From Prochloron sp. SulCav_FS08_3_32_3330 (GTDB taxonomy: Bacteria > Cyanobacteriota > Cyanobacteriia > Cyanobacteriales > DYNF01): 33,049 nucleotides of DNA. Shown here piece after piece: positions 1 through 33,049 of this stretch. Location of the stretch: NCBI GenBank assembly GCA_020721205.1, contig DYNF01000048.1, positions 1 through 33,049 on the forward strand. Direction: 5' to 3'. Both the position numbers and the translations under genes were made by a program. A model generated the notes under the pieces. That model worked only from the letters and a program-made list of their open reading frames with translations, was not told the origin of the DNA and ran no database searches. Position 1 is the first letter of the stretch; the number at the start of each line of letters is the position of its first letter.

Positions 1-110
1 GGGGGTTAGGGGGTGAGGGCTAACAATTTTCCCCCGAGAATGAAAACGCCCTGCCTTGGGAGAGGGGGTTAGGGGGTGAGGGCTAACAATTTTCCCCCGA
101 GAATGAAAAC
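1..110. repeat. Two direct copies of a 47-bp G-rich palindromic repeat
   Basis: A 47-base unit (1-47) is repeated exactly at 64-110 after a 16-base spacer. Each unit begins GGGGGTTAGGGGG, contains a TTAG/CTAA pairing, and ends with CCCCCGAGAATGAAAAC, so GGGGG and CCCCC can close a hairpin. The first copy runs on into GCCCTG, giving the same GAATGAAAACGCCCTG end that bounds the hairpin elements near 10.4-10.8 kb. The copies lie just downstream of the histidine kinase stop. The array may continue left of the window. Confidence 0.8.
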
Positions 111-119
111 TTAATTAAC

Positions 120-1958
120 TTAATTAACATTTTGTTGTATAGGAATAGAAATTATAAATTCAGTTCCCTCTCCTAAAATAGAAAAACATTCTAATTTTCC
201 TTGATGTTTTTCTGTGATAATTTGATAACTAATAGCCATCCCCATTCCTGTACCTTTTCCTACCGCTTTAGTGGTAAAAAATGGATCAAAAATGTGATTT
301 TTAACATCCTCAGTCATGCCCTTTCCATTATCAGAAATTCTGATTTCAATAAAATTATTAGAAATAACTTGAGTATTAATCGTAATTTTACCCTGATTTT
401 CTTTAATTTCTGCTAAACTAAGACTACTATTTTTATCTTCGATCGCATCAATAGCATTAACAAAAATATTCATAAATACTTGATTTAATTGTCCTGCATA
501 ACATTCCACTTCGGGTAAAATGCCATAATTTTTAATAATTAAAATTTCAGGATGTTCAGATTGAGCTTTAAGACGATGTTGTAAAATTAATAAAGTGCTT
601 TCAATCCCCTCATGAGGATTAACTTGTTTAAATTCAGCTTCATCCATACGGGAAAAATTACGCAAAGATAAGACAATATTTCTAATTCTTTGAGTACCTA
701 CTTCAATAGAACTTAACATTTTTGGTAGATCATCTTGGAGAAATTCTAAATCAATTTCTTCAATTAAATCTTCAATTTCTGGTTCTTGATCAGGGTATTT
801 TTCCTGATAGATATTAATTAATTTTAATAAATCTCCAGTATATTCTTGAAGATGAATAACATTACCATGAATAAAATTCACAGGATTATTAATTTCATGG
901 GCGACTCCTGCTACTAACTGCCCTAAACTAGACATTTTTTCACTTTGAATAACTTGAGCCTGACTTTTATTTAATTCAGTTAAAGTTTCTTGTAATTTTA
1001 AAGTTCTAGCTTCTACTTTTTCCTCTAAATTTTCATTAGCTTGTTTGAGACGAAATTCTGCCCACCAACTTTCCCAAACTACCGCCGATAAAATTAAAGT
1101 AGTAATGGCAAATACCCCAATAAATGACTGTAATAATAACATGGATTCTAAGATTGATTCCCTTTTAAAAGAACCTGCGCCAAAGGTTGTTCCCCATACA
1201 GCTAAAGCATTAATTAATAAAGTTAAAAGGGTAGTTTCTTGCAGACGAAAACGAAAAGCTGACCACAATAAAATGGGTAATAAAGTATATTCAATGGGAT
1301 AACCTTGTCTAAAAGAAATTTGACTAATTATGGCAATTAAGAATAACATTAAAGGTAATTCTATTAACCAAGAATTAGGTAATTTTTTTTGTTTTTCTGG
1401 TAATTTTGTCCAAATTAATAAAGGTGGACTAATAATTAAAATTGATAACACTATTCCGATCCACCAACCCCACCAAGAAAGACTAAAATCACTCCAAGGG
1501 GTAATTTCTGCATAACAAAGAGTTAATACACCTAAAGAAGAACTAATTAAAGGTATTACTAGGGCAATGGCAATAAATTTAAAGATATCTTGAGAACGTT
1601 CTAAAAAATTACGTTTTGGCAGAAATTTTTGCACACAAAGATAAATTAAGATCGGATCTAAAAGATCAATTAAACAAATTGTTAACTTAATTAAATCATT
1701 AGGATAAATGTCAAATAAATAAGTATTAACAATTATTTCTCCTAAGAAAATACCGGGTAAAACTCCCCAACCAAATCTTAAAATTACGGCTAAATAAATT
1801 CCCGATGAGGGCCAAATAGTAGCGATGCCATTATCAAAAGCAAGAGTTAAAGAAAGTTTAACTGCATAAAAGTGAATTATGGGAATAAAAATTAGGGAAA
1901 GTACAACAGTTTGATTAAAAAAATCAGTAAATTTGAGAGATTTAATTTTGTTATTCAT
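120..1958 (-). CDS. MASE1-domain sensor histidine kinase
   Basis: A 612-residue membrane sensor kinase. Residues about 15-295 are hydrophobic and form the multi-helix MASE1 sensor region (ATIWPSSGIYLA near 46, WWGWWIG near 162). A coiled-coil linker (about 300-340) leads to the HisKA dimerisation helix with phospho-acceptor His354 in GVAHEINNP. The HATPase domain has N-box residues N497/N501, G1 box D543-N-G-K-G and G2 box GKGTGMGM (568-575). There is no PAS domain and no receiver domain. No response regulator lies in the window, so this is an orphan kinase as far as can be seen. The MASE1 ligand is unknown. The gene ends 44 bases before the porin stop on the same strand; the short gap permits cotranscription but does not prove it. 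Confidence 0.9.
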   Translation of the reverse strand: MNNKIKSLKFTDFFNQTVVLSLIFIPIIHFYAVKLSLTLAFDNGIATIWPSSGIYLAVILRFGWGVLPGIFLGEIIVNTYLFDIYPNDLIKLTICLIDLLDPILIYLCVQKFLPKRNFLERSQDIFKFIAIALVIPLISSSLGVLTLCYAEITPWSDFSLSWWGWWIGIVLSILIISPPLLIWTKLPEKQKKLPNSWLIELPLMLFLIAIISQISFRQGYPIEYTLLPILLWSAFRFRLQETTLLTLLINALAVWGTTFGAGSFKRESILESMLLLQSFIGVFAITTLILSAVVWESWWAEFRLKQANENLEEKVEARTLKLQETLTELNKSQAQVIQSEKMSSLGQLVAGVAHEINNPVNFIHGNVIHLQEYTGDLLKLINIYQEKYPDQEPEIEDLIEEIDLEFLQDDLPKMLSSIEVGTQRIRNIVLSLRNFSRMDEAEFKQVNPHEGIESTLLILQHRLKAQSEHPEILIIKNYGILPEVECYAGQLNQVFMNIFVNAIDAIEDKNSSLSLAEIKENQGKITINTQVISNNFIEIRISDNGKGMTEDVKNHIFDPFFTTKAVGKGTGMGMAISYQIITEKHQGKLECFSILGEGTEFIISIPIQQNVN

Positions 1959-2002
1959 TGTTTCATATTGTTATTCAATTTTAATCTAAAAAAATTTAAA
2001 AT

Positions 2003-3808
2003 TTAAAAATTAAATTGCATTCTTAAATTACCCACATAAAGATTAGGATTACTCTTAAAATTATTAGCATTAAAAATTGTATAAAATGCTGGAATAATTG
2101 CTAAATTTTCATTCAGAGGATAATAATAAGAGGCTTCTAAATCATAAATTGTACCACCGTCACCACCACCAGCGACAAAATATTCTCGTCCTTGTTGAAT
2201 ATCCATCGGCACAACAAAAGTCAATACCCCTAGCGCTCCCTCTTTTCCTAAGTCTGGAAAAGCCATTCCCACTTGCCACGATTGCACATTAACCTCTTGA
2301 TTAATGGGTTCTAAATTAATATTACCATAGCTATAACGTCCGAAAAGTCCGAAGTTAGAATTTAATAACCAATCAAAATTAAAGGCGAAAGTATGGGCAT
2401 AAGCGTGATCTAATCCCCCTGATGTAATTGTACTCGTAACGGGGTCATAAACGGAAAAACCTGCCCCTGCATCAAGATAACCGTAGGGTAAAGGGGCGGC
2501 ATTTCCTCCTCCCACTTGCCCCCCATAACCCTGAAGGCGAGTATAATTGTAACGAAAACGTAAATTAAGGTCTTCTGTAGGGCTATAGGTTAATTCTGTC
2601 GTAGTAGCATTTGTCCCGCCAAACAAACCATAATCAGAATTACTTGCGGTATTATAGCCAAATTCACTAGATAAATAAGGGATATTTTCTCCTAAATAAG
2701 CAGTTTTCCATGTTAAATTATCAGTTAAATTCCAGTCTAACACTGCTCCTGCCCCGTTAAAAGTTGCACTAGATTGGGGAGTATTAATAGAGGAATAACT
2801 ACTTGCTCCGTTAGCAAAATAAGTAAAATTATTAAAATCAAAGTGACTAAACCAGTTAATCATCGGACCTACACTTAATTTAACTGAATCTGTGACGGGA
2901 AATGTGTAGGATAAATCTTGAATTAAAACCTCATTTATTCCGGTATTTTTACCCGCAGTTTGATCTGTGTAGGGAGTACCGTAGGTATTAAAAAATCCGG
3001 CTGAAACATAGTTATTAATAGGAGAATTACCGTTTCCAGCGGCTAATTGTACTGTTAATGAGTCATCTCCGCTAAAAGATGTATTTAATGTGAGCCACGT
3101 TAAACTACTTAAAGTAGGTTGAGCATCGTTAATGGTATTTATTAAGGGTAGACCTGTCATACGATCCCTGCCCCCGGCAAAACGCAGATTAGAAGGGGTA
3201 TTAGGTAAAGCCTCAAATTTCACATTATTTCCTGTAGATACTCCGGTAAAATTAATCCAAGCTGATCCATTTAATCTGGTAGTGGTCGAAAATTGTTGAT
3301 CTTCTAAGGTGGAAATCTGAGTTTCTAAATTGTCTATATTTTGATTTAGATCACTCAATTCAAAGTTAAATTGTCTAATTAATTGATTTAAAATCTCTAA
3401 ATCTGACTGATTAACTCTGTTTTCTGAAAAGATTAAAGGTTGTTCTAAACAAGCATTTAATCCTGCGGCAAATTCATAACGAGTTAATGGACGATTCCCT
3501 CTAAAGAGGCGGTCTGGATAACCTTCTAAACAATCATATTCTTCTACAAGGTTTCTTAATGCCTCATAAGCCCAATCAGTGGGTTGTACGTCTCTGAGTT
3601 GAGAAACAGAGTTAATCTGAGCGAGAGAATGATCTTCTATTTCGTTTGAAATATCAGGATTAAGATTAATTTCTGTGTCCGTTGAAAACTCAGAAATCGG
3701 ATTATGTTCAACTACATTAAGAGGATTAGCATAAGTTTTAGGATTAAACTGTAAACTTAAGGAGATGACAAAAATCAGCGATAAATTTCTTAAATAAAAA
3801 TGAGTCAT
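2003..3808 (-). CDS. SLH-domain OprB-type outer-membrane porin (iron-uptake porin family)
   Basis: A 601-residue outer-membrane channel of the cyanobacterial Som/OprB type. The N-terminus (1-27) is a signal peptide, with probable cleavage after TYA. A single S-layer-homology domain covers about 70-125 (LRDVQPTDWAYEALRNLVE, then GYPDR, RGNRPLTRYEFAAGL) and should bind the peptidoglycan-linked polymer. A coiled coil follows (about 133-172), then a long beta-barrel from about 175 rich in alternating polar and aromatic residues. The final residue is Phe, the usual barrel-assembly signal. Synechocystis relatives have been linked to inorganic iron uptake; the solute here is not shown by sequence. 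Cysteines 93 and 120 within the SLH domain may form a disulfide. Confidence in family is high, in substrate low. Confidence 0.88.
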   Translation of the reverse strand: MTHFYLRNLSLIFVISLSLQFNPKTYANPLNVVEHNPISEFSTDTEINLNPDISNEIEDHSLAQINSVSQLRDVQPTDWAYEALRNLVEEYDCLEGYPDRLFRGNRPLTRYEFAAGLNACLEQPLIFSENRVNQSDLEILNQLIRQFNFELSDLNQNIDNLETQISTLEDQQFSTTTRLNGSAWINFTGVSTGNNVKFEALPNTPSNLRFAGGRDRMTGLPLINTINDAQPTLSSLTWLTLNTSFSGDDSLTVQLAAGNGNSPINNYVSAGFFNTYGTPYTDQTAGKNTGINEVLIQDLSYTFPVTDSVKLSVGPMINWFSHFDFNNFTYFANGASSYSSINTPQSSATFNGAGAVLDWNLTDNLTWKTAYLGENIPYLSSEFGYNTASNSDYGLFGGTNATTTELTYSPTEDLNLRFRYNYTRLQGYGGQVGGGNAAPLPYGYLDAGAGFSVYDPVTSTITSGGLDHAYAHTFAFNFDWLLNSNFGLFGRYSYGNINLEPINQEVNVQSWQVGMAFPDLGKEGALGVLTFVVPMDIQQGREYFVAGGGDGGTIYDLEASYYYPLNENLAIIPAFYTIFNANNFKSNPNLYVGNLRMQFNF

Positions 3809-3943
3809 TATGGATAATAAAAATAGTATTGTTTGTGGATCATCTATTATTATAAAATATTCAATGAATAACTACTGCTACTAATTACTGAAAAATGATC
3901 GGCACAATTTTAAAATCTCGTTACAAAATTATACAACCACGAT

Positions 3944-4009
3944 AACAGGTTAAAACCTGTTGCTACCCAAACAAAACCCGTCTTTACGGGTTATATAATT
4001 AAATATTAA
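3944..4009 (+). repeat. Four-hairpin repeat, truncated left half (copy A)
   Basis: This matches the left half of the repeat seen complete at 4089-4224: hairpin arm ACAGGTT/AACCTGT, the link TGCTACCCAAACAAAAC, hairpin AACCCGT/ACGGGTT, then ATTAAATATTAA. After that it diverges. It lies 79 bases before copy B. The rest of the 473-base gap 3809-4281 holds the porin upstream region (3809-3943, AT-rich, no gene) and an AT-rich tail after copy B. Confidence 0.75.
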
Positions 4010-4050
4010 GGAGATTTTCTTGAAAAAAGATACCACTCGATCCCCCCTAG

Positions 4051-4069
4051 CCCCCCTTCAAAAGGGGGG
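4051..4069. repeat. C6/G6 palindrome
   Basis: CCCCCCTT and AAGGGGGG pair around a CAA loop, preceded by a second C-run (TCCCCCCTAG). It abuts the left flank of copy B, whose GCGTTTTCATTC begins at the next base. It is short and may be part of the same mobile repeat ends as those at 1-110. Confidence 0.6.
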
Positions 4070-4224
4070 CGTTTTCATTCTTTTTTTTGCAACAGATTAA
4101 AATCTGTTGCTACCCAAACAAAACCCGTCTTCACGGGTTTTCTGATTAAATATTAACTAATATTAAAAAATTAAACCTGCGTAGGCAGGTTTTGTTTATG
4201 TAGCAACGGGTTTCAACCCGTTGC
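4070..4224 (+). repeat. Four-hairpin repeat, full copy B with left terminal motif
   Basis: The left terminal motif CGTTTTCATTC (4070-4080) and a T-run precede the core (4089-4224). The core has hairpin 1 (arm GCAACAGATT), link TGCTACCCAAACAAAAC, hairpin 2 (AAACCCGT/ACGGGTTT, loop CTTC), an AT-rich middle, hairpin 3 (AAACCTGC/GCAGGTTT, loop GTAG), link GTTTTGTTTATGTAGCA, and hairpin 4 (arm GCAACGGGTT, loop TC). The two links are inverse complements apart from two bases, so the whole core is also one long imperfect palindrome. There is no right terminal GAATGAAAACGCCCTG here. Confidence 0.85.
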
Positions 4225-4281
4225 CCCTTTTTTTCCTAAACATTTTTTATTATAATAAATTTTTTAAAAAATATTTATGTT

Positions 4282-5145
4282 TTAACCCTGAATAACACTC
4301 ACTTCCAATCCCTCTCTTGCTACCAACGCATCCTCACAACACACTTTAACTTCCTCTGTAATTCGATCCATGATCTCATCACTGTGGTTTGGCTCGTGGT
4401 GAAATACCACTAAACGCTTAACTCCTGCGGCTTTTGCTACTTTTAACCCCTCTTGCCATGTGGAATGACCCCAACCTACCTTACTTGATTTCGGATTATG
4501 ATATTCTTCATCAGTATACATAGCGTCATAAATCATCACATCCGCATTGTGAGCTAGTTTGATAATATTTTCATCTAAGCGATCGGGAAAATGCTCTGTA
4601 TCCGTACAATAGGCGATCGCATGATTATTCCATGCTACTCGATAGCCCATCGCCCCGTTAGGATGATTTAGTTCAATTGTATCAATCTCAATATCATCTA
4701 AGAAAAAGGTTTCGCCACAGACGAGATCATGAAACTGTAGATCCGCTTTAATCGCCTGTACTGGTACGGGTGAATTAGTGTGAAGTACCCGTTTATAAAA
4801 ATGTTCTTCGAGTTTCATTTTTTCCCCTTCATCGGGGACTTGTCCATGAATAAAAATACGATTACCTTCAGTAAAAAATGGGCTAAAAAAGGGAATACCT
4901 TGAATATGATCCCAATGATAATGGGTAAAAAACATATAAGTTTGTAGAGGCATTTCATCTTCTAGGCTTTTCGACATTTGACGTAGCCCTGTCCCACCAT
5001 CAAAAATGAGGTGTTTACCGCCGATCCTCATTTCAATACAGGATGTATTACCACCGTAGCGCACAGTGGAAGGACCCGGACAGGGTATACTGCCCCGTAC
5101 ACCCCAAAATTTTACCACAAATTCAGTAGGAGAGAGATTTTTCAT
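4282..5145 (-). CDS. Metallo-beta-lactamase-fold hydrolase
   Basis: A 287-residue cytoplasmic MBL-fold protein related to the PhnP/RNase Z-like branch. The N-terminus has GVRGSIPCPG and GGNTSC, typical of this branch. The metal signature HxHxDH is at H75, H77, D79, H80, with further candidate ligands H161, D182, H227 and H249/H250. These predict a binuclear-metal phosphodiesterase or related hydrolase; the substrate is unknown. It starts 9 bases after the aroC stop on the same strand and is very likely cotranscribed with aroC, though no shikimate-pathway role follows from that. No signal peptide or membrane segment is visible. A HIP1 octamer lies inside at 4613. Confidence 0.85.
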   Translation of the reverse strand: MKNLSPTEFVVKFWGVRGSIPCPGPSTVRYGGNTSCIEMRIGGKHLIFDGGTGLRQMSKSLEDEMPLQTYMFFTHYHWDHIQGIPFFSPFFTEGNRIFIHGQVPDEGEKMKLEEHFYKRVLHTNSPVPVQAIKADLQFHDLVCGETFFLDDIEIDTIELNHPNGAMGYRVAWNNHAIAYCTDTEHFPDRLDENIIKLAHNADVMIYDAMYTDEEYHNPKSSKVGWGHSTWQEGLKVAKAAGVKRLVVFHHEPNHSDEIMDRITEEVKVCCEDALVAREGLEVSVIQG

Positions 5146-5154
5146 AGACCCCTT

Positions 5155-6249
5155 TTAAGGCTTAAGTACAGAACATTGACCATGATGGCGTAATAAATGG
5201 TCACATAACACTAATGCTACCATGGATTCTACCATTGGCACGGCTCTGGGTAAAACACAAGGATCGTGTCTTCCCTTTGCCGCTAAAGTTGTAGCTTCCC
5301 CTGTTTTAGTAACAGTACGTTGCTCTTTTCCTATTGTAGCAGTAGGTTTGAAAGCAGTGCGTAAAATTATATTTTCGCCGTTACTAATACCGCCTTGAAT
5401 ACCGCCGGAATAGTTGGTATAAGTATGTAAATTTTTGGCTTCATCATAATAAAATTCGTCGTTATGTTGACTTCCTGTTAACACAACTCCGCTAAAGCCT
5501 GATCCGATTTCAAAGCCTTTAGAAGCGGGGAGAGACATTACAGCTTTTGCCAGATCCGCCTCTAGTTTATCAAATACTGGCGATCCCAAACCTACCGGAA
5601 CATTTCTCGCCACACATTCTACAATACCACCGATCGAGTCTTGATTCCGTCTAATTTGGTCAATTCTTTCGATCATTTTGGTTGCTGTTTCTTGATCTGG
5701 ACAACGCACAATATTACTTTCTACTTGTTCAAGGGTAACGATATTGGCATCCACACTCGCAATAATATCTTGAATTTGTTTCACATAACCAATAATTTCT
5801 ACTCCCGCAATATTTTTTAATATTTTCTTAGCGATCGCCCCGGCGGCTACCCTACCAATCGTTTCACGCGCGGAGGATCTACCGCCTCCTTGCCAACTAC
5901 GGATACCATATTTTAAATCATAAGTAGCATCAGCATGGGAAGGGCGATATTTAACCGCCATTTCATCATAATCTTGGGATCTAGCGTCTTTATTGCGCAC
6001 TAAAATGGCGATCGGTGTGCCTGTGGTTTTCCCTTCAAAAACTCCTGAGATGATTTCACAGATATCACTTTCCCGTCGTGGTGTAGTAATTTTACTTTGT
6101 CCGGGCTTACGACGATCTAATTCAAATTGTATTTCTTCTGCTGTAATATCTAATAAAGGAGGACAACCATCAATAACTACTCCTACCCCCCCTCCGTGAG
6201 ACTCGCCGAAGGTTGTTATGCGAAATAAATGACCAAATGTATTACCCAT
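5155..6249 (-). CDS. aroC: Chorismate synthase
   Basis: A 364-residue enzyme of normal length that converts 5-enolpyruvylshikimate-3-phosphate to chorismate with reduced FMN, the last step of the shikimate pathway. Family signatures are complete: [18 protein letters not shown] at the N-terminus (H18), RRKPGQ (46-51), [11 protein letters not shown] around H106, [20 protein letters not shown] (121-140) and the C-terminal [13 protein letters not shown]. The start at 6249 gives the canonical MGNTFG terminus. It is the first gene of a likely two-gene unit with the MBL-fold protein. The bases 6250-6413 to the next, divergent gene are AT-rich and presumably hold both promoters. Confidence 0.97.
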
Positions 6250-6372
6250 GTTTAGTTATTAGTGAATTATGAATATTTGGTTATTATAGCAGGAAACAGG
6301 GGATTTTTTTCAAAAATTAAGTAATAATATTTTTTCAAGGTTTAAGGAGACACAATCGAGTTAAAATTATTA

Positions 6373-6378
6373 TATAAT
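6373..6378 (+). promoter_or_regulatory. Possible -10 box of the toxin-antitoxin unit
   Basis: A perfect TATAAT lies 35 bases before the antitoxin ATG, in the AT-rich divergent gap. I see no good TTGACA at the right spacing, so the call is weak. Confidence 0.3.
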
Positions 6379-6413
6379 AAAGCAAGTTATTAAATCAAAA
6401 GAGAGGTTTACCA

Positions 6414-6650
6414 ATGACTACTACTTTTCAAGAAATTATCGAATCTATCGAAAATTTATCCACAGAAGATCAAGATTACTTATTTGATTTAATTCGTAAA
6501 AGAAGAATTGAACAAAGACGTTTAGAAATTGCTAAAAATGGAGAAGAAACTTTAAAAGCTTGGCGAATGGGAACAGCAAAAGTCGGGACTGCTGAAGAAT
6601 TAATTGCTGATTTATTAATGGAGGATGATGATGAAAGTTGTTTGGAATAA
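6414..6650 (+). CDS. Antitoxin of a type II toxin-antitoxin pair
   Basis: A 78-residue acidic protein with a helix-rich N-terminus (FQEIIESIENLSTEDQDYLF), a basic middle (RKRRIEQRRLEIAKNGEE) and an acidic tail (MEDDDESCLE). Its size, charge pattern and position directly before and overlapping a RelE/YafQ-like toxin mark it as the antitoxin. Such proteins bind their own promoter through one end and neutralise the toxin with the other, and typically repress the operon. A GAGAGG Shine-Dalgarno-like sequence precedes the ATG. The specific DNA-binding fold is not clear from sequence. I recall similar N-termini in cyanobacterial addiction modules, but that is memory, not a search. Confidence 0.75.
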   Translation: MTTTFQEIIESIENLSTEDQDYLFDLIRKRRIEQRRLEIAKNGEETLKAWRMGTAKVGTAEELIADLLMEDDDESCLE

Positions 6651-6912
6651 TAATTTTAAGAAGACGTTTAAAAAACTCATTAAAAATAATCCTGAGTTTC
6701 AGAATAAAGTGACCAATATTTTAATTTTATTAGCTGAAAATTACTTAAATCCTTCTTTAAAATCCCATAAATTAAAAGGGAATTTATCTGAATATTGGTC
6801 TTGTTCTGTAAATTATGATTGTCGAATTATTTTTACTTTTTCTCAAGAGGAGGACTCAGAAGAAACTTTAATTATTTTAGCAGATATTGGTTCTCATGAT
6901 GATGTCTATTAA
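6631..6912 (+). CDS. RelE/YafQ-like mRNA interferase toxin
   Basis: A 93-residue basic toxin of the RelE/StbE (YafQ-like) family, expected to cut mRNA on the ribosome. Visible family features are the basic helix FKKTFKKLIKNNPEF, SHKLKG (H46), the beta-strand pair with YDCRIIF (D63) and the C-terminal GSHDDVY (H89); these match the His/Asp positions used by YafQ. Three in-frame ATGs occur in a row (6625, 6628, 6631). GGAGG at 6620-6624 favours the third, giving an N-terminus MKVVWNN. The gene overlaps the antitoxin end by 20 bases, implying translational coupling. All key positions seem intact, so the pair may be active. Confidence 0.82.
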   Translation: MKVVWNNNFKKTFKKLIKNNPEFQNKVTNILILLAENYLNPSLKSHKLKGNLSEYWSCSVNYDCRIIFTFSQEEDSEETLIILADIGSHDDVY

Positions 6913-6949
6913 TCGTTGAAAAATAAGGTTTTCTGAAACTATCTATATC

Positions 6950-6986
6950 TAATGTAAGAACATAATAATATTATGTTCTTACATTA
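6950..6986. terminator. Perfect 18-bp palindrome between convergent genes
   Basis: TAATGTAAGAACATAATA and its exact reverse complement are separated by a single A. It lies between the toxin stop (6912) and the convergent SpoIID-type gene stop (6999), the right place for a bidirectional terminator. It has no strong T-run, and its perfection and AT-richness would also fit a small repeat element. Confidence 0.55.
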
Positions 6987-6998
6987 AAGAAATAATAA

Positions 6999-8603
6999 TT
7001 AACGATTAACAAGGCTAGGATTTAAACTTTCAATCGTAGTACCCGGATAATAAAATGCTAAAATTTGTTGGGCGCTCCAACCTAAATTTGCTAAAGTATA
7101 AGAACCATATTGACTTAATCCTACACCATGACCGTAACCTCCCCCAATAAAATTGTAGCCCGTTAAAATATTATTAGAATACATTGCTTCAAGATAAAAT
7201 AAAGTGCTAATCGGGGCAGAAAAAGCATTTCTAATTTCATTTTTATAAAGATTAATAATACCTTGATCAGTCGTTACTTGTAATTGTAAAATTCTCCCCG
7301 AAGGAGACCGATGAGTAATCTCCATTTTTTTGATACTATTAATATTAGTAATCGGGTGTTTTGTGCGGGTTAAATAATTCTGTAAATCCTTCGTTAAAGT
7401 GGCTAAATTACTACTTTTATTCCAGCGAAAAAAAGCACTTCTTTCTACTTCATTAAAACCTTCTTTTAAACTAATAAAACGCTTAAAATTTTCTTCATTA
7501 TCTAATGCCTGAGTTTGAATATTCCATACTGCTTGAGGTGAATCTATTACTGCTTGTAAATAAGGTCTTTCTTCTCCATTCCAAATATCACTAAATGGGG
7601 CTGTTATTCCCCCTGTTGTAGATGAATATAATGCGTCTACTAATTCGTTATTATAGGTTAAAACTAAGCCACTGGTCGCAGAAATTGCCTGATCTGCTGA
7701 GGATATAGTACCCGATAATCCTTTATAAACTTGGCATTGAGTAGTAGCACAAAGTTGGTATTCATCTGCTCTGAATCTTCTGACGTTTCTGAGGGCATAA
7801 GTCCGAGCGATAATCGTTTGTGCTTCCATCGCTTTAAGAGGTGCTTTTGGTCCGATTTCGTAGGGTACAACTCCTCTTAAATAGGTTTCTACGGGGACAT
7901 CATTCACCAAGGTAAAATTACCGTAAGCGTTAGGTTGGATGCGTAAATTACCACCATAGACATAATTTTCATATTTTTCTGTTTTAGGATCCTCTGCTTT
8001 CACATTAACCAAATTTTTATTCGTAGTTATTTTAATATAATCTCGATTATAACGATAGCCATTAATCACAAAAGAGGGTATAGGCTTCTCTTTTAATACT
8101 GCTGTTTCTAAATAAGGTTCATTATAACCCTGTTGTTTTAAACTTTGAATTAACCAACGTCGTAATAAAGGACTCTTATATACACTTCTTTTAGCCCAAA
8201 CTTGCCACCGATCTGGTTGAGTTATTTCTACTTCAATTCCTAATCTTTCCCATTTTTTTGCACTATCTTCCGCCGTTTCAAATGTACCTTCATCACTTAA
8301 TATTATTTTTTCTTCTATAAAAGGCTGATTTAATGGTCTACTAGCGATCGCCAGAGTCACTTGATTAGTTTGAATAGTTTGGGTTTGACCTTCCCCTGTG
8401 GTAAACTGAATAGTCAGTTGATCGCCTTGGGTACTAGAAACGGTAATTTGATCATCCTGATCCTCTCCAAAACGCTGTACAATACCCACATTTAAGGTAA
8501 GATCAGCCTGTGCCATCACAGGGGAATTAAAAGGAGTTTTCAGCAAAAAAAGAGAGGCACTGACGATAAAAACCTGAAAACTATGATGAATAAATTGCTT
8601 CAT
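6999..8603 (-). CDS. SpoIID/LytB-domain secreted cell-wall protein
   Basis: A 534-residue exported protein. A signal peptide covers about 1-31, with probable cleavage at VMA. Residues about 35-215 are beta-rich and not assigned. The SpoIID/LytB domain follows: VETYLRGVVPYEIGP, AMEAQTIIARTYAL, and the C-terminal GYGHGVGLSQYG (489-500) with the conserved GHGVGLSQ. In Bacillus, SpoIID is a lytic transglycosylase and LytB an amidase enhancer; cyanobacterial members are mostly uncharacterised and a role in peptidoglycan remodelling is inferred. An in-domain CATTQCQVY pair of cysteines may be oxidised in the periplasm. It is transcribed alone, convergent with the toxin gene. Confidence 0.88.
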   Translation of the reverse strand: MKQFIHHSFQVFIVSASLFLLKTPFNSPVMAQADLTLNVGIVQRFGEDQDDQITVSSTQGDQLTIQFTTGEGQTQTIQTNQVTLAIASRPLNQPFIEEKIILSDEGTFETAEDSAKKWERLGIEVEITQPDRWQVWAKRSVYKSPLLRRWLIQSLKQQGYNEPYLETAVLKEKPIPSFVINGYRYNRDYIKITTNKNLVNVKAEDPKTEKYENYVYGGNLRIQPNAYGNFTLVNDVPVETYLRGVVPYEIGPKAPLKAMEAQTIIARTYALRNVRRFRADEYQLCATTQCQVYKGLSGTISSADQAISATSGLVLTYNNELVDALYSSTTGGITAPFSDIWNGEERPYLQAVIDSPQAVWNIQTQALDNEENFKRFISLKEGFNEVERSAFFRWNKSSNLATLTKDLQNYLTRTKHPITNINSIKKMEITHRSPSGRILQLQVTTDQGIINLYKNEIRNAFSAPISTLFYLEAMYSNNILTGYNFIGGGYGHGVGLSQYGSYTLANLGWSAQQILAFYYPGTTIESLNPSLVNR

Positions 8604-8691
8604 AAAAATTGTTTAGCCTCCTTGAGTATTTTGAGAAAAAGTAGTCTTATAATTGATATTAATAAAATAACATAATGTGGAAGGTTTGATC

Positions 8692-9294
8692 ATGATCAAT
8701 TCAACAATTGAACGAATTAATCATTTACAGCCAGTAATCTTAAAAATGCCCCATCTTCAACAAATAAGTGATGAAGATTTTAAGCATTTATGTCAACTTA
8801 ATGATGATTATTGTTTAGAAATGTCAGCAAGAGGAGAGTTAATTATTATGCCCCCAGTAGGAGGAATAAGTGGAAAAAAAGAGGCAGACTTAATTACTAA
8901 TTTGACGAATTGGAATCGTCAAAAAAAATTAGGAGTAGTCTTTAGTTCATCTACCATTTTTAGTTTACCAAAAGGTGGTAAAAGATCGCCAGATGTGGCT
9001 TGGGTAAGTTTAGAAAATTGGGAAAAACTAACAGAAAAAGAACAAGAAGCATTTCCCCCAATTTGTCCAGATTTTGTCATAGAATTAAGATCAAAAACTG
9101 ATCTTTTAAGCCCTTTACAAGCTAAAATGATTGAATATCTAAATAGTGGTTTAAAATTAGGTTGGTTAATTAATCCTCATCAAAATCAAGTAGAGATTTA
9201 TCGTCAAAATCAACTTGTAGAAATTCTGGATTTTCCTGTTACTTTATCGGGGGAAAATATCTTACCTGATTTTACTTTAGATTTACCTTTTTAA
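8692..9294 (+). CDS. Uma2-family (DUF820) putative PD-(D/E)XK nuclease
   Basis: A 200-residue member of the Uma2 family, greatly expanded in cyanobacteria. It shows the family pattern: LNDDYCLEMSARGELIIMPP, RSPDVAWVS (metal-binding Asp) and PDFVIELRSKTD (acidic residue in the nuclease core), then IEYLNSGLKLGWLINP. Its true biological role is unknown; an endonuclease fold is predicted for the family. I chose the ATG at 8692 over the in-frame GTG at 8677 because GGAAGG (8679-8684) sits seven bases before it. It is a single gene in front of era, with a 136-base gap. Confidence 0.85.
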   Translation: MINSTIERINHLQPVILKMPHLQQISDEDFKHLCQLNDDYCLEMSARGELIIMPPVGGISGKKEADLITNLTNWNRQKKLGVVFSSSTIFSLPKGGKRSPDVAWVSLENWEKLTEKEQEAFPPICPDFVIELRSKTDLLSPLQAKMIEYLNSGLKLGWLINPHQNQVEIYRQNQLVEILDFPVTLSGENILPDFTLDLPF

Positions 9295-9430
9295 TGATCA
9301 AAAATAACTCAAAAGTCGAGAATTTTCCTTAACTTATGCGTGAAAATTTAACTTAAATAAAATTCGGTGACTTTTGCTCAAAATTTCCAACTATCAGTTA
9401 TAATAGTCTTAATTTAATAGAGAATTAATA

Positions 9431-10357
9431 ATGTTTAATAATTTTACCATTCCCCTAGCACCGAGTAATTTTAAATCTGGTTTTGTGGCGATCGTTGGTC
9501 GTCCAAATGTGGGAAAATCTACTTTAATGAATCAATTAATCGGTCAAAAAGTTGCGATTACTTCCCCTGTGGCACAAACTACCAGAAATAAACTTAAGGG
9601 AATTTTTACTAATGATCAAGCACAAATTATATTTGTGGATACTCCGGGTATTCATAAGCCTCATCATGAGTTAGGAAAAGTCTTAGTTAATAATGCCAAA
9701 AATTCGATTAATGGCGTAGATTTGATCATCTTTTTAGTTGATTGTGCGGTAAAATTTGGCAAGGGTGATAAGTTTATTGTTGATTTATTAACTCATACGA
9801 AAACCCCTGTTATTTTAGGTTTAAATAAAGCAGATCAACAAGGGGAAAATTATCAAAATTTAGATGAAAGTTATGTTAATATTGCTCAAGAAAATAACTG
9901 GAATTATGTGAAATTTTCAGCACTTAATCAAAATGGTTTAGATCAGTTACAATCATTATTAATTAATCAATTAGATCCGGGTCCTTATTATTATCCTCCA
10001 GATTTAATTACCGATCAACCAGAAAGGTTTATTATGGGAGAATTAATTAGAGAACAAATATTATTATTAACAAGGGAAGAAATACCTCATTCCGTTGCGA
10101 TCGCCATTGAAAAAGTAGAAGAAAGCGAAAAAATTACCCGTATTTATGCGGCTATAAATGTAGAAAGAGATTCCCAAAAAGGCATTTTAATCGGCAAAAA
10201 AGGCAGTATGTTAAAAAATATTGGTAGTGAAGCACGACAACAAATTCAAAAATTAATTGATGGACAAGTGTACTTAGAATTATTTGTAAAAGTTACTCCT
10301 CAATGGCGACAATCTCGCTTAAAATTATCAGAATTTGGTTATAAAAATGAGGAATAA
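9431..10357 (+). CDS. era: GTPase Era (16S rRNA maturation / 30S assembly)
   Basis: A 308-residue GTPase that binds the 3' end of 16S rRNA and helps mature the small ribosomal subunit. The G motifs are all present: G1 GRPNVGKS (23-30), G2 around T50-T51, G3 DTPG (70-73), G4 NKAD (132-135), and G5 SAL (163-165). The KH RNA-binding domain (about 205-290) has the GKKG loop at 255-258 and ends QVYLELFVKV. Length is normal. Residues 1-17 form a short extra N-terminal segment. A HIP1 octamer is at 10097. The stop is followed directly by the palindromic repeat array. Confidence 0.96.
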   Translation: MFNNFTIPLAPSNFKSGFVAIVGRPNVGKSTLMNQLIGQKVAITSPVAQTTRNKLKGIFTNDQAQIIFVDTPGIHKPHHELGKVLVNNAKNSINGVDLIIFLVDCAVKFGKGDKFIVDLLTHTKTPVILGLNKADQQGENYQNLDESYVNIAQENNWNYVKFSALNQNGLDQLQSLLINQLDPGPYYYPPDLITDQPERFIMGELIREQILLLTREEIPHSVAIAIEKVEESEKITRIYAAINVERDSQKGILIGKKGSMLKNIGSEARQQIQKLIDGQVYLELFVKVTPQWRQSRLKLSEFGYKNEE

Positions 10358-10366
10358 CTAATAGTT

Positions 10367-10413
10367 TGTTGTTGTGCTTTAGCACCACAGGCTTGTTGTT
10401 GTGCTTTAGCACC
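10367..10413 (+). repeat. Tandem pair of TGTTGTTGTGCTTTAGCACC repeats
   Basis: A 20-base sequence at 10367-10386 recurs at 10394-10413 (period 27). It contains the small palindrome GTGCTTTAGCAC. Together with 10793-10832 this appears to be the left part of an older inverted repeat, like the one at 31354-31435, into which the hairpin elements C and D were inserted. Confidence 0.75.
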
Positions 10414-10596
10414 CAGGGCGTTTTCATTCTTTTTTTTGCAACGGGTTAAAACCCTTTGCTACCCAAACAAAACCCGTCTTCACGGGTTTCGAGATTAAAT
10501 ATTAACTAATATTAAAAAATTAAACCTGCGTATGCCTGTTTTGTTTATGTAGCAAGGGGTTTCAACCCTTTGCCTCCCGAGAATGAAAACGCCCTG
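10414..10596 (+). mobile_element. Four-hairpin element copy C with complete terminal inverted repeats
   Basis: The element begins CAGGGCGTTTTCATTC and ends GAATGAAAACGCCCTG, perfect inverse complements of each other. A T-run leads to the core (10438-10573), which has the four hairpins described for copy B. In this copy hairpin 1 has one mismatch, hairpin 3 reads CGTATGCCTG and has lost pairing, and hairpin 4 has arms GCAAGGGGTT/AACCCTTTGC. There is no open reading frame, so any movement would need a transposase acting in trans. CTTTAGCACCA follows the right end, and CTTTAGCACC precedes the left end. Confidence 0.7.
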
Positions 10597-10607
10597 CTTT
10601 AGCACCA

Positions 10608-10792
10608 CAGGGTGTTTTCATTCTTTTTTTTCCAACGGGTTAAAACCCGTTGCTACCCAAACAAAACCCGTCTTTACGGGTTTTAGGATTAAATATTAAC
10701 TAATATTAAAAAAATCAAACCTGCGTAGGCAGGTTTTGCTTATGTAGCAACAGGTTTCAACCTGTTGCTTTTTGGAGAATGAAAACGCCCTG
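10608..10792 (+). mobile_element. Four-hairpin element copy D with terminal inverted repeats
   Basis: It begins CAGGGTGTTTTCATTC and ends GAATGAAAACGCCCTG. The core (10632-10768) keeps all four hairpins: arms CAACGGGTT, AAACCCGT (loop CTTT), AAACCTGC and GCAACAGGTT. It follows copy C after 11 bases (CTTTAGCACCA), and the same 11 bases follow its own right end, as expected if a target sequence had been duplicated. It has no coding capacity. Confidence 0.7.
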
Positions 10793-10832
10793 CTTTAGCA
10801 CCACATTTTAGCGCTAAAGCGCAACAACGAAC
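10793..10832 (+). repeat. Right part of the interrupted palindromic host repeat
   Basis: CTTTAGCACCACA is followed by TTTTAGCGCTAAAGCGCAACAACGAAC in two joined parts; the latter contains TTTAGCGCTAAA and is inverse to the GTTGTTGTGCTTTAGC units at 10367-10413. Elements C and D therefore sit inside a palindromic repeat of the type seen intact at 31354-31435. No gene is visible in the 480-base gap 10358-10837. Confidence 0.65.
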
Positions 10833-10837
10833 CTATT

Positions 10838-11107
10838 TTAATTAATAGTTTCTCTCATAAAAGGTTGCCATTTTTGAGCATAATAATTTAAAATATTATT
10901 TAAACATTGTTTTTCATAATTGTTTAAATTATCAGGATAACACAATTCAAAACCACTATATTGACTTAAATTATAATCAAAATTAGGGGAAGTTTGATCA
11001 ATAAAATTAATTTCTACTCCTTGAATTTGTCTTAAATGAGATGCAATTTCTCGATAAATAGCTAAAGGAATATAATTAGCTGTAATCTTTTCTTTTTGAT
11101 AATTCAT
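10838..11107 (-). CDS. Small protein of unknown function
   Basis: An 89-residue soluble protein with no signal peptide or membrane helix. It reads as a helical start (IPLAIYREIASHLRQI), a beta stretch (GVEINFID), and a helical end with aromatic residues (NNILNYYAQKWQPFMRET). I do not recognise the family, though a conserved small cyanobacterial protein is plausible. It is on the same strand as purD but downstream of a hairpin (11134-11199) that probably ends the purD transcript. Codon use matches its neighbours. Confidence 0.6.
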   Translation of the reverse strand: MNYQKEKITANYIPLAIYREIASHLRQIQGVEINFIDQTSPNFDYNLSQYSGFELCYPDNLNNYEKQCLNNILNYYAQKWQPFMRETIN

Positions 11108-11133
11108 AAATAAATATTAGAAATTTAATGTAC

Positions 11134-11199
11134 AAAAGTCGGGGATTTTAATTAACCTGATTATATCAAAATTAACCGATCTTAAATCCCCGACTTTTT
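11134..11199. terminator. Inverted repeat with CGGGGATTT arms downstream of purD
   Basis: AAAAGTCGGGGATTT (11134-11148) pairs with AAATCCCCGACTTTT (11184-11198) across a 35-base loop. On the minus strand it follows the purD stop and ends in TTTT, fitting a terminator. The same arms recur almost without a loop at 15699-15731, so it is also a dispersed repeat. Confidence 0.6.
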
Positions 11200-11206
11200 A
11201 AGCTGA

Positions 11207-12469
11207 TCAACTATTTAATCTCCACGCAATATCACGCCGATAATACATATCATCAAAATTAACACAGTTAACAGCCTGATAGACTTCATTTAACGCCTGA
11301 TCAAACGTATCACCGATCGCCGTAATCCCTAACACCCGTCCCCCATTAGTATAAATGTTCTGATTGTCTAAAATTGTTCCCGCATGAAAGACGATCGCCC
11401 CCAAATCCTGAGCCTTTTCCAGCCCGGTGATTACTTTGCCCTTGTCATAACTAGCAGGATAACCACCCGCCGCCATTACTACGCATACAGAGCCTCCTTT
11501 TAGCCACTGTAAAGGGGGAAAATCGGTTAATTTTTGTTGCGCACAAGCCCATAATAGCTGATCAAGAGGGGTTTCCAAAAGAGGGAGAATAGCCTGAGTT
11601 TCGGGATCACCAAAACGACAATTATATTCTAATATTTTTACATCACCTTGAGGTGATATCATTAAACCAGCATATAATACCCCTCGATAGTCAATACCAC
11701 GCTTTCTTAAAGTTTCCACCGTCGGCTGTAAAATTTGAGTTTTAATCTTCTCTAAAATCTCTGGAGTTGCCACAGGAGCGGGACAATAAGCCCCCATACC
11801 CCCCGTATTATTACCCGTATCACCTTCACCGATCCGTTTATGATCCTGTGCCGGAAGCAACAAACGAAGATCAATACCATCAGTTAAAGCCAATACCGAT
11901 ACTTCCTCCCCTAACAAAAATTCTTCCACCACTACCCGATCAAAACCACCGTTAAAAAGCTCATCAATACCTGCTTTTGCCTCCTCTATCGTTTGGGCAA
12001 CGATCACCCCTTTACCTGCCGCTAAACCATCAGCTTTAATCACAATGGGCGCACCCTGTAGATCAATATAAATTTTAGCTGATAGGGCATCGGTGAAAGT
12101 CTCACCCTGAGCCGTTGGCACTCCAGCCTCCAGCATTAAATCTTTAGCCCAAGATTTACTAGCCTCGATCTGAGCGCCTTCTTTTGTTGGTCCAAAAACA
12201 GGGATATTTCTTGTGTTTAAATAATCTGTAATTCCCTTACTTAAAGGTAATTCCGGTCCCACTATAACAAAATCTATCTGATTTTTTGTAATAATATCAC
12301 TAATATTTTCAAAATCTTCCCCATTTATCGCAATATTTTCACATTTTGCCATTAAAGCCGTGCCACCATTTCCGGGCGCACAAAAAACCTTTTCCACATT
12401 AACAGACTGTAACAGTTTCCATGCAATAGCGTGTTCTCTACCACCATTTCCTACGACTAAAATTTTCAT
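11207..12469 (-). CDS. purD: Phosphoribosylamine-glycine ligase (GAR synthetase)
   Basis: A 420-residue ATP-grasp enzyme of normal length that joins glycine to phosphoribosylamine, the second step of purine synthesis. Signatures include the N-terminal VVGNGGREHAIAWKL, the ATP-grasp segment IVIKADGLAAGKGV, EEFLLGEEVSV, and the metal-binding EYNCRFGDPETQAILPLL. The start at 12469 gives the canonical MKILVVGNGG terminus. It stands alone, with 222 bases to the upstream ccmK4 that contain a hairpin. Confidence 0.96.
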   Translation of the reverse strand: MKILVVGNGGREHAIAWKLLQSVNVEKVFCAPGNGGTALMAKCENIAINGEDFENISDIITKNQIDFVIVGPELPLSKGITDYLNTRNIPVFGPTKEGAQIEASKSWAKDLMLEAGVPTAQGETFTDALSAKIYIDLQGAPIVIKADGLAAGKGVIVAQTIEEAKAGIDELFNGGFDRVVVEEFLLGEEVSVLALTDGIDLRLLLPAQDHKRIGEGDTGNNTGGMGAYCPAPVATPEILEKIKTQILQPTVETLRKRGIDYRGVLYAGLMISPQGDVKILEYNCRFGDPETQAILPLLETPLDQLLWACAQQKLTDFPPLQWLKGGSVCVVMAAGGYPASYDKGKVITGLEKAQDLGAIVFHAGTILDNQNIYTNGGRVLGITAIGDTFDQALNEVYQAVNCVNFDDMYYRRDIAWRLNS

Positions 12470-12601
12470 TAAAATTGCTCCTAAATATTTAATAACTAAT
12501 TAATTTTATCATTTTCCGATCCCAACTTTTCAAAATAGGTTCTTTTTTTTATTAATATTATTAAAATTAGAACACAAAAAGATGCTAAATAGTAAAATTA
12601 A

Positions 12602-12627
12602 CAGACGTAAAATTCATTTTACGTCTG
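12602..12627. terminator. Hairpin downstream of the ccmK pair
   Basis: CAGACGTAAAAT and ATTTTACGTCTG form a perfect 12-bp stem with a TC loop, 65 bases past the ccmK4 stop and before purD on the same strand. The following minus-strand bases are T-rich but lack a clean U-tract, so termination is likely rather than certain. Confidence 0.5.
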
Positions 12628-12691
12628 ATCTAAAAAATCCGTTAAAACAGATTAAAAGTTATTTCTGATAACAAGAAATATTAATCAGTTT

Positions 12692-13018
12692 TTAACCTTC
12701 CACAGCTTGACGATAAGGCTCAACTTCATCATTATAATCAATCGGTAAAACAGCACAAACATTTTGATGAGGACGAGGAATAATTACCCAAGTTTCTACC
12801 ACTGCACCCTCCGTGCGTTTAACCGCTTCAATCCCTGCTTCCATCGCCGTTTTAACTTCGGAAACAGCCCCTCTAATATTAACAGTAAATCTAGCACTTC
12901 CGGCTCTAATATAACCGACAAGAGTAACTCGTCCGGCTTTAACCATAGCATCAGAAGCCGCTAATACACCCGGAAAGCCTTTTGTTTCGAGAGACCCAAC
13001 CGCAGATTGTGCTGGCAT
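12692..13018 (-). CDS. ccmK4: Carboxysome shell protein CcmK4
   Basis: A 108-residue BMC-domain shell protein. The fold-defining segments AVGSLETKGFPG, ASDAMVKAGRVTLVGY, the pore-side loop RAGSARFTV, RGAVSEVKTAMEAGIEA and VIIPRPHQNVCAVLPIDY are all present. Its sequence resembles Synechocystis CcmK4 as I recall it, including the AGSARFT loop and the PFRxAAEG-like tail (here PYRQAVEG). It forms hexameric facet tiles of the beta-carboxysome and is thought to tune shell permeability, alone or as a mixed hexamer with CcmK3. It lies 57 bases downstream of ccmK3, with AAGGAG before its start, in a two-gene unit. The main ccmK2K1LMN cluster is not in this window. Confidence 0.92.
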   Translation of the reverse strand: MPAQSAVGSLETKGFPGVLAASDAMVKAGRVTLVGYIRAGSARFTVNIRGAVSEVKTAMEAGIEAVKRTEGAVVETWVIIPRPHQNVCAVLPIDYNDEVEPYRQAVEG

Positions 13019-13075
13019 AAAATTCTCCTTATTTTTAAATATAAATGTTTTTAATTTATCATTAATGGTGGTTTT

Positions 13076-13384
13076 TTAGAAGCGGTAGGGAATATCTTTT
13101 TGAGTATATTCAATGGGTAAAACCCCTACCACGTTATCCGGCGGATTAGCGACAATATAATGGGATACCACTTCCCCGCCAAAAGTATTTTGAGCGGCTT
13201 CGATCCCTTTTTTCATGGCGATTTCCACTTCCGCATTGGGACCTCGGATTACCACCATAAACTCTGCCTTTTCCGCTAGATCATAATAGACAAGGGTTAC
13301 TTTTCCACCTTTAACCATCGCATCGGCGGCGGCTAAGACGGGGGGAAACCCTACAGTTTGTATCACTCCTACTGCTTTTTGCAT
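13076..13384 (-). CDS. ccmK3: Carboxysome shell protein CcmK3
   Basis: A 102-residue BMC-domain protein, first gene of the pair with ccmK4. It has AVGVIQTVGFPPVLAAADAM, GGKVTLVYYD and HYIVANPPDNVVGVLPIEYT. At the pore position where CcmK1/2/4 have a GSG/AGSA-type loop it has YDLAEKAEFMV, the CcmK3 hallmark. CcmK3 is known not to make homohexamers and to form CcmK3-CcmK4 heterohexamers, so the shared operon makes sense. Divergent from the FHA gene; the 140-base gap 13385-13524 should hold both promoters. Confidence 0.92.
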   Translation of the reverse strand: MQKAVGVIQTVGFPPVLAAADAMVKGGKVTLVYYDLAEKAEFMVVIRGPNAEVEIAMKKGIEAAQNTFGGEVVSHYIVANPPDNVVGVLPIEYTQKDIPYRF

Positions 13385-13524
13385 ATCCTCTCTACTAAGA
13401 CAATTAAGATTATGTCAATCTTACCATTAGCTGTTACTGATGTAAAAAAGAAAAAAAATAACGGGTTGTCTAAAGGACTGTAATTGAGTAAATTGTTAAT
13501 TAAAATTAAAAGGAAACTATCATT

Positions 13525-15594
13525 ATGAATAATCAAAAATCGTTTAAAGATATACCTATTATCCTCGAAACAGTTTTAAAATCCCAAGGTAAGGAAGAAA
13601 AAGACTGTATTTCTATTTTAGAACAATTAAAAGTAATTCATCAAGATTTAGCGAAAAAAAAATTAAGATTAATTATTGCTAGTAGTTCAACAAAAATTAA
13701 TCAAGGTATGATTAATTTATTTCAAAAAGATCAAATTCTCACCAATCATTATTTATTAAGTCCTGTTAATTTACAAGAAACTTATCCTAAATTTTATTTA
13801 AAAATTACGATTCCTCAACAAAATCTTAATCAAACAATTAATCCTGATCAAACTGTTGTGATTGGCAGAAAAATTACAGCTTCTCCTAATAAGAATTTTC
13901 TCTCTTTAGCATTTCCTCAATTAATTAAATTATCGGGTAATCATACAGGAATTTGTTGTAATAAAAAAGGTGAATGGATTTTAACAGATTTAGACAGTAA
14001 AAATGGCACTTTTGTTAATGGAGAAAAAATTACTAATGATTACATTTTAAAAGATCAAGATCACATTACTTTAGCTTATAAATATTCTAATTCTGAAGCT
14101 TTAGAAATTACTGTTAATCTTGAACAAGAAAAAGTGATCAAACCACAGTCAGATTTATTAATTTTGACGGATCTAATTTGTTTTATTTTTGATGCTTTAA
14201 CTCCATTAACAGAAATAGAAAAAACATGGCTTGATTCTCTCATTAAAACTCCATTTTTGAAAATATTAATTATTACGGATATTTCAGCACTTAATCCTCA
14301 TAATGCTAATCAAGCTAATCTAAATATTGCTCAAATTCATCAATTTTTACTGACAAAATATCCAAATCTTCAAGATTTAGCTCATAATATTATTCGCATA
14401 TCTCTTAATCCTCTTTATCCTGAGAATAATAATCAACCTATTCCTCCCTTAGTCCAAAATTTAATTAATCGTTTTAGTGAACCTTTACAAGTTTTAACTC
14501 AACAAAATTTCCTTCAAACTATGGGAACACAATTTTTAAGAAAATTACAATTTTTACAAATACAAACTAATCGTTATTTTCAACAAAGATTAATGAAAGT
14601 TAGTTCTTCTATTTTTGCTTTAGAAAAAAGATTTGCTGATAGTGAAATTGAATTATTAAAAATTAATTTTAGAAAAAACTCTCAAAATATTAATAAGGAG
14701 CGCTCAAAATTTTCTAGTACAATTCGCCGTACTATTAATACCGAAAGAACTAATATTAGTAGTAGTTTTATTCCTAATAGTTTATTAGGAGAATTAAATC
14801 AATTTATTCAAAATTTAGAAGTAGAAATATCAGGAAATGGCAAAGAGGTTTATTTAAAATTATCTAGTCCTAATTATAATAATGCTCACACGGCAATTAT
14901 TGATTTTTGTCAAGACAAAACTATTAAATGGGGAAATAGTCAATGGCATAATATTTGTAATCAATATCATCAAGGAGGTTTAGAAGGATTAATTAACAGA
15001 ACAAAACAAAGTTTTATTACTATTTTACCAGAAATTAATGTGGATATCTTTACCGTAGTTAATCAACAATTAAACCTAGAAAAAATAAGAAATTTATCAT
15101 TTGTAGAATTACAAGATCAAAATAACTTTAAAGCTGATTTAAGTATGGGCTATGGGGCAGAATTATCAAGGGCTGGAGTTCAAGGTGCGATGGTAGCAGT
15201 GGGTTTATTATGGATTAGTCCAGTTTCCGCTCTTATTCAAGGGGTAGGATTAATTACAACCTTAGCAAAATTAATCGGAAAACGATTAAAACAAAGCGAT
15301 ATTCAACAATTAAAACTTGATCATGTGGTTAATACTTTAAAATCTAGTTCTTCATCTTATTATCAAATGATTACCCGTTATATTATTGATCAAGTCTTTC
15401 AAGAATTAACTTTAGAATTAGAAGAACAAGAACGAGAATTTGGTCAAAGTTTAATAGATATTGATGATGAAATTAATATTTTAATTAAACAAAAAAGATT
15501 AGAATTACAACAATTAAAACAGGAAGAAATGAAATTAAAAAAAGAATATACTCTATTAAAGGAAATAGAAAAATTATTAAAACAATCTAGCTAA
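13525..15594 (+). CDS. FHA-domain protein resembling a degenerate dynamin-like GTPase
   Basis: A 689-residue protein. A clear FHA domain spans about 100-197: GRK (114-116), SGNH (137-140) and SKNGTFVNG (158-166), so binding to phosphothreonine is predicted. The flanks look like a bacterial dynamin-like G domain whose nucleotide motifs are lost. KLRLIIASSSTKINQGMINL (46-65) occupies the place of beta-1/P-loop/alpha-1 but lacks GxxxxGKS. DLICFIFDALTPLTEIEKTW (216-235) resembles the segment after DxxG. KILIITD (246-252) sits where NKxD would be. The rest is helical with coiled coils (about 340-410 and 630-685) and a hydrophobic pair-of-helices segment (550-585, GVQGAMVAVGLLWISPVSALIQGVG) that could contact membrane. 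The dynamin link is inference; the FHA call is firm. Zinc-ribbon kinases downstream are candidate partners. Confidence 0.8.
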   Translation: MNNQKSFKDIPIILETVLKSQGKEEKDCISILEQLKVIHQDLAKKKLRLIIASSSTKINQGMINLFQKDQILTNHYLLSPVNLQETYPKFYLKITIPQQNLNQTINPDQTVVIGRKITASPNKNFLSLAFPQLIKLSGNHTGICCNKKGEWILTDLDSKNGTFVNGEKITNDYILKDQDHITLAYKYSNSEALEITVNLEQEKVIKPQSDLLILTDLICFIFDALTPLTEIEKTWLDSLIKTPFLKILIITDISALNPHNANQANLNIAQIHQFLLTKYPNLQDLAHNIIRISLNPLYPENNNQPIPPLVQNLINRFSEPLQVLTQQNFLQTMGTQFLRKLQFLQIQTNRYFQQRLMKVSSSIFALEKRFADSEIELLKINFRKNSQNINKERSKFSSTIRRTINTERTNISSSFIPNSLLGELNQFIQNLEVEISGNGKEVYLKLSSPNYNNAHTAIIDFCQDKTIKWGNSQWHNICNQYHQGGLEGLINRTKQSFITILPEINVDIFTVVNQQLNLEKIRNLSFVELQDQNNFKADLSMGYGAELSRAGVQGAMVAVGLLWISPVSALIQGVGLITTLAKLIGKRLKQSDIQQLKLDHVVNTLKSSSSSYYQMITRYIIDQVFQELTLELEEQEREFGQSLIDIDDEINILIKQKRLELQQLKQEEMKLKKEYTLLKEIEKLLKQSS

Positions 15595-15698
15595 AAAGTT
15601 TGTAGTTGGGCTTTAGCCCTACCTCTAACTAAAGTGAAAGAAGATAGTTATAGTGCTACTCATTATTGTTAGGAAATTTTTGTGATCCCAAAAGTCCC

Positions 15699-15731
15699 AA
15701 AAGTCGGGGATTTTCAAAATCCCCGACTTTT
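15699..15731. terminator. Hairpin downstream of the FHA gene
   Basis: AAAAGTCGGGGATTTT and AAAATCCCCGACTTTT form a perfect 16-bp stem around a single C, followed by TTTG on the + strand. Placed 105 bases after the FHA stop and before the LysM gene, it fits a terminator. It is the same dispersed palindrome as at 11134. At 15603-15620 there is also one arm of the GTAGTTGGGCTTTAGCCC palindrome found complete at 24353. Confidence 0.6.
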
Positions 15732-15825
15732 TTGTCCTAATATGTAAAAAAATGTAATTATTTAGCGTAAACTCTGAAAAGTAATTTATGATTGAAAAAT
15801 AACTATATTTTTAAGGAGTAAAGCT

Positions 15826-16473
15826 ATGGCTAACGAATCTTATCAGGTAGAATCAGGGGATAGTTTATGGAAAATTGCCGAAGAAGTTTACGGAGATGGC
15901 AGTCAGTGGACGAAGATCTATGAGGCTAATCAAAATATTATTGATGATCCTAATCTCATTTATCCTAATCAAAATTTAGTTATTCCTACTGACAATGTTA
16001 ATTCTCAAAGCTTTGATGAAATGGACTATGAAACCGGAGAAAGCAGTCAAGCTTATACCGTAGAATCCGGTGATTGTTTATGGAATATTGCGGAAAGAAT
16101 ATACGGAGATGGCAATGAATGGACAAGAATTTATGAGGCTAATCAAGATATTATTGCTGATCCCGATCTCATTTATCCGGGTCAAGAGTTAACTATTCCT
16201 ATGGATCATGAAGATTCACCTGAAACTCCAGAGCCTACTGAAAACTCTGAAAATTCTGATTATTCTGATGAGCCTTCCATTAACGAACAAACCTCTTATA
16301 ATCCTCCTGATGTAGAATTTTCCGATGTTGTTGATGTAGCATCTATTCTACACGACACGATAGGAGTTATTTCTTCATTAAATGAGGAAGATTATAACTC
16401 TGTTTTTGGTCATGTTTTAGGACTTTTAGACAATGACCTAGTAGAAGATGTTATAGATGATTCTGGTTATTAA
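15826..16473 (+). CDS. Twin LysM-domain protein
   Basis: A 215-residue protein with two LysM domains, at about 5-54 (YQVESGDSLWKIAEEVYGDG, ending YPNQNLVIP) and 76-125 (YTVESGDCLWNIAERIYGDG, ending YPGQELTIP). The domains are close copies and probably arose by internal duplication. LysM modules bind N-acetylglucosamine polymers such as peptidoglycan. There is no recognisable signal peptide, which is odd for a wall binder. LysM domains of this WKIAxxVYGDG type are also found in cytoplasmic and phage-tail-like proteins. The C-terminal 85 residues are acidic and low-complexity, then helical (VDVASILHDTIGVI). AAGGAG precedes the ATG. It sits between the FHA gene and the first kinase, each separated by hairpins. 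Confidence 0.85.
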   Translation: MANESYQVESGDSLWKIAEEVYGDGSQWTKIYEANQNIIDDPNLIYPNQNLVIPTDNVNSQSFDEMDYETGESSQAYTVESGDCLWNIAERIYGDGNEWTRIYEANQDIIADPDLIYPGQELTIPMDHEDSPETPEPTENSENSDYSDEPSINEQTSYNPPDVEFSDVVDVASILHDTIGVISSLNEEDYNSVFGHVLGLLDNDLVEDVIDDSGY

Positions 16474-16475
16474 TA

Positions 16476-16513
16476 ATCGGTAGGGGTTTAATATGGTTAA
16501 ACCCCCTACCGAT
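16476..16513. terminator. Hairpin after the LysM gene
   Basis: ATCGGTAGGGGTTTAA pairs with TTAAACCCCCTACCGAT, with one bulged base and a TATGG loop. It begins three bases after the LysM stop. There is no T-run, so it may be a processing or repeat hairpin rather than a true terminator. Confidence 0.5.
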
Positions 16514-16573
16514 ATATGATAAAATAACAACTATTTAATCTATAAATTTTATTCATTTTAAAGAGAAAAAATT

Positions 16574-18130
16574 ATGTCCTATTGTATCAATCCTAACTGT
16601 AAAAATCCCCAAAATTCTGATAATCAATTATTTTGTTCTTCCTGTGGATCAGAATTATTAATTCAGGGAACTTATCACGTTGTAAAATTATTAGGAAGTG
16701 GCGGTTTTGGCAATACTTACGAAATTAATGGAGGGGGGGAAACTAAAGTTTTAAAAGTGCTAACTCATGGTGCTGAAAAAGCTTTAGAATTATTTAAACG
16801 AGAAGCAGAAATATTAGGAAAAATTGATCATCAAGGTGTGCCTAAAGTTGATGAAAATGGTTACTTTTTATATTCCCCTAAAAATGCGACTGAGCCTCTC
16901 CATTGTTTAATCATGCAAAAAATTGAAGGCATGAATTTAAGACAGTATTTAGAGCAAAAAAATAATCAACCAATTGATGCGATTACTGCTAAAAAGTGGC
17001 TCAAAGAAATATTAGAAATCTTAAAAGTTATTCACACTCAAGGTTTAATTCATCGGGATATTAAACCCGATAATATTATGTTAACTTCTAATGGTTTAGT
17101 ATTAATTGATTTTGGGGCGGCGAAACAAGATCAAGAGACAGAATTTGTAACTCAAACAGCAACGGTAGGGACAAGTCTATCTTCCACTGGTTTTACTCCT
17201 AAAGAACAAATAGAAGGACAAGCTTTAAAACAATCAGATTTTTATGCTTTAGGTAAAACTTTTATTTATCTTTTAACGGGGAAAGAACCTAATGATAGTC
17301 ACATATATAATGCGATCGAGGATACAACTAATTGGCGTGAATTTGCCGATTCAAGTATTAATGATAATTTGGCAAATTTGATTAATCAAATGATTGAAAG
17401 AATACCAAAAAATCGTCCTCAATCTGCTGAAGAAATTATAGATAAATTAAATACAAATACAAAACTTAATAATGCTTCTGTAAATCCTGTAAATCTACCG
17501 ATTGATCAGTATCCTCAAGCAAATTATGCGGATAATAATCAAAACCAAAATATTCCTTTACTGACAATAGAAACACCAAACAAATTAGCTGAATTTAAAC
17601 AAAAATTAACTGAATTTAAACAAAAATTAGCTAAAGTTTCGGGAATTTCCAACTTAACTAAAAAACAAAAAATTATTGGAGTAAGTGTGTTAAGTGTTTT
17701 ATTAATTGGTGGTTTTACTATTCCATCTTTATTATCTTCTTCTTCATCTAATAATGATAATACTACTGAAGAACCAGCACCAGAACCTCCTATTCCTAAA
17801 GTTTATGATATTAATATTTCAATTCAATTCTCACAATATAAGAGTGATGGAAGCGCATGGGATTTTGGGGCTATTTCACCAGAAATAGGCGGAAATATTA
17901 CTTTCTCCAGTGAAACTATTACTTTTAGAGGTGCAGAAGACTCTTATACTTATACAGGAACAGCAACAGAAATAACCTTAACTAAAGGAGATACTATTTC
18001 CATTCAACTTTATGATGTTGATACTTCTGAAAATGATTATGTTGGAGAAGGGTCTTTTACCTTTGAAGGTAATGATCAAGAATTAAATGTTAATGGTAGT
18101 ACCGTTAATTTCACCTTTAATCAGTATTAA
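16574..18130 (+). CDS. Zinc-ribbon Ser/Thr protein kinase with C-terminal beta domain
   Basis: A 518-residue Hanks-type kinase. A four-cysteine zinc ribbon (C4, C9, C21, C24) opens the protein. The kinase domain (about 34-292) has glycine loop GSGGFG (41-46), lysine in VLKVL (K61), HRDIKPDN with D162, and DFG (179-181); all catalytic residues are intact. One membrane segment (about 366-388) puts the C-terminus outside the cytoplasm. The outer part (about 408-518) is a beta-rich domain with C2-like character (ISIQLYDVDTSENDYVGEG) that I cannot assign. Kinases with this N-terminal ribbon (SpkB-like) are common in cyanobacteria. The first ~95 bases are almost identical to the second kinase gene. 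Confidence 0.9.
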   Translation: MSYCINPNCKNPQNSDNQLFCSSCGSELLIQGTYHVVKLLGSGGFGNTYEINGGGETKVLKVLTHGAEKALELFKREAEILGKIDHQGVPKVDENGYFLYSPKNATEPLHCLIMQKIEGMNLRQYLEQKNNQPIDAITAKKWLKEILEILKVIHTQGLIHRDIKPDNIMLTSNGLVLIDFGAAKQDQETEFVTQTATVGTSLSSTGFTPKEQIEGQALKQSDFYALGKTFIYLLTGKEPNDSHIYNAIEDTTNWREFADSSINDNLANLINQMIERIPKNRPQSAEEIIDKLNTNTKLNNASVNPVNLPIDQYPQANYADNNQNQNIPLLTIETPNKLAEFKQKLTEFKQKLAKVSGISNLTKKQKIIGVSVLSVLLIGGFTIPSLLSSSSSNNDNTTEEPAPEPPIPKVYDINISIQFSQYKSDGSAWDFGAISPEIGGNITFSSETITFRGAEDSYTYTGTATEITLTKGDTISIQLYDVDTSENDYVGEGSFTFEGNDQELNVNGSTVNFTFNQY

Positions 18131-18138
18131 TAATAACA

Positions 18139-18470
18139 AATTGTAGGGGCATGACAGCGATTAATTTTGTCACCAATTTTTCAATCATATATTGTCATGC
18201 CCAACCCCAAAGATCAATTTTAAAATTAATCACAATTTGTAGGGGCATGACATCCTTAAATTTTGTCACCAATTTTTCAATCATATATTGTCATGCCCAA
18301 CCCTAACAATCAATTTTAAAATTAATAATAATTTAATATTATTAATTATTAATTAATGTGGTTTTGATGAGATTTTTTTACAGTTAATTTAATGATGGGG
18401 CGGGGCATGGCATTTTTTAGGTTAATGGTTATATCATAATTAAATGATGCCATGCCCCTACAGATTTTTG
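18139..18470 (+). repeat. Composite GGGGCATGACA repeat, locus 1
   Basis: Two tandem units of 96 bases start with GTAGGGGCATGACA at 18143 and 18239. Each runs through TTTTGTCACCAATTTTTCAA and TGTCATGCCCAACCC, so each unit's ends are inverted. An AT-rich tail (TTAATTAATGTGGTTTTGAT) leads to a third inverted pair: GGGCATGGCAT near 18403 against ATGCCATGCCCC near 18447. The locus fills most of the 466-base gap 18131-18596; the remainder (18471-18596) is AT-rich and holds the hicB upstream region. Related copies are at 21305 and 21969. Confidence 0.85.
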
Positions 18471-18596
18471 GTTTTTTTTGATTAATTTTTTAGTCAAATT
18501 TTTAAAGACAAGACCTTATATCCAATATTAATTTTTACAAAGTCAAGTTATAATAATGTTTGAGAAAACTTTTAATCATTAACCAAGTATTAAAAA

Positions 18597-18848
18597 ATGA
18601 GCATCAATCAAGAATTACAAAAACAATCATTAGAATATTATCTTTCTTTAAAATATCCGATGTCAGTTTATCCAGAAGAAGAAGGTTATACTATTATTAT
18701 TCCTGATTTGCCCGGATGTATCAGTCAAGGTGATACTTTAGAAGAAGCACTCGATAATATTAATGAAGCAAAACAATTATGGTTAGAAACTGTTTATTGT
18801 AGCAATAAAAAAGAAATTCCTTTACCATCTAAATTAATTAATATTTAA
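18597..18848 (+). CDS. Orphan HicB-family antitoxin-like protein
   Basis: An 83-residue protein with the HicB half-RNase-H fold signature: YPMSVYPEEEGYTIIIPDLPG, CISQGDTLEEALDNINEAKQLWLE. HicB proteins normally neutralise the HicA mRNA interferase encoded next door and often carry a C-terminal DNA-binding domain. Here the protein ends soon after the HicB core, and neither flank contains a HicA-like reading frame, so it is an orphan. It lies between two repeat blocks in the most rearranged part of the window. No clear Shine-Dalgarno sequence precedes the ATG. Confidence 0.82.
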   Translation: MSINQELQKQSLEYYLSLKYPMSVYPEEEGYTIIIPDLPGCISQGDTLEEALDNINEAKQLWLETVYCSNKKEIPLPSKLINI

Positions 18849-18862
18849 AACCTTTTTAAGGG

Positions 18863-19189
18863 TAGGGGATGAAGCAGGGTGTTTTCAAAGTCAAATTTTA
18901 TAATTCTTGTGATCTTTATCTGATCGAGTTTTTAGCTTGTTTTTAATGTTAATAAATTAAAAATTATTAAAAAATGAGAGCAAAATTAAAAAATCTAAGT
19001 CGCTTTAGCAGACTTCTGCTATTAGCATCGTCAATTTATTGCGATGCGGTGTAGTGCGTTAAGAGTTAACTCTTTGTAATTTATCCGCAATGAAATAAAT
19101 TTCATTGCTAACAGCTAAAGTCTGCTAAAGCGACTAATAAAATGCAATTTTACCCCGACTTTGAAAACGACCTAGGCGATGAAGCAGGG
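18863..19189. mobile_element. Inverted-repeat element with flanking direct repeats
   Basis: AGTCGCTTTAGCAGACTT (18998-19015) has its exact inverse at 19118-19135, and pairing continues inward with a few mismatches (TTAGCA/TGCTAA). Further out, GTTTTCAAAGTC (18881-18892) pairs with GACTTTGAAAAC (19157-19168). Outside that, TAGGGGATGAAGCAGGG (18863-18879) is repeated directly as TAGGCGATGAAGCAGGG (19173-19189). No coding capacity is visible. The nested inverted repeats flanked by a direct repeat suggest a non-autonomous element or its scar. The outer CAGGGTGTTTTCA recalls the left end of element D. This accounts for most of the 432-base gap 18849-19280. Confidence 0.6.
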
Positions 19190-19277
19190 GAAACCTGAAC
19201 AATGGATGATATTTTAAATTTTAAAATATGTCTTATCAATTTCAATTTTCTAAAAAATTAAAAAAGGATACTAAAAA
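19187..19277 (+). pseudogene. Remnant: antitoxin tail plus toxin start (copy 1)
   Basis: This segment matches 21885-21968 closely. It contains the relic of an antitoxin end (ACAATGGATGATATTTT, now with an in-frame TGA just upstream), then ATG at 19228 encoding MSYQFQFSKKLKKDT, the typical first strand and helix of a RelE-type toxin. Similarity to copy 2 stops after AAAAAAGGATA. The toxin frame then runs out of frame into the kinase gene start at 19281. The relic's AAAAAAGGAT may now act as the ribosome-binding region of that kinase. Confidence 0.7.
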
Positions 19278-19280
19278 ACG

Positions 19281-21182
19281 ATGTCTTATTGTATCAATCC
19301 TAATTGTAAAAATACCCAAAATTCTGATAATCAATTATTTTGTTCCTCCTGTGGATCAGAATTATTAATTCAGGGTAATTATCGAGTGATTAAACCTCTT
19401 GGGGAGGGCGGTTTTGGTAATACTTATGAAATTACTGGACAGGGCAAAACTAAACTTTTAAAAGTGTTAACCAATACTTCTGATAAAGCGGTGGAATTAT
19501 TCCAAAGAGAAGCGAAAATATTAAGTAAAATTAATCTTCCGGGTATTCCTAAAGTTGAGGAAGATGATGATTTTCTCTATTATCCTAAAGATAATTCTCA
19601 ACCTCTCTATTGTTTAATCATGGAGAAAATTGAAGGGATGAATTTAACGGAATATATTAGGGGAAGAAATAACCGTCCTCTTGAGGGTAAAGTGGCTTTA
19701 CAATGGCTTAAAGAATTATTAGAAATATTAGCAGTTATTCATGATCAAAATTTACTCCATCGAGATATAAAACCTAGTAATATTATGTTAAAACCTGATG
19801 GAAAATTAGCTTTAATTGATTTTGGTGCAGTGAAACAAACAAAGGGAACAATCACTGCTAAATCAGGGACGGAAACGGCTACAGGTACGGGTACAAGTAT
19901 TTATTCTGTGGGCTATGCCCCTCAAGAACAAATGGCAGGACAGGCGATTAAACAATCAGATATTTTTGCATTAGGAAGAACTTTTATTTATCTTTTAACA
20001 GCTAAAGAACCTCATGATCCACTGATGTATGATGGTTTAGAAGATCGGATTAATTGGCGTAAATTTGCTAATCAAAATATATCAGAAAATTTGGGAAAAG
20101 TGATTGATCAAATGACTGAAAGATTGGCAAAAGATCGCCCTGATAATGTGAGAAAGCTTTTACAATTATTAAATCCACCTCCCTCCCCATCTCCACCATC
20201 AAAATCAGAGTCCACAGTGGTTTCTTCTCCACCATCAAAATCAAAGTCCACGGTGGTTTCTTCTCCACCATCAAAATCAAAGTCCACGGTGGTTTCTTCT
20301 CCTCCACCTATTCCCAGTCGTCGTAAGTTTTTATTGTTAGCTGGTTATATTAGTTTTGGTTTAGGTGCGACTTTTGTAGGGAGTAAAATATTTGGCTCTA
20401 AGCAATCATCAGTTACAGAAACGCCTATTAGGGAAGAAACTTCCGCACCTCAAGAGTCCTCAAGCGAAAATAATTCCACATTTGATTTAGGAGGGGGTGT
20501 AACTTTAGAAATGGTGAAAATACCCGGGGGTAGTTTTCTTATGGGATCACCCGATAGTGATCAAGATGCTAGTAGTAATGAAAAACCTCAACATCAAGTA
20601 ACGATCGCAGAGGATTTTTATTTAGGGAAATATGAAGTAACTCAAGCACAATATCAGGCGATCATGGGTACAAATCCATCTTATTTTAGCAAAGGTGGAG
20701 ATTATCCAGTAGAAAATGTATCTTGGAATGATGCCGTCGAATTTTGTCAAAAACTTTCGGCAAAAACAGGCAAAACTTTTAAACTCCCCAGTGAAGCTCA
20801 ATGGGAATATGCCTGTCGTGCCGGAACTCAAACCCGTTATTATTACGGAGATGATGCTAGTCAACTAGGAGATTATGCTTGGTATGATGATAATTCAGGA
20901 AATCAAACTCATCAAGTAGGACAAAAAAATCCCAATAATTTCGGTTTATATGATATGATCGGAAATGTTTGGGAATGGTGTGAAGATAATTACCATGATA
21001 GTTATAATAACGCACCAAATAATGAGAATCCTTGGTATAATAGTTCAGAGAATAATCAGAGGATTCTGCGGGGCGGTTCTTGGTTTGATCGTGCTGGAAG
21101 CTGCCGTTCTGCTTATCGGGGCGGGAGCGGCTCTGGCCTCATCCTCGACCTTATCGGTTTCCGAGTTTTCTGTGCCTTGTGA
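19281..21182 (+). CDS. Zinc-ribbon Ser/Thr kinase fused to an FGE/C-type-lectin domain; probable DGR target
   Basis: A 633-residue fusion. A zinc ribbon (C4, C9, C21, C24) is followed by a kinase domain (about 34-298) with GEGGFG (41-46), K61, HRDIKPSN (D162) and DFG (180-182), all intact. A Ser/Pro/Lys linker holds three 12-residue repeats (304-339). A membrane segment starts RRKFLLLAG (347 onward, to about 368). The outer domain (about 393-633) is FGE/SUMF1-type: MVKIPGGSFLMGSP, KYEVTQAQYQAIMG, PVENVSWNDAVEFC, LPSEAQWEYACRAG, MIGNVWEWCEDN and RILRGGSW. Such domains adopt a C-type-lectin fold and often bind ligand rather than catalyse. The last ~38 residues have unusual composition (see the variable-region entry). 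An extracellular variable sensor driving a cytoplasmic kinase is the inferred design. Confidence 0.9.
   Translation: MSYCINPNCKNTQNSDNQLFCSSCGSELLIQGNYRVIKPLGEGGFGNTYEITGQGKTKLLKVLTNTSDKAVELFQREAKILSKINLPGIPKVEEDDDFLYYPKDNSQPLYCLIMEKIEGMNLTEYIRGRNNRPLEGKVALQWLKELLEILAVIHDQNLLHRDIKPSNIMLKPDGKLALIDFGAVKQTKGTITAKSGTETATGTGTSIYSVGYAPQEQMAGQAIKQSDIFALGRTFIYLLTAKEPHDPLMYDGLEDRINWRKFANQNISENLGKVIDQMTERLAKDRPDNVRKLLQLLNPPPSPSPPSKSESTVVSSPPSKSKSTVVSSPPSKSKSTVVSSPPPIPSRRKFLLLAGYISFGLGATFVGSKIFGSKQSSVTETPIREETSAPQESSSENNSTFDLGGGVTLEMVKIPGGSFLMGSPDSDQDASSNEKPQHQVTIAEDFYLGKYEVTQAQYQAIMGTNPSYFSKGGDYPVENVSWNDAVEFCQKLSAKTGKTFKLPSEAQWEYACRAGTQTRYYYGDDASQLGDYAWYDDNSGNQTHQVGQKNPNNFGLYDMIGNVWEWCEDNYHDSYNNAPNNENPWYNSSENNQRILRGGSWFDRAGSCRSAYRGGSGSGLILDLIGFRVFCAL
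20190..20297 (+). repeat. Three in-frame 36-bp tandem repeats in the kinase linker
   Basis: Units at 20190, 20226 and 20262 encode SPPSKSESTVVS, SPPSKSKSTVVS and SPPSKSKSTVVS. They form a flexible linker just before the membrane segment. Copy number could vary by slippage without changing frame. Confidence 0.9.
21066..21182 (+). other. Probable variable region of a diversity-generating retroelement
   Basis: The last 114 coding bases contain only about nine adenines by hand count and are GC-rich, in an otherwise A/T-rich gene. The encoded segment keeps the anchors RGGSW (597-601), CRSA (608-611) and IGFRV (625-629). Between them lie codons such as TTT GAT CGT GCT GGA AGC, TAT CGG GGC GGG AGC GGC and GGC CTC ATC CTC GAC CTT. 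Most third positions are C or T and the first two are mixed, as if AAC/AAT codons of a template had been randomised at adenine. FGE/C-type-lectin C-termini are well-known DGR targets in cyanobacteria. No template repeat or reverse transcriptase is in the window. Confidence 0.75.
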
Positions 21183-21184
21183 AC

Positions 21185-21246
21185 CCTCTTTTTCCTCTTT
21201 TTCCTCTTTTTCCCTTCCGGATCGGAAATTCCCCCTTTGGGGGATC
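21185..21246 (+). promoter_or_regulatory. Pyrimidine repeats and paired hairpins just after the variable region
   Basis: Starting three bases after the kinase stop there are three 9-base CCTCTTTTT units (21185-21211). Then comes a TTCCG/CGGAA hairpin with a GAT loop (21215-21227), then CCCCC-TTT-GGGGG (21231-21243) extended by one T/A pair. Known DGRs need a GC-rich initiation site at the 3' end of the variable region and, in several systems, a downstream hairpin/cruciform. The location fits that. A simple transcription terminator is the alternative. Confidence 0.5.
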
Positions 21247-21264
21247 GATTTATAAAAACATATA

Positions 21265-21294
21265 TTACTATATAACTATGTAGTTATATAGTAA
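21265..21294. terminator. Perfect AT-rich hairpin downstream of the kinase-FGE gene
   Basis: TTACTATATAACTA and its inverse TAGTTATATAGTAA are separated by TG. It is 83 bases past the stop. It is probably a terminator or a cruciform-forming repeat. Confidence 0.5.
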
Positions 21295-21304
21295 GTCAGG
21301 AATT

Positions 21305-21565
21305 TGAGATGAGTTAATTTTGTTACCAATTTTTCAATCATATTTTGTCATGCCCAACCCCAAAGATCAATTTGAAAATTAATCACAATTTGTAGGGGCA
21401 TGACATCCTTAAATTTTGTCACCAATTTTTCAAATATATATTGTCATGCCCAACCCCAAAGATCAATTTGAAAATTAATAATAATTTGAGATTTTTAATG
21501 ATTAATTAATGTGGTTTTGATAATATTTTTTTTATAGTTAATTTAATGATTGGGTTGGGCATGAA
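21305..21565 (+). repeat. Composite GGGGCATGACA repeat, locus 2
   Basis: This has the same order as locus 1: a left-truncated first unit (from about 21305), a second 96-base unit starting GTAGGGGCATGACA at 21392, the TTAATTAATGTGGTTTTGAT tail, and the start of the third palindrome (TTGGGCATGAA near 21554), where similarity ends. It fills most of the 477-base gap 21183-21659; the remainder, 21566-21659, contains the antitoxin promoter region. Confidence 0.85.
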
Positions 21566-21659
21566 GTTTGAGGGAAGATCAGTTTAGGATCAAAGTTGAT
21601 CGCTTTTGATCAAAAATGCTAAAATTTAGATTAAATAATTAATCAGGTGAGACGAGACT

Positions 21660-21920
21660 ATGATCATACCCAATCAACAACAATTTACCTTAGAATATGC
21701 CCATCAAAATTTTGAGCAAGTTATTGAATGTGCAAAAAAAGAAGCAATTATTTTAACTCAAAATGAAGAAAAGTTTTTCTTAATTAATCAAGAAGCTTTA
21801 GAATCATGGTTAGAAACATTAATCTTATTGCAAGATCAAGAATTATTAAATGATGTTAAGATAGCAAAAAAAGAATATCAACAAGGAGAAACCTTAACAA
21901 TGGATGATATTTTTAATTAA
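21660..21920 (+). CDS. Phd/YefM-like antitoxin, partner toxin truncated
   Basis: An 86-residue antitoxin-like protein: FTLEYAHQNFEQVIECAKKEAIILTQNEEKFFLINQEALESWLETL is the usual Phd/YefM pattern of a small DNA-binding N-terminus. The C-terminus ends LTMDDIFN, typical of the toxin-binding tail. The toxin gene that should follow starts five bases later but breaks after 18 codons, so the antitoxin is now orphaned. It may still act as a repressor or neutralise related toxins. A tail of a second copy is found at 19187-19227. Confidence 0.8.
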   Translation: MIIPNQQQFTLEYAHQNFEQVIECAKKEAIILTQNEEKFFLINQEALESWLETLILLQDQELLNDVKIAKKEYQQGETLTMDDIFN

Positions 21921-21925
21921 AAAAT

Positions 21926-21982
21926 ATGTCTTATCAAATTCAATTTTCTAAAAAATCAAAAAAGGATATTGATCAATTTTAA
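21926..21982 (+). pseudogene. Truncated RelE-type toxin start (copy 2)
   Basis: ATG at 21926 encodes MSYQIQFSKKSKKDIDQF and then stops. The first 15 residues look like a RelE/ParE toxin start. From about 21969 the sequence is the composite repeat (GATCAATTTTAAAATTAATA), which supplies the stop. The toxin body is missing. Confidence 0.75.
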
Positions 21983-22133
21983 AATTAATAATAATTTGAG
22001 ATTTTTTATTGTTAATTAATGTGGTTTTGATGAGATTTTTTTAACCGTTAATTTAATGATTGGGTTGGGCATGGCATTTTTTTAGTTAATGGTTGTATCA
22101 TAATTAAAGGATGCCAGGTTTCCCCTACAGATT
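21969..22133 (+). repeat. Composite GGGGCATGACA repeat, locus 3 (right part)
   Basis: It starts at ATCAATTTTAAAATTAATAA, then TTAATTAATGTGGTTTTGAT, and ends with an imperfect inverted pair: TTGGGCATGGCAT near 22063 against GGATGCCAGGTTTCCCCTACA near 22108 in two parts. Only the right-hand part of the locus 1 unit is present. It joins directly to the broken toxin and abuts the mraY stop at 22139. Confidence 0.8.
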
Positions 22134-22138
22134 ATCAA

Positions 22139-23227
22139 TTAAAATAAAGCTAAAATAACTAAAGCTGTATTTATTAAATAAAATAAACCCACAATCTGAG
22201 TTTCTTTCCAGCCACTAAGCTCGATATGATGGTGAATTGGTGCCATTTTTAAGAGGCGTTTTCCTACTCCATTCTCATCTTTGGTAGCTTTATAATAATA
22301 AACTTGGGCAATAACGGAAATACATTCTACAAAAAATAAGCCACTAATCAGAAATAATGCCCATAAATTACCACTTAATAGCCCGATCGCCCCTAAAGCA
22401 CCTCCCAAGGCAAGGGATCCGGTATCTCCCATAAATACTTTAGCCGGATTGTGATTGTGTACCACAAAACCTAAACAGCCTCCCGCTAAACAGGCACAAA
22501 ATACCATTAAATGAGGATGAGTAGGGGCGACGATTATTGCTAATCCGATCGCAGCGATCGCCACTGTACCTCCCGCTAAACCGTCCACACCGTCGGTAAT
22601 ATTAGTAGCGTTACTTTCAGCAATTAAAACAAAAACAGCTAAAAACCAAAAGAAAATACCGAAGGGAATAATAATATTAAAAGGTAAATGAATATTAGTT
22701 AAATCTGAGGATTGAGTTAAAAACATCCATAAACAAAATAAAATCGCACCGATGATTTGTAAAATTAGTTTCATGCGGGGCGAAATACCTTTATTTGATT
22801 TTAATTTTAAGACTTGCCAATCATCAAATAAACCAATAAAACAATAAGCTAAAGTTAATAATGAAACTGCGATAACTTGAGGATTAAAACCTGTCCAAAT
22901 TATACTTAAAATAGCCACTACAGGAATAAAAAATATACCTCCCATTGTAGGAGTTCCTGCTTTTTTTAAATGACTTTGAGGTCCATCTTCTTGAATAATT
23001 TGTCCGGTTTTAAGCTTTTGTAAAATAGGGACAACAATATAACCTAAAATACCACAGAATAAAGCAGAAATTATTAAGGGTAAAGTTAAAGAATTAAACA
23101 GGGTAAAATTTTGAATTTCCCCATCTTTCGTAAGAGTAAATACCCCTAAAATTAAGGTTAATAAGATTAGTAAATTTTTCCCTGAAGGTTTTACTAAAGT
23201 TGTTTGAGAAAAAATTTTTGTAATCAC
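22139..23227 (-). CDS. mraY: Phospho-N-acetylmuramoyl-pentapeptide-transferase
   Basis: A 362-residue polytopic membrane enzyme that transfers phospho-MurNAc-pentapeptide to undecaprenyl phosphate to make lipid I. Signatures include LKKAGTPTMGG, LFDDW (catalytic Asp pair), NATNITDGVDGLAGG, KVFMGDTGSLALGG and APIHHHIELSGWKE, with about ten hydrophobic helices. Length is normal for cyanobacteria. It is not in a dcw cluster here: the nearest upstream gene is the DUF3134 protein. A HIP1 octamer lies at 22554. Its stop abuts the composite repeat. Confidence 0.96.
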   Translation of the reverse strand: MITKIFSQTTLVKPSGKNLLILLTLILGVFTLTKDGEIQNFTLFNSLTLPLIISALFCGILGYIVVPILQKLKTGQIIQEDGPQSHLKKAGTPTMGGIFFIPVVAILSIIWTGFNPQVIAVSLLTLAYCFIGLFDDWQVLKLKSNKGISPRMKLILQIIGAILFCLWMFLTQSSDLTNIHLPFNIIIPFGIFFWFLAVFVLIAESNATNITDGVDGLAGGTVAIAAIGLAIIVAPTHPHLMVFCACLAGGCLGFVVHNHNPAKVFMGDTGSLALGGALGAIGLLSGNLWALFLISGLFFVECISVIAQVYYYKATKDENGVGKRLLKMAPIHHHIELSGWKETQIVGLFYLINTALVILALF

Positions 23228-23326
23228 AATGCACTCACACCAATTATAAACGAATTATGAACAATGAATAATAAACGATGAATTATGAACGATAAAAGAT
23301 ATAATAATTAAATTTAAAATTATTTT

Positions 23327-23353
23327 GTTATTCGTTAAAAATTAACGAATAAC
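23327..23353. terminator. Hairpin between the DUF3134 gene and mraY
   Basis: GTTATTCGTTAA and TTAACGAATAAC form a perfect 12-bp stem with an AAA loop, followed by direct repeats of AATAACG. It lies downstream of the DUF3134 gene on the minus strand and could end that transcript. Confidence 0.45.
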
Positions 23354-23373
23354 TAATAACGAATAACGAATAA

Positions 23374-23604
23374 TTAATCATCTAAAAGCATATCTTCATC
23401 ATCATCCACATCACTATCATCAACTTCCATTAAGTCTGAGATTTCTTCATCCTCATCTCCGGCAATCAGATCGCCCTCTTTCGATTCTCTGGGGATCAGT
23501 CTACCAGATTCTTTTAACCAGTCGAGTAAAGAGATTTCCTGTTTCATCGGAATCACACTAGCAGGTTCATTACGGGGTTTTTGACTTAAAGAAGGGTTTT
23601 TCAT
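23374..23604 (-). CDS. DUF3134-type small cyanobacterial protein
   Basis: A 76-residue protein starting MKNPSLSQKPRNEPASVIP and ending in a very acidic tail (DDSDVDDDEDMLLDD). The middle (QEISLLDWLKESGRLIPRE) is the conserved part and matches what I recall of DUF3134 proteins. Function is unknown; no signal peptide or membrane helix is present. I chose the ATG at 23604 rather than an upstream in-frame start at 23676, because the extra 24 residues are not family-like and lie in the divergent promoter region. Confidence 0.72.
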   Translation of the reverse strand: MKNPSLSQKPRNEPASVIPMKQEISLLDWLKESGRLIPRESKEGDLIAGDEDEEISDLMEVDDSDVDDDEDMLLDD

Positions 23605-23729
23605 AATGGTAAAATAAAATATCAAAGTTAAACAATAATCAAAAAGATGACACAATTTTCTTTTTGAGTTTACCACTTAAAATTTATCTTTGCTCATTAA
23701 ATTTGAAATCAGTTTGTATTTTATCTACT

Positions 23730-24323
23730 ATGGACAAAAAATCTCAATTATTAGAAGCGATCGCCGGAAAAAATCGAGGATTATTAGCCAATGATCTCGA
23801 TAATATTTCAATTTTAACGATTGTCGAACAGTTAGAAGACCTAAACCCTACTGTTAACCCGCTTTCAGCGAAGGAACAATTACATGGTAATTGGCGTTTA
23901 CTCTATACTACCAGTAAATCTTTATTAGGATTAGATCGAGTTCCCATTGTCAAATTAGGACAAATTTACCAATATATTTCCGTTAAAAATAATAAAATAT
24001 ATAATATTGCGGAAATTTTAGGATTACCTTTTTTAGAAGGTTTGATCACAGTAAAAGCTAATTTTACCTCCGTATCTCATAAAAGAATTAAGGTTAATTT
24101 TGAACGTTCAATTATCGGTTTACAAAGATTATTAAATTATCAATCTCCTAGCCAATTTGTTGAAGAAATTGAAGGGGGAAAAAACTTTTTTCCTTTTGAT
24201 TTTAAAATTAATAATAAGAATGAACCTTGGTTAGAAGTTACTTATTTAGATGATAATTTACGCATTAGTAGAGGGAATGAGGGTAATGTTTTTATCCTCG
24301 CTAAAGAAAAAAAGGAGATTTAA
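23730..24323 (+). CDS. PAP/fibrillin (plastoglobulin-like) family protein
   Basis: A 197-residue soluble protein of the PAP/fibrillin family: KKSQLLEAIAGKNRGLLAND, LEDLNPTVNPL, LHGNWRLLYTTSKSLLGLDR, LGQIYQYI, and a C-terminal LEVTYLDDNLRISRGNEGNVFIL. These proteins are lipocalin-like, found in chloroplast plastoglobules and cyanobacterial thylakoids, and are linked to photoprotection and lipid or quinone storage. The ATG at 23730 gives the family N-terminus; the longer reading frame from a TTG at 23664 is unlikely. It is divergent from the DUF3134 gene. Confidence 0.88.
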   Translation: MDKKSQLLEAIAGKNRGLLANDLDNISILTIVEQLEDLNPTVNPLSAKEQLHGNWRLLYTTSKSLLGLDRVPIVKLGQIYQYISVKNNKIYNIAEILGLPFLEGLITVKANFTSVSHKRIKVNFERSIIGLQRLLNYQSPSQFVEEIEGGKNFFPFDFKINNKNEPWLEVTYLDDNLRISRGNEGNVFILAKEKKEI

Positions 24324-24352
24324 AAAATGTTAACTCAAGTAATAAATTGTTT

Positions 24353-24398
24353 GTAGTTGGGCTTTAGCCCGATTAAAATAGGGCTAAAGCCCAACTAC
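24353..24398. terminator. Perfect 18-bp stem palindrome after the fibrillin gene
   Basis: GTAGTTGGGCTTTAGCCC and GGGCTAAAGCCCAACTAC surround a 10-base loop. It lies 30 bases past the fibrillin stop, with TTATTTTTTT following, so it may terminate transcription. One arm recurs at 15603-15620, so it is also a dispersed repeat. Confidence 0.6.
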
Positions 24399-24454
24399 GA
24401 ACCTTATTTTTTTACAATTTGCTAACAGGATCAATTATTTACAATTCAATAAAA

Positions 24455-25915
24455 ATGCAATCCGATCTCCCCTTACTTAATCAATTAAAAAAATTAGCCC
24501 AAAATCCTGATATTCCCTTTTATGCCCCCGGTCATAAAAGAGGAAAAGGTATTAGTAAATATCTAGTTAATTTACTAGGGAAAAAAGTATTTAAAACTGA
24601 TTTACCCGAATTACCCGAATTAGATAATCTTTTCGCTCCTGAAAGTGTAATAAAAGAAGCTCAAAACTTAGCTAGTCAAACCTTTGGAGCGGATCAAACT
24701 TGGTTTTTAGTTAATGGTTCAACCTGTGGTATTATTGCCTCAATTTTAGCAATTTGTAACCCTAATGATAAAATTATTTTACCCAGAAATTGTCATCAAT
24801 CTGCTATTTCTGGTTTAATTTTATCCGGTGTCATACCAATTTTTATTAATCCTGAATATAACAGCGAATATGATATTGCTTATAATATTACACCAGAGGC
24901 TGTTAAAATCGCTTTAGAGACCCATCCCGACGCTAAAGCGGTGTTTATGGTGTCTCCCACTTATCAAGGCATTTGTGGCGATATTCAAGCTATAGCTGAC
25001 ATAACTCATAAACATCAGATTCCTTTGATTGTTGACGAAGCTCATAGTCCTCACTTTTGTTTTCATCAAGATTTACCTCCCTCTGGGCTTAGTTTAGGGG
25101 CTGATCTAGTAATTCAATCAACTCATAAAATTTTAGGGGCAATGACACAGGCTTCTATGCTTCATCTTAAAGGGAATAGAGTAGATCCGAGTCGGATTAG
25201 TAAAGCCTTACAATTAGTCCAAACTACCAGCCCCAGTTACTTATTATTAGCATCTCTTGACGGTGCGAGGGAACAAATGGCAACAGAAGGTAAAAAATTA
25301 ATGGAAAAAACCTTAAATATTGCGAATTATGCAAGAAAAGAACTTAAAAAAAATCCAAATATAACAATATTAGAAAATAATAATTTACCGAAAAAAGGTT
25401 TTCAATATTTAGATCTTACCCGTTTAACTATTTTTACCCATAAATTAAAAATGACAGGTTTTGAGTTAGATGATATTTTAAGAGAAAAATATCATATTAC
25501 AGCCGAGTTACCAATGTTAAATCATCTTACTTTTATGATCACTTTAGGTAATAAAATAACAGATATTGAAAGTTTAATAAAGGCTTTTAGGGAAATAAAA
25601 CCGTTAACAAATAATAATTTTCAACTTTTAAATTTACCCGAAGTAAAACCAAGTTCTTTATTAAAAATATCACCTCGTGAAGCCTATTTTGCCAATACAG
25701 AAACTTTACCAATTGAACAAAGTATTGGTAAAATTAGTGCAGAATTAATTTGTCCTTATCCTCCGGGTATTCCTTTATTAATTCCGGGGGAAATGATATT
25801 ACAAGAAACTATTGATTATTTACAAAAAGTTATTAAATTTGGTGGTATAATTACAGGAGCTAGTGATTCATCTTTAAAAACTATTAAGATAATTCAAAAT
25901 TTAATTTATAATTAA
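24455..25915 (+). CDS. Orn/Lys/Arg decarboxylase-family PLP enzyme
   Basis: A 486-residue fold-type I PLP enzyme of the short (Bacillus SpeA/YaaO-like) branch of the basic amino-acid decarboxylases. Signatures are PFYAPGHKRGKG (21-32), DLPELPELDNLFAP (49-62), VNGSTCGI, RNCHQSA (111-117), VSPTYQG, VDEAHSPHF (193-201) and STHKILGAMTQ with the PLP lysine K225. The C-terminal ELICPYPPGIPLLIPGE is also conserved. It should make agmatine, cadaverine or putrescine; the substrate cannot be read from sequence. Synechocystis relatives are annotated as lysine or arginine decarboxylase. The ATG at 24455 is preferred over an upstream TTG at 24419 because homologues begin close to this point. Confidence 0.88.
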   Translation: MQSDLPLLNQLKKLAQNPDIPFYAPGHKRGKGISKYLVNLLGKKVFKTDLPELPELDNLFAPESVIKEAQNLASQTFGADQTWFLVNGSTCGIIASILAICNPNDKIILPRNCHQSAISGLILSGVIPIFINPEYNSEYDIAYNITPEAVKIALETHPDAKAVFMVSPTYQGICGDIQAIADITHKHQIPLIVDEAHSPHFCFHQDLPPSGLSLGADLVIQSTHKILGAMTQASMLHLKGNRVDPSRISKALQLVQTTSPSYLLLASLDGAREQMATEGKKLMEKTLNIANYARKELKKNPNITILENNNLPKKGFQYLDLTRLTIFTHKLKMTGFELDDILREKYHITAELPMLNHLTFMITLGNKITDIESLIKAFREIKPLTNNNFQLLNLPEVKPSSLLKISPREAYFANTETLPIEQSIGKISAELICPYPPGIPLLIPGEMILQETIDYLQKVIKFGGIITGASDSSLKTIKIIQNLIYN

Positions 25916-25923
25916 TTTTTTAT

Positions 25924-26044
25924 CAACAGAATAAAATCTGTTGCTACCCAGACAAAACCGTCGCCCCGGGGCTTTATGATTAATAAAAAATTCAACCTGC
26001 GTAGGCAGGTTTCGTTTATGTAGCAACGGGTTTAAACCCGTTGC
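25924..26044 (+). repeat. Four-hairpin repeat, diverged copy E
   Basis: This is a shortened copy between the decarboxylase gene and cbiT. Hairpin 1 arms are CAACAGA/TCTGTTG, hairpin 2 has decayed (CCGTCGCCCCGGGGC), part of the AT-rich middle is missing, hairpin 3 (AACCTGC/GCAGGTT) is intact, and hairpin 4 arms are GCAACGGGTT/AACCCGTTGC with loop TA. It lacks the CAGGGCG-type terminal motifs. Confidence 0.8.
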
Positions 26045-26087
26045 CATCAAATAACAAATAACCAATCACAAATAACCAATAACTATT

Positions 26088-26675
26088 ATGTGGAAATATG
26101 TAACCCCCGGAATACCTGATCAAATGTTTGAGACACTTCCGGGTATTCCTTTAACGAAAAAAGAAGTCAGACTTTTATTAATTTCAGCTTTAAGAATGGA
26201 AGCTAATTCTGTTTTATGGGATATTGGCGCAGGAACTGGTACAATTCCTGTAGAAATAGGTTTATTATGTCCAAATAGTAATATTATTGCAGTGGAAAGA
26301 GATGAAGAAGTGTTACGTTTAATTAAACAAAATTGTGATAATTTTGGCGTTAAAAATGTTACTATTCTGGAAGGAAATGCTCCTGAATGTTTAGCAGAAA
26401 TTCTACTTAAACCTAATCGAATTTGTTTAGAAGGAGGTAAAGCGATTAAAGGAATTTTAGAGATAATTTGGCAATATTTACAACCGGAAGGTAGAGTGGT
26501 TGTTACTGCTAATAATTTAGAAAGTTTATATAAAATTTCTGAAAGTTTTGCCCAACTTCAAGCCCGAAATATTGAAGTAGTACAATCGGGAGTTAATCGT
26601 TTAGAAACGATCGGTATTCAACAAACTTTTGTGGCAATGGATCCTATCTTTATTTTAAGTGGAGAAAAACTATAA
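26088..26675 (+). CDS. cbiT: Precorrin-6B/cobalt-precorrin decarboxylating methyltransferase subunit CbiT
   Basis: A 195-residue SAM-dependent methyltransferase of corrinoid synthesis that methylates C15 and decarboxylates the C12 acetate chain. The N-terminus has the CbiT mark GIPDQMFE (8-15), then PLTKKEVR; SAM motif I is DIGAGTGTIPVE (45-56), followed by AVERDEE. Length is standard for a stand-alone CbiT, so the CbiE half must be encoded elsewhere. No cobalamin riboswitch is visible upstream; the leader is occupied by repeat copy E. Confidence 0.9.
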   Translation: MWKYVTPGIPDQMFETLPGIPLTKKEVRLLLISALRMEANSVLWDIGAGTGTIPVEIGLLCPNSNIIAVERDEEVLRLIKQNCDNFGVKNVTILEGNAPECLAEILLKPNRICLEGGKAIKGILEIIWQYLQPEGRVVVTANNLESLYKISESFAQLQARNIEVVQSGVNRLETIGIQQTFVAMDPIFILSGEKL

Positions 26676-26753
26676 TAATTCAAAATTCCAAATATTTTGA
26701 TTATTTCTTCTTAACTTTTCCCTAAAATGACTTAAACTAAATAAAGCATCTTT

Positions 26754-26788
26754 AACTAACAACTAATAACTAATAACTAATAACTAAT
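26754..26788. repeat. Heptamer tandem repeat (AACTAAT)
   Basis: Five units of AACTAAC/AACTAAT run from 26754 to 26788, just before the stop of the LON-domain gene and in the tail-to-tail gap with cbiT. It is a slippage-prone simple repeat. Confidence 0.85.
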
Positions 26789-26791
26789 AAC

Positions 26792-27430
26792 TTAATTTAA
26801 AGCATCTTTTAACGCAGTTCTAGCCGCTAAATGTTTACAAGTAGAAGAAAGAATTTCTAACTCCCTTTCTAAACGTTTTTGAGTATTTTGCATTTCTAAT
26901 AAACTTTGTTGTTCAAATGCTACTCCAGCAAGATTACTAGCTACCCAGTAAGATAACTCAAGAGGTAAATTAGGAATATCTTTAGGAATTTCAATCATCT
27001 GATCTGTTAGTTTAGAAGATAAATGAACCACATCCTGTAATAATTTTTTGACATTCATTGCCATCGGTCTTAAATTATGATTAGGAGGTTCATCCTCAAT
27101 CCACTCGACTAAACCCACTCGGTAAGGCTTTTCCCTTACATATTCCAAAACTCTAAACCTAGATTGACCTAAAGTTAAAATTTTCATGCGATCATCCGGT
27201 AGACGTTGAAAATGAATGATCTCAGCACAACAACCTACATTAGCAATTTTACCTTGAGCAGGATCAAACATTAATACTCCAAAACGGCGATCGCCTTCGA
27301 GGATCGTATTCATCATGATCCGGTAACGAAATTCAAAAATATGCAACGGTAAAGGGCGACTGGGAAATAATACCAGTTCCGGCAGGGGAAAAAGGGGAAG
27401 TTCTCGTACACCAAGGGAATAAGATGTCAT
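26792..27430 (-). CDS. LON N-terminal (substrate-binding) domain protein
   Basis: A 212-residue stand-alone LON_substr_bdg domain: VRELPLFPLPELVLFPSRPL, PLHIFEFRYRIMMN, FGVLMFD, GCCAEIIHF and LGQSRFRV. It has no ATPase or protease domain, so it is not the Lon protease; such proteins are common in cyanobacteria with unknown function. The C-terminal half is helical (LLQDVVHLSSKL, QKRLERELEILS). A HIP1 octamer is at 27287. Confidence 0.9.
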   Translation of the reverse strand: MTSYSLGVRELPLFPLPELVLFPSRPLPLHIFEFRYRIMMNTILEGDRRFGVLMFDPAQGKIANVGCCAEIIHFQRLPDDRMKILTLGQSRFRVLEYVREKPYRVGLVEWIEDEPPNHNLRPMAMNVKKLLQDVVHLSSKLTDQMIEIPKDIPNLPLELSYWVASNLAGVAFEQQSLLEMQNTQKRLERELEILSSTCKHLAARTALKDALN

Positions 27431-27534
27431 GAATTTTTACGATCATTACGAAGTTCTTTTTTTGTTTATTTTAACTGATTTTGAATTTTTTTAAAACAAG
27501 TAATCTTACTTACAAGATCTGAAACTCTAAAACA

Positions 27535-27571
27535 AAAGAAAGCAAGTTTATCTCATAAACTTGCTTTCTTT
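27535..27571 (-). terminator. Rho-independent terminator of the oxidoreductase gene
   Basis: AAAGAAAGCAAGTTTAT pairs perfectly with ATAAACTTGCTTTCTTT over a CTC loop. It starts 35 bases past the stop of the 27606-28679 gene. On the minus strand the stem runs into TTTGTTTTAG, a good U-tract. Confidence 0.7.
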
Positions 27572-27605
27572 AAATATTTTAAATTTTTAATAACAAAAAA
27601 ATTGC

Positions 27606-28679
27606 CTAAATTACCACACTTACCGCCGCCGTAGCGACTTGATTATAGTCTAACTTATTTTGTTGCCAAACTTGACCATCTAAAGCAATTTGTTCAATTA
27701 AACTGGCTAAACGTAAAGCTTTAAGCGCTTGTTCCCCACCAACGGAAGGTTGTTCCCCCCCGCGCACACAATTGACAAAATGCTCTAATTCAGCGTGTAA
27801 TGGTTCAATATTACTGGTATAAACTTTTTCAATTAAACCGTCTTGACGATAAAGAACTTGACCGTAATTAGTGGTACAATTTGCCGTAGTTTGACGATGA
27901 ATTAAAATTTCATTATTGAGAAAATCCGCCTCTGTCATGGAATTTTTACAATGAGCGGCAATACTGCGGATTTTACGATGAGTAATTTTACTCGCTGTTA
28001 AAGTAGCGACAATCCCATTAGCAAAGCCTAAAGTCGCCGTAACATAGTCTAAATAACCTGATCCGGTGGCACTACTCCCACTAGCAGTTAATTTAATCAC
28101 AGGGGAAGCTGTTAAATCTAATAATAAATCAATATCATGAATCATTAAATCTAAAACCACAGATACATCATTCGCTCTGTGAGAATAAGGACTCATCCGA
28201 CGAGCATCTAAAGCAAGAATCTGCTCAGTTTTCAGGACATTCGTTAATTCCTTAAAAGCCGGATTAAATCTTTCTATATGTCCTACTTGTAAAATACAAT
28301 TATATTCCGCCGCCGCATTCACAAGAGACTCGGCTTCATTGATATTCGCTGCGATCGGCTTTTCAATTAAAGTATGGATCCCCGCTCTTAAGCAGTCCAT
28401 TCCTACCTGATAATGTAATTTTGTAGGCACTGCAATACAGACAGCATCTACATGGGGGAGAAGATCATGGTAATTTTCAAAGTAGCGGACTCGATATTTA
28501 CTCGCTAGATCTAAACCCCGATCCATATTAATATCTGAAATCCCGATCAGTTTCACATCTTTCAAAAGGCTTAAAACCCTAGTATGATGTTGACCCATAT
28601 TGCCAACTCCGATTACGCCAATACGAATCGGATGGACAATAGAACGCTGTTGTTGTATGTTGTTTTGTGTATTTACCAT
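27606..28679 (-). CDS. Gfo/Idh/MocA-family oxidoreductase
   Basis: A 357-residue NAD(P)-dependent dehydrogenase. The Rossmann motif is GVIGVGNMG (21-29), the family EKP is at 106-108 (LIEKPIA), GHIERFNP at 133-140, and the catalytic-region LDLMIHDIDLLLDL contains H181 and D184. The GHIERFNP form is typical of the sugar-nucleotide/inositol-type members (WlbA-like), so a nucleotide-sugar 3-dehydrogenase role is possible, but substrate is not determined. Biliverdin reductase is a family member yet shorter and different here. I prefer the ATG at 28679 over an upstream GTG at 28709, because AGGAG precedes it and the upstream residues (MEECTGVQTR) look non-conserved. Confidence 0.85.
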   Translation of the reverse strand: MVNTQNNIQQQRSIVHPIRIGVIGVGNMGQHHTRVLSLLKDVKLIGISDINMDRGLDLASKYRVRYFENYHDLLPHVDAVCIAVPTKLHYQVGMDCLRAGIHTLIEKPIAANINEAESLVNAAAEYNCILQVGHIERFNPAFKELTNVLKTEQILALDARRMSPYSHRANDVSVVLDLMIHDIDLLLDLTASPVIKLTASGSSATGSGYLDYVTATLGFANGIVATLTASKITHRKIRSIAAHCKNSMTEADFLNNEILIHRQTTANCTTNYGQVLYRQDGLIEKVYTSNIEPLHAELEHFVNCVRGGEQPSVGGEQALKALRLASLIEQIALDGQVWQQNKLDYNQVATAAVSVVI

Positions 28680-28749
28680 TCTAGTTTGTACTCCTGTACA
28701 CTCCTCCACCGCACTGAATTAATTTTCAAATTAGATTGTGATCCCTTAG

Positions 28750-28840
28750 TTAATTTATTAGATTAATTTATTAAATTAATTTATTAGGTTAATTTATTTA
28801 CTTAAATTATTAGGTTAATTTATTTGCTTAAATTATTCAG
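28750..28840. repeat. Seven 13-bp tandem repeats upstream of the oxidoreductase gene
   Basis: Units resembling TTAATTTATTAGA repeat with exact 13-base spacing from 28750 to 28840, alternating in the later units between TTAAATTATTAGG and TTAATTTATTTGC. They begin 71 bases upstream of the start codon. The rest of 28841-28996 is AT-rich with nothing recognisable. Confidence 0.8.
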
Positions 28841-28996
28841 ATAGTATCATAATGGATGGAAATTATTAAGATTTTTTAAGTTTAAACTGAAATTTTTAGT
28901 TCAGTTTTTACTCAATAAGTTAATTTATGTTTACATTTTGGGAAAATTTGTCCAAAATAGTTTATCCTTTGTGTCACTTTTCACTTTGTCCATATT

Positions 28997-30334
28997 TTAT
29001 TCAATAAAATCTGTCAATTTTTCCGTTTCTTGACGATGAAGTTCGATTTGTAGTAGTCTGGGTCCCTCAGCTACCATAATTGTAAATTCTAAATTATCAA
29101 AATGGAGTTTTTCCCCCACAATCGGAATTTTTTGGAATTGATATAAAATAAAACCTGCAAGGGTTTGATAATCTTCTGTAATGGGTAATTTTAGATTTAA
29201 CTGTTCATTTATTTCATCGAGATCCATTTGTGCCGATATTAAAAAGGTTTGATCATCTATAATTTTTAGAGGAGACTCTTGTTTGCCAAAAGATTCTTTT
29301 TCCTCTCCTAAAATTTCGTCAATTAAATTCTGTAACGTAATTAAACCACTTGTTCCCCCAAATTCATCTACTAACATTAACATTTTTAATTGCGATCGTT
29401 GCATTTGGGGTAATAATTCACTTAAATTAGTAGTTTCAGGCACAAATTTTACTGGACGTACCCAAGGTTTAATCGGCGTTTCAAGGGTTATTTCTTCTTT
29501 TGCTAAGGATAACGCTAGATCTTTAAAATAAATAATACCCCGAATATCATCTAAGGAATCCCCTTTAATCGGATAACGAGAATGTCCTGTTTTGACGACG
29601 GCATCTAAAAGCTCTTTAAACACAGAATCCTCTGATAACGCAGTAATGGAAGTACGGGGAATCATGGCTTCAGAGGCAATTACATCCCCAAATTCAAACA
29701 CATTGTTTAGTAATTCTCTTTCCTCAGCTTCTAAGCCGGAGGATTCCCTTTCGGTGGTAATAATTAATTGTAATTCTTCAGGCGTAACTTGATTATACCA
29801 AGCCCTCCCTGTGTATTGAATACCAAAAAGACTCAATAACCAACGAGTAGATTCATTTAAAATCCAAATAAAAGGATTAAATACCCTCGCAATCGCTAAG
29901 GAAGGAGGGGCAAAAAATCTAGCAAGGGCTTCTGAATAGATTAAAGCAACGGCTTTAGGACAAAGTTCTCCTAAAACAATTTGAAAATAAGCCAGTAAAA
30001 AAAAGGCAAGGGGAATGGAAATGGAATGGGCGATCGCCTCAGTAATCACAGGAGAAAACGAGAAAGACTCGATTAATTGTTGTAAACTAAGAGCAATGGT
30101 TTTTTCCCCGATCCAACCTAATGCTAAACTAGATAAAGTAATTCCTAATTGAGTAGTGGACAAAAGTTTGTCAATCCTACGCTGTAAGGATTGTACTGTT
30201 TTTGCTGGAATATCCCCATCAGCAACTAATTGATTAATGCGCGATCGTCTGACTGAAACAATGGAAAATTCAGCCGTGACGAAAAAAGCATTAATTACAA
30301 TTAATCCTAACACCGAAAAAAAGCGTAAGATCAT
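28997..30334 (-). CDS. CorC/HlyC-type (CNNM, UPF0053) membrane transporter-like protein
   Basis: A 445-residue member of the hemolysin-C/CorC/CNNM family. The N-terminal DUF21 membrane domain (about 1-185) starts FFVTAEFSIVSVRRSRI and contains LGWIGEKTIALSL and VLGELCPKAVAL. A CBS pair (about 205-325) starts VFEFGDVIASEAMIPRTSI and includes HSRYPIKGDSLDDIRGIIY. The C-terminal CorC_HlyC domain holds LVDEFGGTSGLITLQNLIDE and DYQTLAGFILYQF. CNNM/CorC proteins are linked to Mg2+ or Co2+ export or homeostasis; the old hemolysin name is not a function. It may be cotranscribed with the proline-rich protein upstream, 37 bases away. A HIP1 octamer lies at 30030. Confidence 0.92.
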   Translation of the reverse strand: MILRFFSVLGLIVINAFFVTAEFSIVSVRRSRINQLVADGDIPAKTVQSLQRRIDKLLSTTQLGITLSSLALGWIGEKTIALSLQQLIESFSFSPVITEAIAHSISIPLAFFLLAYFQIVLGELCPKAVALIYSEALARFFAPPSLAIARVFNPFIWILNESTRWLLSLFGIQYTGRAWYNQVTPEELQLIITTERESSGLEAEERELLNNVFEFGDVIASEAMIPRTSITALSEDSVFKELLDAVVKTGHSRYPIKGDSLDDIRGIIYFKDLALSLAKEEITLETPIKPWVRPVKFVPETTNLSELLPQMQRSQLKMLMLVDEFGGTSGLITLQNLIDEILGEEKESFGKQESPLKIIDDQTFLISAQMDLDEINEQLNLKLPITEDYQTLAGFILYQFQKIPIVGEKLHFDNLEFTIMVAEGPRLLQIELHRQETEKLTDFIE

Positions 30335-30371
30335 CTTTTAGAATATCCTATTATTGATTCTTTGATGTTAA

Positions 30372-31187
30372 TTATTCGGCGGGTTTTTCGGTTTCTTTAT
30401 TTGTGTCTGTTTCGGGAGGTGCTTCTTCGGGAGGTGCTTCTTCGGGAGGTGCTTCCGGTGAAGTTACGGGAAGATTATCTAATTTTAATTGGAGTTTTTG
30501 ATCAGGATAATCCGTTAAACTCAAAGAAACAGTTTTTGCTTCTGATAATAAAGCCGTAGGAATGCGAATTGTGCCATTATAAGCCTCTCCATTCGCAGGT
30601 AATTCTCCGGGTAATCCGTCGGTAATTGCACTCAATAAACTACTTTTATCATCTCTTACATCTAAAAAGCTATATAAAAATCGGACGGATTTTCGTCCAT
30701 CATTTTTTAAACTCACATTCAGGACAATTGCCCCGTCTTGTAACTGGATATTATTCACTTCAAAGGTAATATCTTGATCCTTACTTTGTACGGGGGCGGG
30801 TAATAAAGGTTTATTTTCAGGAGTAGGACTGATAAAACTCTCTTTTTCTTGTGCTGAATTTTGGGTTTCTGTGGGTTTAGGGGCTGTTTCGGGTTTCTTT
30901 TCTTCGGGTTTAGGAGTAGTTTTAGCTGAAGAATTGTTATTTTTTTTCCCTTTAATATAATCGTAGTTTTGCACAATTATATCTTTTTCCTTGACAAAAA
31001 CTAATTGACTCTCTTGTTTTTCCCCTTGTTTACGAGTGAGTTTTTTGGTGGGGTTACTATCTGGCTCTGTTACACCTTCAAGGGATTGAGATCCCATATT
31101 ATAGCTGAACCAAGCACTAACACTTCCTGCTCCCATCATCATTAACAATAAGAAAAATGTTAAGATTACCGTCGAATTGATTTTCAT
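30372..31187 (-). CDS. Membrane-anchored proline-rich protein of unknown function
   Basis: A 271-residue protein. One N-terminal hydrophobic helix (about 6-27, ILTFFLLLMMMGAGSVSAWF) serves as anchor or signal peptide. A low-complexity Lys/Pro/Glu region follows (about 70-130), then a compact beta domain (about 138-235: DITFEVNNIQLQDGAIVLNV, KSVRFLYSFLDVRDD, LSLTDYPDQKLQLKL). The tail has APPEE repeats. The beta domain looks like an exported immunoglobulin-like or DUF4352-type module, but I cannot assign it. It sits just upstream of the CorC-type gene on the same strand. Confidence 0.75.
   Translation of the reverse strand: MKINSTVILTFFLLLMMMGAGSVSAWFSYNMGSQSLEGVTEPDSNPTKKLTRKQGEKQESQLVFVKEKDIIVQNYDYIKGKKNNNSSAKTTPKPEEKKPETAPKPTETQNSAQEKESFISPTPENKPLLPAPVQSKDQDITFEVNNIQLQDGAIVLNVSLKNDGRKSVRFLYSFLDVRDDKSSLLSAITDGLPGELPANGEAYNGTIRIPTALLSEAKTVSLSLTDYPDQKLQLKLDNLPVTSPEAPPEEAPPEEAPPETDTNKETEKPAE
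30411..30455 (-). repeat. Three exact 15-bp repeats encoding EAPPE
   Basis: TTCGGGAGGTGCTTC is repeated three times without change, encoding EAPPE units near the C-terminus of the anchored protein. Perfect identity suggests recent expansion by slippage. Confidence 0.9.
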
Positions 31188-31260
31188 TATTAATTTGATT
31201 ATTTGAATAGAACGATGTATAATTAAATTTGTTGAAAATTAAGATTGATTATATCTTAAC

Positions 31261-31333
31261 CCAAGGTTGGCCGAGCGGTTTAGGCAACAAACTCATAATT
31301 TGTGCAAGGCAGGTTCAACTCCTGCACCTTGGA
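31261..31333 (+). tRNA. trnI: tRNA with CAU anticodon, probably tRNA-Ile(CAU)
   Basis: A full cloverleaf can be drawn: acceptor CCAAGGT/ACCTTGG with A73, D stem GCC/GGC, anticodon stem ACAAA/TTTGT with loop CTCATAA (anticodon CAT at 31294-31296), a five-base variable loop and T stem GCAGG/CCTGC with loop TTCAACT. The CCA end is not encoded. It is not the initiator type. The TGGCCGAGCGGTTTAGGC D-arm and the AACTCATAATT loop resemble chloroplast tRNA-Ile(CAU) as I remember it, so an AUA-reading, lysidine-modified tRNA-Ile is favoured over elongator tRNA-Met. The distinction is not certain. Confidence 0.88.
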
Positions 31334-31353
31334 TTTCTTACAGTGAGGCAATT

Positions 31354-31435
31354 GTTCGTTGTGGTGCTTTTTAGCACGATAAAATTGTGGCGCTTTAGCA
31401 CGATAAAATTGTGGCGCTAAAGCGCAACAACGAAC
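31354..31435. repeat. GTTCGTTGTNGTGCTTTAGCAC palindromic repeat, uninterrupted copy
   Basis: It begins GTTCGTTGTGGTGCTTTTTAG and ends GCGCTAAAGCGCAACAACGAAC in inverse orientation, each given here in part. The middle holds the direct repeat AGCACGATAAAATTGTGGCGCT. This seems to be the same family that hosts elements C and D at 10.4-10.8 kb, here without an insertion. It lies between the tRNA and the small secreted-protein gene. Confidence 0.65.
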
Positions 31436-31452
31436 AAGTGTTACAGGATCAT

Positions 31453-31926
31453 TTATCTTTGATAGACAAATTCAGTTCCCGCAGACATGGGAACATAAGG
31501 AATACTAGCTCTGCGATAACTGCGTACTTGCTCACTGCGTAAAGAAGTGTTAAAAGGATTAGGTAAATCCGGGACTCGAATGATCGGATCACTTTCACCT
31601 TGTTGTTTCATCATATCTGTATAAAGAGTATGAATTAATTCTGCATCCCAAGCTATTTCATTTTCAGGGTAATTTCCTTCAGGAAAAGCTTCATGTCCAA
31701 AAAAGAAATCAAACTGACGATCAATCATGATATTTTTGAAATAACGATTGGAGTCGAAGAAATAAGCGTCTTCCATTACTTGAGTGTGAGTTTCTAAAGG
31801 AATTAACTCAATTTCACCATACATATTTTGAGCCGAAGGAGTTTGAGCGATCGCAACGGAAGTCATACCAGTAGCCGCCGCTCCCAAGGCGAAAGCTGTC
31901 ACAAAATTCAAAAATAGGTTAGACAT
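31453..31926 (-). CDS. Small exported protein downstream of psaFJ, function unknown
   Basis: A 157-residue protein with a signal-peptide-like start (1-27, FVTAFALGAAATGMTSVAIA) and a mature part rich in aromatic and acidic residues (EDAYFFDSNRYFKNIMIDRQ, FDFFFGHEAFPEGNYPENE) and proline near the C-terminus. No membrane helix follows the signal. I do not recognise a named domain. It lies on the same strand as psaF and psaJ but beyond a strong hairpin (32000-32047), so it probably has its own promoter. A HIP1 octamer is at 31847, near the start. Confidence 0.75.
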   Translation of the reverse strand: MSNLFLNFVTAFALGAAATGMTSVAIAQTPSAQNMYGEIELIPLETHTQVMEDAYFFDSNRYFKNIMIDRQFDFFFGHEAFPEGNYPENEIAWDAELIHTLYTDMMKQQGESDPIIRVPDLPNPFNTSLRSEQVRSYRRASIPYVPMSAGTEFVYQR

Positions 31927-31999
31927 AGTTTTTAATCCTACACTATGAAAAGTAAATTATCTTTAAACTAATTATCTAAAGTTTAAAAAGTTTAAAAAT

Positions 32000-32047
32000 A
32001 AAACCGAGTTTCTTTGATCCATTAGATCTTTGAAGAAACTCGGTTTT
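32000..32047 (-). terminator. Terminator of the psaF-psaJ operon
   Basis: AAAACCGAGTTTCTT pairs with AAGAAACTCGGTTTT (15 bp) over an 18-base loop. On the minus strand the stem runs into TTTTATTTTTAAAC, a good U-tract. It begins about 60 bases past the psaJ stop. Confidence 0.7.
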
Positions 32048-32107
32048 ATTTTACAACTTGACCGAATAAATTGGTCAAAATCATGCTAACGAATAAACCG
32101 AAAATTA

Positions 32108-32221
32108 CTAGGGATGAAAAAGTAAATCGGGATAAAAGCGATTAACCTCGATTAACAAACCTGCGGTAAAAACCATTAAAGCGGTTAATAAAACAGGGGC
32201 TGTACATAAAAATTTAGCCAT
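32108..32221 (-). CDS. psaJ: Photosystem I subunit IX (PsaJ)
   Basis: A 37-residue single-helix protein too short for most ORF filters: it starts [18 protein letters not shown] and ends [11 protein letters not shown]. The C-terminal [13 protein letters not shown] and the STAP/CTAPV start are the PsaJ family signature; length is close to the usual 38-42. PsaJ is a thylakoid membrane subunit next to PsaF that stabilises PsaF and bound chlorophyll/carotenoid. It starts 37 bases after the psaF stop, in the conserved psaF-psaJ operon order. Confidence 0.95.
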
Positions 32222-32258
32222 TGTGTCTGAAATCTCCAAACAGTTGATTATTCAAAAA

Positions 32259-32753
32259 TTAACGGGGTGAAATAGGGATTTCACTATCTTTTACAGTAAG
32301 TTTACCCGAGGTAAACTCAGCAAGAGCCGCAAGGGGCCAAGCCGCCGCACCTAACATTTTACCGATCGCAAGGGGAACATTAATAATGATTTCTTGCATT
32401 TCGGCATCTTTAGAGCCACGAATAGCGATCAGATAGGAGCGACCAGCCCAGCCGATCCAACCTGCGATATAGAGGAAAAGAACGCTAGGGATAGTAAAAT
32501 CTCCCACATGACTTAAACGTCCATCAACGATTAAGTGAGGTAAACCTTCTTCACCACAAAGGGCGTTGCTATAAGCCGCCGCTCTGTTTTTGCCGGAGTT
32601 AGGATCCCCGGTAGTGTTAAGGAAATTTTTTGCCCGTTGCTGATAAGCGGCAGACTCACTACAAGGTGTTAAGTGAGAAAGATCAGCCGATGCTGAAGGA
32701 GCAAAACCAAACCAAAGAGTTAAAACGAGAATTAAAGCTAACAGTCGTCGCAT
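32259..32753 (-). CDS. psaF: Photosystem I reaction centre subunit III (PsaF)
   Basis: A 164-residue photosystem I subunit. A thylakoid-lumen signal peptide (1-23, ending SASA) is followed by a lumenal domain ([40 protein letters not shown]) with a probable Cys-Cys disulfide, then the membrane helix [20 protein letters not shown] and a second hydrophobic segment ([20 protein letters not shown]). It lacks the long basic N-terminal extension of plant/algal PsaF used for plastocyanin docking, as expected in cyanobacteria. It is the first gene of the psaFJ operon; the 158 bases upstream separate it from a divergent tsaD fragment. Confidence 0.97.
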
Positions 32754-32911
32754 AGAAAATGTTTCCTTTTGTTACAAAAGATTAACTTTGGGGTACACAA
32801 GTCGAATCGAAAAATTCCTAATGTACATAAAAGTAATCTTACTCGCATATTAAATGATAACGAGTAAATTTTTGATCAAGAAATTCGTCTTTTAAAAAAA
32901 ATTATCAGACA

Positions 32912-33007
32912 ATGGCTATTATTCTATCAATTGAAACGAATTATGACGAAACTTCCGTTACAATTGTAAAAAATCGTTACGTTTCTAGTTTGAGGATGGG
33001 TTTTTAA
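32912..33007 (+). pseudogene. tsaD: Truncated start of a TsaD (Gcp/Kae1) gene
   Basis: ATG at 32912 encodes MAIILSIETNYDETSVTIVK, then NRYVSS, and the frame stops at 33005-33007 after 31 codons. Intact TsaD, the tRNA threonylcarbamoyladenosine transferase subunit, begins with ILAIETSCDET and VAIVxxxxVLSN. The match is clear for about 26 residues, but SCDET has become NYDET and the rest is missing. I infer a dead 5' fragment, with a working tsaD elsewhere because the gene is normally essential. Confidence 0.7.
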
Positions 33008-33020
33008 CAGAAAGTAAAAA

Positions 33021-33049
33021 ATTAGACAAGATTAGACAAACTTAGACAA
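33021..33049 (+). repeat. 10-bp direct repeats at the window edge
   Basis: ATTAGACAAG, ATTAGACAAA and CTTAGACAA follow each other with exact 10-base period up to the last base. The array may continue past the window. Confidence 0.7.

What the first reader, a model, noticed from the sequence alone, without database searches (positions are those of the whole stretch)
21066..21182. A kinase-fused lectin domain carries a diversity-generating retroelement variable region
The last ~115 bases of the 19281-21182 gene differ sharply in composition from the AT-rich gene: about nine adenines in 114 bases and a high GC content. Anchors RGGSW, CRSA and IGFRV are kept, while the codons between them look like AAC/AAT codons randomised at adenine (AGC, GGC, CTC, ATC, GAC, TAT, GAT). 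Known DGRs mutate adenine positions of a template and commonly target FGE-type C-type-lectin C-termini in cyanobacteria. No reverse transcriptase or template lies here, so this would be a remote, trans-acting target: a hypervariable outside sensor fused to a Ser/Thr kinase.
Basis: partly seen in the sequence, partly recalled or inferred. Interest (0 to 1): 0.88.

Follow-up and report, generated by a model that had tools for sequence, protein, structure and literature searches.

The report
Lectin-kinase written by a missing template
A cyanobacterial signalling kinase ends in a lectin-like domain whose tip carries the signature of a mutation-generating retroelement that sits on another contig of the same genome; such remote kinase targets are already known, but the exact template that wrote this one is not in the assembly.

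Summary
Bases 21069-21182 hold 10 A in 114 (window mean 39, sd 7.6) and nearly the highest GC of the whole window. The gene is a Ser/Thr kinase fused to an FGE-type C-type-lectin domain.

The genome has one complete diversity-generating retroelement (DGR), on contig C135: lectin target, bAvd, reverse transcriptase and template TR1. TR1 wrote its cis target and two remote genes with A-restricted changes (p about 1e-8 each).

TR1 did not write the window gene. Anchors and spacing differ from TR1 but match a second kinase-lectin gene on C204: of 40 codons, 26 are identical without a silent change and the other 14 all change the amino acid. They look like two products of one lost or unassembled template; none was found.

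The same hairpin element follows the variable region in the window gene and five other lectin genes, and nowhere else in 4.73 Mb.

It is a DGR target served in trans, of the published cyanobacterial kinase-CLec class (PMC7517822). New details: the orphan VR pair and the strict pairing of hairpin and VR.

The parts
19281..21182 (+). gene: Ser/Thr kinase - membrane segment - FGE-type C-type-lectin (CLec) fusion, 633 aa
   Evidence: ORF; Pfam Pkinase E=4.8e-29 aa 34-288 and FGE-sulfatase E=3.1e-56 aa 410-629
19380..20144 (+). protein kinase domain (GEGGFG, HRDIKPSN and DFG motifs visible in the translation)
   Evidence: Pfam PF00069; motifs read
20190..20306 (+). linker with 3 copies of a 36-base repeat (SPPSKSKSTVVS)
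   Evidence: family D4
20319..20384 (+). putative membrane-spanning segment with twin-arginine-like motif SRRKFLLLAG
   Evidence: hydropathy and motif scan; function inferred
20508..21167 (+). FGE-type CLec domain; best solved relative is the DGR variable protein TvpA of Treponema denticola (2y3c, E=5e-37)
21069..21179 (+). DGR variable region (VR): anchors RGGSW / CRSAYR / GFRVFCAL around two variable blocks
   Evidence: alignment with the C204 VR
21084..21101 (+). variable block 1: TTT GAT CGT GCT GGA AGC (GCT is shared with C204)
21120..21155 (+). variable block 2: 12 codons, of which TCT, GGC and the first ATC are shared with C204
21184..21217 (+). pyrimidine-rich tract between the VR stop codon and the hairpin; a similar tract follows many VRs of relatives
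21218..21252 (+). 35-base element present exactly 6 times in the genome, each time just downstream of a VR
21230..21244 (+). hairpin TCCCCC-TTT-GGGGGA, candidate DGR target-recognition hairpin or cruciform
   Evidence: compare PMC3240598

Best explanation
The 3' end of the kinase gene is a DGR variable region that is, or was, rewritten in trans. A template RNA homologous to it (call it TR2) was reverse transcribed with random bases at its A positions, and the cDNA replaced the stretch from about CGGGGCGG to the stop codon, guided by the conserved 3' end and the hairpin just downstream. RT and bAvd would be those of the single DGR found, on contig C135. The outcome is a kinase whose lectin tip carries randomised ligand-contact residues. 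Shown here: the VR anatomy, the DGR in the genome, remote targeting of sister genes by TR1, the shared hairpin, and the DGR-like pattern of change between the two orphan VRs. Inferred: that TR2 existed with A at the variable sites, that the C135 RT served it, that the lectin faces outward, and that it gates or directs the kinase. I think it more likely (about 2 to 1) that TR2 has been lost or replaced and this VR is now frozen than that TR2 lies in an assembly gap.
For: One DGR in the genome: RT (over cut-off), bAvd (over cut-off), TR1 and a TPR-CLec cis target. TR1 against its three VRs over 125 bases: A sites changed 13/31, 16/31, 12/31; non-A sites 1/94, 4/94, 0/94; Fisher p about 1e-8 each, so the machinery acts in trans. 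Window VR against C204 VR: 26 codons identical with no synonymous change and 14 codons all nonsynonymous, while upstream in the same two genes 42 of 98 amino-acid-identical codons differ silently (p=4.7e-6). The 24 base differences fall 12/8/4 on codon positions 1/2/3 against 61/47/91 upstream (p=0.008). The hairpin element occurs 6 times in 4.73 Mb, allowing 3 mismatches, always after a CLec VR. Order-level relatives have the same layout with 75 of 76 TR/VR mismatches at A in six pairs.
Against: No TR2 in the assembly. Four of the 24 differences between the two orphan VRs are at third codon positions (TTT/AGC, GAT/AAC, GGA/AGG, CTT/AGG), which needs unusual template codons such as AAA, or two slightly different templates, or some ordinary drift. 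No population data show that this VR changes today. The window VR lacks the AGGACT-like 3' end seen in many other cyanobacterial VRs.
Confidence: 0.85

Rival explanations
1. The VR is a live target: TR2, with or without a second RT, exists in the organism but fell into an assembly gap.
For: 209 contigs; two of the six hairpin copies lie near contig ends (C82 is only 3,081 bases long with its VR at one end, C204 ends about 520 bases after the VR). In Thiohalocapsa PB-PSB1 the VRs of DGR 7 had no matching template in the reference genome, but long reads showed structural variants with intact RT and TR (PMC10907252). The anchors show no silent drift.
Against: Completeness 99.36%; the known cassette assembled in the middle of a 28.8 kb contig; only one DGR RT and one true bAvd were found.
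Confidence: 0.3
2. TR1 of contig C135 itself diversifies the window VR.
For: Same RT, homologous CLec domain and the same hairpin downstream; the reconstructed TR2 is 73% identical to TR1. The >50% identity rule of PMC7517822 would formally assign it (59 of 117 bases equal).
Against: 34 of 58 mismatches are at non-A positions of TR1, the spacing differs by two codons and the 3' ends, where homing must find homology, are unrelated. Homing from TR1 would have overwritten these anchors.
Confidence: 0.04
3. Ordinary paralogues: the two VRs diverged by point mutation under diversifying selection, with anchors kept alike by selection or by gene conversion; no retroelement was involved.
For: FGE-type domains are common in cyanobacteria (9 in this genome), and their C-terminal motifs are conserved in many proteins.
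Against: Zero silent differences in 26 anchor codons against 42 of 98 upstream; gene conversion would have homogenised the variable codons as well, yet all 14 differ; the A-poor, GC-rich block is unlike the rest of the gene; sister genes with the same hairpin are demonstrably DGR-written.
Confidence: 0.08
4. The hairpin element is only a transcription terminator or a dispersed repeat carried along with the gene duplications.
For: It lies directly downstream of stop codons; folding energy is not exceptional against shuffles. Duplicated genes would carry their 3' flank.
Against: It is not followed by a T run in all copies, is found nowhere else in the genome, and relatives have stems of different sequence in the same place, followed by TCG in most cases (8 of 23 VRs, 0.1 expected).
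Confidence: 0.2

Closest known systems
Cyanobacterial DGR remote variable proteins, kinase-CLec class (Vallota-Eastman et al. 2020, PMC7517822)
   Same: Ser/Thr kinase joined to a C-terminal CLec domain with the VR at the 3' end, located away from the DGR; RT with bAvd and template elsewhere; multiple paralogues per genome.
   Different: Their remote targets were assigned to the genome's template at >50% identity. Here the window VR and its C204 sister share a template that is not in the assembly, while other genes match the resident template. That paper only suggests that cis elements such as cruciforms may mark remote targets; here the hairpin tracks the VRs one to one.
Thiohalocapsa PB-PSB1 multi-locus DGRs (PMC10907252)
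   Same: Related clade of cellular DGRs with kinase and other signalling targets, trans targeting, and VRs with no template in the reference genome.
   Different: There long reads recovered the intact template as a structural variant; no such reads are at hand here.
BPP-1 phage DGR target site with hairpin/cruciform (Guo et al. 2011, PMC3240598)
   Same: A hairpin a short distance downstream of the VR is needed for efficient homing.
   Different: BPP-1 prefers an 8-10 bp stem with a 4-base loop; here it is 6 bp with a TTT loop, in a bacterial genome, shared by several unlinked genes. Function untested here.
TvpA, Treponema denticola DGR variable protein (PDB 2y3c)
   Same: Best solved relative of the CLec domain, with the VR at the same C-terminal place.
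   Different: No kinase domain is reported in the solved chain; different organism and template.

Membership tests
DGR (diversity-generating retroelement) present in this genome | DGR-type reverse transcriptase | tested here: met
   C135:20225-21280, RVT_1 E=6e-26; 57-68% identical to RTs of order-level relatives, several of which sit beside TR/VR pairs
DGR (diversity-generating retroelement) present in this genome | accessory protein bAvd | tested here: met
   PF22296 E=1e-17, 65 bits, over cut-off
DGR (diversity-generating retroelement) present in this genome | template repeat whose differences from the VR are restricted to A | tested here: met
   TR1 against the cis, C159 and C12 VRs
Window gene as a DGR target (variable protein) | VR at the 3' end of a CLec-fold domain | tested here: met
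Window gene as a DGR target (variable protein) | template in the same genome matching at non-A positions | tested here: not met
   Not in the assembly; the assembly is in 209 contigs, so the organism may still hold one
Window gene as a DGR target (variable protein) | variation between copies confined to positions that would be A in a common template | tested here: inconclusive
   24 differences against C204; 20 at codon positions 1-2 fit AAC/AAT-type template codons, 4 at position 3 need further A sites or drift
Window gene as a DGR target (variable protein) | hairpin or IMH-like cis element downstream of the VR | tested here: met
   Identical 35-base element after 6 CLec genes only; that it works in homing was not tested
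Active, ongoing diversification of the window VR | VR differs between cells or strains | not testable with these tools
   No second strain of this genus or family is held (all relatives listed were 'same order')
Hanks-type Ser/Thr kinase | kinase domain with catalytic motifs | tested here: met
   PF00069 E=4.8e-29; HRDIKPSN and DFG

The most novel reading that the evidence does not exclude
One resident RT with one kind of hairpin address serves successive templates: the window and C204 VRs (and perhaps the C82 VR) are fossils of earlier templates, frozen because the present template no longer shares their 3' anchor, so that a genome stores a memory of past template versions in unlinked signalling kinases.
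Probability: 0.35. Interest if true: 0.6.

Novelty: new member of a known kind. Interest (0 to 1): 0.42.

Why it matters
Remote kinase targets of cyanobacterial DGRs are known, but how a remote gene is recognised and kept in register with the template is not settled. Here a single genome offers a natural contrast: six CLec genes with one identical hairpin element, three of them matching the resident template, two sharing an absent template and one of another kind, and a further gene (C183) with a TR1-type VR but no hairpin and more non-A changes. This makes two ideas testable: that the hairpin marks a gene for homing in trans, and that template turnover freezes old targets.

Tried and rejected
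Second DGR RT: the only other RT (C36) has RVT_N, GIIM and HNH domains and is a group II intron protein. Second Avd: C138:210-467 scores far better as a 23S rRNA IVP protein. TR1 as the source of the window VR: rejected by anchors, spacing and 3' end. TR2 in the own genome: BLAST with the VR, an A-tolerant pattern with 3 mismatches, BLAST with a reconstructed template and a translated search all failed. TR2 in viral contigs: none. TR2 in 391 genomes of the order: many templates of the same type, but none of the displayed ones whose translation I read has the FRVFCAL end. A named-genome scan gave only distant cyanobacterial CLec genes plus one contig labelled Lentisphaeria. Folding energies of the hairpin were not exceptional against shuffles, so the case for the hairpin rests on distribution and conservation. 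No structure prediction was run, since the sequence match to TvpA was already strong.

Full report
What is there. The gene 19281-21182 encodes 633 residues: a weak zinc-ribbon match, a protein kinase domain (aa 34-288), a Pro/Ser linker with three 36-base repeats, a hydrophobic segment preceded by SRRKFLLLAG, and an FGE-type C-type-lectin (CLec) domain (aa 410-629). The last 114 bases have 10 A and 58.8% GC, the A-poorest place in the window and among its GC-richest. The best solved relative of the CLec domain is TvpA of Treponema denticola (2y3c, E=5e-37), a known DGR variable protein, and the alignment runs through the variable region.

The DGR of the genome. Contig C135 carries, in order, a TPR-CLec gene with a VR, an antitoxin-like ORF, a bAvd gene, a DGR reverse transcriptase and a template, TR1 (L025:4307 onward). 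TR1 matches the cis VR and remote VRs in a coiled-coil-like protein with CLec domain (C159) and in a kinase-CLec protein (C12). Over 125 bases the A positions of TR1 are changed 13, 16 and 12 times of 31, the non-A positions 1, 4 and 0 times of 94 (p about 1e-8 each). A fourth TR1-type VR in a kinase-CLec gene on C183 has 15 A and 6 non-A changes and lacks the hairpin. So this genome has a DGR that reaches unlinked genes, kinases among them.

The window VR has another template. Against TR1 it differs at 58 of 117 positions, 34 of them not A in TR1, with 11 codons where TR1 has 13 and a different 3' end. Its true sister is the VR of a kinase-CLec gene on C204. Over 40 codons, 26 are identical to the base and 14 differ, every one nonsynonymous. 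In the upstream part of the same CLec domain 42 of 98 amino-acid-identical codons carry silent differences (p=4.7e-6), and the codon-position pattern of differences is also shifted to positions 1 and 2 (p=0.008) (both tests treat codons as independent, which is only roughly true). Selection on the protein would not remove silent differences, and gene conversion would have homogenised the variable codons too. Copying from one template with randomised A sites gives exactly this pattern. Four third-position differences fit less well; they ask for A at third positions, two template versions, or some drift.

The template is missing. BLAST with the VR, a pattern in which each base may be itself or A, with 3 mismatches, BLAST with a reconstructed template and a six-frame search with its translation gave only the CLec genes and TR1. 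There is no second DGR RT and no second true bAvd. The assembly has 209 contigs and is rated 99.36% complete, so a gap is possible. Thiohalocapsa PB-PSB1 offers a precedent: VRs without a template in the reference, with intact template-bearing structural variants in long reads (PMC10907252).

The hairpin. Directly after the VR, beyond a pyrimidine-rich tract, lies CGGATCGGAAATTCCCCCTTTGGGGGATCGATTTA. Allowing three mismatches it occurs six times in the 4.73 Mb genome and each copy follows a CLec VR: C115 (window), C204, C82, C135, C159 and C12; the reversed control pattern gives none. Among 23 VRs of relatives, 8 have a perfect GC-rich stem of 6 bp or more with a short loop in the same place (0.1 expected from mononucleotide shuffles), with different stem sequences (TCCGCC/GGCGGA, GTCGCC/GGCGAC, CCCGCC/GGCGGG, TCGCGC/GCGCGA, TCTCGC/GCGAGA), mostly followed by TCG. 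The relatives were collected by sequence similarity and a few may be related to each other, so the count is not of independent events. In BPP-1 such a hairpin is needed for efficient homing (PMC3240598), and cruciforms were proposed as marks of remote targets in cyanobacteria (PMC7517822). The distribution here supports that idea without proving it.

How it most likely works. RNA from a template is reverse transcribed with random bases at A, and the cDNA replaces the VR of any gene that has the right 3' anchor and hairpin. The lectin tip of the kinase thereby samples ligand-contact residues. In the window gene and the C82 sister a hydrophobic segment with a Tat-like motif sits between kinase and lectin (SRRKFLLLAG, PRRDVLKAIG), which suggests a cytoplasmic kinase and a folded, exported lectin; the other CLec proteins tested, C204 among them, have no such segment. 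Ligand, outward topology and effect on the kinase are inference. PMC7517822 proposes that the CLec domain either gates the kinase or chooses its substrates.

What is known and what is new. Kinase-CLec remote targets in cyanobacterial DGRs are published (PMC7517822), so this is a new member of a known kind. Apparently undescribed, as far as the papers read here go, are the orphan pair whose anchors point to an absent template next to a working DGR with another template, and the one-to-one pairing of hairpin and VR in one genome.

Noticed in passing
19179-19270 and 21877-21968: A 92-base direct repeat (89% identical), the end of a YefM/Phd-like antitoxin gene plus the start of what looks like a RelE-like toxin gene, lies on both sides of the kinase gene; longer repeats at 18308-18452 and 21461-22116 also flank it. 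The kinase gene may have entered a duplicated toxin-antitoxin region.
   Followed up: no
L070:2080-2211 (contig C183): A kinase-CLec gene with a TR1-type VR but without the downstream hairpin has more non-A differences from TR1 (6) than the hairpin-bearing VRs (0, 1, 4): perhaps a retired target.
   Followed up: partly
L027:123-2123 (contig C82): A third kind of VR (RGGSWYLNSDSCRSAFRSWIGLRNSDIGFRVFPPSEA) in a membrane-type kinase-CLec gene, with the same hairpin but no template seen for it either. The reading frame runs on through the hairpin.
   Followed up: partly
21184-21217 and the same place in relatives: A pyrimidine-rich tract (CCCTYTT-like units, variable copy number) stands between the VR stop codon and the hairpin in this genome and after many cyanobacterial VRs. 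Function unknown.
   Followed up: partly
L085: A contig labelled Lentisphaeria MAG matched the VR anchor pattern of cyanobacterial CLec genes; transfer or mis-binning, not examined.
   Followed up: no
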